Below, one piece after another: positions 1-64,000 of a DNA stretch of 64,000 bases. Each line of letters begins with the position of its first letter. Within the stretch, counting starts at the first letter, position 1. A program made the translations under genes and the position numbers. A model generated the notes under the pieces. It was not told the origin of the DNA, searched no databases, and worked only from the letters and a program-made list of their open reading frames with translations. This DNA is from Flavobacteriales bacterium. Lineage in GTDB: Bacteria > Bacteroidota > Bacteroidia > Flavobacteriales > Flavobacteriaceae. The stretch is from assembly GCA_027067965.1 (NCBI GenBank), contig JAMOUV010000032.1:1-64000 (forward strand). The letters are read 5' to 3'.

Positions 1-265
<265 letters not shown>

Positions 266-1735
266 ATGAGTGCACCGGTTATTCTGCTGATTATTGTTTT
301 ATATTTTTTAATGCTTATCGTCATCTCTCATTTTACCGGCAAAGAAGATACCAACGAAGTATTTTTTCGTGCCAAACGGCAGGCCCCATGGTATTTGGTG
401 GCCTTCGGGATGATAGGCGCTTCGCTTTCGGGCATTACGTTTATTTCGGTACCGGGATGGGTCCGGGAAAAACAATTTTCCTATCTTCAAATGGTGCTCG
501 GGTTTTTTGTGGGCTATCTCATCATCGCCCATGTGTTGCTACCCGTTTATTATAAAATGAATTTGACTTCCATTTATTCATACCTGGGCAAACGCTTCGG
601 CGGAAATACCCATAAAGTGGGCGCCATACTGTTTTTGATTGCCCGGGTGGCAGGGGCATCGCTCCGGTTATTCTTGGTGGCGGGCGTCTTACAATTATTA
701 ATTTTCGACGAATTGGGCGTGCCTTTTTGGGTGACCGTAAGTGTAACCATTGCCCTTATTTGGGTCTATACGGCCAAAGGCGGCATCAAAACCATTATTG
801 TTACCGATACGCTTCAAACGGCATTTATGCTAATCGCCTTGGTGATTTCCATGTATTTGATTGCCAAACAGATGGGCTATGGGCCTAAAGGACTGGTCGA
901 AATGGTACGACACAGCGATTATTCCAAAATATTCTTCTTCGAAGACTATAACGACCCGCGCTATTTTTGGAAACAATTTTTGGCCGGAATTTTTATAGCC
1001 GTCGCCATGACCGGTCTTGATCAGGGTATGATGCAGAAAAATCTGACGGTCAAGACCCTCAAAGATTCGCAAAAAAATATGTTCTGGCTTTCGGTGGCAT
1101 TGATTTTCGTAAACTTACTCTTCCTTTCGTTGGGCGTACTGCTTTTGGCCTTTGCGGCATTTAAAGGATGGGACATAACCGCCATGCAAATCGAAGGAGA
1201 CAAATTATTTCCTTACGTAGCCGTAAAAGACGGACTGGGTTTTGCCGCCGCATTATTTTTTATTTTGGGATTGATTGCCGCCGCATACTCCAGCGCCGAT
1301 TCATCCATGACCGCCATCACTACCTCCATTTCCATCGATTTGTTGGAAATTGAAAAACGATTTTCGCCCGAAAAACAAAAATATATCCGCAAATTGGTTC
1401 ATATCGGCATTTCCCTGTTTTTTATTTTAATCCTCATTGCATACGGCATGCTGATTAAGGACAAAAGCATTATCAATTCCATCTTTACTTTTGCCGGATA
1501 CACCTACGGGCCGCTACTGGGTTTATTTACTTTCGGTATAGCCACCAATCGCAAGGTCAGGACTTCATGGATTCCGTTTATAGTGATCTTGTCCCCGGTT
1601 TTGACCTACGTTATTTCAAAGATTCCGGCTTATATGGGATGGAAATATCAATTCAGTTTCGAATTACTATTGGTCAATGCGGCCATTACGTTTGTGCTAC
1701 TGTGGATTTCGGGCATGAATTTAAAAGAAAAGTGA
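266..1735 (+). CDS. Sodium:solute symporter (SSF family)
   Basis: A 489-residue polytopic inner-membrane protein. It resembles sodium:solute symporters: an N-terminal hydrophobic helix, a conserved region near residues 40-65 with the sequence MIGASLSGITFISVPGW, a YTAKGGIKTIIVTDTLQ segment (about 167-184), and the AAAYSSADSSMTAITTS segment (about 337-353) that matches the sodium-site region of the family. About 12-13 membrane segments are visible, and the length is normal for the family. It presumably couples Na+ entry to uptake of an unidentified small solute. The ATG at 266 was chosen because the hydrophobic helix begins directly after it. Its TGA overlaps the GTG start of the following glycosyltransferase, which suggests translational coupling. 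Confidence 0.9.
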   Translation: MSAPVILLIIVLYFLMLIVISHFTGKEDTNEVFFRAKRQAPWYLVAFGMIGASLSGITFISVPGWVREKQFSYLQMVLGFFVGYLIIAHVLLPVYYKMNLTSIYSYLGKRFGGNTHKVGAILFLIARVAGASLRLFLVAGVLQLLIFDELGVPFWVTVSVTIALIWVYTAKGGIKTIIVTDTLQTAFMLIALVISMYLIAKQMGYGPKGLVEMVRHSDYSKIFFFEDYNDPRYFWKQFLAGIFIAVAMTGLDQGMMQKNLTVKTLKDSQKNMFWLSVALIFVNLLFLSLGVLLLAFAAFKGWDITAMQIEGDKLFPYVAVKDGLGFAAALFFILGLIAAAYSSADSSMTAITTSISIDLLEIEKRFSPEKQKYIRKLVHIGISLFFILILIAYGMLIKDKSIINSIFTFAGYTYGPLLGLFTFGIATNRKVRTSWIPFIVILSPVLTYVISKIPAYMGWKYQFSFELLLVNAAITFVLLWISGMNLKEK

Positions 1736-2862
1736 AATTATCGGTAGTCATATTGCATTATCAAGCGGAACCGTTTCTGAAACTTTGTCTGGAAAGCGTG
1801 AAAAGGGCAACCGGAAATATTCCTTCAGAAATTATTGTAGCAGACAATCATTCGCCCGGATTCGATCCGGCGGTTTGGACCCGAAAATATCCCTTCGCCC
1901 GGTTTATTCGCTTTGATAAAAATTACGGATTCGGCAAAGGGAATAACCTGGCTGTCAAGCAAGCGAAAGGACAATTTACCGTTCTGATCAATCCCGATGT
2001 GGTGGTGGGAGAAGAGGTTTTTGAAAAACTTCTGGAGCAGGCGGAAAAATCCGGAAATCCGGGTATTTACGGCATCCGGTTGATCGATGGAAGCGGAAAT
2101 TTATTGCCCGAAAGCAAAAGAAACCTGCCCGGCTTATTTAATTCCTTCGCCAAACTTAGCGGGCTTCATAAAATTTTTCCTGTCAAAGCTCTTAATACTT
2201 ATTACAATGTGAATTTAAAAGAAGATGAATCGGGTCCGAATCCGGTTTTTGTGGGCGCTTTCATGTTTTTTCCTACCCGTACATTTATCGATTCGGGCGG
2301 ATTCGACGAACGTTTTTTCATGTATGGCGAAGATATCGACCTCTCCAAACGTTTTTGGGATAAAGGATTGGAAAATAAATACTTCGGCAATCTTATCGCT
2401 TTGCATTTCAAAGGCGAAAGCACCCCGGACACGCCCGAATTTCGCCAACATTTTATCCGGGCCACGGAATTATATTACGAAAAACATGCACCCCGCATGT
2501 CCCGGTTGATCAAACCATTCATCAGGCTTTTATTTCAATTGAAATTTCATGCCAAACCCAAGAGTACCGCACATCATCATCGTGCACAACAGGTATATTA
2601 TCTAGGAAAGGACCGGCAAAATGTTGAACTGCTTCGAAAAAAATTTCCCCGTATAAAACACATCGCAAGCAACGAATGGACTTCGCTTGCCGACGGGTCC
2701 AAAATTATTTTTAATGTCAATGAAATAATGTTCTCGGATATTTTTTTAAAAATGGTCCGGCATAGGCATAAAAAATTCCGCTACCGGTTTTGGTTGCCCG
2801 AAGAAAAATTAATAATCGGAAGTGATCATCCCACGGAGAAAGGCGAAATCATTATGTTATAA
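1732..2862 (+). CDS. Glycosyltransferase family 2
   Basis: A 376-residue cytoplasmic enzyme that probably transfers a sugar from a nucleotide-sugar donor onto a surface glycan or lipid. The N terminus KLSVVILHY opens a GT-A fold; DNHSPGFD and LINPDVVV (about residue 83-90) supply the nucleotide- and metal-binding DxD-like region, and MYGEDIDLSKR (about 198-208) is the usual ED motif. The reading frame is open upstream to 1567, but the fold begins at the GTG at 1732, which overlaps the symporter stop (GTGA), so I chose that start. The last 100 or so residues form a basic extension found in related Bacteroidota proteins. Acceptor and sugar are unknown. Confidence 0.88.
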   Translation: MKLSVVILHYQAEPFLKLCLESVKRATGNIPSEIIVADNHSPGFDPAVWTRKYPFARFIRFDKNYGFGKGNNLAVKQAKGQFTVLINPDVVVGEEVFEKLLEQAEKSGNPGIYGIRLIDGSGNLLPESKRNLPGLFNSFAKLSGLHKIFPVKALNTYYNVNLKEDESGPNPVFVGAFMFFPTRTFIDSGGFDERFFMYGEDIDLSKRFWDKGLENKYFGNLIALHFKGESTPDTPEFRQHFIRATELYYEKHAPRMSRLIKPFIRLLFQLKFHAKPKSTAHHHRAQQVYYLGKDRQNVELLRKKFPRIKHIASNEWTSLADGSKIIFNVNEIMFSDIFLKMVRHRHKKFRYRFWLPEEKLIIGSDHPTEKGEIIML

Positions 2863-2936
2863 TTATATCTTTTTTTTCAAATCGAAGGAAAATTTCTCAA
2901 TCATATTTCGTAAATTTAAATCAAAATTCCGCTTCA

Positions 2937-5708
2937 GTGAAAAAATTTCTCATAGCGTTCGGAATCTTTCTCGTTTTGTTAATCGCAGGTCTTTTTGCGG
3001 TTCCATATTTATTTAAGGACGACATACTGCAAGCCGTCAAAAAAGATTTGAATAAAAATTTTACGGCCCAAATTGATTTCGAGGATGTGCAAATAAGCAT
3101 TTTTAAAACTTTTCCCGATTTATATTTTTCGCTTGAAAAATTCAGCATCACAGGTACGGGAAAGAATAAAGATATTCCACTGGCCTTGATAGATGAATTG
3201 GGCATCGGAGTGGATTTGGTTCAATTATTCAAAGGCGAAAAAAAAGTCAAATCGATTCATTTGCAAAATCCCGAATTTGTGGTATTTATCGACTCAAGCG
3301 GAAATGCCAATTACCATATTTTTAAGGAATCCGGTTCGCCGGAAGATGAAGACGACGAAGGCCTCCAAATGGAAATTGAAAAAATTACGGTGGACCACAT
3401 GCGTCTGCTGTATGAAGATCAATCCATGCCCATGCAAATGTATGTGAGCGGATTGGATCATACGGGCAAAATTAATATTGACGGCGATACTTACACCCAT
3501 TACGGCCATTCCACCGCCGATACGCTCCATTTCATTTACGACGATGTTACCTACCTTAAAAACGTGAAGGCGGAATTGGATAACCGGATGCGCATCAAAA
3601 ACGATTTTTCACTATACGAATTGGAAGAAATGAATGCACGTATCAACCGGCTGCCGGTGGTGATGGACGGTGAAGTGGAATTACGGGAAGAAGATATAAA
3701 AATGGATTTAAAATTCGAATCGGCCGAAAATACACTGGCCAAATTCATGAGTTTGGTGCCCGATACTTATATGCCCGAACTGCCGGAAATGGATATCCAA
3801 GGGCAAGCGCAATTAAAAGGCCGGATTTACGGCATCAAAGACGAAGACAATTATCCCGCCTATGATATTGATTTTCAGGTAAAAAACGGAAAAATAAAAT
3901 CCAAAGACCTGCCCGAGAGCATTGATCGCATTCAACTTGTAACCAAAGTAAAATTTCCCGGCGGTCCCGATTTGGACCGTACCGAAATCGATATGCCCGG
4001 CATCGGATTTTCATTGGGCGGACACCGGGCCGAGGGCTACCTTCATATAAAAAATCCATTGACCGATCCGTTTGTCAAAACCGGTTTTAAAACCGCCGGT
4101 TTGGCTTTGGAAAAATTCAAAAAAGCCCTGCCGATGAAATCCGTCAAAAAACTCACTGGGCTTTTGGATGCCGATTTCGATATAGCCACGCGCATCTCCG
4201 CTATGGAAAACCAACAGTACGATAAAGTCAATGCCCGTGGGTTTCTCGATTTGAAAAACTTTTTCTTTGCATCGGATTCCCTACCCTATCCGATTCAAAT
4301 TCCCCGGGCCAAAACTCTCATTACGCCTGCGGCCCTCCAAGTGGAAAACACCGAAATCAAAGCGGGAAAAAGCGACTTTACGCTCCAAGGTCAAATTACC
4401 AATTATTTAAGTTATGCTTTGGGTAAAGACAGCACGCTTACGGCCCGTTTCGAATCACATTCGGCATTAATCGATTTTAACGAATTGACCCGGACATTCG
4501 ACGACAACTCTACCGCGGAAGAAAACCAAGAGCCCGTGGCTCCCGACATCCCGGCGGGTTTGGATATCGAAGTGCAAGCACAAGCCGACACAATGATTTA
4601 CAAGAAAATGCAATTATCCGACGTGCAAAGTAAACTTAAAATAAAAGACCGCAAAGCGGAATTGAACACTTTGGTCATGAAGGCATTTGACGGAGAAATC
4701 CGGTTGAACGGATTGTATGACGCGTCCCGGGAAAATCCTTTTTCTCAAGTAAAAATACTTATGAACCGGCTAACGCTTGACAAATCGGCACAAACCCTTA
4801 CTTATTTAAAAACTTATGCGCCCATTTTAAAAGAGATAAAAGGTATCTTTAATATGAACTTGGGCTTGGGAGTGGAACTCGACCGCTATTTGAATCCCAT
4901 TTTATCCACCACCGATGCAAACGGTAGATTTTCGTCCGAAAACTTGCGTCCCGAACATGCGGCATTCTTTGCAAAAGTGGCCGATTTATTAAAAATTAAC
5001 GAGCTCAAGAACCCGGTTATCGACAAAGTGCAAGCCCAATTCAACATAGACGACGGAAACATGCACATCAAACCATTCGATTTTAAAATCAATCGAATCC
5101 AATCGCAACTCGCCGGAAAAGTCAATTTGGACAAATCATTGGATTTGACCTGGGACATGGAAATTCCGGTTGAAATGTTCGGCGAGCGTGCCGAAGAATG
5201 GCTTAATCTTTTTCAAGGAAAATTACAAGCATTCGGTATTCCTTTGGATCAAATCGAACGGGTATATGTAACCCTTCAAATTACGGGAAGTATTGACAAA
5301 CCCGTAATCAAGCCCGTATTTAAAAAAGGCGCCGGAAAGCAAGGAATTGTCGAAACCGTCAAAGAAACCGCCACGCAATTGGCCAATGAAAAAATAGAAG
5401 AGACCAAGGCCCAAGCCAAAGAAAAAGCCAAAGAACTCATTGCAGAGGCCGAAGCCAAAGGTGACGAATTGATTAAAAAAGCCGAAGAAACCGCCAAACG
5501 TTTAAAAGAAGAAGCCGAAAAACAAGGACAAAAACTGATTGAAAAGGCCGATAATCCGCTTGCCAAATTAGCCGCCAAAAAAGCAGCCGAAAAATTGGTA
5601 AAAGAAGCCGAGAAAAAAGGCAATCAATTGATAGAAAAGGCAAAACAAGAAAAGCAACGGCTCATTGAAGAAGCCAGAAAAAAAGCCGAAGAAATTTCAA
5701 AACAATAA
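2937..5708 (+). CDS. AsmA-like protein with charged C-terminal tail
   Basis: A 923-residue protein with an N-terminal signal-anchor helix (KKFLIAFGIFLVLLIAG) followed by a long beta-rich region typical of AsmA/TamB-type proteins, which form periplasmic grooves for lipid transport between membranes. The middle repeats short hydrophobic strands joined by LKGxIxxxxD-like turns, and an AsmA C-terminal region covers about residues 550-790. From residue about 798 to the end the protein changes to a 126-residue stretch of Lys, Glu and Ala that reads as a long charged alpha helix or coiled coil. The start is the GTG at 2937, placed directly before the signal anchor; no ATG fits. The family assignment is good; the lipid role is inferred from the family. 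Confidence 0.85.
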   Translation: MKKFLIAFGIFLVLLIAGLFAVPYLFKDDILQAVKKDLNKNFTAQIDFEDVQISIFKTFPDLYFSLEKFSITGTGKNKDIPLALIDELGIGVDLVQLFKGEKKVKSIHLQNPEFVVFIDSSGNANYHIFKESGSPEDEDDEGLQMEIEKITVDHMRLLYEDQSMPMQMYVSGLDHTGKINIDGDTYTHYGHSTADTLHFIYDDVTYLKNVKAELDNRMRIKNDFSLYELEEMNARINRLPVVMDGEVELREEDIKMDLKFESAENTLAKFMSLVPDTYMPELPEMDIQGQAQLKGRIYGIKDEDNYPAYDIDFQVKNGKIKSKDLPESIDRIQLVTKVKFPGGPDLDRTEIDMPGIGFSLGGHRAEGYLHIKNPLTDPFVKTGFKTAGLALEKFKKALPMKSVKKLTGLLDADFDIATRISAMENQQYDKVNARGFLDLKNFFFASDSLPYPIQIPRAKTLITPAALQVENTEIKAGKSDFTLQGQITNYLSYALGKDSTLTARFESHSALIDFNELTRTFDDNSTAEENQEPVAPDIPAGLDIEVQAQADTMIYKKMQLSDVQSKLKIKDRKAELNTLVMKAFDGEIRLNGLYDASRENPFSQVKILMNRLTLDKSAQTLTYLKTYAPILKEIKGIFNMNLGLGVELDRYLNPILSTTDANGRFSSENLRPEHAAFFAKVADLLKINELKNPVIDKVQAQFNIDDGNMHIKPFDFKINRIQSQLAGKVNLDKSLDLTWDMEIPVEMFGERAEEWLNLFQGKLQAFGIPLDQIERVYVTLQITGSIDKPVIKPVFKKGAGKQGIVETVKETATQLANEKIEETKAQAKEKAKELIAEAEAKGDELIKKAEETAKRLKEEAEKQGQKLIEKADNPLAKLAAKKAAEKLVKEAEKKGNQLIEKAKQEKQRLIEEARKKAEEISKQ

Positions 5709-5757
5709 AATCATCATTTATTCGTCTAAATAAAAACCGCTATAAATTTAACCCGTA

Positions 5758-8133
5758 ATGAAAAAAAAATTTTTGATTCTTAGTTTTATTTTCCTTTTCG
5801 CTATTGGACGCTTATCGGCCGCCAATGACAAATACAGATTAATTATTACTTCCGACCCTGCCACATCCGTTACCATCGGTTGGAATCAAACAAGCGGAAC
5901 GAATCCTATTGTTTATTACGACACGGTCGATCACGGCACGGATTATACCGCCTATGCTTTCTCCAAATCGGTGGACCGGAGTGTAAATTATCGAGGAATG
6001 AATAATATGTTCGTCCGGCTTACCGGATTAACTCCCAATACCGCATATTACTTCGTCATACATGACAGTGAAGGCACAAGCAACCGTTTTTGGTTTAAAA
6101 CGGCACCGGATGACTCCAGCCGTTTATCGTTCATCGCCGGAGGAGATTCCAGAAATAATAGAACGCCAAGGCGAAATGCCAATATGCTGGTAGCCAAACT
6201 AAAACCCCATGCCGTTTTTTTTGCCGGTGATATGACCGACGATGATACCGACTCGCAATGGCAAGCATGGTTTGACGATTGGCAATATAGCATTGCAAGC
6301 GACGGACGAATGTTTCCCATTATTCCGGCCATGGGCAACCATGAAAGTAGAGAAGTTATATACAAATTATTCGACACTCCCGATGGCACCTATTATTATG
6401 CCATCACTTTCGGAAATAATCTTTTCAGAATGTACACCCTTAATACCGAAATATCCGTTTCGGGAACACAGCGCACATGGCTCATTAACGATTTAAACGG
6501 CCATGCAAATGTAACTTGGAAAGCCGCCCAATACCACAGACCCATGCGACCTCATTCGGCGAGCAAACCTGAAAATGACGCCGCCTATAATGCTTGGGCC
6601 AAAGTTTTCTTTGATCATGCGGTTCGCTTGGTTGTGGAATGTGATGCACATGTGGTAAAATCCACATGGCCGCTAGAGCCCACCGATGCTTCGGGTAATG
6701 ACGAAGGTTTTGTCAGAAACGACACTTATGGCACCGTTTATGTAGGCGAAGGCGGATGGGGTGCACCGTTGAGATCTAATGACGATGATAAAGCGTGGAC
6801 CAGAAATTCCGGCTCGTTTTATCAATTCAAACTCATTTTTGTCGATACAAACAAAATTGAAGTAAGAACCATTAAAACCCAAAATGCATCATCGGTAAAT
6901 GAAGTGGCCAATAACGATCCTTTTACCTTGCCATCCAATTTGGATATTTGGAATCCTTCGAATGGAAGTGTGATTGAAATCACCCCTGCTCCCCCCTTGC
7001 ATTATCCCGATATTGAATTTCCCTCTTCCACCCCGTTGGTTTATGTAAACGGAAATAATATCGAAATCGGTGTAAATGTTATTGACCAAGGAAATGGCAT
7101 TGATCATGTAAAATTTTATGTCAATGGAACTTTAACTCACACCGACAATAGCGCTCCTTATAATTTTACCCATTCCTATTCGGACGGTTATTATATTATC
7201 AAAGCAATAGCAACTGCTTCCGACGGACTCACGGAAACGGAGCAAATCGCCATCAGTGTCGGAAACTTTAACGAAAACGGAAATATAGCCGTTAAAGACG
7301 GTCAAGATGATGTAGAAGAAACACAAGCCGGAATAATTACTTATTTCAGTTCGGATTTGGAAATGGTATATGACCATTATCAATATATTTCAGGCACGCC
7401 GAACGGATATCAGAAAGTCGGCTTGCGATTCCAAGAAGTACATATCCCGCACGGTGCGATAATTACCAATGCTTATATTCAATTCCGGTCGGATGAAGAT
7501 GATCAAGTAAATGCCGAATTGGTCGTGAGGGCGGAAAATTCTGCCGATGCAGCACCTTTCGATGATAATAATACGCTCAACGTATCGGCTCGAACCACCT
7601 TTCAGGATTCGGTATATTGGACACCTCCGCCTTGGCCGTCTTCCGGACTTTCCGGACCGGACCAACGCACACCCGATTTAAAAAATCTGCTCCAACAAAT
7701 CATAAATCGCAATGACTGGCATCCCGGCAATAGTGTGGTTTTTAAAATTACGGGTACCGGTGTCAGTTTGACCAATCCGCAAGCCAAAAGAGTAGCCGAT
7801 TCTTACGAAGGCCATCATCCGCCTGTTCTTGTTTATTCCTATTCATTCGATGCCGCGAACGTAAAAACGGAAAATGAGTTGCTATCCGATGTAATAATAT
7901 ATCCCAATCCGTTTGAACGCACGATTCATATTAACAGCCCATCGCTCAGCGGAAAAACCGTCATGATTGGGATTACCGATTTATCGGGACGCTTGATTTA
8001 TACGAAAGAAGAAAGAGTCCAAAATAAATATATCACCCTTTCCATTCCTATTTATGCCAAAGGAATTTACCTTCTTACGATTTATAAACCCGATGGCACA
8101 ATCCTTTATAGACAACGAATTGTCAAATGGTAA
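5758..8133 (+). CDS. Secreted purple-acid-phosphatase-like metallophosphoesterase with T9SS tail
   Basis: A 791-residue exported protein. It has a Sec signal peptide (residues 1-21), a fibronectin-like purple acid phosphatase N domain (about 25-115), and a metallophosphoesterase domain (about 120-370) with GGDSR (128-132), GDMTD (157-161) and GNHE (193-196) metal-binding motifs and a later QYHRPM histidine. An Ig-like domain follows (about 425-500), then a DNRLRE-like beta sandwich (about 505-690). The final 80 or so residues contain IIYPNPF and end in RQRIVKW, a type A sorting domain for the type IX secretion system, so the product should reach the cell surface or medium. It probably hydrolyses phosphate esters; the substrate is unknown. 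It is a single-gene unit ending at a hairpin terminator. Confidence 0.9.
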   Translation: MKKKFLILSFIFLFAIGRLSAANDKYRLIITSDPATSVTIGWNQTSGTNPIVYYDTVDHGTDYTAYAFSKSVDRSVNYRGMNNMFVRLTGLTPNTAYYFVIHDSEGTSNRFWFKTAPDDSSRLSFIAGGDSRNNRTPRRNANMLVAKLKPHAVFFAGDMTDDDTDSQWQAWFDDWQYSIASDGRMFPIIPAMGNHESREVIYKLFDTPDGTYYYAITFGNNLFRMYTLNTEISVSGTQRTWLINDLNGHANVTWKAAQYHRPMRPHSASKPENDAAYNAWAKVFFDHAVRLVVECDAHVVKSTWPLEPTDASGNDEGFVRNDTYGTVYVGEGGWGAPLRSNDDDKAWTRNSGSFYQFKLIFVDTNKIEVRTIKTQNASSVNEVANNDPFTLPSNLDIWNPSNGSVIEITPAPPLHYPDIEFPSSTPLVYVNGNNIEIGVNVIDQGNGIDHVKFYVNGTLTHTDNSAPYNFTHSYSDGYYIIKAIATASDGLTETEQIAISVGNFNENGNIAVKDGQDDVEETQAGIITYFSSDLEMVYDHYQYISGTPNGYQKVGLRFQEVHIPHGAIITNAYIQFRSDEDDQVNAELVVRAENSADAAPFDDNNTLNVSARTTFQDSVYWTPPPWPSSGLSGPDQRTPDLKNLLQQIINRNDWHPGNSVVFKITGTGVSLTNPQAKRVADSYEGHHPPVLVYSYSFDAANVKTENELLSDVIIYPNPFERTIHINSPSLSGKTVMIGITDLSGRLIYTKEERVQNKYITLSIPIYAKGIYLLTIYKPDGTILYRQRIVKW

Positions 8134-8141
8134 CATGACAA

Positions 8142-8170
8142 ACAGACCGGCATTTTCCGGTCTGTTTTTT
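8142..8170 (+). terminator. Rho-independent terminator after the metallophosphoesterase
   Basis: A perfect 9-bp stem (ACAGACCGG at 8142-8150 with CCGGTCTGT at 8157-8165) around a 6-nt loop, followed by a run of T to 8170. It separates the plus-strand phosphoesterase gene from the convergent tsaD gene. Confidence 0.9.
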
Positions 8171-8183
8171 TCTATATGAATTT

Positions 8184-9227
8184 TTATTCTTCAATAGACC
8201 ACCGGGCGCGCGGAATCAAATCAAGAGGAGAAAATTCACCTTTTTTATATTTCAAATAACCTGCAATGGCTATCATTGCGGCATTATCGGTGGTATAAGA
8301 AAAATCGGGTATAAATAACGCCAAATCATTCTCACGGGCAAAGGATTCCAATGCTTCGCGCAACCCTCGATTGGCCGATACACCACCCCCGATAGCCAAT
8401 CGCTTGGTACCGGTGAGTCGAACGGCTTTATCTAATTTTTCAATAACGGTTTTAATGATGGTATGCTGCACCGAAGCCGCCAAATCGGCTAAATTCTCCT
8501 TAATGAATTCCGGATTTTCTTTCAATTTTTTTTGTAAAAAATATAAAACCGAAGTTTTAAGTCCGCTAAAACTAAAATCCAAATTTTCGATATTGGACAC
8601 GGGGAATTTAAACGCCTTAGGGTTTCCCCGCTTAGCCAAGCGGTCGATTTGCGGCCCGCCCGGATAGGGCAATCCCAAAAGTTGGGCAATTTTATCAAAT
8701 GCTTCACCGATGGCATCGTCCTTGGTTTCGCCCAAAATTTTCATTTTAAAATAATCTTCCACCCATACAATTTGAGTATGTCCGCCGCTTATGGTCAAGG
8801 CCAAAAAAGGAAATTCGGGCTGCGGTTGGCCTTCGTCGTAAATAAAATGAGCCAAAATATGGGCCTGCATATGATGCACGCCGATAAGCGGAATATCCAA
8901 TGCCAAAGCCAAAGATTTGGCAAATGACAATCCCACAAGCAACGAACCCAATAGTCCCGGGCCCGCCGTAACGGCCACTGCATCCAAATCCCGAGGTGAG
9001 ATTCCCGCTTTTTTCAGGGCCACATCCACCACCGGCACTATATTCTGCTGATGGGCTCGCGAGGCCAATTCCGGAACCACACCGCCATATTCCCGGTGCA
9101 CATCCTGACCGGCAATTATATTGGAACGGATTTTGCCGTTAATCAATACCGCGGCGGCGGTTTCGTCACATGAAGATTCAATGCCGAGAATCCGAATATC
9201 TTTCTTAATTTTGTTCAAATTGTCCAT
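8184..9227 (-). CDS. tsaD: tRNA N6-adenosine threonylcarbamoyltransferase TsaD
   Basis: A 347-residue cytoplasmic enzyme that transfers the threonylcarbamoyl group from its AMP adduct to A37 of ANN-decoding tRNAs, working with TsaB, TsaE and TsaC. The N-terminal motif GIESSCDET, the metal-binding HHMQAH (H119, H123), the FSGLKTS segment and the IGGGVSANRGL motif near the C terminus are diagnostic. The frame is open 13 codons further, but the ATG at 9227 places DIRILGIESSCDET at the usual distance from the N terminus. It is transcribed divergently from the TamB-like gene, an arrangement I recall from other Bacteroidota. Confidence 0.96.
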   Translation of the reverse strand: MDNLNKIKKDIRILGIESSCDETAAAVLINGKIRSNIIAGQDVHREYGGVVPELASRAHQQNIVPVVDVALKKAGISPRDLDAVAVTAGPGLLGSLLVGLSFAKSLALALDIPLIGVHHMQAHILAHFIYDEGQPQPEFPFLALTISGGHTQIVWVEDYFKMKILGETKDDAIGEAFDKIAQLLGLPYPGGPQIDRLAKRGNPKAFKFPVSNIENLDFSFSGLKTSVLYFLQKKLKENPEFIKENLADLAASVQHTIIKTVIEKLDKAVRLTGTKRLAIGGGVSANRGLREALESFARENDLALFIPDFSYTTDNAAMIAIAGYLKYKKGEFSPLDLIPRARWSIEE

Positions 9228-9302
9228 AATCCGAAAATCATTTGTAAAATTAAAGAAAAGAAACAAATAAAAACCGGTCGATTTTTTTTCAAGGCCATTG
9301 CA

Positions 9303-12300
9303 TTGCTCTTGTTTTTAATGGCAATGTTAAGTTTGTTTTTTTCTCTTAATTCCGTTCGTGCTTTTATTGCCCAAAGGGCCGTGTCTTATATCAACGAAAA
9401 ATATGACGTGGACATACGGATTGAAAAATTAAATTTATTTCCTTTAGGTCATATTGATGCGGAAAATGTATTGATTCGCGATCACCACGGCGATACCTTA
9501 CTATTTACCAAACGCTTAAATACCGGTTTGAAAAACCTGACTAATATTTTAAATAACAAAATCAGGTTTTCGCATATGGAAATGGATTCTCCTTATTTGA
9601 ATTTATGTGTTTACGAAGGCGAAAAAGACGATAATTTGAATATTTTTATCAAAAAACTGGAAGGAGAAAAATCCGAAGGCGGGAAACCGTTTTACCTGCT
9701 CATACAAAATGCCCGATGGAAAAACGGCCGGTTTGTTATCCGAAATTATAACGTGAAGCGGGAAAGCATTTATGAAATGAACGGAATGGATTCGGATTTG
9801 GATAATTTTATCATTGACGGAAAAAATCTTTATACCACCCTCAATCACATGAGTTTTACGGATAAATACCGGATAGATGTTCGAGATTTGTCCATGAACT
9901 TTACCTACACACCCGACTCCATGCGATTGGAAAACATATTGCTAAAAACCGACTCCACGGAATTGGCCGGGCTTATCGGATTTTATTATACACGGGAAAA
10001 TTTACGCCGTTTCTTCGATGAAGTAGAATTGAAAGGGCATCTCACGGGGCATGTGGGGGCATTGGATATGAATAAATTGTCGGGAAACATTTTCAAACCT
10101 GGCACCAAGGTTCTAATCGATACGGATTTGGAAGGGGTGATCAACGAATTGGAAATGGTCGGATATAAAATGAAGGTCCCCGGAAACTCCATCGCATCGG
10201 AAGGCGACATTATTCTATACGAACTTACGGATTTGGACAATTTCGGTTTCAAAGCCGACTTTAAGCGTTTGCGGCTCAGTCGGCCCGGCTTAAAAAACTT
10301 TATTCCCGGTATAACCGAAAAATATATTCCTTCATGGCTCGAAAATGCCGGTATGATGATTGGAAAAGGGGACTTCTCCTACCAACCGGAACAAATTATC
10401 AATCATTTGACGATACTTTCCGCTGCAGGAAACCTGATTTCGGATTTTAAATTGAATTTCAATGAACATTCTTCGCAATACAAAGGATATTTCACCACTT
10501 CCGGCTTGCACATCGGGCGATTGTTCGACTTGAAAGAAACCGGAAAAATAGCAGGAAAATTCGTTGTGCAAGGAAAAAATTTCTCCCTGAAGAAAATGCT
10601 TTCCGACATAAAGGCCTCGGCCGACTATGTGGAATACGGTGGCTACCGTTATAAAAACCTGAATCTCGACGGACAAATGCGTCGCGGTATTTTTAAAGGC
10701 ACGGCTTCGGTCAATGATCCGGCTCTAAAAAGCCAAATCGACGGCTTGATTAATCTAAGTGGAAAATTCAACATTTGGAATTTCAACACAAAAATTTCCC
10801 ACTGGGATTTATACCGTTCGGGATGGATCCGGTCCGACACTTTGGCTGTTATTTCCTTTACGGCCGATATGGATATGAAGGGCGAAAATATCAATGATCT
10901 TATCGGTACTTTAAAAATAAATAATTTGAAATACGACCGAAGCAATAAAAATTACCGGTTGAAATATTTACATCTCATTTCTACAAATGAAAATGAAGAA
11001 AAACTAATCAAAATCGAGTCCGACAAAGCCATTAACGGATATATGCGCGGCAAATATAAAATAGACCGCATGCCCGATATGTACAAACAAATCCTGGGCA
11101 CCGTATTTACAGGGCTCAAACCGGAAAAAAAATTCGAAGACGATTATGTACGTTTCAAATTTAATTTTGATTCGAATTTACTTGAAATACTCGATCCATC
11201 TATCGAATACACGCGAAATACAACCATCAAGGGAAGTATTTCCGGAAAGGATAACTACATTCACACCGACTTAAAATCGGAAGAATTAATTTATGAAGGC
11301 ATTGAAATGTATAATGCCAAATTAACCATCGATAATCGCAACCCGATATATAACCTATACGTGCAAGCCGACTCATTGGCCACCGGCGCCTATACCTTTT
11401 CGCAAATCCGGGCGATTAATCTGACCATCAATGACACGGTTTATTTAAAACTAAAAAGTTCAGGCGGCAAGTTAAAGCAAGATAAATTCAACATGTCGGC
11501 CAAATATCATTTGGATTCACTCGGCATTATTCGTTTTCGCTTTTCGGATTCTTATGTACTTTTCAAGAATAAAGACTGGCATATCAATCCCGAAAAAAAT
11601 ACCAATAGCATCAATTTCTTTACAAAAAAAGATTCCGTAAGCATTGAAGACTTGGTCATCTATCATAAAGAGGAATCCGTTAGATTAAACGGTTTCGATA
11701 CGCCCATGCAACGAAATTTGTCCTTACAAACCGATAATTTACAACTGAAAGATATTCTTCCCGACATGGAAGGTTTTGAAATTGAAGGAATTATGAATTT
11801 GGACGGTCATTCGGGAAAATCAAATGGACGGGTTTTTTATAACGCAAACGGTCATATCAATTCTTTCAGTTGGAACAAAACTCCCTTGGGCGATGTGATG
11901 ATGAATATCAAGACCATTTCGTCCAAAACCTTATTTTTGGATATAAAATCAATTCATGAAAACAATAATTTATTTTCGGCAAACGGCTATGTGGATTTGG
12001 GCTCCGAAGAATTGGATGTGAATTTGAGTGTAAATAAATTTCCGTTAAACCCTTTTAATAAATTACTTGAAGATGTCTTTAGTCATATAAGAGGTAAAGT
12101 GACGGGACATACGCTTATTTCCGGCAAATTAAAAAATCCAAAATATAACGGCACCCTCAATGCATTCGGAGCCGGGCTAACGGTAAATGAATTGAATACC
12201 GACTATCAATTCGAAGACAACGAGCAAATACTACTTAAAGGCGAACGATTCGTATTTGAAAACTCTCGTTTTTTTGACACGAAATATCATACAAAAGGCA

Positions 12301-13613
12301 AGTTGAACGGTGCCATTTCCTTTTATAATTTTACCAATTGGTATATCGATTTGGAAATCAATACCCCGAATTTATTGGTAATGGATACCGGCTTTTCCAA
12401 AGATGCCCTCTACTACGGAACTGCCTTTGCGGAAGGACAAGCCACCATAAAAGGTTATGTAAACAAAATAAAAATCGATGCAGCGGTTAAATCTAAAGAA
12501 AACACCAAAATTTACATTCCGCTTAGCGATGTGGAAGTTATCGGAGACGATCCGTTTATCAATTTTTATTCACCGGAAGAATATCAGCAAAAAAAGGAAA
12601 AACAACACCGACGCGAACGCATTTATGAAGGATTGCAATTGAATTTGGATATTGACATTACACAAGATGCTTTAATTGAAATCGTATTGGATCAGGAATT
12701 CGGCAGCACGCTTAAATCCAAAGGAGAAGGCACCGTATTAATGGAGATCAATACCGAAGGCAAATTCAATATGTGGGGCTCCTATCAAGTAACCGAAGGG
12801 AAATATATTTTCCGTTATGCAGGAGTAATAGAAAAAGAATTCGATGTAGAACCGGGCAGCGTGCTTATATGGAACGGAGACCCTTTCCGTGCCGATTTGG
12901 ATATCAGGGCCGTATATTTTATTCCGGCGGCCGATATTACACCTCTATTGAAAGAAAGCGAAATATATTCAAGGCGATTGGCAGTTAAAGTTATTATCAA
13001 TATCAAAGGTGATTTAATGAAACCCCGTATCGATTTCGAATTGGAATTGCCCGATGCCAATCCCGTTATCCGATCCGAAGTGGAATATGCCCTGCGCGAT
13101 GCCGACACCCGGATGCTTCAAGTTATTTCTCTCCTTTATTCGGGCAATTTCATCGACCCGGATATTGCCAAATTCGATAATCGAACCGCTTTGGAAGGGA
13201 ATCTTTCCGAACGAGTGCTAGGCGTGTTTAACACGCTTCTTGAAAATGATGTGTTCAACGTCAAACTCGATTATATTCCCGACCGGCAAGATCCGCATAC
13301 AAACGTAAAAACGGATTCCCGTGTCGGATTAACCATTCAAACCAAAATTAACAAGCGCATTTATATCAACGGAAAATTAGCCATGCCCGTAGGACGATAT
13401 ACCAAATCATCGGTGAGTGGTGACGTTGTCGTAGATATATGGCTTAATGAAAACGGAACCATCCAAATGAGAATTTATAATAAACGAACTGAAATCGAAT
13501 ACGTGAATCAAGAAGAATCTTACACCCGCGGCGTCGGTATTAGTTTCCAAGTAGATTTCGATACTTTCAAAGAATTTTTATCCAAACTAAAAATCCAAAT
13601 AGATACGGATTAG
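9303..13613 (+). CDS. Translocation and assembly module TamB-like protein
   Basis: A protein of about 1,436 residues with one N-terminal membrane anchor, then more than a thousand residues of beta-rich repeats, ending in the conserved TamB domain (about residues 1010-1436). That domain holds segments such as GSYQVTEGKYIFRYAGV and LDIRAVYFIPAADITPLL and closes with a predicted beta strand VGISFQVDFDTF. TamB-type proteins bridge inner and outer membranes for lipid transport and outer-membrane protein assembly. The start is uncertain. TTG at 9303 is the first standard start, but the frame is open upstream and encodes a basic stretch (KEKKQIKTGRFFFKAIA) that would complete the signal anchor; no ATG, GTG or TTG precedes it, only ATT at 9249. 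Confidence 0.85.
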   Translation: MLLFLMAMLSLFFSLNSVRAFIAQRAVSYINEKYDVDIRIEKLNLFPLGHIDAENVLIRDHHGDTLLFTKRLNTGLKNLTNILNNKIRFSHMEMDSPYLNLCVYEGEKDDNLNIFIKKLEGEKSEGGKPFYLLIQNARWKNGRFVIRNYNVKRESIYEMNGMDSDLDNFIIDGKNLYTTLNHMSFTDKYRIDVRDLSMNFTYTPDSMRLENILLKTDSTELAGLIGFYYTRENLRRFFDEVELKGHLTGHVGALDMNKLSGNIFKPGTKVLIDTDLEGVINELEMVGYKMKVPGNSIASEGDIILYELTDLDNFGFKADFKRLRLSRPGLKNFIPGITEKYIPSWLENAGMMIGKGDFSYQPEQIINHLTILSAAGNLISDFKLNFNEHSSQYKGYFTTSGLHIGRLFDLKETGKIAGKFVVQGKNFSLKKMLSDIKASADYVEYGGYRYKNLNLDGQMRRGIFKGTASVNDPALKSQIDGLINLSGKFNIWNFNTKISHWDLYRSGWIRSDTLAVISFTADMDMKGENINDLIGTLKINNLKYDRSNKNYRLKYLHLISTNENEEKLIKIESDKAINGYMRGKYKIDRMPDMYKQILGTVFTGLKPEKKFEDDYVRFKFNFDSNLLEILDPSIEYTRNTTIKGSISGKDNYIHTDLKSEELIYEGIEMYNAKLTIDNRNPIYNLYVQADSLATGAYTFSQIRAINLTINDTVYLKLKSSGGKLKQDKFNMSAKYHLDSLGIIRFRFSDSYVLFKNKDWHINPEKNTNSINFFTKKDSVSIEDLVIYHKEESVRLNGFDTPMQRNLSLQTDNLQLKDILPDMEGFEIEGIMNLDGHSGKSNGRVFYNANGHINSFSWNKTPLGDVMMNIKTISSKTLFLDIKSIHENNNLFSANGYVDLGSEELDVNLSVNKFPLNPFNKLLEDVFSHIRGKVTGHTLISGKLKNPKYNGTLNAFGAGLTVNELNTDYQFEDNEQILLKGERFVFENSRFFDTKYHTKGKLNGAISFYNFTNWYIDLEINTPNLLVMDTGFSKDALYYGTAFAEGQATIKGYVNKIKIDAAVKSKENTKIYIPLSDVEVIGDDPFINFYSPEEYQQKKEKQHRRERIYEGLQLNLDIDITQDALIEIVLDQEFGSTLKSKGEGTVLMEINTEGKFNMWGSYQVTEGKYIFRYAGVIEKEFDVEPGSVLIWNGDPFRADLDIRAVYFIPAADITPLLKESEIYSRRLAVKVIINIKGDLMKPRIDFELELPDANPVIRSEVEYALRDADTRMLQVISLLYSGNFIDPDIAKFDNRTALEGNLSERVLGVFNTLLENDVFNVKLDYIPDRQDPHTNVKTDSRVGLTIQTKINKRIYINGKLAMPVGRYTKSSVSGDVVVDIWLNENGTIQMRIYNKRTEIEYVNQEESYTRGVGISFQVDFDTFKEFLSKLKIQIDTD

Positions 13614-13687
13614 ATAAAAATATCTTGAAATTCTTCCCTATTATTGACGACTTTTTAAACATTGTACGCATATTAAAAAAATATTCA

Positions 13688-13695
13688 TAATTTTG
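13688..13695 (+). promoter_or_regulatory. Candidate -7 promoter element of trigger factor
   Basis: TAATTTTG matches the Bacteroidota TAnnTTTG -7 consensus and lies 30 nt before the ATG at 13726. A TTG at 13662-13664 might act as the -33 element, but its 23-nt spacing is somewhat long. Confidence 0.45.
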
Positions 13696-13725
13696 CGAAC
13701 TTATAAAATATTGAAAATACATTCC

Positions 13726-15069
13726 ATGGAAATAATAGAAAAGGATAAAAAGAACGATATCAAAAATATTAGCATTAAAATTACAAAAGACGATTATGCG
13801 GCCGAAGTCGAAAATGAACTTCGTAAAATCCGAAAACAAACAAAAATGCCCGGATTCAGACCCGGAAAAGTTCCCATGAGTTTGATAAAAAAACAATACG
13901 AAAAGGCCGTTAAAATCGACAAAATAAACCATATCGTACAAAAAGCCCTCGAAGATTATTCCCGGCAAAACGACATTCAACTCATCGGATCGTTTTTACC
14001 GGCCGAAGAACAAAAAAAATATAATTTCGACGAAGAGGAATTCGAATTTAGCTTTGATTGGGCACCCGTTCCCGAAGCCAAAATTAAAATGTCCGCTTTG
14101 AAAAAAATTCCTTATTACAAATTTATATATACGGACAAAGACGTCGAAGAAGAAATCGAGCATTACCGTAAAAATTACGCCCAATGGAAAGATGTCGAAG
14201 AAGTGAGCGAGGAAACAAGTGAAATTCTTTCCCTTAAAATCCCGGGCATGGAAAAAGATGCCGTGGTTTATCCGAAAAATTTCGACACCAAAGCATATGC
14301 CGAAATTACCAAGGGCAAAAAGAAAGGCGACCCCGTAAAATTGACCGTCAAACAATTGACCGAATGGTTTGAATTATTGCCGGAAATTGCATCGCATATC
14401 GAAAACCAAAAAATAAGGAAAAATACCAAAGTGGAAGGAAAAATCAATACCGTCCTCAAACGCGAACTTCCCGAATTGAATGCAGACTTTTTCAAAAAAA
14501 TCTTCCCCGATAAAGAAATAAAAGATTTGAAAACCTTTAAGAAAACCCTTAAAGAACAAATGAACAAAGATGGGGTCAGCCAAGGAAGAAATGTATATGT
14601 CAATCGACTTTGGGAAGAGATCTATAAGGCCATCGACGTCAAGTTACCCGACGAGTTCATGAAACGTTGGTTAAAATATAATTCGGAAAAAGAAATTGAC
14701 GACAAAGAAATCGAAGAACAATATAATGCCCTCAAAGAACGTTATAAATTTGAAATTGCGCGTACCCAAAAATTAAAAGAAAAGGGCATTGAAATTTCCG
14801 ATGAAGACATTTTGAAAGCTGCCACGGATATGATTATCCGTTATTATCTTTCGAACCCCCAAGCATTCGGTGCCCTCCCCGAACCCGAGCAATTATACCA
14901 AATGGCAATTGAGTCCCTGAAAGACAAGCGCTTTGCCGAAGAAGCATACGAAACGGCCGCCAATGAAAAGTTTTTTGAAATTCTCACCGAAGAAATCGGT
15001 ACGGAACCCCGGGAAATCACACCGGAAGAATATGCTAAAGAAAATGAAAAAAACATAAAAAAGAGTTGA
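13726..15069 (+). CDS. tig: Trigger factor-like ribosome-associated chaperone
   Basis: A 447-residue chaperone that binds at the ribosomal tunnel exit and shields nascent chains. The N-terminal ribosome-binding signature is visible as PGFRPGKVPMSLIKKQYE (residues about 42-59). A middle PPIase-like domain (about 150-240) is degenerate, as is common in Bacteroidota, and a long helical C-terminal domain follows. I chose the ATG at 13726 over the TTG at 13693 because MEIIEKDKKNDIKNISIKI matches the family N terminus. It is directly followed by clpP and clpX, the same tig-clpP-clpX order found in many bacteria, which supports the call. Confidence 0.92.
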   Translation: MEIIEKDKKNDIKNISIKITKDDYAAEVENELRKIRKQTKMPGFRPGKVPMSLIKKQYEKAVKIDKINHIVQKALEDYSRQNDIQLIGSFLPAEEQKKYNFDEEEFEFSFDWAPVPEAKIKMSALKKIPYYKFIYTDKDVEEEIEHYRKNYAQWKDVEEVSEETSEILSLKIPGMEKDAVVYPKNFDTKAYAEITKGKKKGDPVKLTVKQLTEWFELLPEIASHIENQKIRKNTKVEGKINTVLKRELPELNADFFKKIFPDKEIKDLKTFKKTLKEQMNKDGVSQGRNVYVNRLWEEIYKAIDVKLPDEFMKRWLKYNSEKEIDDKEIEEQYNALKERYKFEIARTQKLKEKGIEISDEDILKAATDMIIRYYLSNPQAFGALPEPEQLYQMAIESLKDKRFAEEAYETAANEKFFEILTEEIGTEPREITPEEYAKENEKNIKKS

Positions 15070-15095
15070 AACATAAAAAATATTAATTATATTTG
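15066..15095 (+). promoter_or_regulatory. Promoter of clpP (TTG, 19 nt, TATATTTG)
   Basis: TTG at 15066-15068, a 19-nt spacer, then TATATTTG at 15088-15095, which fits the Bacteroidota -33/-7 promoter layout. It lies 17 nt before the clpP ATG, and the -33 element overlaps the trigger factor stop codon. clpP can therefore be transcribed independently of tig. Confidence 0.65.
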
Positions 15096-15112
15096 TAAAA
15101 AGATTAGAAAAA

Positions 15113-15778
15113 ATGAAGCGGAATATAGGAGACGAATTCAAAAAATACGCGATAAAACATCACGGCATAAGCAGTTTACACCTTCATGAACTGGAAAGCA
15201 GCATGACGCCATACATTATAGAAGAAAGACAACTTAATGTGGCGCAAATGGATGTTTTTTCACGCTTAATGATGGACCGTATTATATTTTTGGGAACCGG
15301 CATCAATGATCAAGTAGCCAATATCGTTCAAGCACAATTATTATTTTTGGAAAGTACCGATCCTTCCAAAGATATTCAGTTATACATCAATTCGCCCGGC
15401 GGGGTGGTTTATTCGGGACTGGGCGTATATGACACCATGCAATATGTCAAACCCGACGTGGCCACTATTTGTACGGGAATGGCCGCATCTATGGCGGCAA
15501 TATTATTAGCCGCAGGGGCCAAAGGAAAACGTTCCGCCCTGCCTCATTCACGTATTATGATACATCAACCCTTGGGAGGCGTGCAAGGTCAAGCATCGGA
15601 CATTGAAATCACGGCTCGCGAAATTTTGCGACTCAAAAACGAACTATATGAAATATTGGCCAAACATACCGGTCAACCTTTCGAAAAAATTGAAGACGAT
15701 GCCGACCGTGATTATTGGATGCGCGCCGACGAAGCATTGGAATACGGAATGATCGATGAAGTGTTGAAAAGAGAGTAA
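15113..15778 (+). CDS. clpP: ATP-dependent Clp protease proteolytic subunit ClpP
   Basis: A 221-residue serine peptidase that forms the tetradecameric chamber used by ClpX. The catalytic triad is visible as Ser126 in TGMAASMAA, His151 in IMIHQPLGG and Asp200 in DADRDYW. The segment INSPGG (92-97) forms the oxyanion and substrate strand. An N-terminal extension of about 25 residues before the core is common in Bacteroidota and is presumably processed. The ATG at 15113 follows its own promoter; clpX begins 25 nt downstream. Confidence 0.97.
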
Positions 15779-15803
15779 GTAGCGAGTAATTGTCATTAAA
15801 TCG

Positions 15804-17027
15804 ATGGAAAATCAAAGTCAAATCTGTTCGTTCTGCGGACGTTCGGAGTACGAAGTCGAACTCTTAATTCGAGGTAGAAATGCCGCTATCTGCAATTTCT
15901 GCGTCGAAGACGCCTATCAATTACTCAAAACATCCCACGCCACCAACAAAAACCGGCTCATTAAAGAAAATCTTAAAACGCCTAAAGAAATTTATGAATT
16001 TCTTAATCATTATGTAATCGGTCAAGAAGACGCCAAAAAAACCATTTCGGTGGCGGTATATAATCATTACAAGCGTTTATTGCAAGAAGACGCATCCGAC
16101 GGGGTGGAAATAGAAAAAAGTAATATTTTAATGATCGGTCCGACAGGGACCGGAAAAACGCTGATAGCCCGAAGCATTGCCAAATTTTTGGATGTACCGT
16201 TTGCCATAGCCGATGCCACCGTTTTGACCCAAGCCGGATATGTAGGTGAAGACGTGGAAACCATCCTCACGCGCTTGCTTCAAGCAGCGGATTATGACGT
16301 GGAACGTGCACAACAAGGAATTGTATTTATTGATGAAATAGATAAAATAGCCCGGAAATCCGACAACCCCTCCATCACCCGCGACGTATCGGGCGAAGGC
16401 GTGCAACAAGCCCTATTGAAATTATTGGAAGGAAGTATTGTAAACGTACCTCCTAAAGGCGGACGAAAACATCCCATGCAAGAATTTATTCAAGTCGATA
16501 CCAAAAATATTTTATTTATTGCCGGAGGTGCTTTCGACGGATTGGAAAAAATTATTGCCAAACGGCTAAACAAACAAGCGGTCGGATATCAAACCGCTTC
16601 ATTACAAAAAATCGAAGACGATCATTTATTTAAATACGTTTCGCCCGAAGACTTGAGGCATTACGGTTTAATTCCCGAAATAATAGGCCGGTTGCCCGTA
16701 ATAACTCACCTTAACAAATTAGATAAAGTAGCATTGAAAAAAATTCTAACCCAACCTAAAAATGCCCTTTTAAAACAGTATAAAAAATTATTCGAACTCG
16801 ACGGAGTAGAACTTATAATCAACCCCTCTGTTATCGATTATTTAGTCGATCTGGCATACAAATATGACTTGGGAGCGAGAGGTTTACGTGCCTTAACCGA
16901 AACCTTGCTCAAAGATGTCATGTTCGAATTACCCGATTTAAAAACCAAAAAATTTATAGTGGATTTACGCTATGCAAGAAAAAAATTAAATATGATAGAT
17001 TTAAAGAAACTAAAAATGTCTGCATAA
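15804..17027 (+). CDS. clpX: ATP-dependent Clp protease ATP-binding subunit ClpX
   Basis: A 407-residue AAA+ unfoldase that feeds substrates to ClpP. The N-terminal zinc-binding domain has Cys8, Cys11, Cys30 and Cys33. Walker A is GPTGTGKT (112-119) and Walker B ends at Asp176-Glu177 in VFIDEIDKI. Pore-loop and sensor regions follow in the usual order. The length is normal. The stop codon overlaps the start codon of the following SprT-like gene by one base (TAATG), so the two are co-transcribed. Confidence 0.97.
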
Positions 17028-17629
17028 TGAGAAATGTTGAGAAGTTAAAGCCGTTTTTACCACAGAACACGATTCAATTTGTGGAAAATTTGATTGGAGA
17101 CAAGGACGACTTGGAAGTGAACATTACTAAACCGCGGTTTAGTAAATGGGGAGATTTCAGGAAACTGAATGGCCATTTTATAATAAGTTTAAACAGCAAT
17201 TTGAACCCTTATCAGTTTCTGATTACCTTATTACACGAATATGCGCATTATACCGCATTCAAAAAATTCGGTCCGGCCATCAAACCCCATGGAAAGGAAT
17301 GGAAAAATGAATTTAGAGATATTTTAATGGAATTGGTTAAAACCAATTTGCTTCCTTACGACTTGAATCAAGCCATTATCGGTTATGCCGTTAATCCGCG
17401 TGCAGCCGTCACCACGGATTTGAATCTGAAGAAAACATTAGAGAAATATTCCTTCGAAACCATTATCAAACCGGCCACCATCGAAGAAGTGGAACCCGGA
17501 AACAAATTTATTTTTAATGGCAGGATTTTCGAGCGAATGGAAAAAAGAAGAAAATTGATTAAATGCCGGGACGTTAAAAAGAATAAACTTTATTTATTCC
17601 AACCCGATACCATTGTCAAAAAATTATAG
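17027..17629 (+). CDS. SprT-like zinc metalloprotease domain protein
   Basis: A 200-residue cytoplasmic protein with the zinc protease motif HEYAH (residues about 77-81, in LLHEYAHYTAF), characteristic of the SprT-like family. The following GPAIKPHGKEW supplies a further conserved histidine. The C-terminal 45 or so residues form a small beta-rich domain with a single cysteine rather than the classical zinc ribbon. Its substrate is not known; relatives in other organisms act in protein quality control or at DNA-protein crosslinks, which is family knowledge only. It is translationally coupled to clpX. The name should not be confused with the gliding protein SprT/PorT, which is a different family. 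Confidence 0.82.
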   Translation: MRNVEKLKPFLPQNTIQFVENLIGDKDDLEVNITKPRFSKWGDFRKLNGHFIISLNSNLNPYQFLITLLHEYAHYTAFKKFGPAIKPHGKEWKNEFRDILMELVKTNLLPYDLNQAIIGYAVNPRAAVTTDLNLKKTLEKYSFETIIKPATIEEVEPGNKFIFNGRIFERMEKRRKLIKCRDVKKNKLYLFQPDTIVKKL

Positions 17630-17633
17630 GATA

Positions 17634-18677
17634 TTGAACAAATATGCCGTGATTATGGCAGGCGGTGTCGGAAGCCGCTTCTGGCCGGAAAGTACAGGTG
17701 AAAATCCCAAACAATTTTTGGATCTCACCGGGACGAACAAGTCTTTATTAAGACAAACTTTCGAGCGAATCAAACGCTTGATTCCTCCGGAAAATATTTT
17801 AATCGTCACCAACCGGAAATACGATCGAAAAATCCGGGAAGAATTACCCGAACTCCATCCGGAGAACATTTTGCTGGAACCGGCCATGCGCAATACGGCC
17901 CCTGCCGTACTCTTTGCGGCCAATAAAATTCACGCCATCGAACCCGGCGCCGTATTCAGCATACTGCCCGCCGATCATTACATCGGCGACGAGGAGCGTT
18001 TTTTAACCGATTTAAACAAAGCGCTCGACTACGCCGGCCGCCACGAGGTGCTTATTACATTGGGCATTGAACCCGACTCGCCCCATACCGGTTACGGCTA
18101 CATACAATTCGATAAAAATGATCCCGGGGAGTTCAAAAAAGTACTCCGTTTTGTCGAAAAACCCGACGCCGAAACCGCCCGAAGATACCTTGAAGAAGGA
18201 AATTACCTGTGGAACGCCGGAATTTTTACTTGGCGCACCGATGTAATTAGAAATGAATACAAAAAACATCTTCCGGAAATGTTCGACATGATGGAAAAAA
18301 TTAAATTCGGAAGCCCGGAAGAAGAAAAACAATTGCAAGAAATCTTTCCGCAACTCCAAAACATATCGGTGGACTACGGCATATTGGAAAAATCGGATAT
18401 CGTACGGGTGCTGCCGGTTTCCTTCGGCTGGAATGATTTGGGATCATGGGATGCCATCCATAAACAACTCGCAAAAAAACCTTCCGATAACATCGGACTC
18501 AATTCCGAACTCTACACCCTGGATGCCGAAGGGAATCTGGTTAAAACTCAAGGGAAAAAAGTGATTCTCTCCGGCTTGAAAGATTACATCATTGTAGAAT
18601 CGAATGATGTATTGATGATTATCCCCCGCTCTCAAGCGCAATCGGTCAAAAAATGGCGTGAAAAACTGAGCGATTAA
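17634..18677 (+). CDS. Mannose-1-phosphate guanylyltransferase
   Basis: A 347-residue nucleotidyltransferase that makes GDP-mannose from mannose-1-phosphate and GTP for surface glycans. The N-terminal signature MAGGVGSRFWPES with the later NPKQF binds the nucleotide; FSILPADHYI and RFVEKPD are further conserved blocks, and YLWNAGIF lies in the sugar-binding region. Both possible starts are TTG: I chose 17634, giving MNKYAVIMAGG, because it lies just past the stop of the previous gene. TTG at 17613 would add seven residues and overlap that gene by 17 bp. No phosphomannomutase is adjacent. Confidence 0.92.
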   Translation: MNKYAVIMAGGVGSRFWPESTGENPKQFLDLTGTNKSLLRQTFERIKRLIPPENILIVTNRKYDRKIREELPELHPENILLEPAMRNTAPAVLFAANKIHAIEPGAVFSILPADHYIGDEERFLTDLNKALDYAGRHEVLITLGIEPDSPHTGYGYIQFDKNDPGEFKKVLRFVEKPDAETARRYLEEGNYLWNAGIFTWRTDVIRNEYKKHLPEMFDMMEKIKFGSPEEEKQLQEIFPQLQNISVDYGILEKSDIVRVLPVSFGWNDLGSWDAIHKQLAKKPSDNIGLNSELYTLDAEGNLVKTQGKKVILSGLKDYIIVESNDVLMIIPRSQAQSVKKWREKLSD

Positions 18678-18773
18678 ATCGTTTCGCCAAATAAAATCCC
18701 CAGAGTTTTTTATCAGTCCGCTACATTAAACAAACAAGCAGATAAAAAATTTAAAAAAATAAATCGAAAGTCG

Positions 18774-18781
18774 TAAATTTG
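18774..18781 (+). promoter_or_regulatory. Candidate -7 element of the aspartoacylase-like gene
   Basis: TAAATTTG matches TAnnTTTG and lies 21 nt before the ATG at 18803. No clear -33 TTTG is seen upstream. The rest of the 125-nt gap is AT-rich and carries no gene. Confidence 0.45.
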
Positions 18782-18802
18782 CACACCAAAGGAGAATAAA
18801 CT

Positions 18803-19705
18803 ATGACGAACGAGCATTTATTAGCCGAAATCGGAAATGACGAATCGAAAATATTGCTCATTATAGGCGGCATGCACGGAAACGAGCACAGCGGCATAGA
18901 AGCCATGGAACGAGTAATCGAAAAATTGAAAGAAAAAAACTATCCCGTTCGGGGAAAGATATATTTCATTATCGGTAATTTGGAAGCCCTTCGCCGCAAT
19001 GAACGTTTTATCGATATCGATCTCAACCGCGTGTGGTCGGAAAGTTATCTGCAAAACGGCGACCAACATTACGATGTGAAGGAACTCAAAGAAATTCACC
19101 GGCTTATCGAAAGTATTTGTAAAGGAAAATACGATCATTGTACATTATTGGATTTACATACCTTTTCGGCGGATTCGGGTATTTTTTGCATTCCGGCCGA
19201 AAATGAAAAAAGCGAAGAATTGGCACATTATTTCGGGGTGCCGTTTATTGAAAAGTTAGCAAGTGCTCTCCCGGAAACGGCCCTAAATTATTATGGAGAA
19301 AAAGGTATGCGCAGTTTGGTTTTCGAAGGCGGAAAACACAATACGCCCGAAGCCACGGACAACCTGGAACGGGCCGTTTGGCTTACCATGGCTTATTTGG
19401 GATTCATTGACGTGAAAGATTTCCCGTTTGTCAAACGAATGAAAAAAGAATTGGAAGAAATTTCGGAACCCTTCCCGCACCGGCTAGAAATGGTCTATCA
19501 TCACCAGTTAAAAGACTTTCATCATTACAAAATGAATAAGGGCTATTATAATTTCAAAAAAATAACAAAAGGAGAAGATGTAGCCCGCCAAAATAATGAA
19601 CCCGTTCGTAGTCCGTTCGGTGGATTTATGCTCATGCCGCTCTACCAAAAAAAGGGTAGTGACGGATTTTTTATCGTACAAGAACGCAAAACCCAAAAAA
19701 AATAA
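18803..19705 (+). CDS. Succinylglutamate desuccinylase/aspartoacylase family protein
   Basis: A 300-residue zinc hydrolase of the AstE/AspA carboxypeptidase-like family, which remove acyl groups from N-acyl amino acids. The zinc ligands are visible in GGMHGNEHSG (His and Glu, residues about 22-31) and in LLDLHTFSADSG (His about 119). The C-terminal 60 or so residues form the family beta domain that narrows the active site. The specific substrate cannot be read from the sequence, and arginine-catabolism genes are not nearby. It shares a transcription direction and a 3-nt gap with the methylglyoxal synthase gene. Confidence 0.85.
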   Translation: MTNEHLLAEIGNDESKILLIIGGMHGNEHSGIEAMERVIEKLKEKNYPVRGKIYFIIGNLEALRRNERFIDIDLNRVWSESYLQNGDQHYDVKELKEIHRLIESICKGKYDHCTLLDLHTFSADSGIFCIPAENEKSEELAHYFGVPFIEKLASALPETALNYYGEKGMRSLVFEGGKHNTPEATDNLERAVWLTMAYLGFIDVKDFPFVKRMKKELEEISEPFPHRLEMVYHHQLKDFHHYKMNKGYYNFKKITKGEDVARQNNEPVRSPFGGFMLMPLYQKKGSDGFFIVQERKTQKK

Positions 19706-19708
19706 GCC

Positions 19709-20080
19709 ATGGAAATCGCACTGATCGCCCACGACGGCAAAAAACCCGAAATGGTGCGTTTTATAATGGAGCATAAGCACATTTTAAAACAAAAAAATAT
19801 CCAATTGATTGCCACCGGGACTACGGGAAAATATATCCAAGAAACGGGACTGAAAGTAAAACGGCTTTTGTCCGGGCCTTTAGGCGGCGACGCCCAAATC
19901 GGCGCCCGAGTGGCCGAAGGAAAAACCAAAATGGTGATTTTCTTCCGCGACCCGCTTGATAAACATCCCCACGAACCCGACATTTCCATGCTCATGCGAC
20001 TATGTGATGTGCATAATGTACCCCTTGCCACCAATCCCGCTACTGCGGAACTATTGTTCAAAAGCATTCTTAATGAATAA
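19709..20080 (+). CDS. mgsA: Methylglyoxal synthase
   Basis: A 123-residue cytoplasmic enzyme that converts dihydroxyacetone phosphate to methylglyoxal and phosphate, a bypass of lower glycolysis. The motifs [17 protein letters not shown] and [12 protein letters not shown] match the family; Asp61 corresponds to the catalytic aspartate. The segment [22 protein letters not shown] closes the active site and is contiguous with the C terminus. The length is slightly shorter than the E. coli protein, which has extra terminal residues. Its 3' end overlaps the HD-domain gene by 8 bp. Confidence 0.95.
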
Positions 20081-20714
20081 TTGGATTAAACAAGTTGAAA
20101 ACTACGTAACCGAAGAACTCAAAAATGCCGAAGCCGGACACGATATTTGGCATATCAGGCGCGTGGTCAAAAATGCCGAAAAAATAGCCGCTAAAGAAGG
20201 AGGAAACAAATTGGTCATTATGCTTGCCGCATGGCTACACGACATAGCCGATGCCAAATTCCACAACGGTGATGAAGACTTGGCTCCGCAAAAGGCCACC
20301 GCTTTTTTAAAATCGATAGGCGTGGACGAAAATACCATCTTCCATGTGGAAAATATCGTAAGAAATATCTCTTTCAAAAATCATTTTGATACGGACGGAT
20401 TCGAAAGCATCGAATTGCATATCGTCCGGGATGCCGACCGCTTGGATGCCATCGGAGCCATCGGCGTAGCCCGGGCCTTTCATTTCGGCGGATTCAAAAA
20501 TAACCCTATTTACCTCCCCGACATTCCTTTGCACCAAGGAATTGATAAGGAAACCTATAAAAAATATAACCGGCCCACCATCCAACATTTCTATGATAAA
20601 TTATTAAAAATTCGCGATATGCTCCATACGGAGACCGCGCGTAAAATGGCCGAGGAAAGACACCGTTTCCTGGAATTGTTTCTCGACCGATTTTTTAAAG
20701 AATGGGATGTGTGA
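20073..20714 (+). CDS. HD-domain phosphohydrolase
   Basis: A 213-residue cytoplasmic HD-superfamily protein. Metal-binding residues are visible in order: H in [11 protein letters not shown] (about residue 22), HD in [10 protein letters not shown] (about 55-56), and D in [12 protein letters not shown]. This pattern resembles the YedJ/YpgQ-type phosphohydrolases, some of which act on nucleotides. The ATG at 20073 was chosen because the frame upstream overlaps mgsA and has no domain sequence. Substrate unknown. Confidence 0.85.
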
Positions 20715-20809
20715 ATAGGTGAGTTTGAGTTTGACTTTAACTTTAACTTTTTTGGAAAAAGTATTGTCTCCAATCCTAAGTATAAGATTCTTACGTCGCT
20801 TTGCTCCTC

Positions 20810-20845
20810 AGAATGACAGATGCTCAGAAATCTTTTTGTCATTCT
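20810..20845. repeat. Inverted repeat within a repeat-like intergenic element
   Basis: AGAATGACA at 20810-20818 is the exact reverse complement of TGTCATTCT at 20837-20845, separated by 18 nt. Segments of the CAGAATGACA kind are frequent in dispersed intergenic repeats of many bacteria. The arms could form a hairpin in RNA or DNA. Confidence 0.6.
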
Positions 20846-20915
20846 CTGTAAGAGTCTTCGATCGTAGGTCGATACGACTCACCCATCGGGTTTGAGAAGC
20901 GCAGCGACGCCGTGT

Positions 20916-20928
20916 CCGCCTCAGGCGG
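20916..20928. repeat. GC-rich hairpin CCGCC-TCA-GGCGG
   Basis: A 5-bp perfect GC stem with a 3-nt loop, in sharp contrast to the AT-rich surroundings. There is no T-run after it on the plus strand, so it is unlikely to be a normal terminator. Confidence 0.55.
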
Positions 20929-21092
20929 GAGGGATCTCTTTCTTGGACTTTAACCTTGATTTAACCTTAACTGTTTTAAATCTGAAATCTAAAATCGTTA
21001 ATCTCCAATCGTTAATCCAAACCGTTCGGACACGAATTGACAAAAAAATACAATTAACGCGTCATTCCCGCAAACTAATAAGCGCTTTTTAG

Positions 21093-21100
21093 TATCTTTG
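21093..21100 (+). promoter_or_regulatory. -7 promoter element of rpe
   Basis: TATCTTTG matches TAnnTTTG and lies 18 nt before the rpe ATG at 21119. No convincing -33 element is visible. Confidence 0.5.
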
Positions 21101-21118
21101 TTTTTATAAACGGATTTT

Positions 21119-21775
21119 ATGAATCATTCACCCATTGTAGCCCCGTCCGTATTGTCGGCGGATTTTTCCTGTCTGAAAAACGCAGTGGAACTCATCAACG
21201 AAAGTCAAGCCCAATGGATTCATTGGGATGTGATGGACGGACGATTCGTACCGAATCTCACGTTCGGAATGCCCGTCATAAATGCCTTGCGCCCCTACTC
21301 CACCAAAGTTTTCGATGTCCATCTAATGATTGAGCAACCGGAAAAATACGTGCAAGAATTTGCCCGTGCCGGCGCGGATATTATTACGGTCCACTACGAA
21401 GCCACTACCCATTTGCACCGGGTGATGCAAAAAGTAAAAAACGAAGGAAAAAAATTCGGTGTAGCCATCAATCCCGCTACGCCCGTGGATTGTCTCCGGG
21501 ATATTATTCCTTACAGCGATTTGGTTCTGATCATGTCGGTTAATCCCGGATTCGGCGGACAATCTTTTATCGACCGCAGTATTGAAAAACTAAAACTCGC
21601 CAAAGAATATATTGCCGGCCTCAATCCGGAATGTGTATTGGAAGTGGACGGTGGCATCAATGAAACGACCGGAAAAATAGCATTGGAAGCAGGCGCCGAT
21701 GTGCTCGTAGCCGGAAGTTATATTTTCGGCCGAAAAAATCCAAAAAAATCCATAGAAACACTTCTGAAATTATGA
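21119..21775 (+). CDS. rpe: Ribulose-phosphate 3-epimerase
   Basis: A 218-residue TIM-barrel enzyme of the pentose phosphate pathway that interconverts ribulose-5-phosphate and xylulose-5-phosphate. Conserved blocks APSVLSADF, HWDVMDGRFVPN, DVHLMIEQP, SVNPGFGGQSF and LEVDGGIN are all present, supplying the metal-binding His and Asp residues and the phosphate grip. The length is normal. The stop codon overlaps the next start by four bases (ATGA). Confidence 0.97.
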   Translation: MNHSPIVAPSVLSADFSCLKNAVELINESQAQWIHWDVMDGRFVPNLTFGMPVINALRPYSTKVFDVHLMIEQPEKYVQEFARAGADIITVHYEATTHLHRVMQKVKNEGKKFGVAINPATPVDCLRDIIPYSDLVLIMSVNPGFGGQSFIDRSIEKLKLAKEYIAGLNPECVLEVDGGINETTGKIALEAGADVLVAGSYIFGRKNPKKSIETLLKL

Positions 21776-23922
21776 AAAAAATTCATTTAATTTTAATTTT
21801 CATAATAATCGGCACATTAATTTCATGTAGTACTAAAAAAACAATCACTTCACCAAAAAACACGAAAATGAAGCAAGAAAATCCTTTAATAACCGGTTTT
21901 AATACCCCGTATGAAACCGTTCCATTTAGTCGCATAAAACCCGAGCACTTCGAACCCGCTATAAAAAAAGCGGTAGAAGACGCAAAAAAAGAAATTGATA
22001 ACATCATTAACAATCCCGAACCGGCCGATTTCGGCAATACCGTCGAAGCACTTGCCTTTTCGGGTATGCATCTTAACCGGCTGCAACAAATACTAAGCAA
22101 CCTGAATTCAGCCGAAACCAACAAAGCACTTCAAGAAGCAGCGGAAAAAATGATGCCGTATATTTCCGATTTTACCAGCGAATTATTGCAAAATGAAAAA
22201 CTTTTTGAAAGAATAGAACAAGTTTATCAACAAAAAGATAAATTGCAACTCAACGACGAACAAAACATGCTGCTGGAAAAAACCTATAAAAATTTTATCA
22301 GAAGCGGCGCACGGTTAAACAAAAAAGACAAAAAGGAACTTAAAGATATCAACCGCAAGCTCACCGAGTTGAGTTTAAAATTTACCAAAAATCTTCTTCA
22401 CGATACCAATGAATACTATTTACATATTACCGATTCCGCCCGGCTGAAAGGATTGCCGAAACGAAATATTCAGCAGGCCGAAGAAGAAGCCCGAAAGCGC
22501 CAAAAAGAGGGTTGGATTTTCACTTTACATTATCCTTCATACGGGCCTTTCATGAAATATGCAGCCGACCGTTCGCTTCGCGAAAAATTTTACAAACTCT
22601 ACGGCTCGCGCGCATTCAAAGGCGACGAATACGACAATCGTCAAGTAGTATTGGATGAAGTGAATTTACGAAAAAGAAAAGCGAAATTATTGGGCTACGA
22701 CACCTATGCCGATTATGTTTTGGAAGAAAGGATGGCGGAAACTCCGGCCAAAGTGATGGCATTTTTGGATGACCTCTACGGACATGCCAAACCCTATGCC
22801 ACAAAAGAATGGGAAGAATTGAACAAATTGGCCCGTGAAGATAACATAGACACCTTGCAAGCATGGGATGTGGCTTATTATTCCGAAAAATTGAAACAAA
22901 AAAAACTTCAACTGGACGAAGAAAAATTAAAACCGTACTTCCCTTTGGAACAAACCCTCGAGGGCATGTTTGAAGTGGCAAGGAAATTATACGGCATCCG
23001 CTTTGAACCCGCCCCCGAAATAGACGTTTATCATCCCGACGTAAAACCCTATAAAGTATTTGATGAAAAAGATGAATTTCTTGCCGTATTTTACGCCGAT
23101 TTTTTTCCTCGTCCCGGCAAACGGCAAGGCGCATGGATGACATCGTACAAGCCTCAGTATATCAAAGACGGAAAAAACTCCCGCCCTCATATTTCCATTG
23201 TAACCAATTTCAGCAAACCTACCGCCACCGAACCGTCTTTATTGAGCTTTTACGAGGTAAATACATTATTTCACGAATTCGGACATGCACTCCACGGCAT
23301 GTTGTCTCAGGTGACTTATCCCGGACTTTCGGGAACCAATGTGTATTGGGATTTTGTTGAACTTCCGTCACAAATTATGGAAAACTGGACTTACGAACCG
23401 CAAGTATTGGAAATGTTTGCCAAGCATTACCAAACCGGTGAAGCCATTCCTTATGATTATATCGAAAAACTCAAGCGTCAAAAACAATTCCTGGAAGGCA
23501 TGGCTACGCTCCGTCAATTGGGATTCGGCTACTTGGACATGGCGTGGCATTATCGATATCCCGAAGGATACGAAAATATCGTCTCCTATGAAAACGCCGC
23601 CCTCGACCCGACCCGTTTCTATGAATATGTGCCGGGCACATTGGTATCCACCTCCTTTGGACATCTGTTTTCCGGCGGTTATGCCGCGGGATATTATTCC
23701 TACAAATGGGCAGAATTACTGGATGCGGACGCATTTTCCATATTCAAAAAAAATGGTATATTTGATAAACAAACCGCCCGAAAGTTTAGAAAATTACTGG
23801 AACAAGGCGGCAGCAAACATCCGATGGAACTTTACAAAGAATTTGCCGGACGCCCGCCCCAATTGGATGCCTTATTGGAAAGAGCAGGTTTCAAATCCGT
23901 GAACGAAGGTGACAAAAAATAG
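21772..23922 (+). CDS. M3-family metallopeptidase (peptidyl-dipeptidase Dcp-like) lipoprotein
   Basis: A 716-residue zinc peptidase of family M3, which trims oligopeptides. The N terminus is a lipoprotein signal peptide with cysteine in TLISCSTKK (about residue 20), so it should be anchored in the envelope and act in the periplasm. The catalytic motif HEFGH is at residues 501-505, with the third zinc ligand in FVELPSQIMENW about 25 residues later. The N-terminal half is the helical M3 domain. Length and layout match Dcp-type rather than the shorter oligopeptidase F type. It is coupled to rpe upstream by a 4-bp overlap. Confidence 0.93.
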   Translation: MKKIHLILIFIIIGTLISCSTKKTITSPKNTKMKQENPLITGFNTPYETVPFSRIKPEHFEPAIKKAVEDAKKEIDNIINNPEPADFGNTVEALAFSGMHLNRLQQILSNLNSAETNKALQEAAEKMMPYISDFTSELLQNEKLFERIEQVYQQKDKLQLNDEQNMLLEKTYKNFIRSGARLNKKDKKELKDINRKLTELSLKFTKNLLHDTNEYYLHITDSARLKGLPKRNIQQAEEEARKRQKEGWIFTLHYPSYGPFMKYAADRSLREKFYKLYGSRAFKGDEYDNRQVVLDEVNLRKRKAKLLGYDTYADYVLEERMAETPAKVMAFLDDLYGHAKPYATKEWEELNKLAREDNIDTLQAWDVAYYSEKLKQKKLQLDEEKLKPYFPLEQTLEGMFEVARKLYGIRFEPAPEIDVYHPDVKPYKVFDEKDEFLAVFYADFFPRPGKRQGAWMTSYKPQYIKDGKNSRPHISIVTNFSKPTATEPSLLSFYEVNTLFHEFGHALHGMLSQVTYPGLSGTNVYWDFVELPSQIMENWTYEPQVLEMFAKHYQTGEAIPYDYIEKLKRQKQFLEGMATLRQLGFGYLDMAWHYRYPEGYENIVSYENAALDPTRFYEYVPGTLVSTSFGHLFSGGYAAGYYSYKWAELLDADAFSIFKKNGIFDKQTARKFRKLLEQGGSKHPMELYKEFAGRPPQLDALLERAGFKSVNEGDKK

Positions 23923-24448
23923 CATACATTCGGTGTTTCGTACCGGTTACATGATTCAAATCGGAATTACGCTTGCGGGATTCCTGGCGGGTGCTTTATA
24001 TTTTCTTTTCTCCGATGAATTTAAGCACTACGGCAAGTATATTTCAATTTTTCTTATTATTTTTGGCTTGTTAAGTGTATATTATTTATTCCTCCAATAT
24101 TTAATTAAAATTAATGTGGATGACCGGGGCATTCATTTTAAGCACATCATGAAAAACCGACAGACCTACATACCGTACGAACAAATCAAGAAAATTCATT
24201 TGGACACGTTTCAAATCGAAAACCTAAACGGTCCCCTCACCGAAGCCATACCCGAAGTTAATATCGAAACTTCGGATAATCAAAATTTTATTATTTCATC
24301 GGGAATTTATGCCAATTTTCACCATCTTATTTTAAAAATTCTCGAAAATTATAACCGGCTTCAAGACCAACGCATCGAAGAATTAGCAAAAAAAATATTA
24401 ACCTTACATCTGAAAAACCATGAAAGAAGAAAAAAAGCAAAACATTAA
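23909..24448 (+). CDS. Small membrane protein with PH-like cytoplasmic domain, unknown function
   Basis: A 179-residue protein that I do not recognise as a named family. Two membrane segments lie near the N terminus (about residues 17-36 and 43-64). A soluble domain of alternating strands follows, resembling bacterial PH-like domains (INVDDRGIHFKH and YIPYEQIKKIHLD are typical), with a helical charged tail. The GTG at 23909 overlaps the M3 stop by 14 bp; an ATG at 23951 would give a protein shorter by 14 residues. It also overlaps the DUF493 gene by 29 bp, so it is part of the same transcription unit. Confidence 0.65.
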   Translation: MTKNSIHSVFRTGYMIQIGITLAGFLAGALYFLFSDEFKHYGKYISIFLIIFGLLSVYYLFLQYLIKINVDDRGIHFKHIMKNRQTYIPYEQIKKIHLDTFQIENLNGPLTEAIPEVNIETSDNQNFIISSGIYANFHHLILKILENYNRLQDQRIEELAKKILTLHLKNHERRKKAKH

Positions 24449-24728
24449 TCCGCAAAGCAAAGAAGAATTTTATAAGCGGCTGGAAGAAGAATTGAACAAA
24501 AATCACGAATGGCCCACCAAATATATGTACAAATTCATCATTCCCAATGATGAACAAAAGATTGAAGAAGTCAAAAATCGCTTCGAAAAACCTCATGAAT
24601 TCCGGAAAAATTATTCCAGAAACGCCAAATACGTTTCGCTAACTTTTATTGCCGAAGAAAATAGCCCCGAAGATATCATCAACCAATACAAAAAGATGGA
24701 AGATATCGAAGGGCTGATTACCATATAA
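24420..24728 (+). CDS. DUF493 family protein
   Basis: A 102-residue protein of the DUF493 (YbeD-like) family, an ACT-like ferredoxin fold. The segments KYMYKFIIPNDEQKI, NYSRNAKYVSLTF and EDIINQYKKMEDIEGLI match the family pattern. Function is unknown; regulatory roles have been suggested for the family. It sits directly before the DUF4290 gene and murA, a gene order I recall from other Flavobacteriales. Confidence 0.85.
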   Translation: MKEEKKQNINPQSKEEFYKRLEEELNKNHEWPTKYMYKFIIPNDEQKIEEVKNRFEKPHEFRKNYSRNAKYVSLTFIAEENSPEDIINQYKKMEDIEGLITI

Positions 24729-24747
24729 ACGAAGAAATTAAATTGCT

Positions 24748-25452
24748 ATGACAAATGAAGTGAAATCCTTAACGCAGGAAGAAAAAAAGAAGTTCCGGGA
24801 AATTGTAATGCCCATGCTCCCCGAACAATACAGAGAACAGAGTTTACAATTGATCTACAATACCGACTTGGAACCATTGGCCATTCCCGAATACGGCCGT
24901 GTTATCCACACCATGGCACGCAATCTTAAATCCATTGAAGATAAAACCTTACGCAATGAAATGGCGCGTGTGATTGTGGATATGATGGGACGAAAAAGCC
25001 CGCATTTACGCGATGTGGAGGATTTTCAACACAAACTTTGGGACCATCTTTTCATAATGGCCGGATTCGATTTGGACATCGATTCGCCTTTCCCCAAACC
25101 CACGCAAGAATCGGTAAAATTCAAACCCACTCCGCTCGATTATCCGCAAAAAGGTTATAAATACCGTTTTTACGGTCAAATTATTCATAAACTTATCGAA
25201 GTGGCCACCCAATGGGAAGACAGCGAACTGAAAGACCTCTTAATCAAAGTGATAGCCAATCATATGAAAAAAAATTATTTGAATTGGAACAAAGATAATG
25301 TGGACGACGAAGTTATTTTTAATCACCTGTACGAATTATCGGGCGGCCGAATCAAATTAAACAAAGAAGAAAACGAACTGTTAAGCCGCGAACAATTGGT
25401 CAGAAAAAAACGCTATCACCATAAAAATCACAAGAAAAATTACAGAAAATAA
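24748..25452 (+). CDS. DUF4290 family protein
   Basis: A 234-residue cytoplasmic protein of the Bacteroidota-specific DUF4290 family. Recognisable blocks are LIYNTDLEPLAIPEYGR near residue 40, MGRKSPHLRDVEDFQHKLWD near 95 and KPTPLDYPQKGYKYRFYG near 140. The last 20 residues are rich in His, Lys and Arg, suggesting nucleic acid or other polyanion binding (inference). Its stop overlaps the murA start by one base, so the two are translationally linked; the role is unknown. Confidence 0.88.
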   Translation: MTNEVKSLTQEEKKKFREIVMPMLPEQYREQSLQLIYNTDLEPLAIPEYGRVIHTMARNLKSIEDKTLRNEMARVIVDMMGRKSPHLRDVEDFQHKLWDHLFIMAGFDLDIDSPFPKPTQESVKFKPTPLDYPQKGYKYRFYGQIIHKLIEVATQWEDSELKDLLIKVIANHMKKNYLNWNKDNVDDEVIFNHLYELSGGRIKLNKEENELLSREQLVRKKRYHHKNHKKNYRK

Positions 25453-26759
25453 TGGGTAGTTTTATCATTCACGGCGGAAAACGACTCCACGGAACCATCA
25501 AACCACAAGGCGCCAAAAACGAAGTGCTTCAAATTATCAGTGCCGTTTTGCTCACCGGTGACGAAGTAACTATTAAAAACGTGCCCGATATTGTGGATGT
25601 AAACCGCCTGATTGACATTCTGCAAAATCTGGGCGTCAAAGTGCAGCGAAAAGAAAAAGGTGTTTTCACTTTTCAAGCCGACGAAATAAACTTGGATTAC
25701 CTCACCGATCCGACCTACAAGAAAGATGCCGCCAAAATACGCGGTTCGGTGATGATACTAGGACCGCTTTTGGCCCGCTTCGGAAAGGCCTACTTACCCA
25801 AACCCGGCGGCGATAAAATCGGACGGCGAAGATTGGATACCCATTTTGAAGGATTCATGAAATTAGGCGCCAAATTTCGCTTCAATCCCGAAGAAGAATT
25901 TTACGGTGTGGAAGCCGATAAACTTCAAGGCGCTTACATCCTGTTGCCCGAAGCATCGGTTACGGGAACAGCCAATATATTGATGGCCTCGGTCTTGGCC
26001 GAAGGCGAAACCACCATCTACAATGCCGCCTGCGAACCCTATATCCAACAATTGGCTAAAATGCTCAACAGGATGGGTGCCCGAATAGAAGGCATCGGAT
26101 CCAATATGCTAAAAGTCAAAGGTGTTAAGGAATTACACGGCACGGAACATAGCGTTTTGCCGGATATGATCGAAATCGGGAGTTGGATCGGGCTGGCCGC
26201 CATGACCCGTTCCGGCATCACCATCAAAGACGTACATGCCGAATCTTTGGGCCAAATTCCCGCCGTTTTTAGAAAAATGGGGATTGAATTCGAAATAAAA
26301 AACGATGACATCATCATTCCCGGACAAGAGCATTATGAAATTTCCAAATTTATCGACGGTTCGTTTCTGACCGTGTATGACGCACCTTGGCCCGGATTTC
26401 CGCCCGATTTAATCAGCATAGTTTTGGTAACCGCCACCCAAGCCCGCGGCAATTTATTGGTGCACCAAAAAATGTTTGAAAGCCGGTTGTTTTTCGTGGA
26501 CCGGCTCATCGATATGGGTGCACAAATCGTGCTTTGCGACCCCCACCGGGCGACTGTAGTCGGAATGGATTTCGAATCGCCGTTGCGGGGCATCACCATG
26601 GTTTCGCCCGATATCCGTGCGGGAATTTCCTTGCTTATTGCCGCTTTGAGTGCCGAAGGCAAGAGCGTCATTCATAATATCGAACAAATCGATCGAGGTT
26701 ACGAAAAAATAGATGAAAAATTACGTGCGCTCGGTGCGGATATTATTCGATCGGATTAG
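25452..26759 (+). CDS. murA: UDP-N-acetylglucosamine 1-carboxyvinyltransferase MurA
   Basis: A 435-residue enzyme for the first committed step of peptidoglycan synthesis, the transfer of enolpyruvate from PEP to UDP-GlcNAc. The family N terminus with QGAKNEVLQI and the two-domain inside-out barrel length are normal. The active-site loop reads PKPGGDKIGRRR: Asp121 occupies the position of the cysteine (Cys115 in E. coli) that fosfomycin alkylates. Asp at this position is known in naturally fosfomycin-insensitive MurA proteins, so this enzyme is predicted to be insensitive. The 3' end overlaps the convergent arsC gene by 17 bp. Confidence 0.96.
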   Translation: MGSFIIHGGKRLHGTIKPQGAKNEVLQIISAVLLTGDEVTIKNVPDIVDVNRLIDILQNLGVKVQRKEKGVFTFQADEINLDYLTDPTYKKDAAKIRGSVMILGPLLARFGKAYLPKPGGDKIGRRRLDTHFEGFMKLGAKFRFNPEEEFYGVEADKLQGAYILLPEASVTGTANILMASVLAEGETTIYNAACEPYIQQLAKMLNRMGARIEGIGSNMLKVKGVKELHGTEHSVLPDMIEIGSWIGLAAMTRSGITIKDVHAESLGQIPAVFRKMGIEFEIKNDDIIIPGQEHYEISKFIDGSFLTVYDAPWPGFPPDLISIVLVTATQARGNLLVHQKMFESRLFFVDRLIDMGAQIVLCDPHRATVVGMDFESPLRGITMVSPDIRAGISLLIAALSAEGKSVIHNIEQIDRGYEKIDEKLRALGADIIRSD

Positions 26760-27168
26760 TAAAATTTTTGACAAAGTTCTCAATTTCGTCCCTGATTCGT
26801 CTATAGACCCGTATCTTTTCATCATACGTACCGGTGGCTTGGGCCGGATCTTCAAACCCGCGGTGAAGCCGGTAACGGACATCACCTGTAAAAACGGGAC
26901 AAATTTCATTTGCTTCGTCGCATACGGTTAATACGATATCAAAAGAGCGATTCAGGTATTTATCAACCGGCTCGGGAACCTGCGAACTTATATCGATACC
27001 CCGTTCGCGCATCACTTCAACTGCCAACGGATTTATTTTTTCCTCCGCTTTGGTACCGGCAGAAAAAATTTTCCAATGGGGAAAATAATAACGAAAAAAA
27101 CCTTCGGTCATTTGACTCCTGCAAGTATTGCCCGTGCATAAGACCAATATATTTACTTCTTTTTTCAT
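26743..27168 (-). CDS. arsC: Arsenate reductase, LMW-phosphatase type (ArsC)
   Basis: A 141-residue enzyme of the low-molecular-weight tyrosine phosphatase fold. The P-loop is CTGNTCRSQM (Cys11, Cys16) and the pair Cys83/Cys90 in TVCDEANEIC matches the redox cysteines of thioredoxin-coupled arsenate reductases, which reduce arsenate to arsenite. An Asp-Pro (EDPAQA) general acid follows. No arsenite pump or ArsR regulator is adjacent, so a complete resistance operon is not shown. Its start overlaps the stop of the upstream CarboxypepD_reg gene by 4 bp. Confidence 0.88.
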   Translation of the reverse strand: MKKEVNILVLCTGNTCRSQMTEGFFRYYFPHWKIFSAGTKAEEKINPLAVEVMRERGIDISSQVPEPVDKYLNRSFDIVLTVCDEANEICPVFTGDVRYRLHRGFEDPAQATGTYDEKIRVYRRIRDEIENFVKNFTNPIE

Positions 27169-27938
27169 TCGGATTGTTTAATGAGAACACGATGTTTTTC
27201 ATAGCAACTTCGTAATGCTTCCAAAATTTGAAAGTCACTGGCATTCAACAGAAAATCTTTATCATATTCACAGAGTTCCAATATCCTGTAAACTTGTTCG
27301 GGCGGAATGTCCAACAGGTCCGAAATAATTTTTCTATCGAAACGCGAATTCAAAATCCGGATAAGTTCATCGTCCTGTTCCATTTTCCTCAATTTTCGTA
27401 AATCCTTTCCATGCGCACTAAACAGATTATACAGCATGCCCACCGGATCCATGATGGTTCGCAAATCTTGATTTATTCGGGTAAGTAAATCGGGTACGGT
27501 GTCACCGAAATAAAATTTGATTTTCAAATCGATTTTTTGCTTTTTCCTTACGGGAATCAAACGCAAATCCGTTTTTAAAATTCCCGTTAAACGATTTCCG
27601 GTAATAAGCACCTCCTGTAGAGAAACCGGTTGTTCGACCAAATAAATTTCATGAATTTTATCAAAATCACCGGGACGAACAGCAAGTTTATAATTTTTAA
27701 ACCCTAAATAACTAATAATCAAAGTATCGCCCACCGAAGCGGGAATTTCAAAATAACCCGTAGAATTGGTAATCCTGCCGCTAAATGAAGTTTTATTCAA
27801 TACATTGGCCGAAACCAATGGCGTTTTATCTTTTTGATTATATACCAGCCCTTTAATCATACCACGTTCCTGACTCCATAGCACGGAAAAAGATAAAATA
27901 AAAAATGTTATGAGAATAAGTTTTTTAATAGCAAACAA
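27165..27938 (-). CDS. Exported protein with carboxypeptidase regulatory-like domain
   Basis: A 257-residue exported protein with a signal peptide (about residues 1-22, ending WSQ). It has one CarboxypepD_reg-like beta domain (about 25-110) with the pattern IKGLVYNQKDKTPLVSANV and GYFEIPASVGDTLIISYLG, as in TonB-receptor N termini. The C-terminal 140 residues are helical and not recognised. It probably works in the periplasm or at the outer membrane. It lies between a ZIP transporter and arsC in one minus-strand operon, which may hint at a metal-related setting, but nothing in the protein itself shows this. Confidence 0.7.
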   Translation of the reverse strand: MFAIKKLILITFFILSFSVLWSQERGMIKGLVYNQKDKTPLVSANVLNKTSFSGRITNSTGYFEIPASVGDTLIISYLGFKNYKLAVRPGDFDKIHEIYLVEQPVSLQEVLITGNRLTGILKTDLRLIPVRKKQKIDLKIKFYFGDTVPDLLTRINQDLRTIMDPVGMLYNLFSAHGKDLRKLRKMEQDDELIRILNSRFDRKIISDLLDIPPEQVYRILELCEYDKDFLLNASDFQILEALRSCYEKHRVLIKQSE

Positions 27939-27961
27939 ATTTTTTACAAAAAAACGAAAAA

Positions 27962-28726
27962 TTATATAAAATATTGAATGATTAGCATAATGATAATTGA
28001 TAAACTTACCAAAGTAGCCGCCTTTTTATGGCCGATATATTCTCCGGCCTCGGGCGAAACATCCGAAAATATTAACCATATCATAGCACCGGCAGCCACT
28101 CCCAATCCGACAGGCACATAAGGTTTGAAAGTATCGACGAACAAAAAAGCGGGCACCGCCATAACCGGTTGCGGTAGCGATGTAAAAATGGACCAAAAGG
28201 CCGCTTTTTTCCATGATAATCCTCGCGAAACCAACACTGCACTTATGGCTAGACCTTCCGGAATATTATGAATGGCAATGGCTATGGACATCATAATTCC
28301 GAATTTAACCGTTCCGCCGAAAGATGCTCCTATCCCGATTCCTTCAGCCACGGAATGAAAAGTCATAATCACCACAATCAATAACGATTTGCGCCAATCA
28401 AGTCCCAGATAAGTCAAGCCGACCGCCAATTCATCCTCCTCCAATTTTAATCTTTTTTTTCGCATACGGTCCAATATCCAATCGGTAACCACAATAAAAA
28501 TAACACCCAGTAAAAAACCGAGAATCATTTTTGATTTACTATATTCCACCGCTTCAAAAAGTAAGCCAAATGACGCGCCCATCATCAAACCGGCCGCAAT
28601 GGCGTTTGATATTCCTAATACTTTCGGTGTGATTTTTCTGATAAAAATAAACGGAAGAGCCCCTAAACCGGTTGTTAACGCAGACAATAAACCATAAAAT
28701 ATTACTAAAATCAATTTATCCTCCAT
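27962..28726 (-). CDS. ZIP-family metal transporter
   Basis: A 254-residue inner-membrane protein with about eight membrane segments. The metal-binding signatures HSVAEGIGIG (TM4) and HNIPEGLAIS (TM5) are typical of ZIP transporters for zinc and related divalent cations. A charged cytoplasmic loop (RKKRLKLEEDE) separates the two halves. It is the first gene of a minus-strand operon with the CarboxypepD_reg protein and arsC and has a TATCTTTG -7 element 15 nt before the start. Confidence 0.9.
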   Translation of the reverse strand: MEDKLILVIFYGLLSALTTGLGALPFIFIRKITPKVLGISNAIAAGLMMGASFGLLFEAVEYSKSKMILGFLLGVIFIVVTDWILDRMRKKRLKLEEDELAVGLTYLGLDWRKSLLIVVIMTFHSVAEGIGIGASFGGTVKFGIMMSIAIAIHNIPEGLAISAVLVSRGLSWKKAAFWSIFTSLPQPVMAVPAFLFVDTFKPYVPVGLGVAAGAMIWLIFSDVSPEAGEYIGHKKAATLVSLSIIIMLIIQYFI

Positions 28727-28741
28727 TCACTAATTTTTTAA

Positions 28742-28749
28742 CAAAGATA
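28742..28749 (-). promoter_or_regulatory. -7 promoter element of the ZIP transporter operon
   Basis: On the minus strand this reads TATCTTTG, matching TAnnTTTG, 15 nt before the transporter ATG. The divergent kinase promoter lies about 60 nt away. Confidence 0.5.
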
Positions 28750-28811
28750 CATTTATTACGGCTATAGATTAAAAAAATAAAATTTTTTTAGGTGATTAAA
28801 CCAAAAAAAAC

Positions 28812-28819
28812 TATTTTTG
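28812..28819 (+). promoter_or_regulatory. -7 promoter element of the GlcNAc kinase-like gene
   Basis: TATTTTTG matches TAnnTTTG, 19 nt before the ATG at 28839. No clear -33 element is visible. Confidence 0.45.
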
Positions 28820-28838
28820 ACAAAACTTTTTTCAAGTG

Positions 28839-29684
28839 ATGAAATTAATTGCAGATGCAGGTTCCACCAAAACGGATTGGCGCTTACTCAATAGCGAAGG
28901 TATCGTAATCGGGACCTTTGAATCCGGTGGATTAAATCCCATTGTGTTCGACGAAGATACTTTAAAAAAGAACATTGCTCGAAGCGGCGAATTATTCGAC
29001 TTTGTCGATAGTATTTCCGAAGTACATCTCTATGGAGCCGGAACCGATGAACCCAATGCACAAAGTCGTCTCCATGAAATTCTTTCGGGTGTTTTTGACA
29101 AAGCCACCATTTATATTCATGACGACTTGCTGGCGGCCGCACGCGCTACGGCCGGCAAAAATCCCGGATTGGTTGTGATCCTTGGTACGGGATCCAATAG
29201 CGGTTATTATGACGGAAAAAAAATTAAAAAAACCGTAGGACATTTCGGTTATGTGCTTATGGATGACGCATCGGGGAATTGGTTTGGCAAACAATTGATA
29301 CGGGACTATTATTTCGAAAAAATGCCCCAAGCCCTACGAAGAAAATTCAAAGCCAAATATAATTTGCAGGAGAATTATATTAAAACCAATGTTTATCAAT
29401 CTCACCAGCCCAATGCTTTCCTGGCTTCTTATTCCCTTTTTATGCACGAAAATTATAACGAGCGCTATATAAAAAAACTATTATTGAAAGGATTTACCGA
29501 ATTTATGGAAAACGAAATGTATGCCTACAGGCAATTTAAGGACGAATTACCCGTTCATTTTTCAGGTTCCATTGCTTTTTTCTATCAAAAAGAATTGCGG
29601 GAAGCCGTAAAAAAAACAGGTTGGAAATTGGGTTTAATCATCAGAAAACCATTGGATTATTTAATTAATTATCACGTGACGTAA
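28839..29684 (+). CDS. BadF/BadG/BcrA-type ATPase, N-acetylglucosamine kinase-like
   Basis: A 281-residue protein of the ASKHA sugar-kinase fold. The phosphate-binding motifs are DAGSTKTDW (residues 6-14), VVILGTGSNSG (about 109-119) and FSGSIAFF near residue 243. This arrangement matches bacterial N-acetylglucosamine kinase-like members of the BadF family, which probably recycle amino sugars; the substrate is inferred. The ATG at 28839 was preferred over an overlapping GTG three bases earlier. Three genes (this, menG, porT) run in the same direction. Confidence 0.83.
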   Translation: MKLIADAGSTKTDWRLLNSEGIVIGTFESGGLNPIVFDEDTLKKNIARSGELFDFVDSISEVHLYGAGTDEPNAQSRLHEILSGVFDKATIYIHDDLLAAARATAGKNPGLVVILGTGSNSGYYDGKKIKKTVGHFGYVLMDDASGNWFGKQLIRDYYFEKMPQALRRKFKAKYNLQENYIKTNVYQSHQPNAFLASYSLFMHENYNERYIKKLLLKGFTEFMENEMYAYRQFKDELPVHFSGSIAFFYQKELREAVKKTGWKLGLIIRKPLDYLINYHVT

Positions 29685-29720
29685 TAAAAATAAATTTTTG
29701 TATATGACGTTTGAAGAAAT

Positions 29721-30449
29721 ATGAAGCAAGTAAAGCCCTATAAAAATAAACCCGGAGACAAGAAAGCCCAAGTGAAAGAGATGTTCGATAATATCTCCCC
29801 CAAGTACGATTTTCTAAACCGGTTGCTTTCCATGGGTATCGATCGCGGTTGGCGAAATAAATTAATCGATCTGATGAAACCCTATCAACCGAAAAATATT
29901 CTTGATATTGCTACCGGCACCGGGGATTTGGCTATATTGGAAGCCATCCAATTATCGCCCGAAAAAGTCATCGGACTGGATATTTCGGAAGGCATGCTCA
30001 AAGTGGCCAAAGAAAAGGTTCTTGAAAAAAAACTTGAACATATAATTGAATTGATTACGGGTGATGCGGAAAACATTCCTTACGAAAACGACACTTTCGA
30101 TGCCATCACAGTGGCTTTCGGAGTAAGAAATTTCGAAAACTTAAAGCAAGGATTAAAAGAAATGAATCGTGTATTAAAACCGGGTGGCATCGCTTTGATC
30201 CTTGAGTTTTCACAGCCGGAACAAACACCATTTAAACAAGCATACGGGATTTACTCCAAATATATATTACCTTTTATCGGAAAAATTATTTCCGGCGATC
30301 AATCGGCGTATTCATATCTTCCCGAATCCATATCGGTTTTTCCTTACGGCGAAAAAATGAAACAGATTTTAATGGAATCGGGATTCAGTCAAGTTAACAT
30401 TTATCCGTTAACTTTCGGAATATCCACGATTTATTTAGCAAAAAAATGA
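29721..30449 (+). CDS. menG: Demethylmenaquinone methyltransferase (UbiE/MenG)
   Basis: A 242-residue SAM-dependent methyltransferase that makes menaquinone from demethylmenaquinone, the respiratory quinone of this phylum. The segment MFDNISPKYDFLNRLLSMG, SAM motif I ILDIATGTGDLA, FGVRNFEN and the later RVLKPGG block are diagnostic. The C-terminal LTFGISTIYLAKK is also typical. It lies 4 nt before porT, a pairing known from other Bacteroidota. Confidence 0.95.
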   Translation: MKQVKPYKNKPGDKKAQVKEMFDNISPKYDFLNRLLSMGIDRGWRNKLIDLMKPYQPKNILDIATGTGDLAILEAIQLSPEKVIGLDISEGMLKVAKEKVLEKKLEHIIELITGDAENIPYENDTFDAITVAFGVRNFENLKQGLKEMNRVLKPGGIALILEFSQPEQTPFKQAYGIYSKYILPFIGKIISGDQSAYSYLPESISVFPYGEKMKQILMESGFSQVNIYPLTFGISTIYLAKK

Positions 30450-30453
30450 TTCT

Positions 30454-31149
30454 ATGCGAAGGAAATTTTTCATATTGATGCTATTGATTTCGGTTGCAAA
30501 CCTTTCACAAGCCCAATTTAAATCCGAGGCACCGCGAAATTTACCTCATTATGATGATGTGTTTTGGCAATGGGGGTATTATTTCGGTTTAACTTATTTT
30601 AATTTCAAAACCCGTTATACCGTCCCGAAACAGGAAATCACGGTAATTTCCGAACCCGGATTTAATGTAGGACTCATTTCCGATTTCAGACTCACACGCA
30701 TGTTAAGTTTTAGAACGGAGCCCGGTTTATATTTTACCCGTCGAAAATTAATTTTCAATTACTTGCCCGATCAATACGACAAAGTCAGAATCGTTACTTC
30801 CAATTATATCCTTGTGCCGGCATTATTAAAATTAAATGCAATTAGAAACGGAAATATGCGACCCTATATCACGGGAGGCATTATTTGGGGACATAATTTA
30901 TCTTCTTTCGAAAATTCTATAAACGACAACAGCAACGGCGTTTTCCGAATGAAAAGACAATCATGGTTTTGGAGTGTAGGAGTGGGATTTGAAATGTATC
31001 TTTATTATTTTAAACTTACGCCTTCTTTACGCGGTATTTTCGCCCTCTCCAATGAATATGTTCCCGATACCGATCCCAATAGTCCATGGACAAGACATCT
31101 GGAATATGTCGGTACGAGAGGAATTTATTTTACACTCACCTTCGAATAA
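30454..31149 (+). CDS. porT: Type IX secretion system protein PorT
   Basis: A 231-residue outer-membrane beta-barrel protein with a signal peptide (residues 1-20, ending SQA). The mature part has alternating hydrophobic strands typical of an eight-stranded barrel (PMP20/outer membrane beta-barrel family) and ends in YFTLTFE. The position directly after menG, with a 4-nt gap, matches the ubiE-porT arrangement of gliding Bacteroidota, and the FGLTYFNFKT and FYLPD-like features fit PorT. PorT is required for type IX secretion, consistent with the sorting-domain cargo at 5758-8133. The call rests on context and overall type, not on a catalytic motif. Confidence 0.83.
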   Translation: MRRKFFILMLLISVANLSQAQFKSEAPRNLPHYDDVFWQWGYYFGLTYFNFKTRYTVPKQEITVISEPGFNVGLISDFRLTRMLSFRTEPGLYFTRRKLIFNYLPDQYDKVRIVTSNYILVPALLKLNAIRNGNMRPYITGGIIWGHNLSSFENSINDNSNGVFRMKRQSWFWSVGVGFEMYLYYFKLTPSLRGIFALSNEYVPDTDPNSPWTRHLEYVGTRGIYFTLTFE

Positions 31150-31152
31150 AAA

Positions 31153-33213
31153 TTATTCGGAATAGGCCTTATTCAAAATTTCCAAAATTTCTACGGCCGC
31201 CTCACTGATCTTGGTTCCGGGTCCGTAAATGGCGGATACTCCCAAATCAAATAAATAAGGATAATCTTGCTTGGGAATCACACCGCCTGCAATTACCATA
31301 AAATCTTCTCTTCCAGATTTTTCCATTAATTCAATTAAGTCGGCGATGAGCGTTTTGTGACCACCCGCCAAGGAAGAAACACCGATAATATCCACATCAT
31401 TTTCAACCGCTTGTTTAAAAACTTCTTCCGGCGTACTGAAAAGCGGACCTAAATCCACATCAAATCCGATATCCGCATAGGCCGTGGCCACCACTTTGGC
31501 ACCTCTATCATGGCCGTCTTGCCCCATTTTGGCAATTAAAATTCTGGGGCGGCGTCCGGTTAATTTCTCAAACTTATCGGCCAATGCTTTGGCCTTCTTG
31601 AATGTTTCGTCTTGTTGAATTTCTTTTTTATACACGCCTGTGAGTAATTGAATTTTTGGTTCGTATCGTCCGAAAACTTCTTCCAATGCACCGGAAATTT
31701 CGCCCAAAGTTGCACGTAATTCGGCCGCATGGACCGCCTTTTCCAATAAATTTCCCCTACGCTCCCGGGCGGCGCGAGTCAATGCGGCCAAAGCCGTTTG
31801 AACCGCGCGGTTGTCCCTTTCGCGTTTTATCTTGTTCAAACGCTCGATTTGATTACGACGCACCTTTTCGTTATCCACCTCCAAGATAGGAATATTTTCT
31901 TCATGTTCGGGCGGCAAATAATTCACACCCAAAATTTTTTCCTTCCCCGAATCGATCAGGGCTTGCTTGCGAGCGGCGGCTTCTTCGATTCTCATTTTAG
32001 GCAATCCACGTTCGATGGCTTTGGTCATGCCGCCGAGATCTTCGATTTCGCGTATCAATTCCCATGCACGTTCATACATTTCGCGGGTAAGTTTTTCCAC
32101 CGTAAACGAACCGCCCCACGGATCTACCGTGCGGGTAATAAAGGTTTCTTCTTGCAAAAATATTTGGGTATTCCGCGCTATTCGTGCCGAAAAATCGGTG
32201 GGTAATGCGATGGCTTCGTCCAAGGCATTGGTATGCAAAGATTGGGTGCCGCCGAATGCCGCAGCGGCCGCTTCGATAAGCGTACGCATCACATTGTTAT
32301 ACGGATCTTGCGCCGTTAAACTCCAACCGCTCGTTTGCGAATGCGTCCGCAAAGCCATGGACTTGGGATTTTGCGGCAGGAATTGTTTCACAATCTTGGC
32401 CCAAAGCATTCGAGCCGCCCGCATTTTGGCGATTTCCAAGAAATGATTCATTCCGATTCCCCAAAAAAATGACAAACGGGGCGCAAATTGATCAATTTCT
32501 AATCCCGCTTCCAAACCGGTCCGGATATATTCCAAGCCGTCGGCCAAGGTATAAGCCAATTCTATTTCGGGCGTTGCCCCGGCTTCTTGCATGTGATAAC
32601 CGGAAATACTAATGGAATTGAATTTCGGCATGTAACGCGAAGTATATTCAAAAATCTGAGCGATGATATACATCGATGGTTCCGGCGGATAAATATAAGT
32701 GTTGCGCACCATGAATTCCTTCAAAATATCGTTTTGAATGGTGCCGGAGAGTTGTTTCAAGTCCACTCCCTGTTCTTTAGCCGCTACGATATAAAAGGCC
32801 ATCACGGGAATAACCGCCCCGTTCATCGTCATGGAAACGGACATTTTGTCCAACGGTATGCCGTCGAAGAGGATTTTCATATCTTCCACGGAATCAATAG
32901 CCACCCCTGCTTTTCCCACATCGCCTTTTACACGCGGGTGGTCCGAATCATAACCGCGGTGCGTAGGCAAATCGAAAGCCACGGATAATCCTTTCTGACC
33001 GGCCGCCAAATTTTTTCGGTAAAAGGCATTACTTTCCTCGGCCGTAGAAAAACCGGCATATTGCCTGATGGTCCACGGTCGCCTCACATACATGGTGGAA
33101 TAAGGTCCCCGCAAATAAGGGGGAATTCCGGCCGCAAAATCTTCATGCCGGAAAGTTTCCTTACGGAATGAATCCTTTTCTACTTTTAATTTTTCAAGCC
33201 GCCCGGATTTCAT
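31153..33213 (-). CDS. Methylmalonyl-CoA mutase, large (B12-binding) subunit
   Basis: A 686-residue adenosylcobalamin enzyme that interconverts methylmalonyl-CoA and succinyl-CoA. The N-terminal TIM barrel carries the substrate segment [11 protein letters not shown] and later [15 protein letters not shown]. The C-terminal cobalamin domain has the DGHDRG motif (His568 as the lower cobalt ligand) and GVSSLAGGH. The architecture is that of the catalytic large subunit; the inactive small subunit, usually next door in Bacteroidota, is not seen in the window. It follows the M13 peptidase gene with a 10-nt gap and faces porT with a 3-nt gap. Confidence 0.93.
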
Positions 33214-33223
33214 ACGGAAATAC

Positions 33224-35311
33224 TTACCAAATTTTTACTCGTTCTTCGGGTTTCAAATACATTTTATCACCCTCTTTGATCTCAAATGCTTTATGAAACG
33301 CTTCGGTATTGCGTAAGGGCTGTACCGCACGCACTTGTCCGGGAGCATGCGGATCGGTTTTGATTTGTTTTTTCAATGCTTCCGGACGGATTTTAGTACG
33401 CCAAACGGTTGCCCATGAGATAAAGAAACGTTGATCGGGAGTAAAACCCTGAATTTTCCCGGGTTTGCCGTGGTCTTGATGATACATTTGAAGGGCCGTA
33501 TAAGCGGAATTGATACCACCCAAATCAGCGATGTTTTCTCCCGCAGTAAAGGTTCCATTGACAAACACGCCGGGCAATACTTCGATTTTGTCGTACTGAC
33601 GAGCCAATTTTTCCACCCGTTGATTAAACAATTTGAAGTCTTCCGGTTTCCACCAATTATTGAAATTGCCTTCCACGTCGAATTTGGCACCTTGATCGTC
33701 GAATCCGTGGGAGATTTCATGCCCTATGACCGCACCCATGCCACCGTAATTCACGGCTTCGTCGGCTTTGAAATTGAAGAAAGGCGGTTGAAGGATGGCG
33801 GCGGGAAAAACGATTTCATTGTTCAACGGATTGTAATAGGCATTTACCGTTTGGGGCGACATGTGCCATTCGGTTTTGTCCACCGGCTTACCGAGTTTCG
33901 ACACCATCCGGTCGTATGACCATTTGCTTGCGGCCAAACTGTTTTCAAAATAATTTCCACCCTGCTCCACGGGTTTGACTTGCATATTGGAATAATCTTT
34001 CCATTTGTCGGGATAACCGATTTTTATGGTAAGTGTTTTTACTTTTTCGATGGCCAAATTTTTGGTGGAATCGCTCATCCATTCTAAATCCTTGATGCGT
34101 TTTTCGTAAGCTTTTTGAAGATAATGCACCATTTCCACCGCTTTTTGCTTGGCTTCGGGCGGAAAAAGTTTATCCACGTAAATTTTTCCCACGGCTTCGC
34201 CCAAAGCCCGATTGACTTGGCTCAGGGCTCTTTCTTTAAGCGGACGTCTTTCTTTTTGTCCTTCGAGATACTTGCCGTAAAACTCCCAATTGGCATCGGA
34301 TATTTCAGGCGATAATCTCCCGGCCGAACTCCTAAGTACATTCCATTCAAACATATCTTTCAGGCCCTGTAAATCGGTGGTTTCCACCACATTATCGAGA
34401 TTTTTGAAGTAGTTTAAATCCGTCACAATAATTTGCCCGTTGGTTAGATTGAGTTTGTCGAAATATTTTTCGGGATGCAATGAAGGAAGCATGCGATTGA
34501 ATTCCTCTTGCGTCATGGGATTGTAGCGGTTCTCGGGTTTGCGCCGTTCTTCTTTGGTCATTTTGAGCCGGGCCAAACGGGTTTCCAAATTCAAAATATT
34601 TTCGGCTTTTTTTCTTGCAGTTTCTTCATCATAACCGGCAAATCCGAACATGCGGGCAATATGTCTTTTATATTCTTCCCGAATTTTTTGGCTTTCTTCC
34701 GAATCATTGACATAATAATCCCTTTCGGGCAATCCGCCACCGGCCGCATGAGCGTAGAGTGTGTTCATTTTGCTATTTTTCATGTCGGCTCCCACATATG
34801 CGCCATAGAGCGATGAAGAAAAATAAGGTTCGTTTTCAATCATCACATCCACCAATTCGTCCTTGGATCGGATGTTCCGAATCCTTTCCAGATAGGGCAT
34901 CAAAGGTTTAATCCCCAATTTATTACGTCCGGCCGTATCAAGATAGGATTCGAAATAGGCCAAGGCCTTGCCTTGATCGGATTCGGGCTTATAGGTTTTG
35001 TTTTGCAAGGCATCTTCCAATAGATTCAATACGTTTAAATCGGTTTGTTTGCGCAATTCGTTGAAACTTCCCCAACGCGAACGATCGGCGGGGATTTCGG
35101 TTTTTTTCATCCAAGTTCCATTGACGAAATTATAAAAATCGTCACGCGGGTTTACATTTCTATCCATATATTCCAATTCTATGCCTTCGGGTTCCTGCGC
35201 GATCTCGGCAGGTTGATTTTGCGTTTCAGGTCGGGATGTTTGCATTTTTTCTCCCGTTCCACAAGAAAAAATAATAAACGCGATCAATGATAAATATAGA
35301 ATTTTTTTCAT
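33224..35311 (-). CDS. M13-family metallopeptidase (neprilysin/PepO-like) lipoprotein
   Basis: A 695-residue zinc endopeptidase of family M13. A lipoprotein signal ([13 protein letters not shown], Cys about residue 17) predicts envelope anchoring. The M13 N-terminal domain begins at [19 protein letters not shown]. The catalytic region has [19 protein letters not shown] followed by the zinc motif HEISH and the downstream ENIADLGG third-ligand motif, with the usual HAPGQVRA near the C terminus. All active-site parts are present. It probably degrades peptides in the periplasm. It is transcribed just upstream of methylmalonyl-CoA mutase on the minus strand. Confidence 0.94.
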
Positions 35312-35388
35312 CGAATAATTTTTATGTAGTAAAGATAATGAAAAGCATTGATAAAACAGTTGTTTTACGTTAATTTAAATAAAACAAT

Positions 35389-35417
35389 AAAAAAGCCGCC
35401 TTTTGACGGGCGGCTTT
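35389..35417 (-). terminator. Rho-independent terminator of the SusC/SusD operon
   Basis: A perfect 9-bp stem (AAAGCCGCC at 35392-35400 with GGCGGCTTT at 35409-35417) and an 8-nt loop. Read on the minus strand it is followed by a T-run (complement of the A-run at 35389-35394), so it ends the SusC-SusD transcript 25 nt after the SusD stop. Confidence 0.9.
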
Positions 35418-35441
35418 AAGTATTATCAATAAACGCTCCGG

Positions 35442-36776
35442 TTAAATAGACGGATCGTCGGGTGTGTTGGGATTATTGGATTGCTCATTGTAAGGATAAG
35501 GGAAATAGTTTCTCGTACGGGCTTTCGAACAATCCACAGGCGGCGTAATACCACTCAAATAATTGGGATAGATACGCTTGTGAGCCAACCAACGCAATCC
35601 GCTTAAATACAATTCCATGGCGTAATTGTAATAAATTTCATCCAATACTTCCTGTTGATTGGTGGCATCACCGGCCCACGCACCCAAACCGGCATTTACC
35701 CCGTAAATGTCGGATGTATCCTGACGCACTTCATCGATTAAAGCGACCGCATCGGATAAATTACCCATTTGGGCATATGCTTCGGCTTTAATCAATTTAA
35801 CTTCATCCGGGAGAAATACGGGAATATTTTCATCCGGATTGTCCCAAAATCCGGCAATGTAATTGGTATTAAATCCGCATGTTTCCGATGCCGGACCCGC
35901 TACAGCGGTATTTAAATAGAAATCCAATCTACCATCACCGGCTTCTACGGATACACCCATATCTTCTACGGCTTTCCATCTTTCGCTAGCACTTGCGTCA
36001 TATTGAACCGTCCAAATGGGATTTTTTCCGGAAGTTGTGTTTTCGAAGGTCCAAACGGTCATAGCCGAAGGATCCACGGCATTGGCGGCGGCAACGGCAT
36101 TTTGATAATCACCGAGTTCCATATAAATTCTTGCCCGGAATACCTGAATGGCATCAACTATCGAAAAACTATCCGAAACCAATAAATTGATATAAGAAGC
36201 CGCATCGGGATTTCCGTTTACAAGTGACAATGCCGCATCCATATCAGCTAATGCTTTGTTTAACACATCGGCACGGGGGAAAAATTCGGCTTGATTTTCT
36301 GCATTGTTTTCTTTGGTTGCCTTTTCCCAATAAAACGCCAGATAAGCCGTAGTCATGCCTTCAAAAAACTTGGCATATGCTTTGATTCCGGCTTTTTCAT
36401 CATCATCCACAAACTTCACATCATCTATATTGGCGATGATTTTTTCGGCTACACCTCTTTCGTAATGCAAGGTTCTCCATAGCCGTGCAATACTAGCATT
36501 ATCATTAGGCACGTCGCCGCTTTCCAATTCATTTTCGGTGGTATAGGTATTTGTAGCGGCAATTTCCCGTGCAACCACGCCCGGACCTCTGGCAATTTCG
36601 TATAATGAATTTTTAATAAAATGTTTGGTCATGCCCAATACGATACCCGGGTATGCTTCGGGTGTGTTATATACAGCATCTTCACTTGCTGCGTTGTGAT
36701 TTTCAAATTCGGTTTTACAGGAAACGATGCTTAAAATCGCTAATAAAACCGTAAAAATTTTCAATATATTTTTCAT
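35442..36776 (-). CDS. RagB/SusD-family nutrient-binding outer-membrane lipoprotein
   Basis: A 444-residue SusD-type lipoprotein with a signal peptide and lipidation cysteine in LSIVSCKTE (about residue 20). The body is the helical tetratricopeptide-like SusD fold, ending in the characteristic region ELYLSGLRWLAHKRIYPNYLSG followed by the RNYFPYPYNEQ closing segment. It partners the SusC porin encoded 18 nt upstream to capture a large nutrient at the cell surface. No glycoside hydrolase, regulator or lyase lies nearby, so the substrate is not indicated. Confidence 0.93.
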   Translation of the reverse strand: MKNILKIFTVLLAILSIVSCKTEFENHNAASEDAVYNTPEAYPGIVLGMTKHFIKNSLYEIARGPGVVAREIAATNTYTTENELESGDVPNDNASIARLWRTLHYERGVAEKIIANIDDVKFVDDDEKAGIKAYAKFFEGMTTAYLAFYWEKATKENNAENQAEFFPRADVLNKALADMDAALSLVNGNPDAASYINLLVSDSFSIVDAIQVFRARIYMELGDYQNAVAAANAVDPSAMTVWTFENTTSGKNPIWTVQYDASASERWKAVEDMGVSVEAGDGRLDFYLNTAVAGPASETCGFNTNYIAGFWDNPDENIPVFLPDEVKLIKAEAYAQMGNLSDAVALIDEVRQDTSDIYGVNAGLGAWAGDATNQQEVLDEIYYNYAMELYLSGLRWLAHKRIYPNYLSGITPPVDCSKARTRNYFPYPYNEQSNNPNTPDDPSI

Positions 36777-36794
36777 AATTATTCACTTTTTAGA

Positions 36795-39700
36795 TTAGAA
36801 AACTAGATTTACGGTAAACGAATAGGTTCTCGGGATCGGAATACCTCCGAAATCTTGAGAACGTCCCACATTGCTACGTCCCATATAATTCACTTCGGGA
36901 TCCATGCCCCAATATTTATCGAAGGACAGCAAATTGGTACCGCTCAATGTAAAGCGGGCTCGTCTGATATATTTGGAATCAAATTTCATTTTGTAAGAAA
37001 GGGAAACTTCACGCAGTTTGGTAAATGAGCCGTCTTCTAGGAATGATTCCCAGATAAAGAAACGGTTGGCATACCATCCGGGATTTTTCTTCCCGTCATG
37101 AACCAATTGAAGTTCTTCGCCGTAAAATTCACCGATGGGGAATCGATAGGCCATTCGTTTATCCCAATCCAATACGTCAAATCCTTGTACGGATTCAAGT
37201 ACCACACGCAATGAAAAGTTTTTGTAACTAAAGGTTTGACCCAAAGAAACAATATAATCGGGTTGCGGATCGCCCGCAATTTTCCGTAGTAATTGACCCG
37301 CCGGCTGTCCTGTTGAGGGATCAATATCCTGAACGGGTGTTTCGGCAAATCCGTCACCGTCTTGATCTTCATAGTGGCCGCGAGCGCGCTGAGGATTTCC
37401 GTTGGCATCCAAAATCCATTCCCCGTTTTTATCGGTAGCATAATAATACAAATAAAATGCACCGATGGGTTGACCTTCTTGTACGACGGAAGTTCCACCG
37501 AAACCAGCTAATTGTACACGGAATCCCGGCACGTTATAGGCCCGGTTATCATTAGTGGAATACGATAAATTGAAATCCCATTTAAAATCGGTGGTTTGTA
37601 CCGGGGTTCCTTTAAGCATCACTTCCATTCCTTTGTTAATCATGGAACCGATATTCTCATACCGTGATGTAAATCCCGTGGAAGGAGCCAATACCCGGTT
37701 CAATACCAAGTCGTTAATATTTTGGCGATAATAAGTAAATTCCAATCCGAATTTACCTTCGAGGAATGATGCATCGAATCCCGCTTCGAATTCTTTACTG
37801 CGCTCGGGACGAATATTTACGTTACCATCCGATGTTTGAGGCAAATAGGTAGTTTGTCCCAAATAATCACTCGAAGAATATAAAGTACCCAAATACATAT
37901 AATTTCTCGAAGGTGCATCCAATACGGACAAGTTACCCGCCTCACCGTATGCGGCACGAAGTTTAAACTCGCTTATAAAATTACCGAATGCATTATCAAA
38001 AAAGTCAAAATTCGATAAAACTATGGATGTGGACGCTTTCGGATAAAATTGATTTCTTTGATCTTTTCCGAACGTGGAAGCGCCATCCATCCGGCCTGCC
38101 AAGGTGAGGAAGAATTTATCGTCGAAATTGAATACCTGTTGCATATATCCACCCCAAAGGGCACGTTCATAAATGCCGGTGGATACTGCATTGTCACCTC
38201 TTATGACACGTATATTATCAAAAATAGGCATTTCGGATTGCGAAGCCGCTTGGGTATCCAACCTTCTGTAGAGATAATTATAACCTACTCCGGTGGTTCC
38301 TTTTAAATGATCCAAAATATCATAATTATATGACGCATCGATAGCCGAATTTAAAATTTTAGTAAACGACGCACGTTGAATCAAACTTCCGTTTCGATCA
38401 CTTGTAAAATTATAAGGTAACCGGAAATGTTGTTTGGTGGCCGTATAATCGTAGCCAAAAGTGTATTTGACTTTGAAATTCTTAAACGGATTAAATGAAG
38501 CCACGAAATTGGATATCATGCGGTTATTGTTCACTTTCACATCGGTCAGGTCGATGGCTTCATAAGGGTTGCCGTACCATGCTTGCGCGCCGCTTCCGGT
38601 ATAATCCAAATAACGCAATCCGCCGCTACTTTTTATGATAGGATAAACGCCACGATCATTCGGATAAGGATTCACCATATTGTCACCGAATAAATATCCG
38701 ATCATCGGATTGGCTACCCATCCGTTACCGAAAGGCACTTCTTTGGAAGTGGTATTGGCATAGTAAACCGAACCTTCCAAATTGATCCATTTATTTACTT
38801 TTTGATTTAATTTTAACCGGAAATTTTGCCGGGAAAAATTGGTATTACGCAATACGCCGTCATTATTCACCATTCCGCCACTGATCACGTAACGGGTCAT
38901 ATCGTTTCCTCCTTTTACTTCTACCGAATTATAATAACCCGGTGCTTTATCGAAAATATATTCTTTTCCCCAATCGTAGCGCGAGAGATTGGTCCCGTTG
39001 AAAGTGGCCGGTAAAGGCAAAATACTACCGGTCGGATCTTTGTATAATTTCACCTTATTTAATGGTTTATACTTCCGCACCCGGCTCATACTGAACTTAG
39101 AAGTTACCGAAACAGTCGGCGCCCCGGTCATACCTTTTTTGGTAATGATATTGATAATACCGTTACTGGCTATGGAACCGTAAATGGCCGATGCGGCGGG
39201 ACCTTTTAATACTTCAATTCTTTCGATATCTTCCATATCCAAATCCACCAAGGAAGTCTGCGAAGCGGAACCCAATCCCGCAATACCGCGATCTTCATTA
39301 TTTACTATAATTCCATCGATCATAATCAAAGGTTCCGAACTACCGAGTATGGTGCTGGGCCCTCTTAATCGTACACTGATATTTCCGTTTGGCGATCCGT
39401 TGTTACGCATAATCAACGCACCGGCAATTTGACCTTGCAATGCTTCGGTTACGGTAGTGGCTTCACGGGTGTTCATTTCTTCGGCCTTCAGGGTATGGAT
39501 AGTGGACCCCAATTGTTTTTTGGTTCCGATACCACTAACCCCGGTAATGACCACCTGATCCAATCCGATGGCATCTTCATCCAGTACCACGACGAGGGAT
39601 TCACTGGTCACAGGAATAATTTTGCTCTTGTAACCCAAATAATGGACTTTCAGTTTGTCTCCTTTCTGTGCTTCAATGGTAAATTTTCCGTTAAAATCCG

Positions 39701-39869
39701 CAATAACGGCTTTTCCGGAATTTAAATTCATTACTTCGGCCCCGGGCAATGGTTCCCCGGATTTGTCTTTCACCGTTCCTTTGACGGTTAATTGCTGAGC
39801 ATATCCCAAATTTAGAATCAGGACAAATACAATGCTCATAAAAATTTTTAGAAAGTTTTTTGTTTGCAT
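36795..39869 (-). CDS. SusC/RagA-family TonB-linked outer-membrane transporter
   Basis: A 1,024-residue outer-membrane porin. It has a signal peptide (about residues 1-24), a CarboxypepD_reg-like domain (about 27-105) with VKGTVKDKSGEPLPGAEV, a TonB-dependent plug (about 110-240) with the SusC signature MIDGIIVNNEDRGI, and a 22-strand barrel ending in the aromatic terminal strand TYSFTVNLVF. It imports oligomeric substrates (glycans or peptides) with the SusD partner using TonB energy. It is the first gene of a two-gene operon. A TATATTTA sequence upstream is one base off the -7 consensus. Confidence 0.95.
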   Translation of the reverse strand: MQTKNFLKIFMSIVFVLILNLGYAQQLTVKGTVKDKSGEPLPGAEVMNLNSGKAVIADFNGKFTIEAQKGDKLKVHYLGYKSKIIPVTSESLVVVLDEDAIGLDQVVITGVSGIGTKKQLGSTIHTLKAEEMNTREATTVTEALQGQIAGALIMRNNGSPNGNISVRLRGPSTILGSSEPLIMIDGIIVNNEDRGIAGLGSASQTSLVDLDMEDIERIEVLKGPAASAIYGSIASNGIINIITKKGMTGAPTVSVTSKFSMSRVRKYKPLNKVKLYKDPTGSILPLPATFNGTNLSRYDWGKEYIFDKAPGYYNSVEVKGGNDMTRYVISGGMVNNDGVLRNTNFSRQNFRLKLNQKVNKWINLEGSVYYANTTSKEVPFGNGWVANPMIGYLFGDNMVNPYPNDRGVYPIIKSSGGLRYLDYTGSGAQAWYGNPYEAIDLTDVKVNNNRMISNFVASFNPFKNFKVKYTFGYDYTATKQHFRLPYNFTSDRNGSLIQRASFTKILNSAIDASYNYDILDHLKGTTGVGYNYLYRRLDTQAASQSEMPIFDNIRVIRGDNAVSTGIYERALWGGYMQQVFNFDDKFFLTLAGRMDGASTFGKDQRNQFYPKASTSIVLSNFDFFDNAFGNFISEFKLRAAYGEAGNLSVLDAPSRNYMYLGTLYSSSDYLGQTTYLPQTSDGNVNIRPERSKEFEAGFDASFLEGKFGLEFTYYRQNINDLVLNRVLAPSTGFTSRYENIGSMINKGMEVMLKGTPVQTTDFKWDFNLSYSTNDNRAYNVPGFRVQLAGFGGTSVVQEGQPIGAFYLYYYATDKNGEWILDANGNPQRARGHYEDQDGDGFAETPVQDIDPSTGQPAGQLLRKIAGDPQPDYIVSLGQTFSYKNFSLRVVLESVQGFDVLDWDKRMAYRFPIGEFYGEELQLVHDGKKNPGWYANRFFIWESFLEDGSFTKLREVSLSYKMKFDSKYIRRARFTLSGTNLLSFDKYWGMDPEVNYMGRSNVGRSQDFGGIPIPRTYSFTVNLVF

Positions 39870-39968
39870 ATGCTTGTAATTTTCTCGCTAAATATAAATA
39901 AAATTTACCGGTAATGATAAATTATTTGTTCCGAATGCCAATTTAATGTTAGAAATTCCTCAATGAAC

Positions 39969-40982
39969 CTACCAACGAAGCAAATTGGCACCCCAAGTAA
40001 AACCACTTCCGAATGCCGCTTGAAGTATCAAATCGCCTTCTTTGATTTTTCCTTGTTCCCATGCCTCGGTCAATGCAATGGGAATGGAAGCGGCGGTGGT
40101 ATTACCGTATTTCTGGATGTTATTCATAATTTGTTCGTCTTTTAAGCCCAATTGTTTTTGTACAAACTGTGATATACGCAAATTGGCTTGGTGAGGAATG
40201 AGCAAATCGATTTCTTGTTTGGACACGCCCGCCTTTTGCAATACTTCCATAATGGCTTCCATAAACCGAACTACGGCATGTTTGAAAACAAAATTGCCGT
40301 TCATATAGGGAAAATGGGAAGTGTCGTCCGGATTTTCTTTGAGGTGTTCGAAATATCTTTGCGTAGGGAAAGCACTCGAAGGATATTTTACAATTAATTG
40401 ATCGGCATATTTACCTTGGGAATGGAGTGAATGTGCCAAAAATCCTTTATTTTTTTCTTCCGTACGGGTCAAAACCATGGCCCCTGCTCCGTCTCCGAAA
40501 ATAACGGAAACACCGCGTCCGCGCGTGCTCAAATCAAGCCCGGTGGATTGGATTTCGGAACCGACAACCAAAACGTTTTTATACATACCCGTTTTGATGA
40601 ATTGATCGGCCACGGCCGTGGCATATACAAATCCGCTACACTGATTTCTTACATCCAATGCACCGATGGTGGGCATATCCAAAATATCTTGAAGGAGTAC
40701 ACCCGAACCGGGAAAATAATAATCGGGACTGAGGGTGGCAAAAACTATAAAATCAATATCGGAAGGTTGGAGACCCGCCCGTTCAAGGGCTTGCCGTGCG
40801 GCTTTTGCTCCCATAACCGCAGTTGTATTTCCATCACCTTCTTCTACCCAATGACGCTCTTCAATTCCTGTCCGCTCTCGTATCCATTCATCGGAGGTTT
40901 CCATGTAATTCGTTAATTCGTCGTTTGTTACAACGCGCTCGGGAACATATTTGCCCAAGCCGATAACTTTTGATTGATACAT
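39969..40982 (-). CDS. fabH: 3-oxoacyl-ACP synthase III (FabH-type)
   Basis: A 337-residue condensing enzyme that starts fatty acid synthesis from acyl-CoA and malonyl-ACP. The catalytic triad is visible as Cys115 in VRNQCSGF, His in LIPHQANLRI and Asn in YGNTTAASIPIA. The FGDGAGAMVL block is typical. Bacteroidota commonly carry more than one FabH-like protein, so this may be a paralogue rather than the housekeeping enzyme; no other fab genes are adjacent. A good -7 promoter element precedes it. Confidence 0.9.
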   Translation of the reverse strand: MYQSKVIGLGKYVPERVVTNDELTNYMETSDEWIRERTGIEERHWVEEGDGNTTAVMGAKAARQALERAGLQPSDIDFIVFATLSPDYYFPGSGVLLQDILDMPTIGALDVRNQCSGFVYATAVADQFIKTGMYKNVLVVGSEIQSTGLDLSTRGRGVSVIFGDGAGAMVLTRTEEKNKGFLAHSLHSQGKYADQLIVKYPSSAFPTQRYFEHLKENPDDTSHFPYMNGNFVFKHAVVRFMEAIMEVLQKAGVSKQEIDLLIPHQANLRISQFVQKQLGLKDEQIMNNIQKYGNTTAASIPIALTEAWEQGKIKEGDLILQAAFGSGFTWGANLLRW

Positions 40983-41005
40983 AATAGCAGTAATTTTTGT
41001 TTCTC

Positions 41006-41013
41006 CAAAGATA
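41006..41013 (-). promoter_or_regulatory. -7 promoter element of fabH
   Basis: On the minus strand this reads TATCTTTG, matching TAnnTTTG, 23 nt before the fabH ATG. Confidence 0.5.
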
Positions 41014-41076
41014 AAACCTTTTTTTAATTTTCGTTTTTATTGTTGAAAAAATCAGCAGATAATTAACAAAACCCAT

Positions 41077-41105
41077 AAAAAAAACCGGCCGATACGGCCG
41101 GTTTT
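41077..41105 (-). terminator. Strong hairpin terminator after the helical exported protein
   Basis: A perfect 11-bp stem (41081-41091 with 41095-41105, core ACCGGCCG/CGGCCGGT) around a 3-nt loop. Read on the minus strand it is followed by a T-run, so it ends the gene at 41133-41906. A T-run on the plus side (after 41108) could make it bidirectional. Confidence 0.88.
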
Positions 41106-41132
41106 GTATTTTTTTTGTAAAAAGGTCTCACT

Positions 41133-41906
41133 TTAGAGCCGGTCTTTATATACTTGAACCAATAACTTTAAATCGTCATCTATCCTGACCGACACCATGG
41201 AAGCCGTCAACGGGCTGATCGTGCCGTCCAAAACGATTTTCTTTCCGTATGATTTATATTGGTTTTTGATCATTTCCAAAATCATTAATGTGTTTTCGTC
41301 GTTGAATTCCGATCTTTCCAAATAAGAAAGGTTTTCCTTGAACTTGGTTTGTGCATCTTTGAATCTGTCTTTAATATTGTTATTTAAAATTTTGGCTTTG
41401 TGTGCCAGAAAGTAAAGGACCATTTTTTGAAATTGAAAGCGCGTATCGGCGGCTTTTTTTACCAGTTCCACCCTTTCTTTTTTGGAGAGATGTTGCATAA
41501 TCATATCTATAATGCCGTTAATCTCCATCTGCATTTTTTCCAACATATCCAATAATTTTCCGGCATGCATTCTGTCATATCTTTTTTGCAAGGTTTTGGA
41601 AACAAGCAGCCATGTTAAATTCAATTTTTGAAATTCTATCGAAATCTCCTCACTTTGGGCGTTTTCGGTCAATTCGACCAAAATATTATTAAATTTTTCC
41701 ACATTTTCCTGCTGTTTCTTTTTATATTCATCGCTCGTTGGATATAGTTGTGTCAAAATGTAGTATTTGCCCAATTTTTGAGATAATGTTCTGAGTTCCT
41801 GAATTTTTTCGATGAAATCTTTATTACTTGTAATTTGTCCGTAAGCCATGTAGCCCATGGAAAAACTCAAGTATAAGGTTAAAAATAAAAGTGCTTTCTT
41901 GATCAT
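41133..41906 (-). CDS. Exported helical protein with PilJ/NarX-like segment, unknown function
   Basis: A 257-residue exported protein with a signal peptide (about residues 1-24, ending AYGQ). The rest is almost entirely alpha-helical and charged. The segment IQELRTLSQKLGKYYILTQL (residues about 35-54) resembles the RxLSQRxAKxYL helix of PilJ/NarX-type periplasmic sensor domains. Here there is no membrane anchor or signalling domain after it, so it would be a free periplasmic form. This similarity is a pattern judgement, not a firm family assignment. It ends at a strong terminator; the cytochrome c gene is 84 nt upstream on the same strand. Confidence 0.55.
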   Translation of the reverse strand: MIKKALLFLTLYLSFSMGYMAYGQITSNKDFIEKIQELRTLSQKLGKYYILTQLYPTSDEYKKKQQENVEKFNNILVELTENAQSEEISIEFQKLNLTWLLVSKTLQKRYDRMHAGKLLDMLEKMQMEINGIIDMIMQHLSKKERVELVKKAADTRFQFQKMVLYFLAHKAKILNNNIKDRFKDAQTKFKENLSYLERSEFNDENTLMILEMIKNQYKSYGKKIVLDGTISPLTASMVSVRIDDDLKLLVQVYKDRL

Positions 41907-41990
41907 CTTGTTTTATTTTATTTATTTTTAATCATTATAGATTTTACAAAAATACAAAAAGAAAAAATATTTTAATCTTTTATAATTTTT

Positions 41991-42713
41991 TTAATATACT
42001 TTTCGGTCAAAAATAATTTTTTCTCCTTCCGGTTCCTTTCCTTTTTTTAATTTTTGTCCTTGTAATATGTTGATGTACTTTACTATTTTTCGAATTTCTT
42101 CGTCTGTCAAAAAGGTTTTATATGCAATCATCATGGCACCTTGTTTTCCTTCTTTGATCACGGTAAGCAAATCATTTTCATTCCTTACATATTTCCAATA
42201 ATCATCTGTCAAATCGGGTGCGGTTACGCCTTCGGCATATCTGCCGTGACAAGCAAAACATTTGGTTAAAAATAAGTTGTAACCTTCGGTTAGTTCATTA
42301 TCGGTTTTGGCACCGACAAATTGTATCGGTCCGCCCAAATATAAAGTATCGTTCTTTTGACGAATATTTTCCAGTTTGACTGTTCGAATTATTTTGGATT
42401 TTAAAACGGGCAAATAGAGATTCAAACCTTTTTCCCCGGATTTTTCTTTCAACACATTAAGCAATTTGGCATCTTCAAAACCTCCCATGGCATTTACCTG
42501 TTCGATGGTATTGAAAATAGATAGTGCAATTACTTGTTTTTTGTCTTCTTTTAAGCCGGGATAAATCAAGTTTACGAGGGCGTCCGTATTTTTTTGCTGT
42601 AAGTAATTAAAAACGGATTCGCCGAATTTTCTTTCCAAACTATCGGCCGGGATTTGCTGAGCCAGCAAGGAAATACCAGCAAATAATAATATGCCGAATA
42701 AATATTTCTTCAT
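41991..42713 (-). CDS. Monohaem cytochrome c-type protein
   Basis: A 240-residue exported protein with a signal peptide (residues 1-18, ending LLAQ). A helical N-terminal half of unknown role precedes one cytochrome c domain. The haem motif is CFACH (Cys152, Cys155, His156), and the methionine in KQGAMMIAYKTFLTDEEI is the likely axial ligand. It should carry electrons in the periplasm or at the outer membrane. Its start overlaps the stop of the S46 peptidase gene by 4 bp (ATGA), so the two are translationally coupled, a pairing with no obvious functional link. Confidence 0.85.
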   Translation of the reverse strand: MKKYLFGILLFAGISLLAQQIPADSLERKFGESVFNYLQQKNTDALVNLIYPGLKEDKKQVIALSIFNTIEQVNAMGGFEDAKLLNVLKEKSGEKGLNLYLPVLKSKIIRTVKLENIRQKNDTLYLGGPIQFVGAKTDNELTEGYNLFLTKCFACHGRYAEGVTAPDLTDDYWKYVRNENDLLTVIKEGKQGAMMIAYKTFLTDEEIRKIVKYINILQGQKLKKGKEPEGEKIIFDRKVY

Positions 42714-44830
42714 TGAGATGATTGGATTTCTCTTAAAATATTTTGCGCATTTCCCATTTTATCTATTATAAACATCACATATCGCAAATCTACCATTATA
42801 TTACGACAAATTTTCGGGTCGTAAAATAAATCGCTCATGGTACCTTCCCAAACCCTATCAAAATTCAAGCCGACCAATTCTCCTTCGGCATTGAGTGCGG
42901 GGCTTCCGGAATTACCGCCTGTGGTATGGGCCGTACCCAAAAAGTTTACCGGCACACTTCCGTTTGTTCGATAGTTACCGAAATCTTTATTTTTATAAAT
43001 TTCCAATAATTTTGCGGGCAAGTCAAATTCATAATCGCCGGGAATATATTTTTCTATCACGCCATCCAAGGTAGAAATAGGTTCGTAATACATCCCGTCA
43101 CGTGGTTCGTAACCATAAACTTTTCCGAAACTCAGACGAAGTGTGCCGTTGGCATCGGGAACCATTTCTTGATATAATCCGGCTTCTTGTAACATTTTAA
43201 TATACTTTCGCATCAGTTCATTCAAACCTGCTCCGGTTTGTTGGTAAGCAGGCAGGATGTTGTTGTAATAATCAGTAATCAAACTATGTGCCAGATTGTA
43301 TCCGCTATCGTTTTTTAAGGATTTTACAAATTCTTCATAATCCAAATCAAATAATTTTTTCATTTTTATCGAATCGGCCAAGACGGATTTTTTTTCTATT
43401 TCCTCCGCCATTTCATCAAAATTCATTTGGACGATCCGATTGTTTCGAAAAGCCGGCGGCATATTTTCCTTATAATATTTCATCATCTCTATGAACAATT
43501 CTTTCGACACCCTATTATCGGTCTTTCTGAATTCACCCGTTAATCTGTTTAAATACCGTTTTTTATTTTCTTTAAATTTTGTATCGGCTTGTCGAACCAA
43601 TGCATCCAGAATAAATCCCCTGCGAATCCAATCGTTATTGATATACATGGTTTCCACTAAAATATCTTTGGCTATTTCGGGGTCTTTCAAATCTTGGTAT
43701 ATTTTACGCATTTTATCCAATACCTCCCTGGCTTCTTTTCCGAATCCTTTTTCGGATGCGGATTGCAGAAATAATGCTTCGGCTTTTTGTTTTTTGCTAA
43801 TGGCTTTCGATTTGGCTATTCCTTGATTTTCACCTTTCCATTTCTTCCAATAATTCGATACCCGGGCATAAATGGAAGTATATTTTAATTTCAGCGTATC
43901 GTTGGTACGCATGAATTTATCCATAATATCCAACGCCCGTTGCCTTATTTCAATATTTACCGGATTCACATTTTGAGTAATATGCGCAATGGCAAATGAA
44001 GGCAAATACTGCCTGGTTCTTCCTGGAAATCCGTAAATGACAATTAAATCTCCTTCCCGTACTCCTTCCATGCTTACCTTCAAATATTTTTCCGGTTTAT
44101 AAGGCACATTATCAGGACTATACTCCGCCGGGCGATTGTTTTTATCGGCATAAATTCTGAATAACGAAAAATCTCCCGAATGACGGGGCCACATCCAATT
44201 ATCCGAATCGGCTCCGAATTTACCTATAGATGAAGGCGGGGCACCCACCAAGCGGATGTCTTTATAATTTTCTTTCACAAACCCGTAGTATTTATTGCCA
44301 TACAAAAAAGGTTTAATTTCCAATGATTGCCAGGGTTTGATTTTTATTTCTTTCTTTATTTTCGCGATGTTTTTATCTATTCGGGATTGGCGTTCTTTTG
44401 GCGACATATCTTCGGTTACGCCTTTCAATACCCGATCGGTTAAGTTTATGATTCTTCTTACAAATGTAACATACATCCCGGGATTGGGCAATTCTTCCGA
44501 TTTGGAATAAGCCCAAAAACCGTCTTCCACATAATTATGTGTCAAAGTGGAATGAGATTGAATAGCACCATACCCACAGTGATGATTAGTCAAAAGTAAA
44601 GATTGAGGCGAAATAATTTCCGCCGTGCATCCGCCGTTGAATTGCACAATGGCATCATTAAAAGAAGGTTTTTCGGGATGGTATAAATCACTAGATTTAA
44701 AACGTGCTCCGTTTTGCACCATCTTTTCGTAAGCCGTTTGCGCTTCCGAAGGTATCCACATTCTGTTTTGCTGAGCGCTTGCGGTTAATAAAATGAAAAA
44801 AGCATAAAAATAACCCGTCAGTTTCATCAT
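42710..44830 (-). CDS. S46-family dipeptidyl-peptidase, DPP11-like
   Basis: A 706-residue exported serine peptidase that removes dipeptides from oligopeptide N termini for amino acid uptake. The signal peptide is residues 1-19. The catalytic histidine lies in LLLTNHHCGYG (83-84) and Ser641 is the nucleophile in GNSGSPALN. The S1-pocket position 18 residues later is Arg659 (LNFDRVWEG). In Porphyromonas this position is Arg in DPP11 (acidic P1) and Gly in DPP7, so Asp/Glu preference is predicted here (inference). Length and domain order (chymotrypsin fold with a helical insert) are normal. Confidence 0.92.
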   Translation of the reverse strand: MMKLTGYFYAFFILLTASAQQNRMWIPSEAQTAYEKMVQNGARFKSSDLYHPEKPSFNDAIVQFNGGCTAEIISPQSLLLTNHHCGYGAIQSHSTLTHNYVEDGFWAYSKSEELPNPGMYVTFVRRIINLTDRVLKGVTEDMSPKERQSRIDKNIAKIKKEIKIKPWQSLEIKPFLYGNKYYGFVKENYKDIRLVGAPPSSIGKFGADSDNWMWPRHSGDFSLFRIYADKNNRPAEYSPDNVPYKPEKYLKVSMEGVREGDLIVIYGFPGRTRQYLPSFAIAHITQNVNPVNIEIRQRALDIMDKFMRTNDTLKLKYTSIYARVSNYWKKWKGENQGIAKSKAISKKQKAEALFLQSASEKGFGKEAREVLDKMRKIYQDLKDPEIAKDILVETMYINNDWIRRGFILDALVRQADTKFKENKKRYLNRLTGEFRKTDNRVSKELFIEMMKYYKENMPPAFRNNRIVQMNFDEMAEEIEKKSVLADSIKMKKLFDLDYEEFVKSLKNDSGYNLAHSLITDYYNNILPAYQQTGAGLNELMRKYIKMLQEAGLYQEMVPDANGTLRLSFGKVYGYEPRDGMYYEPISTLDGVIEKYIPGDYEFDLPAKLLEIYKNKDFGNYRTNGSVPVNFLGTAHTTGGNSGSPALNAEGELVGLNFDRVWEGTMSDLFYDPKICRNIMVDLRYVMFIIDKMGNAQNILREIQSSQ

Positions 44831-44930
44831 TTTTTTTAACGTTTCTTTATTTTCTATTCAAATATAAATTATTTTACGGTAACCATGCTAATCCGAAACA
44901 ATTTTTTTATCTTCGTGGCAAATTTTCCGG

Positions 44931-46235
44931 ATGAATGAACCAGTTTTTACCAACGATTTGGTCGCTTTCGGCATTTTAGCCGGTGTTTTAGGACTCATTT
45001 TTTACACATCATCTTCGGAAAATAAATTTTGGAAAAAATTTTACTCCGTAGTTCCCGCATTATTATTGGCCTATATGCTCCCGGCCATTTTAACATCTCT
45101 CAATATTATTGCGGAAAAATGGACGAGTATTGAAAACGGTCAAGAAGTTGTTCATCATTCATCTTTATATTACGTGGCTTCCCGTTTATTATTGCCGGCT
45201 TCATTAATTTTATTCACGCTAAGCATCGACTTGGGTGCCATTGCCAGATTGGGATGGCGGGCATTGGTAATGTTTTTCACAGGCACTATAGGAATTATTA
45301 TAGGCGGACCTATCGCGCTCGCCATAACGGGATATTTTTTTCCGGACCTCATTTCGGCTACCGGCCATGACGCCACTTGGCGCGGGCTAGCCACCCTGGC
45401 GGGAAGTTGGATCGGTGGCGGCGCCAATCAAGCAGCTATGCTTGAAATTTTTGAGTATAATCAAAATCTCTACGGCGGCATGGTGTTAGTGGATATTGTA
45501 GTGGCGAATATTTGGATGGCACTCTTGTTATTCGGGATTAATTATAACGATAAGATAAATAAATGGTTGAAAGCCGACACATCCGCCATCGAAGAACTAA
45601 AACGTAAAGTCATCGAATTTACCAAAAAAACACAACGGATTCCATCTCTTCGAGATTATATGATTATTTTAGGCATCGCCTTTTTTACCGTAGCCATGTC
45701 GTATGAAGGAGCCACATGGATTGCCGAGGGATTGAAATCAAACTTTCCGCTTATTGCCGACAAATCTTCGAAACTCTCTTCATTGGGTTCTCATTTCTTT
45801 TGGTTGATTAGTTTGGCTACGGCTGCCGGAATTATCTATTCTTTTACGCCTATTAAAAATCTTGAAGGAGCCGGCGCTTCCAAAATCGGATCGGTCTTTA
45901 TTTATTTCCTCGTGGCCACTATTGGAATGAAAATCGATTTAAACAAAATATTCGATCAACCCGAACTGATATTAACGGGTTTGGTTTGGATGAGTATTCA
46001 TGCCCTGCTGCTTATTATCGTTGCCAAATGGATACGCGCCCCCTATTTCTTTTTGGCTGTCGGAAGCCAAGCCAATGTAGGAGGTGCAGCTTCGGCTCCC
46101 ATTGTGGCATCGGCCTTTCATCCGGCATTGACCAGTGTAGGCGCCCTGCTGGCTATTTTAGGTTATGTGGTCGGTACTTACGGAGCATGGTTTTCAGCTA
46201 TTTTAATGTCTTGGATCACGGAAATTTTAAGATAA
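44931..46235 (+). CDS. DUF819 family integral membrane protein
   Basis: A 434-residue inner-membrane protein with about 11-12 membrane segments. The pattern matches the DUF819 (YjcL-like) family: PALLLAYMLPAILTSLNII near residue 42, GSWIGGGANQAAMLE near 163 and GSQANVGGAASAPIVASAFHP near 381. The paired GGxAN and ANVGG motifs in the two halves suggest an inverted-repeat transporter. Substrate is unknown. A TATCTTCG 14 nt upstream is one base off the -7 consensus. The lipoprotein gene follows after 10 nt. Confidence 0.87.
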   Translation: MNEPVFTNDLVAFGILAGVLGLIFYTSSSENKFWKKFYSVVPALLLAYMLPAILTSLNIIAEKWTSIENGQEVVHHSSLYYVASRLLLPASLILFTLSIDLGAIARLGWRALVMFFTGTIGIIIGGPIALAITGYFFPDLISATGHDATWRGLATLAGSWIGGGANQAAMLEIFEYNQNLYGGMVLVDIVVANIWMALLLFGINYNDKINKWLKADTSAIEELKRKVIEFTKKTQRIPSLRDYMIILGIAFFTVAMSYEGATWIAEGLKSNFPLIADKSSKLSSLGSHFFWLISLATAAGIIYSFTPIKNLEGAGASKIGSVFIYFLVATIGMKIDLNKIFDQPELILTGLVWMSIHALLLIIVAKWIRAPYFFLAVGSQANVGGAASAPIVASAFHPALTSVGALLAILGYVVGTYGAWFSAILMSWITEILR

Positions 46236-46245
46236 AACAAAGCAA

Positions 46246-46929
46246 ATGAAAAAAATAATCTACTTTCTGTTTTTTATATACCTATACATTTCCTGTCAAT
46301 CGGATACTAAAAATAACGATCTATTGAAGGTAAAAATCGTCGGTTTGAAAAAAGGAACGGTCTATCTAAACACCATAGAAAACGGAAAGATGATTCCGGC
46401 AGATAGCATCCGGACTAAAGGTCGCAACGAACTTGTTTTCGATTTACGTGCCTACGAACCTCGATTAATGGCCCTTACCCTCAAGGAACAACCGGAAAAT
46501 TATCTTCTTTTCTTTGCCGATGATACGATTAATACCATCCAAACCTCTTTGCGAAAATTCGGTTTGGATACGATAGTTCATTCGGGAATTAATTATCGAC
46601 AATGGATGGCTTACCGGCATATGTTAAGCCAATATAACGACCGGAAACTCGATTTAATCAAAGAAGAAATGGAAGCGGTTAAAAATAATGACACTTCCCG
46701 CTTAAACGATATCCGAAAAAAATTATTTTCCCTCGAAAGAAAACGAATTAAATATGCCCTCCATTTCAGTTTTACTCACAAAAATCTGCCTATCGGCGCG
46801 TATGTAGCGGCCACGGAATTACAAGGAAATAAAAAATTACTCGATACGCTCTATTCGTCTCTCCCCGACAAAATAAAATCTTCACTTTACGGCAAGCAAA
46901 TCAAAAGCATGCTGGATACAATGAAATAA
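46246..46929 (+). CDS. Lipoprotein with DUF4369-like N-terminal domain
   Basis: A 227-residue lipoprotein; the signal peptide ends at Cys17 (YLYISCQSD). Residues about 25-110 resemble the DUF4369 beta domain that precedes thioredoxin domains in many Bacteroidota proteins (GTVYLNTIENGKMIPADSI). No thioredoxin domain follows; the remaining 100 residues are helical and basic. It may therefore be a stand-alone or truncated relative. It probably shares a transcript with the DUF819 gene. Function unknown. Confidence 0.65.
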   Translation: MKKIIYFLFFIYLYISCQSDTKNNDLLKVKIVGLKKGTVYLNTIENGKMIPADSIRTKGRNELVFDLRAYEPRLMALTLKEQPENYLLFFADDTINTIQTSLRKFGLDTIVHSGINYRQWMAYRHMLSQYNDRKLDLIKEEMEAVKNNDTSRLNDIRKKLFSLERKRIKYALHFSFTHKNLPIGAYVAATELQGNKKLLDTLYSSLPDKIKSSLYGKQIKSMLDTMK

Positions 46930-47082
46930 AAATTCGATCGGAGAAGTACCCTATATATTTAATAAATTCCATGAATATACCTTTTATTCGGGGCTTTAAT
47001 AATTACATGGCCTTTCCTGATTATTTTGAAGAAATAATGAAATATTGTAAATTTTTTATGCCCGCGGCGCCCATAGCAATTG

Positions 47083-47106
47083 CATGATCCCCCAGGGGGA
47101 TTGCAT
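47083..47106. repeat. Palindromic ATCCCCC-A-GGGGGAT element
   Basis: Perfect 7-bp arms at 47088-47094 and 47096-47102 around one central base, flanked by imperfect outer TGCA arms. It lies in the 217-nt gap between a plus-strand lipoprotein gene and convergent thiI, with no T-run for a classic terminator. No other feature is seen in this gap. Confidence 0.6.
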
Positions 47107-47146
47107 ACCGGTTTTATGGATTTCTACTAGAATTAGCCATAAGAAT

Positions 47147-48322
47147 TTAACATAAACGGGATTCAGTTTTTCCAAGGGCCTGCCGTATTAATTTTTCATG
47201 GTCCAACCGGTTCCATTCCCTTTCCACCTCTTCGAGTTTGGCACGGGTTTCGGGTCTTTCGGGTGTAAACATGGCGCAAGCATCGTCATGGGGAAGAATA
47301 GAAATATCATAAGTGCCTATTTCACGTGCCTTGCGGATTATGAATTTTTTGTCCAATGCAATCAGTGGGCTGATGGGGAGCATATCTGTAACGGCCCGGA
47401 TGGCCAATAGATTTTCCAAGGTTTGAGAAGCCACTTGCCCGAGGGAATCACCGGTTATGACGGCTTTGATATCCGTTTCTCGGGCGATTTCCGATGCTAT
47501 TTTGTACATAAAACGACGTAGCAGAATCAAGCGGAATTTAGACCGGGTTTTTCGGGCTATTTCTTGTTGAATTTCCAATACCGGGACAAGTAACAGACGC
47601 ATTCCTCCTTGATATGAACCGAGAATACCGGCCAATTTTTCGACCTTTTCGATGGATTTGGGTGAAGTTTTCGGTACGGAATGAAAATGCAAAGCCGTCA
47701 AATGCAATCCTCTTACCATGGCCATATAAGCGGCCACAGGCGAATCGATTCCTCCGCTTAAAAATGCCAATGCCTTTCCGGAACTTCCGACGGGCAATCC
47801 GCCGATACCTTGCTCTATTTCGGAATAAATAAAAGTTTGTTCGGGGCGAACTTTTACGTACAGCGTCCAATCGGGACCGGTCAGGTTCACTTTGGTTCCG
47901 AACCGGGCTACTATGGCGGCTCCGATATCGGCCGCCAATTCGCGCGACGTAAAGGGTTGGTTTTTATCGATACGTTTAACCGTAACCCGGAAACTGTCTT
48001 TATCTTCAATTTTACCCCGCGTATATGCCAGGGCTTCTTTGATGATTGTTTCTTTTTCGGTCTTCACGGTTTTGACAAAATAAAATTGTGTGATTCCGGG
48101 TGTTGTTTTTAAAATTCTCCGGATATCCTCCCGCGTTTGCTCATCGATATTTCCTGTAATTTCCATAAAAATGGAACCACCCCGGACACGTTGTATGCGA
48201 AGTAAATGTTGAAAGGGTTTTAATTTCTTTTGCAGTTGCTCTTTGAGTTTTTTAATAAAAAACGAACGGTTCTCACCTTTGAGGTATATTTCTTCGAAAT
48301 TTATAATCACAAGTTCATTCAT
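47147..48322 (-). CDS. thiI: tRNA 4-thiouridine synthase ThiI (no rhodanese domain)
   Basis: A 391-residue enzyme that adenylates and thiolates U8 of tRNA and can also supply sulfur for thiazole synthesis. An N-terminal ferredoxin-like segment and a THUMP domain (about residues 60-165) are followed by a PP-loop domain with SGGIDSP (about 187-193). The sequence ends shortly after HDDACAMFTPERPE, so the C-terminal rhodanese domain of the 482-residue E. coli protein is absent, as in many other bacteria. I chose the ATG at 48322 (MNELVIINFEEIYLKGENR) over the upstream in-frame codon because it gives the family N terminus. Confidence 0.93.
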   Translation of the reverse strand: MNELVIINFEEIYLKGENRSFFIKKLKEQLQKKLKPFQHLLRIQRVRGGSIFMEITGNIDEQTREDIRRILKTTPGITQFYFVKTVKTEKETIIKEALAYTRGKIEDKDSFRVTVKRIDKNQPFTSRELAADIGAAIVARFGTKVNLTGPDWTLYVKVRPEQTFIYSEIEQGIGGLPVGSSGKALAFLSGGIDSPVAAYMAMVRGLHLTALHFHSVPKTSPKSIEKVEKLAGILGSYQGGMRLLLVPVLEIQQEIARKTRSKFRLILLRRFMYKIASEIARETDIKAVITGDSLGQVASQTLENLLAIRAVTDMLPISPLIALDKKFIIRKAREIGTYDISILPHDDACAMFTPERPETRAKLEEVEREWNRLDHEKLIRQALGKTESRLC

Positions 48323-48350
48323 CGATTCAATTTTCGCAGGCAAAGATAAA

Positions 48351-48809
48351 TTATTTTTCGGCGCTTTCATCCGTTTTCCGGAACAAAACAGGCACATTAA
48401 AGCTTACATTCACCCGGCGCTTATCCTTCACGGCGGGTTGTACCGCCGGCAGTTGTCCGATCCATTTTTGTCCGGTACGAAATACCGCATCGTAATTCGC
48501 CGTCCGGGTAGGATAAATGCTGTCCAATATTATCCGGCCGGTAGTATCCACTTGCAAAGCAAACCATACGGTATCGGTTTGCACAAGTCGATGAAGCGTT
48601 TGGCGGGCGGTATCCGCCCTAATAATTTTTTCAAGCGAATCGGAAAATTTTCTCACAAAACACCAGTTCAAAACCTGTTTGGATTGATAATGTTCACAAC
48701 CGGGAAATACGGGATAATAATCGGGCAAAGCTTCCTGCGGTTCGGTATGCTTGGAATGACAAGCGCCTATTAATAATACCAATAAAATTAATATGCCGTA
48801 ACGCAGCAT
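48351..48809 (-). CDS. Small lipoprotein with TonB C-terminal-like fold, unknown function
   Basis: A 152-residue lipoprotein; the signal peptide ends at the cysteine of LLIGACHSK (residue 17). The mature part has the pattern YYPVFPGCEHY followed by a later VDTTGRIILDSIYPTRT and LPAVQPAVKDKRRVNVSFNVPVLF. These resemble the beta strands of energy-transducer TonB C-terminal domains in Bacteroidota, but no TonB membrane anchor is present. I chose the ATG at 48809 rather than the TTG at 48860 because it begins the signal peptide. It lies 28 nt upstream of thiI on the same strand. Function unknown. Confidence 0.65.
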   Translation of the reverse strand: MLRYGILILLVLLIGACHSKHTEPQEALPDYYPVFPGCEHYQSKQVLNWCFVRKFSDSLEKIIRADTARQTLHRLVQTDTVWFALQVDTTGRIILDSIYPTRTANYDAVFRTGQKWIGQLPAVQPAVKDKRRVNVSFNVPVLFRKTDESAEK

Positions 48810-48878
48810 TACCTCTTTTTTATTCAAACTTACGGAAAATAACGGAATTTTAGCGGACAATAACCTTTATTTTTTCTT

Positions 48879-48886
48879 TATATTTG
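48879..48886 (+). promoter_or_regulatory. -7 promoter element of the Mla-type ABC operon
   Basis: TATATTTG matches TAnnTTTG and lies 19 nt before the ATG at 48906. Confidence 0.5.
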
Positions 48887-48905
48887 CTTCATTATTAAAA
48901 GAGTT

Positions 48906-49661
48906 ATGTTCAAACCCCTTACAAGTTTTTTCGAACTCACGGGTGCTTATTTTCTGTTGCTCAAAAAAACATTGACCAAGCCGCAGAATTGGAAAATATT
49001 TTGGGAAAATTATTTTCGTGAACTCGATGATATCGGATTAAAAACGGTGGGTTTGATTTCTTTTATTTCATTCTTTATCGGCGGTGTAGTGGTGATTCAA
49101 ACGGCCCTTAATTTGGAAAATCCCCTAATCGATCCGTCGCTTATCGGGTTTGCCGCCAAGCAATCGGTCATTTTGGAATTTTCGCCCACTTTAAGTTCGG
49201 TTATTCTGGCCGGCATAGTGGGTTCCTATATTGCCTCTACTATCGGCACCATGCGAATCACCGAACAAATCGATGCATTGGATGTGATGGGAATCAATTC
49301 GGCCAATTACTTGATTTTACCTAAAATATTGGCCGCCGTTACTTTTTATCCGTTTTTAATCGCACTAAGCATGTTTTTAGGTGTATTCGGCGGTTGGGTG
49401 GCAGGCATTGTAACCGATTTGGTCAGTACGCAAGATTATTTGGAAGGAATCCGCATCGGTTTTGAACCTTTTCATTTCACCTATTCGATGATTAAAACAA
49501 TCATTTTTGCCTTTTTGATAGCCAGTATTCCGTCTTTTTTCGGTTACCGCGTACGCGGCGGTGCACTTGAAGTGGGACGAGCCAGTACCAAGGCCGTTAT
49601 TTGGACCAGTGTGATGATTGTATTTTGGAATTATATAATTACCCAATTACTCTTAAGTTAA
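48906..49661 (+). CDS. MlaE-family lipid ABC transporter permease
   Basis: A 251-residue inner-membrane permease of the MlaE family, which moves phospholipids between membranes together with an ATPase and an MCE-domain protein. Five or six membrane segments are visible. The conserved blocks FFIGGVVVIQTALNL, ARIVG-like LAGIVGSYIASTIGTMRITEQIDALDVMG (the core shortened here) and GYRVRGGALEVGRASTKAV are diagnostic. The stop overlaps the ATPase start by one base. No MCE-domain gene follows directly, so the periplasmic partner must be elsewhere or absent. Confidence 0.93.
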   Translation: MFKPLTSFFELTGAYFLLLKKTLTKPQNWKIFWENYFRELDDIGLKTVGLISFISFFIGGVVVIQTALNLENPLIDPSLIGFAAKQSVILEFSPTLSSVILAGIVGSYIASTIGTMRITEQIDALDVMGINSANYLILPKILAAVTFYPFLIALSMFLGVFGGWVAGIVTDLVSTQDYLEGIRIGFEPFHFTYSMIKTIIFAFLIASIPSFFGYRVRGGALEVGRASTKAVIWTSVMIVFWNYIITQLLLS

Positions 49662-50434
49662 TGATTGAAGTAAAAAACATAAAAAAATCTTTTGGCGATC
49701 ATGTGGTATTGAAAGGCATCAGTGCCATTTTCGAAAAGGGCAAGGTCAATATGATTATCGGGCAAAGCGGATCGGGTAAAACGGTGTTTCTCAAAACCAT
49801 TATGGGCTTAATCGAACCCGACGAAGGCGAAATTTCGTTCGACGGAAGAATTTGGCATCTGCTCAGCACCAAAGAACAAGCCAAAATCAGGCAGGAAATG
49901 GGTGTGGTTTTTCAGGGAAACGCCTTATTCGATTCTTTGACAATTGAACAAAATGTGAGTTTTCCTCTACGGATGTTTACCCGCAAAACGCCTCGCGAAA
50001 TTAAGGAACGGGTGGACGAAGTGCTCGAACAAGTCGGACTGCCCGGCGTACAAAAAAAATTGCCGGCCGAATTATCGGGCGGTCAAAAAAAACGGGTGGC
50101 CATTGCCCGTGCCATCGTCATGTTTCCCAAATACCTCTTTGCCGACGAGCCCAATTCGGGTTTGGACCCCAAGACGGCCATTCGGATCGACGATTTGCTA
50201 ATGGACCTGACCAAACAATACGACACGACTACCTTGGTCAATACACACGACATGAATTCCATCATGGAAATAGGTGAAAAAATCATCCTGTTGAAAAACG
50301 GGTATAAAGCATGGGAAGGCACCAAGGACGAAATATTTTATTCGGATAATCCGGATTTGAACGATTTTGTCTTTTCGTCCGAATTATACCGGGAAATGAA
50401 AGAACTTTTCCTCAAATACAAAGGGCGCGTATGA
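49661..50434 (+). CDS. Mla-type ABC transporter ATP-binding protein (MlaF-like)
   Basis: A 257-residue ABC ATPase that powers the MlaE permease. Walker A is GQSGSGKT, the signature motif is LSGGQKKRVAIARAI, and Walker B is YLFADEPNSGLDP. The D-loop and switch histidine (LVNTHDMNSIM) follow. I chose the ATG at 49661 (MIEVKNIKKSF), which overlaps the mlaE stop codon by one base, over upstream in-frame codons inside mlaE. The stop overlaps the rsgA start by 4 bp (ATGA). Confidence 0.94.
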   Translation: MIEVKNIKKSFGDHVVLKGISAIFEKGKVNMIIGQSGSGKTVFLKTIMGLIEPDEGEISFDGRIWHLLSTKEQAKIRQEMGVVFQGNALFDSLTIEQNVSFPLRMFTRKTPREIKERVDEVLEQVGLPGVQKKLPAELSGGQKKRVAIARAIVMFPKYLFADEPNSGLDPKTAIRIDDLLMDLTKQYDTTTLVNTHDMNSIMEIGEKIILLKNGYKAWEGTKDEIFYSDNPDLNDFVFSSELYREMKELFLKYKGRV

Positions 50435-51378
50435 CGGGATTGGTGGTCAAATCCACGGGAAGTTTCTACGATATTACGGGCGACGACGGACAACGTTACA
50501 AAGCGCGCATCCGTGGTAAATTCCGCATAAAAGGATTGAAAACGACCAATCCGGTCGCCGTAGGCGACCGGGTGAAATTTATTCCCAAAGAAGACGGGAC
50601 CGTCCTGATTACCGACATTCTGCCCCGCAAGAATTATCTCTTACGGCGGGCTACCAATTTGTCGAGAAAATATCATATTCTGGCGGCAAATATCGACCGG
50701 GTTTTCGTTTTATATACACCGGCTTATCCAGAAACTTTATTGCCCTTTATCGACCGGATTTTGGTAACCGCCGAAGCATACGATATAGAACCGGTATTGG
50801 TAATCAACAAAATCGATTTGTTTCGCGACGACCGTGAAAATCTTGCCAAAATTCAACGGTTCAAAGAAATTTACGCGCCGGCCGGCTATCGCATCATCGA
50901 AACTTCCGCATTGGACGGCAGCGGCATCCGGGAACTCAAAGAATTGATGAAAAACAAAGTGTCGATGTTTACCGGAAATTCCGGAACCGGCAAATCCAGT
51001 TTAATAAATGCCGTAGTGCCCGGATTGAATTTGAAAACCAAGCCCGTCTCGCAAGCCCATCGCCAAGGACAACATACCACCACCTTTGCCGAAATGCATG
51101 CCTTGCCTTTCGGCGGCCATATTATCGACACGCCGGGTATCAGGGCTTTCGGAACGGTGGACATGCAAGCGAGGGAATTGGGTGATTATTTCCCCGAAAT
51201 ACGCCGCTACAAAAACGCTTGCAAATTCAACGATTGCTTGCATATCAACGAACCCGGATGTGCCGTATTGCCCCGGTTGGAAACGGGCGAAATCGCTCCG
51301 GAACGCTATTTGTCTTATTTGGACATCATGGATGAAATACAAAATAATGAAGGCCCTTACAGAAATAAAATTCGCTAA
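50431..51378 (+). CDS. rsgA: Ribosome small subunit-dependent GTPase RsgA
   Basis: A 315-residue circularly permuted GTPase for late 30S maturation. An N-terminal OB domain precedes the permuted GTPase with motif G4 NKID, then G1 GNSGTGKSS, then G3 DTPGIR. The C-terminal zinc site is seen as CKFNDCLHINEPGC. The order of the G motifs is the family hallmark. It is translationally coupled to the ABC ATPase upstream and followed by dtd after 6 nt. Confidence 0.96.
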   Translation: MTGLVVKSTGSFYDITGDDGQRYKARIRGKFRIKGLKTTNPVAVGDRVKFIPKEDGTVLITDILPRKNYLLRRATNLSRKYHILAANIDRVFVLYTPAYPETLLPFIDRILVTAEAYDIEPVLVINKIDLFRDDRENLAKIQRFKEIYAPAGYRIIETSALDGSGIRELKELMKNKVSMFTGNSGTGKSSLINAVVPGLNLKTKPVSQAHRQGQHTTTFAEMHALPFGGHIIDTPGIRAFGTVDMQARELGDYFPEIRRYKNACKFNDCLHINEPGCAVLPRLETGEIAPERYLSYLDIMDEIQNNEGPYRNKIR

Positions 51379-51384
51379 ATAAAT

Positions 51385-51837
51385 ATGAGAACTGTCATTC
51401 AAAGAGTGGACGAAGCATCGGTTGAAATCGACGGCCGGGTCAAATCGAAAATCGATCGCGGATTATTGATATTTTTAGGCATTGAAAATTCCGATAACAG
51501 GGAAGATATCGAATGGTTGGTTCATAAGATAAAAAACCTGAGAATTTTTTCGGATGATGAAGGAAAAATGAATTTATCGGTAATGGATATCAACGGCGAA
51601 GTGTTGATTATCAGCCAGTTTACGCTTCATGCCAAAACCAAAAAAGGATTTCGCCCTTCCTTTATACGAGCGGCAAAACCGGATATTGCTATTCCGCTTT
51701 ATGAACAATTTATTCGTAAATTTGAAGAAGAAATGCCCGGAAAAGTGCAAACCGGCGAGTTCGGCGCTATGATGCGCGTTGGCTTAATCAACAATGGACC
51801 CGTCACCATTATTATAGACACCAAAAACAAAGAATAA
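51385..51837 (+). CDS. dtd: D-aminoacyl-tRNA deacylase
   Basis: A 150-residue dimeric enzyme that removes D-amino acids (and glycine from tRNA-Ala) from mischarged tRNA. The two active-site motifs are ISQFTLHA (SQxxLxA-type) and NNGPVTI (the Gly-cisPro NxGPVT motif). N terminus MRTVIQRVDEASVEIDG is typical and the length is normal. It overlaps the MazG-like gene by one base. Confidence 0.96.
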   Translation: MRTVIQRVDEASVEIDGRVKSKIDRGLLIFLGIENSDNREDIEWLVHKIKNLRIFSDDEGKMNLSVMDINGEVLIISQFTLHAKTKKGFRPSFIRAAKPDIAIPLYEQFIRKFEEEMPGKVQTGEFGAMMRVGLINNGPVTIIIDTKNKE

Positions 51838-52163
51838 TGAGTTGGAAAGACATACAAACCGAAGTGGACGATTGGATAAAAACCGTAGGCGTCAGGTATT
51901 TTAACGAATTGACCAATATGGCATTACTCACCGAAGAAGTGGGCGAAGTAGCCCGGATTATCGCCAGACGCTACGGCGAACAAAGCGAAAAAGAAAGCGA
52001 TAAATCGAAAGATTTGGGCGAAGAATTGGCCGATGTGCTTTTTGTAACCATTTGCCTGGCCAATCAAACCGGCGTGGACTTGGATAAGGCCTGGCGCGCC
52101 CGGATGAAGAAAAAAACCGAACGCGATAAAATGCGTCATCGCAACAATGAAAAATTAAAGTAA
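51837..52163 (+). CDS. MazG-like nucleotide pyrophosphohydrolase
   Basis: A 108-residue all-helical NTP pyrophosphohydrolase-like protein of the MazG superfamily, thought to clear non-canonical nucleotides. The metal-binding pattern is EEVGEVARI (ExxE) followed by LGEELADVLFVTICLAN (ExxD), as in the family. It is a single-domain form. It shares an operon with dtd and rsgA. The exact nucleotide substrate is unknown. Confidence 0.88.
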   Translation: MSWKDIQTEVDDWIKTVGVRYFNELTNMALLTEEVGEVARIIARRYGEQSEKESDKSKDLGEELADVLFVTICLANQTGVDLDKAWRARMKKKTERDKMRHRNNEKLK

Positions 52164-52198
52164 GCGAAAATTTTATCCTTCATTTAAATTTGTATTAG

Positions 52199-53218
52199 AT
52201 GGCCAAATCGAAATCATACCGCGATATTATCCGGGATATCCGACAGGGAAAGTTGCATGCGGTTTATTTCCTCGCGGGAGAAGAAGATTTTTTTACCAAA
52301 AAAATCGAAAATGCATTGCTCGAACACGTCGTAGCCGAAGAAGCCAAAGGTTTTGACCAAGCCGTTTATTATGCGCAGGATGTGTCGCTACAGGATTTAT
52401 TGATGCGCGCGTCTCAATTTCCGATGATGGGCGAACGGCAATTATTAGTGGTGCGAAATGCCGAAAATTATTTCAAAAATGCCAAGGATTTGGAAGCAAT
52501 TAAGCAATATGTATCCCACCTCCCGTCTCAAACCGTGCTCTCGCTTCGCTATCACGGCAAGCCGGGAGCCAAAATCAAAAAAGCACTGAGCGGCGAAGGC
52601 GTGTTGTACTATGAATCACCGCGAATTTATGACAACCAAATACCCGGTTTTATTGAAGATTTGTTGAAATATCACGGATTTTCAGCCGATACCAAAGCCG
52701 TCTATATGTTAAGCGAACATGTAGGTTCCGACTTGTCCCGCATGGAAAAGGAAATTGAAAAACTCTCGGTGGTATTGGAATCCGGCACAAAAATTACGCC
52801 CGACATTGTAGAAAAATATATCGGTATCAGTAAAGATTTCAATATTTTTGAGTTCAAAAGTGCCATTGCACAAGGAGATTTTGCACGCGCTTATAAAATT
52901 GCGCGGTTTTTCAGTCAAAATCCCAAGGAATATTCTCTGTATGCTATTGTGGCCGTGTTGTACGGCTTTTTCGCCCAATTATATAAATACTGGACCTTGC
53001 CCGACAAGCATGACCGGAGCCGGGTGGCCTCGGCATTGAAAATAAATCCGTATTTTGTACCGGAATATCAAAAAGCCGCCCGTTATTATCCCATGAAAAA
53101 GATTTCCAAAGTGATGCAAGTATTGCGGGACACGGATTTAAAAGTAAAAGGTTTGGGAGCCGGCCGGGCCGAGTATAAAGATCTGATCAATGAGATGATT
53201 TATAAAATAATGCATTAA
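52199..53218 (+). CDS. holA: DNA polymerase III subunit delta
   Basis: A 339-residue clamp-loader subunit that opens the beta clamp. The N terminus LHAVYFLAGEEDFFTKKIENALL is typical, followed by the AAA-like fold without Walker motifs and the conserved ASQFPMMGERQLLVVRNAE segment. The helical collar domain (about residues 215-339) ends with KVKGLGAGRAEYKDLINEM. The length matches Bacteroidota HolA proteins. A TAAATTTG sequence at 52185-52192 lies too close to the start to be a convincing promoter. Confidence 0.92.
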   Translation: MAKSKSYRDIIRDIRQGKLHAVYFLAGEEDFFTKKIENALLEHVVAEEAKGFDQAVYYAQDVSLQDLLMRASQFPMMGERQLLVVRNAENYFKNAKDLEAIKQYVSHLPSQTVLSLRYHGKPGAKIKKALSGEGVLYYESPRIYDNQIPGFIEDLLKYHGFSADTKAVYMLSEHVGSDLSRMEKEIEKLSVVLESGTKITPDIVEKYIGISKDFNIFEFKSAIAQGDFARAYKIARFFSQNPKEYSLYAIVAVLYGFFAQLYKYWTLPDKHDRSRVASALKINPYFVPEYQKAARYYPMKKISKVMQVLRDTDLKVKGLGAGRAEYKDLINEMIYKIMH

Positions 53219-53225
53219 ATTCGAT

Positions 53226-53549
53226 ATGAGAAAACAACGTTACCGCGCATTTCGTGCCTACGAACCGGGAAAACTGCAAGGGTTTTTAGATAATCTCTTT
53301 CGCCGGACTCCTCGTGATCATTACATCGTCAAAGTGGTGTCGAAGGGAATCGGCAATGAAGAATTGTTTGATTTGTTGGAAAAATACCGCAGTAAAATCG
53401 ATTGGTATCGCAAAGAAAAATCATTGGTTTTCGTATTGGATGATTATGACCCCGATGAAGTGCCCGAATGGATAATTGTGGCGCCCTCGGAATTGGAGGC
53501 ATCGGATATTATTGATTTTGAAGAAATAGAACGGGACTTGGGTTTTTAA
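53226..53549 (+). CDS. Conserved hypothetical protein, 107 residues
   Basis: I do not recognise a family. The protein starts with a basic segment (MRKQRYRAFRAYEPGKLQGF) and ends with an acidic one (ELEASDIIDFEEIERDLGF). No signal peptide, membrane segment or catalytic motif is seen; it is probably cytoplasmic. It starts 7 nt after holA and looks co-transcribed with it. Coding quality matches its neighbours. The last 4 bp overlap the convergent START-like gene. Confidence 0.6.
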   Translation: MRKQRYRAFRAYEPGKLQGFLDNLFRRTPRDHYIVKVVSKGIGNEELFDLLEKYRSKIDWYRKEKSLVFVLDDYDPDEVPEWIIVAPSELEASDIIDFEEIERDLGF

Positions 53550-53938
53550 TGTACGCCCAAAATATGCTTGAGATCTTCGATTTGATTTTCCCACAATAGC
53601 AGGACTTCTTCCTCGTCATCTTCGGAAAAATCGGTGATAATGAGCGACACATCCTTGGTCAGTTCATCCACATTGATACGGAAGTCGGTATAATAGTCCG
53701 TTTCGTTACCGTCTTCGTCCAACCATTGAAAGCGTACGCGTTCGTTTCTTTTGTTTTTGGTTTTTTTGGCTCTTTCTTTCTGATCGCCCCAGATAAATAT
53801 ATATTGCCCCGCCTTGTAAACGACATCGTCGGCAAACCATTGAGATAAAGCGGAAGCCGAGGTAAGATATTGATAGATCATCGACGGAGAAGCATTGACG
53901 ATGAATTCGAATTCGTATTTATTTTTTTTGTCCATCAC
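53546..53938 (-). CDS. START-like (SRPBCC-type) domain protein
   Basis: A 130-residue cytoplasmic protein of the START-like family found across Bacteroidota. The pattern begins YEFEFIVNASPSMIYQYLTSASALSQWFADDV, the hallmark of this helix-grip group, and continues with FIWGDQKERAKK and a long acidic C-terminal helix (ITDFSEDDEEEVLLLWENQI). It probably binds a hydrophobic ligand; this is family knowledge and the ligand is unknown. It is a minus-strand single gene; MMDKK could begin one codon later. Confidence 0.85.
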   Translation of the reverse strand: MMDKKNKYEFEFIVNASPSMIYQYLTSASALSQWFADDVVYKAGQYIFIWGDQKERAKKTKNKRNERVRFQWLDEDGNETDYYTDFRINVDELTKDVSLIITDFSEDDEEEVLLLWENQIEDLKHILGVH

Positions 53939-54007
53939 GGGAAATTTATCCGGTTTTTATTTTTGCGCAAAATAACAAAATTTCTTTAGCACAAGATAAT
54001 ATAAAAA

Positions 54008-54628
54008 TTACAAAATATCCAAACTTCCTTTTCCTTCTCTAATTACTTCGGGTTCGTCACCGGTCAAATCGATTACCGTGGAAGGATTTTTTTCCAAAAT
54101 TCCGCCGTCGATGACCGCATCCACCCGGTTGCGCCATTTTTCATATATCAATTCCGGATCGGTGGTATATTCAATAATTTCGTCGTCGTCCTTAATGGAA
54201 ATATTGACAATAGGTTCGCCCAATTCGCGTAAAATCTCAAGCAAAATAGGATTGTCGGGAATCCGGAAGCCGATGGTTTTTCGTTTATTCATAATTTTGG
54301 GCAACCGGTGAATGGCGGGTAAAATGAAGACATAAGGACCCGGCGTGCCTTTTTTTAAAATTTTGAAGGTAGGCGTGTCGATTTGCTTGATATAATCGGA
54401 CATTTGGCTTAAACTATGAAACAGCAGCGTAAATTTGGCCGTTTCGGGTTTGACGCCCTTGATTTTGGCCAATTTTTCCACTGCACGGGGCTTTTTTACC
54501 GATGCACCTAGACCGTACACGGTGTCAGTGGGGTAAATAACCAATCCGCCGTTGCGCAATATGTCAACCGCTTCGCTTATTTTGACCGGATTGGGATTGT
54601 CCGGATAAATTTTGATATACTTGGCCAT
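54008..54628 (-). CDS. YrdC-domain protein, YciO-like (threonylcarbamoyl-AMP synthase family)
   Basis: A 206-residue protein of the Sua5/YciO/YrdC fold. Conserved blocks are GLVIYPTDTVYGLGA, ETAKFTLLFHSLSQMSDYI, KKGTPGPYVFILPA and STVIDLTGDEPEVIREGKG. The opening KYIKIYPDNPNPVKI and the FTL segment resemble E. coli YciO more than the tRNA enzyme TsaC, and the typical KRP/KPL region is altered. It may therefore be the YciO paralogue rather than the housekeeping threonylcarbamoyl-AMP synthase, but that needs an alignment. It is the last gene of normal composition before the AT-rich island. Confidence 0.85.
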   Translation of the reverse strand: MAKYIKIYPDNPNPVKISEAVDILRNGGLVIYPTDTVYGLGASVKKPRAVEKLAKIKGVKPETAKFTLLFHSLSQMSDYIKQIDTPTFKILKKGTPGPYVFILPAIHRLPKIMNKRKTIGFRIPDNPILLEILRELGEPIVNISIKDDDEIIEYTTDPELIYEKWRNRVDAVIDGGILEKNPSTVIDLTGDEPEVIREGKGSLDIL

Positions 54629-54896
54629 GGTTTTTGTGTTTGTGTATAAAGTTATGAAAAAAGTCGGGATTTTTTTACTATTGAAAAATTTAAATTCATA
54701 GAGAGAAAATTTTAATTTTTTATTAAATTTGAAGAATGAAAGGTAAGTGGAGAAGAATCAGTCATAAGTTATAACGGAAAATGTTAAGCTTCATGTGAGA
54801 AATACAAAATGGAACAAGTCGACTGAAACAAAAATTACACAAAATACCAACGCATAATTTTTTATATTTGTATGCTTAATTATATAATATAGAAAA
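54629..54896. other. AT-rich junction upstream of the dnd operon
   Basis: No gene is supported. Composition shifts here from the chromosomal style to strongly AT-rich DNA that continues to the window end. A TAAATTTG at 54724-54731 is followed by a 12-codon ATG frame (54736-54774) that ends at TAA; it may be a chance frame or leader peptide. No tRNA, integrase or direct repeat is visible, so the left island end can only be placed within this gap. Confidence 0.6.
54863..54870 (+). promoter_or_regulatory. -7 promoter element of the dnd operon
   Basis: TATATTTG matches TAnnTTTG, 26 nt before the dndC ATG. No clear -33 TTTG is seen. It is the only convincing promoter-like site I see before the operon. 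Confidence 0.55.
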
Positions 54897-56252
54897 ATGA
54901 GAAATAAAAAAATCGAAAATATAATATACGAATTAGTAGACCAATATACTTATGATGATTCCAGTAATAGACCATGGATTATTGGCTTTAGTGGAGGAAA
55001 AGATTCAACTGTCCTACTCACTTTGGTTTGGCGAGCATTAGAAAAGATCAAACAAGAATTACAGTTTGAATTAAAAAGACAAGTTTATGTTGTTTGTAAT
55101 GATACTATGGTTGAAAATCCAATTATTTCAGAATATGTCGATGATGTTTTAGAAAAAATAGAAAATGCAGCAAGAAGTCAAAACTTACCTATTGTTGTAA
55201 AAAAAACCATTCCTAAAATTGAAGAAACATTTTGGGTGAATGTTATAGGAAAAGGATATCCTGTGCCTAATAATTCATTTCGTTGGTGCACCGATAAGTT
55301 AAAAATTAGACCAACATCAGCATTTTTAACTGAACAAATTGATGAGAAAGGTGAAGCAATTATTTTAATAGGTGCAAGAAGTAGTGAAAGTGCCACGAGA
55401 GCCAAGTCTATAAAAAAACATGAAATAAAAGGGAGAAGATTAACAAAACATCCTAATCATCATAATACAATGGTATATTCCCCCATAAAGGAACTAACTT
55501 TAGAAGAAATATGGTATATTATTAATGCTCTACCTTCGCCTTGGGGATATGATAATTCTAAACTATTTAGTATTTATGCTAATGCAAGTGCTGATGATTA
55601 TGAGTGTCCTACAGTTGTTACAAATAAAAATCATACATCTTGTGGACAAAGTAGATTTGGTTGTTGGACATGCACAGTAGTAAAAGAAGACAAATCTATG
55701 TCAGCCTTAATTAAAAATGGAGAAAAATGGCTTACACCTCTATTAAAATATAGAGACCGATTGGTTGAAGAAAGAAATATTTCTAAAAACAGAATGGTAA
55801 CACGTAGAAATGGACAAATGGCAGTTACTGAAGATGGCCACAATCAAGGAAGTTATACAGCTGAATATCGAGCTAGAAAATTAAAAGAATTATTAGAAAT
55901 TCAAAAAGAAATTCAAAAAACGAATCCATTAATTGAATTGATAACTAATCAAGAGTTAATAGCCATACAAGTTTATTGGTATAGAGATGGCATATTTGAT
56001 TATAAGGTTGGTGAGATTTATTCAAAAATTTATGGACGAAAAATAGATACTGAAAATTCAAATCTTGAAACAACTATTGAAAAACAATTGTTAAAAAGTA
56101 TTTGTCAAGAAAACCCGGATGATTATGAATTGATTAATAATCTATTAACTTTACAACATAGTAAAACTCTTTTGCTTTCAAATTACGGTTTGCAAAATGA
56201 TATAGAAAGAAGAATTGAAAAATATGTCAAAACAATAGGCAATGAGGATTAA
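54897..56252 (+). CDS. dndC: DNA phosphorothioation protein DndC
   Basis: A 451-residue PP-loop enzyme related to PAPS reductases. It activates the DNA backbone and hands over sulfur during phosphorothioation. The ATP pyrophosphatase loop is SGGKDS (32-37). Cys131 lies in FRWCTDKLKIRP, and Cys249, Cys256 and Cys259 in SCGQSRFGCWTCTVV, with Cys237 before them, are candidate iron-sulfur ligands. The C-terminal helical region (about 300-451) matches the DndC extension and is absent from sulfate-assimilation enzymes. It overlaps dndD by 11 bp. No cysteine desulfurase is adjacent; a chromosomal IscS/SufS-type enzyme presumably supplies sulfur, as in known IscS-dependent systems (inference). Confidence 0.93.
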   Translation: MRNKKIENIIYELVDQYTYDDSSNRPWIIGFSGGKDSTVLLTLVWRALEKIKQELQFELKRQVYVVCNDTMVENPIISEYVDDVLEKIENAARSQNLPIVVKKTIPKIEETFWVNVIGKGYPVPNNSFRWCTDKLKIRPTSAFLTEQIDEKGEAIILIGARSSESATRAKSIKKHEIKGRRLTKHPNHHNTMVYSPIKELTLEEIWYIINALPSPWGYDNSKLFSIYANASADDYECPTVVTNKNHTSCGQSRFGCWTCTVVKEDKSMSALIKNGEKWLTPLLKYRDRLVEERNISKNRMVTRRNGQMAVTEDGHNQGSYTAEYRARKLKELLEIQKEIQKTNPLIELITNQELIAIQVYWYRDGIFDYKVGEIYSKIYGRKIDTENSNLETTIEKQLLKSICQENPDDYELINNLLTLQHSKTLLLSNYGLQNDIERRIEKYVKTIGNED

Positions 56253-58329
56253 TAAGGTTATATTAAATAATTTTAGAATATATAAAGGGAAAAATGAAAT
56301 TCATTTTTCTAACCATGATGAATCTAAAAACATTTCTATCATTGCAGGACAAAATGGGTTTGGAAAAACGACATTTCTTTCAGCATTAGTTTGGGGATTC
56401 TATGGAAGATTAATTTCTGATGTAGATGAAAAATATAAAAAAGAGATTTATGAATCAGGAGGATATAAAAAGTATGCAAAAACAATTTTAAATAAAGATA
56501 TTTACAATAATGAAAAGGAAACAAAAATATTTAGTGTTGAAATAGAACTTTCTGATGTATATATTCCTTCTGTTCCTTGCAAAAATATTGTAATAAAAAG
56601 AGAATTTGATGTAAATACTGAAAAAGAATTTGTAAAAATATTAATTGATGGGTTTGAAAATGAATTAACAAAAGAGGTTGGAGCAGATTTATTTATTAAT
56701 GATTTTATTTTACCACGAGAGATTGCTAAATTCTTTCTTTTTGATGCTGAAAAAATAGTTTCTTTAGCAGAAATAAAAACTATACACGAAAAAAGAAAAT
56801 TAAGTAAAGCATATTCTGAAGTTTTAGGAATAAACAAATATGAAAAGCTGAAGAAAAACCTAGAAAGTCTTCAAATAAAATTTAGGAAAAAATCCGCAAG
56901 TAAAAAAGATAGAAATAAGTTAGAAAAATTACAATTAGAAGCTGAGGATACTAGAAAATTAATCGAAATTAATGAATCAAGAATTAAATCTAATCAAGAT
57001 GAAATTGAACGATTGAAAGATTTATCGGAAGAATATCAAGAAAAATTGATAAGAGAAGGAAATACAATGACAGTCGAAGATTTAATAAGGCACAAAAAAT
57101 TACGTGACACATTAAAAGCTCAAAGTGTTGAAATTAAAGCTAAATTAAAAGAGTTATTAGAATTAGCACCATTTGCAATAGCAGGAAGTAAAACTAGATT
57201 ATTATACAATCAGATATACGCTGAATTTCAACAAAAACAAAAACAAATTGATATAAATTTTATTAAAACTAAAATAGAAACTATTAAAGAAAAAATTAAT
57301 AATCAATTTGAAACCAAAACAATTCCTAACGACATAAAAAATGAAGTGATTAAGATAATATCTGAAACTATTTTAGAAGATATTGGTCAACAAAAAGTTA
57401 CAGTAGAAAAAATTTTGCTTGACTTAAACGCAGAACAGTCTAATGAATTTTTTGCAATTTATGATAACTTAAAAAATTCATTTAATGTTTTATTTAAACA
57501 GATTGTAAAAGAAGAAAGAAACAATAGAATATTTTTAGCTAAAACTTTAAAAAAGATTTCAAATGCTGAGTCAAAAGAAGCCGATGTTTTAACTAAAAAA
57601 TATAAAACAGAAAAAGCAATTATAGATAAGAAAATAAAAGAATTAACTATAGAACAAAATAAATTATATGAAGAAATTGGAGCTTTACAACAAAAACTTA
57701 CTACAAAATCAAAACTTATTTCAGAATTAGCAAAAAGGGTAAAACTTGATGATTTAGATGATAAAAAAGACAAAGTTACCAGCAGACTTATAAAAGAGCT
57801 TAATGATTTTATAATAAGATATAAATCTGAAAAGAAATTTTCTTTACAACAAAGAATTAAACAAGAACTTGTAAAATTAATGCACAAAAAAGACTTTATA
57901 TCTGAAGTTGATGTCGTAATAAGCAATGACATTATTGACATTAATCTTATTGATAGAAATGGGAATATCATTGATAAAGAAACTTTATCCAAAGGAGAAC
58001 AACAATTATTTGCAACAGCACTTCTTAAGTCATTAGTTGATGAGTCGGGAATTCAATTCCCTGTTTTTATTGACAGCCCCTTACAGAAATTTGATAAAAA
58101 ACATTCTCAAAATATAATAACAGAATTTTATCCATCAATTTCAAAACAAGTAATATTATTTCCTTTACTTGAAAAGGAATTGACAAAGAAAGAATACGAT
58201 TTGTTATTGCCTTATGTTTCTCAAACTTTTATTATTGAGAACAATGATGATAGCTCTAAAATAACAGAATGTAAGCCAAATGAATTATTTAATTTAATTG
58301 AAAATAAAAACAATGTTTACACACATTAA
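56242..58329 (+). CDS. dndD: DNA phosphorothioation ATPase DndD
   Basis: A 695-residue SMC/Rad50-like ATPase of the modification complex, thought to supply energy for or gate access to DNA. Walker A is GQNGFGKT (36-43); the family segment LPREIAKFFLFDAEKI sits at 157-172. Long coiled coils (about 195-270 and 425-525) flank a hinge without a CxxC hook. The ABC signature is LSKGEQQ (582-588) and the Walker B region is FIDSP (609-613). Start ATG at 56242 overlaps dndC. The 3' end overlaps dndE by 17 bp. Confidence 0.92.
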   Translation: MRINKVILNNFRIYKGKNEIHFSNHDESKNISIIAGQNGFGKTTFLSALVWGFYGRLISDVDEKYKKEIYESGGYKKYAKTILNKDIYNNEKETKIFSVEIELSDVYIPSVPCKNIVIKREFDVNTEKEFVKILIDGFENELTKEVGADLFINDFILPREIAKFFLFDAEKIVSLAEIKTIHEKRKLSKAYSEVLGINKYEKLKKNLESLQIKFRKKSASKKDRNKLEKLQLEAEDTRKLIEINESRIKSNQDEIERLKDLSEEYQEKLIREGNTMTVEDLIRHKKLRDTLKAQSVEIKAKLKELLELAPFAIAGSKTRLLYNQIYAEFQQKQKQIDINFIKTKIETIKEKINNQFETKTIPNDIKNEVIKIISETILEDIGQQKVTVEKILLDLNAEQSNEFFAIYDNLKNSFNVLFKQIVKEERNNRIFLAKTLKKISNAESKEADVLTKKYKTEKAIIDKKIKELTIEQNKLYEEIGALQQKLTTKSKLISELAKRVKLDDLDDKKDKVTSRLIKELNDFIIRYKSEKKFSLQQRIKQELVKLMHKKDFISEVDVVISNDIIDINLIDRNGNIIDKETLSKGEQQLFATALLKSLVDESGIQFPVFIDSPLQKFDKKHSQNIITEFYPSISKQVILFPLLEKELTKKEYDLLLPYVSQTFIIENNDDSSKITECKPNELFNLIENKNNVYTH

Positions 58330-58705
58330 AACATCTAAAGCCAATCGAGAATTAGTTTCAAAATTAACCAGAAAGTTAAATTTAGGAACTGAAAATCATA
58401 TTGCTAGAATTGCTTTAACCTATTCTTTGTCAAAAGATAGAAAAATGGATTTGTCGAATATTAAAGATTCAGGAGGTAAAGAATACAGTAAAAATGTTCT
58501 TTTTGGGAATTATATGCCTTTTTATATTTCTCTAATTTGTGTTCATTATAATTTATATAAAACTGACAAGGATATCCCCAAATATATTAAAATGCACATT
58601 GATGATGGTCTAGAATTAATAAATAAAGAATTAAATGAAAACCCAAATTTGGATGGGTTTGAATATATAATAGATAAAATTGAAAAAGGATTATCAAAGA
58701 TTTAA
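58313..58705 (+). CDS. dndE: DNA phosphorothioation protein DndE
   Basis: A 130-residue small helical protein; DndE proteins bind nicked double-stranded DNA as a tetramer and are required for modification. The pattern NRELVSKLTRKLNLGTENHIARIALTYSL, then GNYMPFYISLICVHYN and KMHIDDGLELI, matches the DndE family in order and spacing. I chose the ATG at 58313 (MFTHIKTSKAN) rather than 58298, because the family begins close to this point; it overlaps dndD by 17 bp. The C-terminal 30 residues are a charged extension. Confidence 0.88.
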   Translation: MFTHIKTSKANRELVSKLTRKLNLGTENHIARIALTYSLSKDRKMDLSNIKDSGGKEYSKNVLFGNYMPFYISLICVHYNLYKTDKDIPKYIKMHIDDGLELINKELNENPNLDGFEYIIDKIEKGLSKI

Positions 58706-58710
58706 ATATT

Positions 58711-59301
58711 ATGGAAAAAGCTTTACAAAATTTTGGTTTACGGGAAGTACTAGAAATATTATTCCCAGGCATATATGTAACATCTTTTATATATTTGTGT
58801 GTAAATGAATTAACAACTATAAATATTACAAACAATAGCTTTATAAACGGTGTTATTTTTTCATTATTTTCAATACTAATAGGGCTAATTTTTTATTGGA
58901 TTAATCTACCTAAAAAAATACCATTCTTTAAAAATAATTTACCTACGGAAAAATTAATAAAGAATCACACAAACATTACCAAAACAAAACTTATTAATGC
59001 TTTTTTTAAATACTATGATAATGCTATTTCAGAAAAGCAAAAAACAAAAACAGATACTTATACTGCTTTATATCACTTCACTATAAATATTGCTTTGGGG
59101 TCTGTTATCCTATTAATTGTTTATTGTTGCTTCTGTAAGAATTATTATAATCATATTACAATCATATTAATTATATTAATTTTATCAATAATAAATGCGT
59201 TGGGATTATTTTATGGTGAAAAAAAAATAAAATATATGTTTGATAGGCAATATAATAGTTTCATTAATTCTGATAATTATAAAACTCTTATCCAAGAATA
59301 A
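58711..59301 (+). CDS. Four-helix membrane protein in the dnd operon, unknown function
   Basis: A 196-residue integral membrane protein I do not recognise. Four hydrophobic segments are visible at about residues 12-33, 44-66, 121-142 and 148-168. Between segments 2 and 3 is a 50-residue basic loop (KNNLPTEKLIKNHTNITKTK and onward), and a charged tail of about 28 residues follows segment 4. It starts 5 nt after dndE and ends 1 nt before the helicase gene, so it belongs to the same transcript. Possible roles are membrane tethering of the complex or an effector acting on the membrane; both are inference. Confidence 0.7.
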   Translation: MEKALQNFGLREVLEILFPGIYVTSFIYLCVNELTTINITNNSFINGVIFSLFSILIGLIFYWINLPKKIPFFKNNLPTEKLIKNHTNITKTKLINAFFKYYDNAISEKQKTKTDTYTALYHFTINIALGSVILLIVYCCFCKNYYNHITIILIILILSIINALGLFYGEKKIKYMFDRQYNSFINSDNYKTLIQE

Positions 59302-59302
59302 T

Positions 59303-61558
59303 ATGCTTAAAACAACGCCATTTCATATCGTATATGCAACCGGTGAAGAACACGAACCAATAGAGTTTTTCTTTGATGCTTTATTGGAAAGCAAAACCTT
59401 TGATTTAGGTTTAGGTTACTTTAGTTCATCCGCAATTAGTGCTTTAAGTGCCGGATTTGCATATTTTATTCATCGAGGTGGCAAAATGAGAATTATCATT
59501 AATGATGTTTTGTCTCAAAAAGATAAAGATGCTATTGAACAAGCAATTAATTCTGAAGTAGAATTTGAAGAAGCTATTTTACAGGATATTAAACAATTAT
59601 TTAAGACTTTATCAAAACAAGATGAACATTTTTTTAAATGTCTATCTTATTTAATTTCGAAAGATAGGATTGAATTTTTAGCAACTAAACCAAAAAATGG
59701 GAAACGAGGTATTGCCCATAACAAATATGGCATATTTAAAGACGAAGAAGGAAATAAAGTAGCTTTTAATGGTTCAGCAAATTTCTCAAAAAATGCACTA
59801 ATTAATAATGTAGAATCAATTAGTTGTTATAAATCTTGGACATCAAGCGAAGAAGACAAAAAAAGATTAAGCTATTTTGAAAATCTGTTTAATAAAACGT
59901 GGAATGGCAAAGCAAAAAACTTAGAAGTTATTCCAATAAACAGAGTAAAAACGTATATACAAAATACTTTTGATGTAGATGATATTGAGGAACTTCTAAA
60001 TGAAGAAGTAAAGTTAATATCGCAAAATAAAAGATTACCAAAAAGAATAAAAGAAAAGGTAGACAAATTATTTTCTACTAATAAAAAAGAACCTCATTTT
60101 CCTATCTTTAATGGTAAACAAGCTGAACCAAGACAATATCAAAAAGATGCTTATAAAGCTTGGATTAATAATAATTACCTTGGTATTTTTGCAATGGCAA
60201 CAGGCACAGGTAAAACAATAACTTCATTGAATTGCATATTAAATGAATACAAAAAGAATAAATCCTATAATGTTTTAATTTTAGTTCCAACTAGAGCGTT
60301 GGTGTCTCAATGGATAGAAGAAGCAAAAAAATTTAATTTTAGTAATATTTACACAACTCAAGATAAAAATTGGTTTAATATTTTAAGTGACCTTTTATTC
60401 AATCTTATGTTAAATAGTGATGAAGATAACAATATTGTATTTATTTCAACATATGCAAGCTTTAATGGAGATAAATTTCAACGCTTAATGCGCAATAAAG
60501 GTTGGAATGAGTTTATTTTAATAGCTGATGAAGCTCACAATATGGGTTCACCTAGAACCTTAAAAAACTTACCAAACAACATTCTTAAAAGAATAGGTTT
60601 ATCTGCAACCCCAGAAAGAGTTTATGATGAAAAAGGCTCAAATAAAATTTATGAATTTTTTAATTCAAAACCACCTTGCTATACTTACTCATACTCAATG
60701 TATAAAGCTATCACACAGGAGCCAACAGTTTTAACAAAATATTTTTATTATCCATATTTTACTCATTTAAACGAAAAAGAATTAGTTGAATATAATGAAA
60801 TTACCAAACAACTATATAGAAATTATGATCCAAAAACAGGAGAATTTAATGAATTTGGTAAAAGACTTTTAATAAAACGAAAACGAATTATTAATAAAGC
60901 GGAAAATAAAATTGAAGTATTAAAACAGATTTTTTTAGATGTTCAAAAAAAGGAATCTAATTTAAAATATACTTTTGTTTATGTTCCGGAAGGTAAAGAC
61001 ACTAATTATGATATAGAAGACAGATATATTTTGGACAATAATGATAAAAGATTAATTGACAAATATGCAAAAGCTATTAAATCTTTTGGATATTCTACAC
61101 ATAATTTACTAGCAGACACACCCAATAGAGAAAAAGTTCTTTCTCAATTTGAAAGAGGTTTGATAGATGTGCTTTTGGCAATGAAAATTTTAGATGAAGG
61201 TGTCGATATTCCTATTACTAGAAATGCAATATTTTGTGCTAGCACAGGGAATCCCAGACAGTATATTCAACGAAGAGGTAGAATATTAAGGAAATATAAA
61301 GGCAAACAATATGCAAATGTTTTTGATATAATTGTTGCCCCGGAGGAACGATATATTAATAATTTAGAGGATCAATTGAAAGAAATGGAAATAAACATTT
61401 TTAGAAATGAACTTCGAAGGGTAGCAAATTTCTTATATGCTGCAGAAAACCGTCATCAAGTATTATCTGGAAAATTAGGGGAATTAGCTGATTATTACAA
61501 CATAAACATACATCAATTAATACAAGATAATTTAAATTTAGATAATAAATGTAAATAA
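59303..61558 (+). CDS. Fused PLD-type nuclease and DEAH superfamily 2 helicase (putative restriction enzyme)
   Basis: A 751-residue two-part protein. Residues about 5-205 form a phospholipase D-like nuclease domain: the HxK motif HNKYGIF has His139 and Lys141, followed by GSANFS (157-162). Residues about 275-680 form a superfamily 2 helicase with Walker A ATGTGKT (299-305), DEAH (409-412), SATP (434-437) and the arginine motif QRRGR (656-660). The ATG at 59303 gives an N terminus at the start of the PLD fold; an in-frame codon at 59240 lies inside the previous gene. Next to DndCDE it is the best candidate for a nuclease that senses unmodified DNA. The restriction role is inference. Confidence 0.88.
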   Translation: MLKTTPFHIVYATGEEHEPIEFFFDALLESKTFDLGLGYFSSSAISALSAGFAYFIHRGGKMRIIINDVLSQKDKDAIEQAINSEVEFEEAILQDIKQLFKTLSKQDEHFFKCLSYLISKDRIEFLATKPKNGKRGIAHNKYGIFKDEEGNKVAFNGSANFSKNALINNVESISCYKSWTSSEEDKKRLSYFENLFNKTWNGKAKNLEVIPINRVKTYIQNTFDVDDIEELLNEEVKLISQNKRLPKRIKEKVDKLFSTNKKEPHFPIFNGKQAEPRQYQKDAYKAWINNNYLGIFAMATGTGKTITSLNCILNEYKKNKSYNVLILVPTRALVSQWIEEAKKFNFSNIYTTQDKNWFNILSDLLFNLMLNSDEDNNIVFISTYASFNGDKFQRLMRNKGWNEFILIADEAHNMGSPRTLKNLPNNILKRIGLSATPERVYDEKGSNKIYEFFNSKPPCYTYSYSMYKAITQEPTVLTKYFYYPYFTHLNEKELVEYNEITKQLYRNYDPKTGEFNEFGKRLLIKRKRIINKAENKIEVLKQIFLDVQKKESNLKYTFVYVPEGKDTNYDIEDRYILDNNDKRLIDKYAKAIKSFGYSTHNLLADTPNREKVLSQFERGLIDVLLAMKILDEGVDIPITRNAIFCASTGNPRQYIQRRGRILRKYKGKQYANVFDIIVAPEERYINNLEDQLKEMEINIFRNELRRVANFLYAAENRHQVLSGKLGELADYYNINIHQLIQDNLNLDNKCK

Positions 61559-61566
61559 TTACAACT

Positions 61567-61764
61567 ATGGAAATAGAAGAAAGAATAATTTTAGAAATTG
61601 AAAAATCGTTTGAAGAAATTCAAGAAGAGATTGACAAGGAATTATTAAAAAAAGTAAATAAACTTTTTATTTACAAATCAGTGAAATTGACTGAAGACAA
61701 AGAGTTTTCAAATAGAGATGCTATTAATCAGATAGAAAATAAATTGTATGATATTATAAAATAA
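61567..61764 (+). CDS. 65-residue acidic helical protein, unknown function
   Basis: A very small charged protein with mostly Glu, Ile and Lys (EERIILEIEKSFEEIQEEID), predicted to be two alpha helices with a short basic turn. No metal-binding or catalytic motif is seen. It lies 8 nt after the helicase and 7 nt before the second ATPase. This spacing and coding bias support a real gene that may act as an adaptor or inhibitor between the two; that role is inference. Confidence 0.7.
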   Translation: MEIEERIILEIEKSFEEIQEEIDKELLKKVNKLFIYKSVKLTEDKEFSNRDAINQIENKLYDIIK

Positions 61765-61771
61765 TTGCACT

Positions 61772-63925
61772 ATGATTATTTCAAAAGCTAGAATAAAAAA
61801 TTTTCAATCATATTACGAAATAACTGATTTTAATCTAGAAAAGGGATTAAATTTATTTCTTGGGCCCATTGGTGCTGGTAAATCAAAATTATTTAATGCA
61901 TTCTATTGGTGTTTTTACGATGAAATGTATAAAACAGATTATGGTTGGCTTCCAGTTGATTCAAGAAATTTTCTTTCAATTTTTAATAAAAAAGCTCTAT
62001 TAGAAGCAGATGTAAATGATATTATTGAAAGTTGTGTTGAATTAACCGTAATTACTGAGGATAAAACATATAGCATTAAAAATCAAATTACAATAAAACG
62101 CATTAATTCAGAAGATTATACTTCTGAAAAAAATTGGAAAATTTTAAATAATGGACTTATTGTTTCGTTTGATAATGAAGATGGAAACAGAATAAATCTT
62201 GAAAATTTAGAAGCAAAGAATTATATTGATAAAAAAATATTACCCAAACAAATAAGTAAATATATTTGGTTCCAGGGCGAAACTTTAAATGAGTTAATTG
62301 ATATTAAAAATGGAACAACTTTTAAAAATGCCATAAACTACATATCATATATAGAATACTATGAAAACAATATCAAGCTTATTAATGATGTTATAAGAAG
62401 AATAGAGAAAGAATTAAGAAAAAAACAGAGAAAAAACACTTTAAATGAAAATGAGTTTAATAGACTTTCTCACGAAATTGAAAGATTGGAAAGAGAGATA
62501 GAATCAAATCAATATCAAATAGATAATAAAAAAATTGAATTAACAAAAATTAAAAAAACTATTAGTGATATTGATAAACGTTTAAATGACATAAATGAAT
62601 ATATTGATTTAAAGCACAAAAAAGAGAAATTAGAATCCGAACTAAAACATGTATTTGAAAAAATAGAGGAATTAGATAAAAATAAAAGCAACGAATTTTC
62701 CAAAAAATGGATTTTATACGGCACAAATAAATTATTAGAAAAAGGATACAAAAAATTAAATAAATTTCAGAAATGGTATGAAGAAAATCAAAACAATAAT
62801 CCAACAGGCTTACCTTATGACATACCTTCACCTGCATATTTAAAAGAAATGTTAGATAAAAAAGAATGTTTTGTTTGTGGTAATAAATTTAACGAAGGCA
62901 GTGAACATTATAGAATAATTAAAGAAAGATTAGATTATGCTACGGGCAAACTAGAAGAAATTAAAAATAAAAACAAAGAATTGCTTTCTTTAAATAATAA
63001 AGTAACAGCTCTTTTATCGACGAAAAATATTTTATTAAATACAATTAATAATATTGAAGAATATATAAAAACTTTTTTTCAAAAATATAAAGAATTAAAT
63101 GAAAGGAAAAAAAGACTTATTGAAGAATTAAAGAACATAAAAGATGAAATAACAGCTTTACAAGAAAAGCACGGCAATAAAATGACTGATAGCTTTACAA
63201 ATGAAAAATCTAAATATAATTATAATTTAGATGAAAAAGAAAGAATAAACTCTATATTAAAAAATTTAAATAATGAGCAGTTTAGATTAGAAAATGAATT
63301 AATGCATAAAAAGAAAGACCTTAATAATATCCCACAAAATACTAGTAAGGAATATCAAGAAGAAAAAATACTAAAATATTTATTAGCATTAAAAAATATC
63401 TATGAAAAAACACGAGATGAAGAATTTAAAAAACTAATTGATAAAGTTGAAAAAAAGGCAAATGATATTTTATATAAAATAACTAGAGCAAACCCTAATG
63501 TTATTACTGGAAAAATTGTTATTGATAGAGATACATTTAAAATTAAACTTGTTGATTTGGACGATAATGATAATAGAGACCCTAATACAGGACATACTGT
63601 TTTAACAAAAATGTGCATTATCAATGCAATGGTATTAATTTCAAATGAATACAAAAATAAATCATATTCTTTCATTACCGATGCGCCTACTTCTGATTTA
63701 GATGATGGAACAACAAAACTTTATTACAAAATAATAAATGATGAATTTGAACAAAGTATTGTATTAACAAAAGATTTGTTCGTTTATAAAAACAATAAAA
63801 ATGAAATTGATATCGATTCCTTAAAGCAATTTAATTTTAACAATGTATTTCTTATTAAAAAAGAAGGAGCTAATGAAAATTTAACAGAATCCAATTCTTA
63901 TAGTAAAATAGAAAAAATAATATAG
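61772..63925 (+). CDS. SMC/Rad50-like ATPase, DndD-related, with zinc-hook-like CxxC
   Basis: A 717-residue ATPase. Walker A is GPIGAGKS (31-38). The segment LPKQISKYIWFQGETL (157-172) occupies exactly the same residue positions as LPREIAKFFLFDAEKI of DndD, showing common descent. Two long coiled coils (about 200-310 and 385-560) flank CFVCG (Cys366, Cys369), resembling the zinc hook of Rad50. The Walker B region is FITDAP (634-639) with a D-loop SDLDD. A clear LSGG-type signature is not evident. It is probably a DNA-sensing or bridging partner of the nuclease-helicase (inference). The next gene starts 2 nt later. Confidence 0.85.
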   Translation: MIISKARIKNFQSYYEITDFNLEKGLNLFLGPIGAGKSKLFNAFYWCFYDEMYKTDYGWLPVDSRNFLSIFNKKALLEADVNDIIESCVELTVITEDKTYSIKNQITIKRINSEDYTSEKNWKILNNGLIVSFDNEDGNRINLENLEAKNYIDKKILPKQISKYIWFQGETLNELIDIKNGTTFKNAINYISYIEYYENNIKLINDVIRRIEKELRKKQRKNTLNENEFNRLSHEIERLEREIESNQYQIDNKKIELTKIKKTISDIDKRLNDINEYIDLKHKKEKLESELKHVFEKIEELDKNKSNEFSKKWILYGTNKLLEKGYKKLNKFQKWYEENQNNNPTGLPYDIPSPAYLKEMLDKKECFVCGNKFNEGSEHYRIIKERLDYATGKLEEIKNKNKELLSLNNKVTALLSTKNILLNTINNIEEYIKTFFQKYKELNERKKRLIEELKNIKDEITALQEKHGNKMTDSFTNEKSKYNYNLDEKERINSILKNLNNEQFRLENELMHKKKDLNNIPQNTSKEYQEEKILKYLLALKNIYEKTRDEEFKKLIDKVEKKANDILYKITRANPNVITGKIVIDRDTFKIKLVDLDDNDNRDPNTGHTVLTKMCIINAMVLISNEYKNKSYSFITDAPTSDLDDGTTKLYYKIINDEFEQSIVLTKDLFVYKNNKNEIDIDSLKQFNFNNVFLIKKEGANENLTESNSYSKIEKII

Positions 63926-63927
63926 AT

Positions 63928-64000
63928 ATGAATAATATACTTGATGAAATATTAGCTTATAGTCCGAAAGTTGAGGCAAAATATAAAGAATCAATCATCG
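63928..64000 (+). CDS. Start of a further operon gene, cut by the window edge
   Basis: An ATG at 63928, 2 nt after the ATPase stop, opens a frame that runs uninterrupted for 24 codons to the window end (MNNILDEILAYSPKVEAKYK and on). The spacing and codon use match the operon. Too little is visible for any family assignment. Confidence 0.6.
   Translation, partial: MNNILDEILAYSPKVEAKYKESII

What the first reader, a model, noticed from the sequence alone, without database searches (positions are those of the whole stretch)
54897..58705. DndC-DndD-DndE phosphorothioation core in a Bacteroidota chromosome
Three overlapping genes carry the diagnostic features of the modification core: a PP-loop plus cysteine cluster in DndC, an SMC-like ATPase with LSKGEQQ and FIDSP in DndD, and the small DndE. 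This predicts that the host DNA carries sulfur in its backbone at specific sites. It also explains the dense operon and its foreign composition.
Basis: partly seen in the sequence, partly recalled or inferred. Interest (0 to 1): 0.75.

Follow-up and report, generated by a model that had tools for sequence, protein, structure and literature searches.

The report
DNA-sulfur marking and phage-defence operon
The genes are a real DNA-sulfur-marking (Dnd) kit joined to a known phage-blocking (Pbe) kit on a recently acquired stretch of a Bacteroidota chromosome; the one odd thing is that this bacterium and its genus lack any recognisable standard enzyme that supplies the sulfur.

Summary
Confirmed. 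DndC (54897-56252), DndD (56242-58329) and DndE (58316-58705) are real. DndC and DndD score above NCBI's curated cut-offs. DndE is below NCBI's cut-off but well above Pfam's. The finding stops too early, though. The operon runs on through a Csx27-like membrane protein (58711-59301) into a complete Pbe-type effector cassette: PbeA, PbeB, PbeC, and PbeD just past the window end. All of it sits on a 21-30% GC island in a ~41% GC chromosome. So the locus is a DndCDE-PbeABCD system, a known PT-dependent antiviral type, and a new member of that kind.
Two details are less ordinary. First, the slot between dndE and pbeA is exchangeable: a near-identical locus (92% DNA identity in dndE, 98% in pbeA) carries a different membrane gene plus a DndB-like DGQHR gene there. 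Second, no dndA is present, and neither this genome nor any of 8 genus-mates has a canonical cysteine desulfurase. Their suf operon runs sufBCD-sufE where a family relative has sufS in between. The prediction that host DNA carries phosphorothioates is therefore likely but has an unresolved step, the sulfur donor. The one candidate is a divergent 490-aa SufS-like protein.

The parts
54897..56252 (+). DndC: PP-loop ATP pyrophosphatase/sulfurtransferase with Fe-S cysteines (451 aa)
   Evidence: TIGR03183 427 bits over cut-off 290; PADLOC DndC 481 bits; invariant SGGKDS and five Cys
56242..58329 (+). DndD: SMC-like ABC ATPase (695 aa), no CxxC hook
   Evidence: TIGR03185 248.3 bits, just over cut-off 245.85; LSKGEQQ and FIDSP motifs; PADLOC's best model carries the label PbeC (460 bits) ahead of DndD (278), probably a labelling overlap in that library
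58316..58705 (+). DndE: small DNA-binding subunit (129 aa)
   Evidence: Pfam DndE 93.5 bits, PDB 7x4e DndE E=4.6e-9, 54-60% identical to DndE of four other Dnd-Pbe loci
58711..59301 (+). Accessory 4-TM Csx27-like membrane protein (196 aa) between the modification and effector modules; its stop overlaps the pbeA start
   Evidence: four hydrophobic segments; homologs in 3 of 394 other Bacteroidota genomes at E<1e-5; 5 of 5 aligned members match PADLOC Csx27, best E=3.8e-7, the window member only 0.003
59297..61558 (+). PbeA: HKD/PLD nuclease fused to SF2 helicase (753 aa)
   Evidence: PADLOC PbeA 824 bits; TIGR04095 401 bits (under cut-off 600); HKD, Walker A, DEAH, SATP and QRRGR motifs intact and conserved
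61567..61764 (+). PbeB candidate: small charged protein (65 aa)
   Evidence: position between pbeA and pbeC; 71-77 aa ORFs in the same slot in seven relatives; no family hit
61772..63925 (+). PbeC: CxC-type ABC ATPase with CxxC hook (717 aa)
   Evidence: PADLOC PbeC 139 bits; Walker A Gly/Lys, CxxC hook and DAP of Walker B invariant in the 8 sequences aligned
63928..64000 (+). PbeD candidate, start only; the gene continues to 64398 in the host contig (156 aa, L002:9928-10398)
   Evidence: position after pbeC; alignable with 12 PbeD at the same position; no Pfam or PADLOC hit; no profile match to DndE

Best explanation
This is a horizontally acquired DndCDE-PbeABCD antiviral operon. DndC, DndD and DndE form the complex that puts phosphorothioates at a specific short DNA motif: DndE and the DndD ATPase scan and position the DNA, and DndC activates the phosphate and transfers sulfur. 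PbeA-D then act against DNA lacking the mark: the PbeC ATPase with PbeD scans DNA, and the PbeA helicase-nuclease blocks or breaks the invader, with PbeB as a small regulator. The Csx27-like membrane protein between the two modules is an exchangeable accessory, possibly a membrane-acting back-up effector or regulator. Shown here: gene identity, order, intact motifs, foreign composition, slot exchange. Inferred from the literature: PT chemistry, dependence of Pbe on PT, existence of a target motif. Not accounted for: the sulfur donor, since no DndA, IscS, NifS or SufS is found; a divergent SufS-like 490-aa protein is the best candidate.
For: Curated-family scores for DndC/D/E; PbeA and PbeC by PADLOC with intact motifs; PbeB/PbeD by position and family alignment. 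The same DndCDE-PbeABCD order occurs without the membrane gene in another Bacteroidota genome (L044), and DndCDE lies beside PbeA-C-D in convergent orientation in L047, L082 and L090. GC drop across exactly this stretch. 1 of 9 genus genomes has DndC, as expected for acquisition. An archaeal DndCDEA-PbeABCD cut virus plating about 10^4-fold and needed PT (PMC6459918).
Against: No dndA in the operon and no canonical cysteine desulfurase in the genome or genus; in the archaeal system a DndA active-site mutation abolished defence. DndE falls below NCBI's equivalog cut-off and DndD only just passes. PbeD has no detectable profile similarity to DndE here, although Rakesh et al. call it a DndE cognate.
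Confidence: 0.82

Rival explanations
1. The operon is intact in sequence but silent for modification in this host: without a cysteine desulfurase, DndC gets no sulfur (and perhaps no Fe-S cluster), so host DNA carries no phosphorothioates and Pbe is idle.
For: No SufS/IscS/NifS/DndA-grade gene in 9 of 9 genus genomes; sufS absent between sufD and sufE in the six genus genomes where that junction is readable.
Against: All reading frames and catalytic motifs are intact, so the genes have been under selection until recently at least; SufBCD and SufE are kept, so the cell must mobilise sulfur somehow; a SufS-like class V protein is present.
Confidence: 0.15
2. DndCDE here are not a modification complex but part of a different base modification or a generic repair set (CysH-like reductase plus RecN/SbcC-like ATPase).
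For: PAPS-reductase and AAA_23 Pfam domains match as the wider superfamilies.
Against: Family-level scores favour DndC and DndD by hundreds of bits, a DndE lies next to them, and the order is that of known Dnd operons.
Confidence: 0.02
3. The Pbe half is an independent restriction or suicide system that merely neighbours the Dnd genes.
For: Pbe/CxC cassettes often occur without Dnd; in relatives Pbe lies convergent to Dnd or next to Ssp-type genes; the dndE-pbeA boundary is where the two near-identical loci differ.
Against: In the window the genes are co-directional and nearly touching from dndC to pbeD with one composition, and archaeal PbeABCD needed PT.
Confidence: 0.15

Closest known systems
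DndCDEA-PbeABCD of Haloterrigena jeotgali A29 (PMC6459918)
   Same: DndC, DndD, DndE followed by PLD-helicase PbeA, tiny PbeB (66 vs 65 aa), CxC ATPase PbeC and small PbeD (152 vs 156 aa) in the same order
   Different: no dndA here; an extra Csx27-like membrane gene between dndE and pbeA; bacterial host
CxC ABC-ATPase-anchored Dnd systems (Rakesh, Aravind, Krishnan 2024, PMC10853773)
   Same: tandem DndD-DndE and CxC-ATPase cores with HKD-SF2 nuclease and small protein; common missing dndA
   Different: their proposed substitution by housekeeping IscS/NifS/SufS is not available in this host; Csx27 is not mentioned in the main text
DndCDE-PbeABCD locus L044 (another Bacteroidota genome, unnamed handle G184)
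   Same: identical core order
   Different: no accessory gene between dndE and pbeA; a NifS/DndA-like desulfurase lies close to pbeD
Ssp-type modification plus Pbe loci (L043, L083, L084, L085)
   Same: same Pbe cassette downstream
   Different: the modification half is Ssp-type, with its own desulfurase

Membership tests
Dnd phosphorothioation core | DndC with PP-loop and Fe-S cysteines | tested here: met
   TIGR03183 427 bits over 290; motif conservation
Dnd phosphorothioation core | DndD SMC-like ATPase | tested here: met
   TIGR03185 248.3 over 245.85
Dnd phosphorothioation core | DndE | tested here: met
   Pfam DndE 93.5 over 25; under the NCBI equivalog cut-off; 7x4e DndE E=4.6e-9
Dnd phosphorothioation core | DndA or a housekeeping cysteine desulfurase (IscS/NifS/SufS) | tested here: not met
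   none in the operon or genome; best class V hit 142 bits vs 440 or more for SufS in all 22 family and order relatives. dndA is missing from most known Dnd loci (present in 32% of taxa, PMC10853773), so this weakens the function claim, not the family assignment
Dnd phosphorothioation core | phosphorothioates in host DNA | not testable with these tools
   needs LC-MS/MS or iodine cleavage
PbeABCD effector cassette | PbeA: PLD/HKD + ResIII + helicase C | tested here: met
   PADLOC PbeA 824 bits; PLDc_2, ResIII, Helicase_C; motifs intact
PbeABCD effector cassette | PbeC: CxC ATPase with CxxC hook | tested here: met
   CxxC invariant in the 8 sequences aligned; PADLOC PbeC 139 bits
PbeABCD effector cassette | small PbeB and PbeD in the order A-B-C-D | tested here: met
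   65-aa and 156-aa ORFs in the right slots
PbeABCD effector cassette | PbeD is a DndE homolog (Rakesh et al.) | tested here: inconclusive
   profile comparison probability 7.5%
Csx27 (type VI-B accessory) | membrane protein matching Csx27 | tested here: inconclusive
   family matches (best E=3.8e-7) but the window member only E=0.003, and no Cas13b seen in the island
DndFGH restriction module | dndFGH next to dndCDE | tested here: not met
   no candidate among the ORFs of the window from 46000 or of the 30 kb of host contig downstream (read by eye; only the island's own proteins were profile-searched); rest of the genome not searched

The most novel reading that the evidence does not exclude
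DNA phosphorothioation here runs without any canonical cysteine desulfurase, with sulfur supplied either by the divergent 490-aa SufS-like protein that may also have replaced SufS in Fe-S assembly across the genus, or directly from sulfide or other persulfide carriers.
Probability: 0.3. Interest if true: 0.65.

Novelty: new member of a known kind. Interest (0 to 1): 0.4.

Why it matters
It places a complete DndCDE-Pbe defence operon in a streamlined (about 2 Mb) Bacteroidota genome and shows that the junction between marking and effector modules is a swap site for accessory genes, including a Csx27-like membrane protein. The missing cysteine desulfurase gives a direct test of whether DndC can use a non-standard sulfur source.

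Tried and rejected
Generic CysH/RecN explanation: rejected by profile scores. DndB in the host genome: none. Genus-mate empty insertion site: gene order around the YciO/Sua5 neighbour is not conserved in the genus, so no clean empty site was seen. The Csx27-like ORF on plasmids: no match. Single-sequence fold of that ORF: all helical but pLDDT 55, not usable for a fold search. PDB relatives of DndC and DndD by sequence: none. Closest DNA relative L012 is labelled Chlorobiota MAG; because it is a 4-kb contig of a MAG, no cross-phylum transfer is claimed. Whole-genome download was not available, so genome-wide statements rest on family and protein searches.

Full report
What is there. DndC beats the TIGR03183 cut-off (427 vs 290 bits), DndD just beats TIGR03185 (248.3 vs 245.85), and DndE passes Pfam DndE (93.5 vs 25) while missing NCBI's TIGR03184 (53.1 vs 71.85). 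DndE's only significant solved relative is 7x4e, annotated as DndE. The PP-loop SGGKDS and cysteines 131, 237, 249, 256 and 259 of DndC are invariant in the three sequences aligned.

What the finding left out. The same strand continues with a 196-aa membrane ORF (58711-59301), PbeA (59297-61558), a 65-aa PbeB candidate (61567-61764), PbeC (61772-63925) and, past the window end, a 156-aa PbeD candidate (63928-64398; L002:9928-10398). PbeA scores 824 bits to PADLOC PbeA and keeps the HKD, Walker A, DEAH, SATP and QRRGR motifs seen in its relatives. PbeC has the CxxC hook that marks the CxC class, invariant in eight sequences. PbeB and PbeD are assigned by position and, for PbeD, by an alignment of 13 positional equivalents; they have no convincing family hits and PbeD could not be linked to DndE by profile. 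All eight genes have 21-30% GC and GC3 of 14-19%, against 43-44% and 47-51% in two neighbouring host genes, and GC returns to host values between 64.5 and 65 kb. Only one of nine genus genomes has DndC. This is an acquired island.

How it works. By analogy with DndCDEA-PbeABCD of Haloterrigena (PMC6459918), DndCDE marks host DNA and PbeABCD blocks unmarked invaders. There all four pbe genes were needed for full protection and a DndA active-site mutation abolished it. Rakesh et al. (PMC10853773) reinterpret Pbe as a CxC-ATPase system with a real nuclease, which fits the intact HKD motif here. Whether the block is by cleavage or by halted replication is unsettled in these two papers and is not decided here.

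The accessory slot. A 3,970-bp contig (L012) matches the window at 92% DNA identity through the end of dndE and 98% from the start of pbeA, but between them carries 1.86 kb of unrelated sequence encoding a 168-aa membrane protein and a 446-aa DGQHR/DndB-like protein (TIGR03187 145 bits, Pfam DndB 39.7 bits) instead of the window's membrane ORF. Another genome (L044) has nothing in the slot. The window's ORF has four hydrophobic segments and distant homologs in unrelated contexts in three other genomes; all five aligned members match PADLOC Csx27 weakly to moderately. It is best read as an exchangeable accessory of unknown action; a membrane-acting regulator or back-up effector is my guess.

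The sulfur-donor problem. Most Dnd loci lack dndA and are thought to borrow IscS, NifS or SufS (PMC10853773). In this genome the class V aminotransferase family gives only a 490-aa protein (142 bits), SerC and weak hits; all eight genus-mates likewise show two strong hits with the same score pattern, while all 22 family and order relatives have SufS above 440 bits. A relative's SufS finds only one protein, at 27-30% identity, in each of the nine, and it lies at the same place as the 490-aa family hit. The suf operon is sufB-sufC-sufD-sufE-DUF59 with 10 bases between sufD and sufE; five genus-mates with a readable locus also lack sufS there, whereas a family relative has sufS between them. The 490-aa protein aligns to SufS with the PLP lysine and a cysteine in the catalytic position (RGGCSC vs RTGHHC), but scores 124 bits against a SufS cut-off of 475. 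Either it is a divergent desulfurase, or sulfur comes another way, or DndC is starved in this host. The MAGs are incomplete, but nine agreeing genomes and an uninterrupted suf operon make simple assembly loss unlikely.

Verdict. The observation and the interpretation hold. The system is a known kind (DndCDE-Pbe). The new points are the slot exchange and the missing canonical desulfurase. Interest is moderate. The organism name is not known; placement in Bacteroidota, probably Flavobacteriaceae, is inferred from the size of the family in the genome sample and from gene content.

Noticed in passing
L057:5710-10478 (G000 C33) and L060-L064: Genus-wide loss of sufS from a suf operon that keeps sufBCD, sufE and the DUF59 gene; no other canonical cysteine desulfurase found.
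   Followed up: partly
L012:594-2433: Near-identical Dnd-Pbe locus carries a 168-aa membrane protein plus a 446-aa DGQHR/DndB-like protein in place of the window's membrane ORF.
   Followed up: yes
L043, L083, L084, L085: PbeABCD lies directly downstream of an Ssp-type module (DUF4007 SspB, large AAA SspC, PAPS-reductase-like SspD, desulfurase SspA) in several Bacteroidota genomes, an Ssp-Pbe pairing; one literature search did not settle whether it has been described.
   Followed up: partly
window 47147-48397 (-): ThiI-like tRNA sulfurtransferase (identified by eye from its sequence), normally fed by a cysteine desulfurase, in a host with no canonical one.
   Followed up: no
L047:2792-4462: MzaB-like HATPase protein directly after dndE in another Dnd-Pbe locus.
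   Followed up: no

What the first reader, a model, noticed from the sequence alone, without database searches (positions are those of the whole stretch)
61567..61764. 65-residue acidic protein conserved in position between helicase and ATPase
A tiny gene with good spacing on both sides is easily overlooked in automatic annotation. Its charge pattern suggests a protein-binding adaptor, an inhibitor or a DNA mimic.
Basis: inference. Interest (0 to 1): 0.5.

Follow-up and report, generated by a model that had tools for sequence, protein, structure and literature searches.

The report
PbeB: small anti-phage ATPase-docking protein
The tiny gene is a real, fast-evolving part (PbeB) of a known bacterial anti-virus system; relatives suggest it is a small clip that holds onto the system's DNA-scanning motor, the same clip that a partner enzyme carries as its tail.

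Summary
The 65-codon frame is real and coding: a relative with 83% identical PbeA keeps it (57% identity, in-frame gaps, pN/pS 0.41). The locus is a DndCDE phosphorothioation operon followed by a PbeABCD-type module. The small gene fills the pbeB position, between PbeA (PLD nuclease-helicase) and PbeC (CxxC-hook Rad50-like ATPase); pbeD follows just past the window. In Haloterrigena, pbeB (66 aa) is essential for antiviral protection (PMC6459918). So it is a divergent occupant of a known slot.

New here: PbeB proteins of several lineages are homologous to the C-terminal tail of DndC. One Pfam model (Sp-DndD) matches both above its cut-off; 5 of 5 tail-less DndCs next to an ABC ATPase come with a separate small gene, while 15 of 15 tail-bearing DndCs next to DndD leave no room for one. 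The E. coli DndC tail binds DndD, and mutations that break binding (PMC12193691) fall on the shared motif. Best mechanism: PbeB is a free helical hairpin docking on PbeC. The window's own sequence is too diverged to prove this alone. Acidity is not conserved, so a DNA mimic is unlikely.

The parts
54897..56252 (+). dndC, phosphorothioation sulfurtransferase; its C-terminal ~45 residues (about 408-451) are the tail to which other PbeB proteins are homologous
   Evidence: TIGR03183 427 bits, cut-off 290; tail
56242..58329 (+). dndD, ABC ATPase without CxxC hook
   Evidence: TIGR03185 248.3 bits, cut-off 245.85; no CxxC. PADLOC's best model here is named PbeC
58298..58705 (+). dndE
   Evidence: PF08870 93.3 bits, cut-off 25; TIGR03184 53.0, below cut-off 71.85
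58711..59301 (+). membrane protein of unknown role inside the operon
   Evidence: hydrophobic stretches read from the sequence; only weak Csx27 hit E 0.0029
59240..61558 (+). pbeA, PLD nuclease fused to SF2 helicase (longest frame starts TTG 59240; similarity to relatives begins about 59333)
   Evidence: PADLOC PbeA PDLC02706 E 3.5e-248; PF13091, PF04851 above cut-off
61567..61764 (+). the finding: small gene in the pbeB position, 65 aa, predicted helix-loop-helix
61772..63925 (+). pbeC, Rad50-like ABC ATPase with CxxC hook at residue 366 and Walker A at residue 31
   Evidence: PADLOC PbeC E 6e-41; CxxC and Walker A
63928..64000 (+). start of pbeD (156 aa, runs beyond the window to contig position 64398)
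   Evidence: L002:3929-4399; TIGR04062 48.7 bits, below cut-off 74.25; 75% identical to its counterpart in L013

Best explanation
The frame is the PbeB subunit, by position, of a DndCDE-PbeABCD anti-virus locus. It most likely works as a free docking clip. A short helical hairpin sits on the head and neck of the Rad50-like ATPase PbeC, as the C-terminal tail of DndC sits on DndD. It would thereby couple the ATPase-PbeD (DndE-like) DNA-scanning pair to the effector PbeA. Shown: gene, coding selection and place in the operon (here); requirement for defence of the Haloterrigena PbeB (published); homology of PbeB proteins of other lineages with the DndC tail (here); DndC tail binding to DndD (published for E. 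coli, by AlphaFold3 plus pull-down with point mutants). Inferred: that PbeB binds PbeC at the same site, that the window's diverged PbeB keeps this role, and that it links PbeA.
For: System: PbeA E 3.5e-248, PbeC and Dnd models. Homology: Pfam PF20306 Sp-DndD (cut-off 27.2 bits) hits the PbeB-position proteins L033 (46.6) and L032 (33.2), the C-terminal tails of DndC of L032 (35.0), L140 (38.4) and L028 (39.5), and 4 of 4 annotated stand-alone Sp proteins tested (L147-L150; 29.2-56.5). Without Pfam: a DndC-tail HMM against 7254 frames puts PbeB proteins at 4 of the first 5 and 6 of the first 10 non-DndC hits; the reversed and 12 column-shuffled models reach at most 2 of 5 and 3 of 10. hhalign of a broad PbeB set against full-length DndC scores 32.5 and lands on the tail; 100 column shuffles reach at most 14.7 and the reversed set 17.3. 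Gene order: tail-less DndC next to an ABC ATPase has a separate Sp gene in 5 of 5 (L147-L151), each just before an ATPase gene; tail-bearing DndC next to DndD leaves no room for one in 15 of 15 (window, L013, L019, L021, L028, L032, L037, L049, L051, L052; L140, L141, L143-L145). In L034 the order is small gene-PbeC-PbeD-PbeA, so the small gene goes with the ATPase. Function: in E. coli, DndD's ATPase head and coiled-coil 1 bind DndC 433-482 and its last helix, and L458D/E462A/R471A disrupts binding (PMC12193691). These residues check out in E. coli DndC L139 and fall on the shared L-x3-E-x8-R motif. pbeB deletion abolishes protection (PMC6459918). AF2 of the window protein: helix 2-43 and helix 49-64, pLDDT 85.6.
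Against: The window's own protein matches no PbeB, Sp-CxC or Sp-DndD model and is not significantly similar to DndC tails (Smith-Waterman p 0.30). It ranks 83rd of 7254 with the combined model, E 40; as a pair with L013 against that model, p 0.067 with 19 aligned columns. Only 3 of 20 PbeB-position proteins tested pass a Pfam cut-off (2 Sp-DndD, 1 Sp-CxC), and Sp-CxC (L140) shows no similarity to the tail, so unrelated small proteins may fill the slot in different lineages. In this window DndC keeps its own tail, so PbeB is an extra copy for PbeC. The AF2 model came from one sequence; Foldseek found no match. The AF2 model of DndC failed (pLDDT 35.8). No complex was modelled or measured.
Confidence: 0.62

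Rival explanations
1. Negative regulator: a fast-evolving, mostly disordered protein that holds the PbeA nuclease in check and is released when a virus enzyme cleaves or modifies it (proposal of Iyer et al. 2024).
For: Proposed in print for PbeB cognates. Window PbeB evolves fastest of its neighbours: 57% identity to L013 against 74-83% for PbeA, PbeC and PbeD.
Against: Deletion abolishes protection. The window protein is predicted helical rather than disordered. Homology with a DndC segment that binds DndD. The small gene precedes the ATPase also in Dnd loci where it follows a tail-less DndC, with no PbeA seen there. A docking subunit could still inhibit.
Confidence: 0.2
2. DNA mimic or acidic inhibitor of a DNA-binding partner.
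For: Net charge -5 here and strongly negative in haloarchaea.
Against: Net charge ranges from -17 to +3 over 38 proteins and 6 are positive; the most acidic ones are from haloarchaea, whose proteins are acidic in general (recalled).
Confidence: 0.05
3. A lineage-specific small protein that replaced the ancestral PbeB in this slot and does something else.
For: Window and L013 proteins cannot be joined to other PbeBs with significance. Pfam splits the small proteins into at least two families.
Against: Same place, size and predicted two-helix layout. Its two-sequence HMM finds a PbeB (L047) as the best outside hit, rank 3 of 7254, E 0.27.
Confidence: 0.11
4. Spurious reading frame.
For: No library names it.
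Against: Selection on the frame in L013, in-frame gaps, conserved place in nearly every locus examined.
Confidence: 0.02

Closest known systems
PbeB of Haloterrigena jeotgali DndCDEA-PbeABCD (Xiong et al. 2019, PMC6459918)
   Same: Place between pbeA and pbeC, size (66 against 65 aa), PbeC and PbeD downstream, DndCDE upstream
   Different: PADLOC PbeB model (PDLC02708) does not find the window protein. Here a Bacteroidota operon with an extra membrane-protein gene and no dndA among the genes next to it
Pfam PF20306 Sp-DndD and PF20304 Sp-CxC, small proteins of Dnd/CxC ATPase modification systems
   Same: Size, place in front of a DndD or CxC-type ABC ATPase; two PbeB proteins of the set (L032, L033) match PF20306, one (L140) PF20304
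   Different: Window protein matches neither
C-terminal tail of DndC (DndD-binding segment, PMC12193691)
   Same: In other lineages it is the same domain by Pfam and HMM tests; helical; contacts a Rad50-like ATPase
   Different: Fused to the sulfurtransferase; similarity to the window's PbeB itself is not significant
Rad50-binding domain of Mre11 (review PMC7260605)
   Same: Works alike in outline: a helix-loop-helix contacting the base of the coiled coil of a Rad50 ATPase
   Different: Homology was not tested; Foldseek with the PbeB model returned no match of any kind. An analogy only

Membership tests
PbeABCD system | PbeA, PLD nuclease fused to SF2 helicase | tested here: met
   PDLC02706 E 3.5e-248; PLD and helicase Pfam domains above cut-off
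PbeABCD system | PbeC, ABC ATPase with CxxC zinc hook | tested here: met
   PDLC02714 E 6e-41; CxxC at residue 366
PbeABCD system | PbeD, DndE-like protein after PbeC | tested here: inconclusive
   156-aa gene 2 bp after PbeC; TIGR04062 48.7 bits, under cut-off 74.25; no PADLOC match and only a chance-level Pfam match
PbeB | small gene of about 50-80 codons between pbeA and pbeC | tested here: met
PbeB | match to PADLOC PbeB model PDLC02708 | tested here: not met
   no match; own-genome search gives only an 11.7-bit chance hit elsewhere. The model found 1 of the other 16 small proteins scanned (L032)
PbeB | needed for antiviral defence | not testable with these tools
   published for Haloterrigena only
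Pfam Sp-DndD PF20306 / Sp-CxC PF20304 | score above gathering cut-off | tested here: not met
   window protein: none
DndCDE modification module | DndC, DndD, DndE models above cut-off | tested here: met
   TIGR03183, TIGR03185, PF08870; TIGR03184 for DndE below its cut-off
ABC-ATPase docking hairpin (DndC-tail type) | homology of PbeB proteins to the DndC tail | tested here: met
   met for other lineages
ABC-ATPase docking hairpin (DndC-tail type) | significant similarity of the window's own protein to the tail | tested here: inconclusive
   weak, not significant alone
ABC-ATPase docking hairpin (DndC-tail type) | binds the ATPase head or neck | not testable with these tools

The most novel reading that the evidence does not exclude
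PbeB and the DndC tail are one ancient, portable docking module. Each Rad50-like DndD/CxC ATPase has one such hairpin, either fused to DndC or encoded as a tiny gene just before the ATPase, and this module decides which effector (sulfurtransferase, PLD nuclease-helicase) rides on the DNA-scanning clamp, much as the Mre11 helix-loop-helix sits on Rad50.
Probability: 0.5. Interest if true: 0.65.

Novelty: new member of a known kind. Interest (0 to 1): 0.47.

Why it matters
PbeB is essential for a widespread anti-virus system, yet its role is unknown; in print it is called disordered and guessed to be a negative regulator. If it is the free form of the DndC tail, its partner, its binding site and the residues to mutate are predicted at once. 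It would also explain why Dnd and CxC/Pbe systems share an ATPase-DndE core but drive different effectors. It further warns that automatic annotation misses an essential subunit: none of the three libraries sees it in this genome.

Tried and rejected
Acidic DNA mimic: rejected because charge varies from -17 to +3. Linking the window's PbeB directly to the wider family: tried with HMMs, hhalign and Smith-Waterman; not significant, and pooled sets that beat all 60 shuffles do so over only 8-13 columns. The AUC comparison was uninformative: shuffled models score as high, because composition alone separates the sets. AF2 of DndC from two sequences failed (pLDDT 35.8). Foldseek with the PbeB model gave nothing. 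PDB sequence searches with window DndC, PbeC and PbeB and with L032 DndC, PbeC and PbeB gave no relevant hit. Viral-contig scans with L013 PbeB and window DndC found nothing. A first idea that tail-less DndC-like proteins of L064-L067 would carry a separate small gene was not borne out: no Sp hit there, but also no ABC ATPase noticed in their short flanks. L152 proved to be a phage-like reductase and was not counted.

Literature: I read passages of PMC6459918, PMC10853773 and PMC7260605, and passages plus most of the Results of PMC12193691. I found no statement that PbeB or Sp is homologous to the DndC tail in searches or in the passages read; subscription papers are not covered, and Pfam's own web page was not seen.

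Full report
What is there. The frame 61567-61764 is open, starts with ATG 8 bp after one gene and ends 7 bp before the next. The locus reads dndC (54897), dndD (56242), dndE (58298), a membrane protein (58711), pbeA (59240), the small gene, pbeC (61772) and, 2 bp further and beyond the window, a 156-codon pbeD candidate. The window's genome (2.05 Mb, 33 contigs) holds one copy.

Is it a gene. One relative with 83% identical PbeA (L013, a Bacteroidetes metagenome assembly) has a 64-codon frame in the same place. It is 57% identical with whole-codon gaps, codon-position differences are 17/11/27, and pN/pS is 0.41 (Fisher p 3.1e-4); the other two forward frames hold nine stops each. PbeA, PbeC and PbeD of the pair are 83, 74 and 76% identical with pN/pS 0.16-0.22, so the small gene is the fastest-evolving of the four. 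In the first survey 37 of 38 adjacent PbeA-PbeC pairs have a frame of at least 45 codons there, against 7.3 expected from shuffles (14 of 38 on the reverse strand; the wrong frame choices of the script are listed under the observation check). Bacteria and haloarchaea are both represented.

What it is. By position and size it is PbeB. Xiong et al. (PMC6459918; [quoted passage not shown] Iyer et al. (PMC10853773; [quoted passage not shown] The window's protein itself passes no PADLOC, Pfam or NCBIfam model, so it is filed as PbeB by place, not by sequence. Some records call such proteins 'DNA modification system-associated small protein' or 'CxC ATPase DNA modification system associated small protein'.

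Where PbeB comes from. The PbeB of Natribaculum (L032), which does match PADLOC's PbeB (E 8e-14), also matched the C-terminal end of DndC models weakly (E 3.4e-4 in PADLOC; 4.1e-4 in NCBIfam). This led to the DndC tail, the last ~45 residues after the PAPS-reductase part. An HMM of 16 tails against 7254 frames from all loci held at that time puts PbeB proteins at 4 of the first 5 and 6 of the first 10 hits that are not DndC. The reversed model gives 0 and 1, and 12 column-shuffled models at most 2 and 3. The reverse search, with 18 PbeB proteins, puts five DndC proteins among the first six frames not used for training, the sixth being another PbeB. Profile-profile comparison with full-length DndC (23 sequences) scores 32.5 on the tail; 100 column shuffles reach at most 14.7 and the reversed set 17.3.

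Independent confirmation by Pfam. PF20306 Sp-DndD (cut-off 27.2 bits) matches PbeB-position proteins L033 (46.6) and L032 (33.2), DndC tails of L032, L140 and L028 (35.0, 38.4, 39.5; L145 at 27.1, L141 at 21.3 and L037 at 13.1 fall below), and four stand-alone small proteins L147-L150 (29.2, 55.6, 56.5, 48.2). Misses: of 11 tail-bearing DndC tested, 3 pass (window and E. coli DndC do not). Of 20 PbeB-position proteins tested, 2 pass Sp-DndD and 1 (L140) passes Sp-CxC.

Gene order agrees. In Aureimonas, Burkholderia glumae, Rhizobium phaseoli and Methylorubrum (L148, L149, L150, L151) DndC lacks the tail and a 70-71-codon gene lies between it and the ATPase gene. In Mesorhizobium (L147) a tail-less DndC is followed by an ATPase, dndE, the small gene and a second ATPase. 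So 5 of 5 tail-less DndC with an adjacent ABC ATPase have a separate small gene just before an ATPase gene. In 15 of 15 tail-bearing DndC with DndD next to them the two genes overlap or lie within about 25 bp. Two tail-bearing DndC (L142, L146) have no DndD in the stretch seen. Four tail-less DndC-like proteins (L064-L067) have no Sp hit in the stretch seen, and I noticed no ATPase gene there.

How it most likely works. Fu et al. (PMC12193691; passages and most of the Results read) modelled E. coli B7A DndC-DndD. The DndD ATPase head holds DndC 433-482, coiled-coil 1 holds the last DndC helix, DndE sits on coiled-coil 2, and L458D/E462A/R471A in DndC disrupts binding in a pull-down. I checked the numbering on an E. 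coli DndC (L139): GYPAPTRSFRW at 135-145, cysteines 146, 273, 280 and 283, and L458, E462, R471 are as published. Over 23 DndC proteins position 458 is L in 22, 462 is E or Q in 22, and 471 is R or K in 19. The PbeB of L032 has V, E and R at the same spacing, and most PbeBs of that set carry a hydrophobic pair followed two residues later by E. The plain reading is that PbeB is the same docking clip, free instead of fused, serving PbeC. In the window both forms coexist: DndC keeps a tail for DndD, and PbeB serves PbeC. The step from 'docks on PbeC' to 'couples PbeA' is inference.

Limits. The window's PbeB, even with L013, is not significantly linked to the tail or to other PbeBs. Its best outside HMM hit is a PbeB (L047, E 0.27, rank 3 of 7254), and its predicted shape, helix 2-43 and helix 49-64 at pLDDT 85.6 from a single sequence, fits a hairpin; single-sequence helical models are weak evidence. 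Pfam separates Sp-CxC from Sp-DndD, so the slot may be filled by unrelated proteins in some lineages. No translation, binding or defence was tested for this organism.

Verdict. What lifts it above routine is the link of PbeB to the DndD-binding tail of DndC, which I did not find stated in the papers searched and which makes the role of an essential, unexplained subunit directly testable.

Noticed in passing
window 58711-59301: Hydrophobic 196-aa protein inside the operon, between dndE and pbeA, with a weak Csx27 hit (PADLOC E 0.0029); the close relative L013 has other genes in that place.
   Followed up: partly
L065, L066, L067: A ~220-aa membrane protein directly before a tail-less DndC-like protein (345-357 aa), with no DndD noticed within ~1.5 kb; possibly a separate two-gene system. 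Similarity of its membrane protein to the window's 58711 gene is marginal (E 0.025).
   Followed up: partly
window 56242-58329: PADLOC's best model for this DndD is named PbeC (E 2.7e-138 against 6.3e-83 for DndD); it lacks the CxxC hook. Automatic naming may confuse the two ATPases.
   Followed up: partly
L148:5959-10923, L149:5992-10948, L150:4959-9917: Compact dndC-small gene-dndD-FtsK translocase sets without an annotated dndE (TusA-like gene also in L148 and L150): a recurrent arrangement in plasmids of proteobacteria.
   Followed up: no
L146:6004-7347: Hymenobacter plasmid dndC with the tail but no dndD among the annotated genes within 6 kb.
   Followed up: no
L024:3897-6977 and L145:17995-21048: A ~1020-aa protein annotated as sigma-factor-like helix-turn-helix directly upstream of pbeA in two alphaproteobacterial plasmids.
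   Followed up: no
L034:4318-9118: Order small gene-PbeC-PbeD-PbeA, followed by PAPS-reductase and cysteine desulfurase genes: the small gene stays with the ATPase when PbeA moves.
   Followed up: partly
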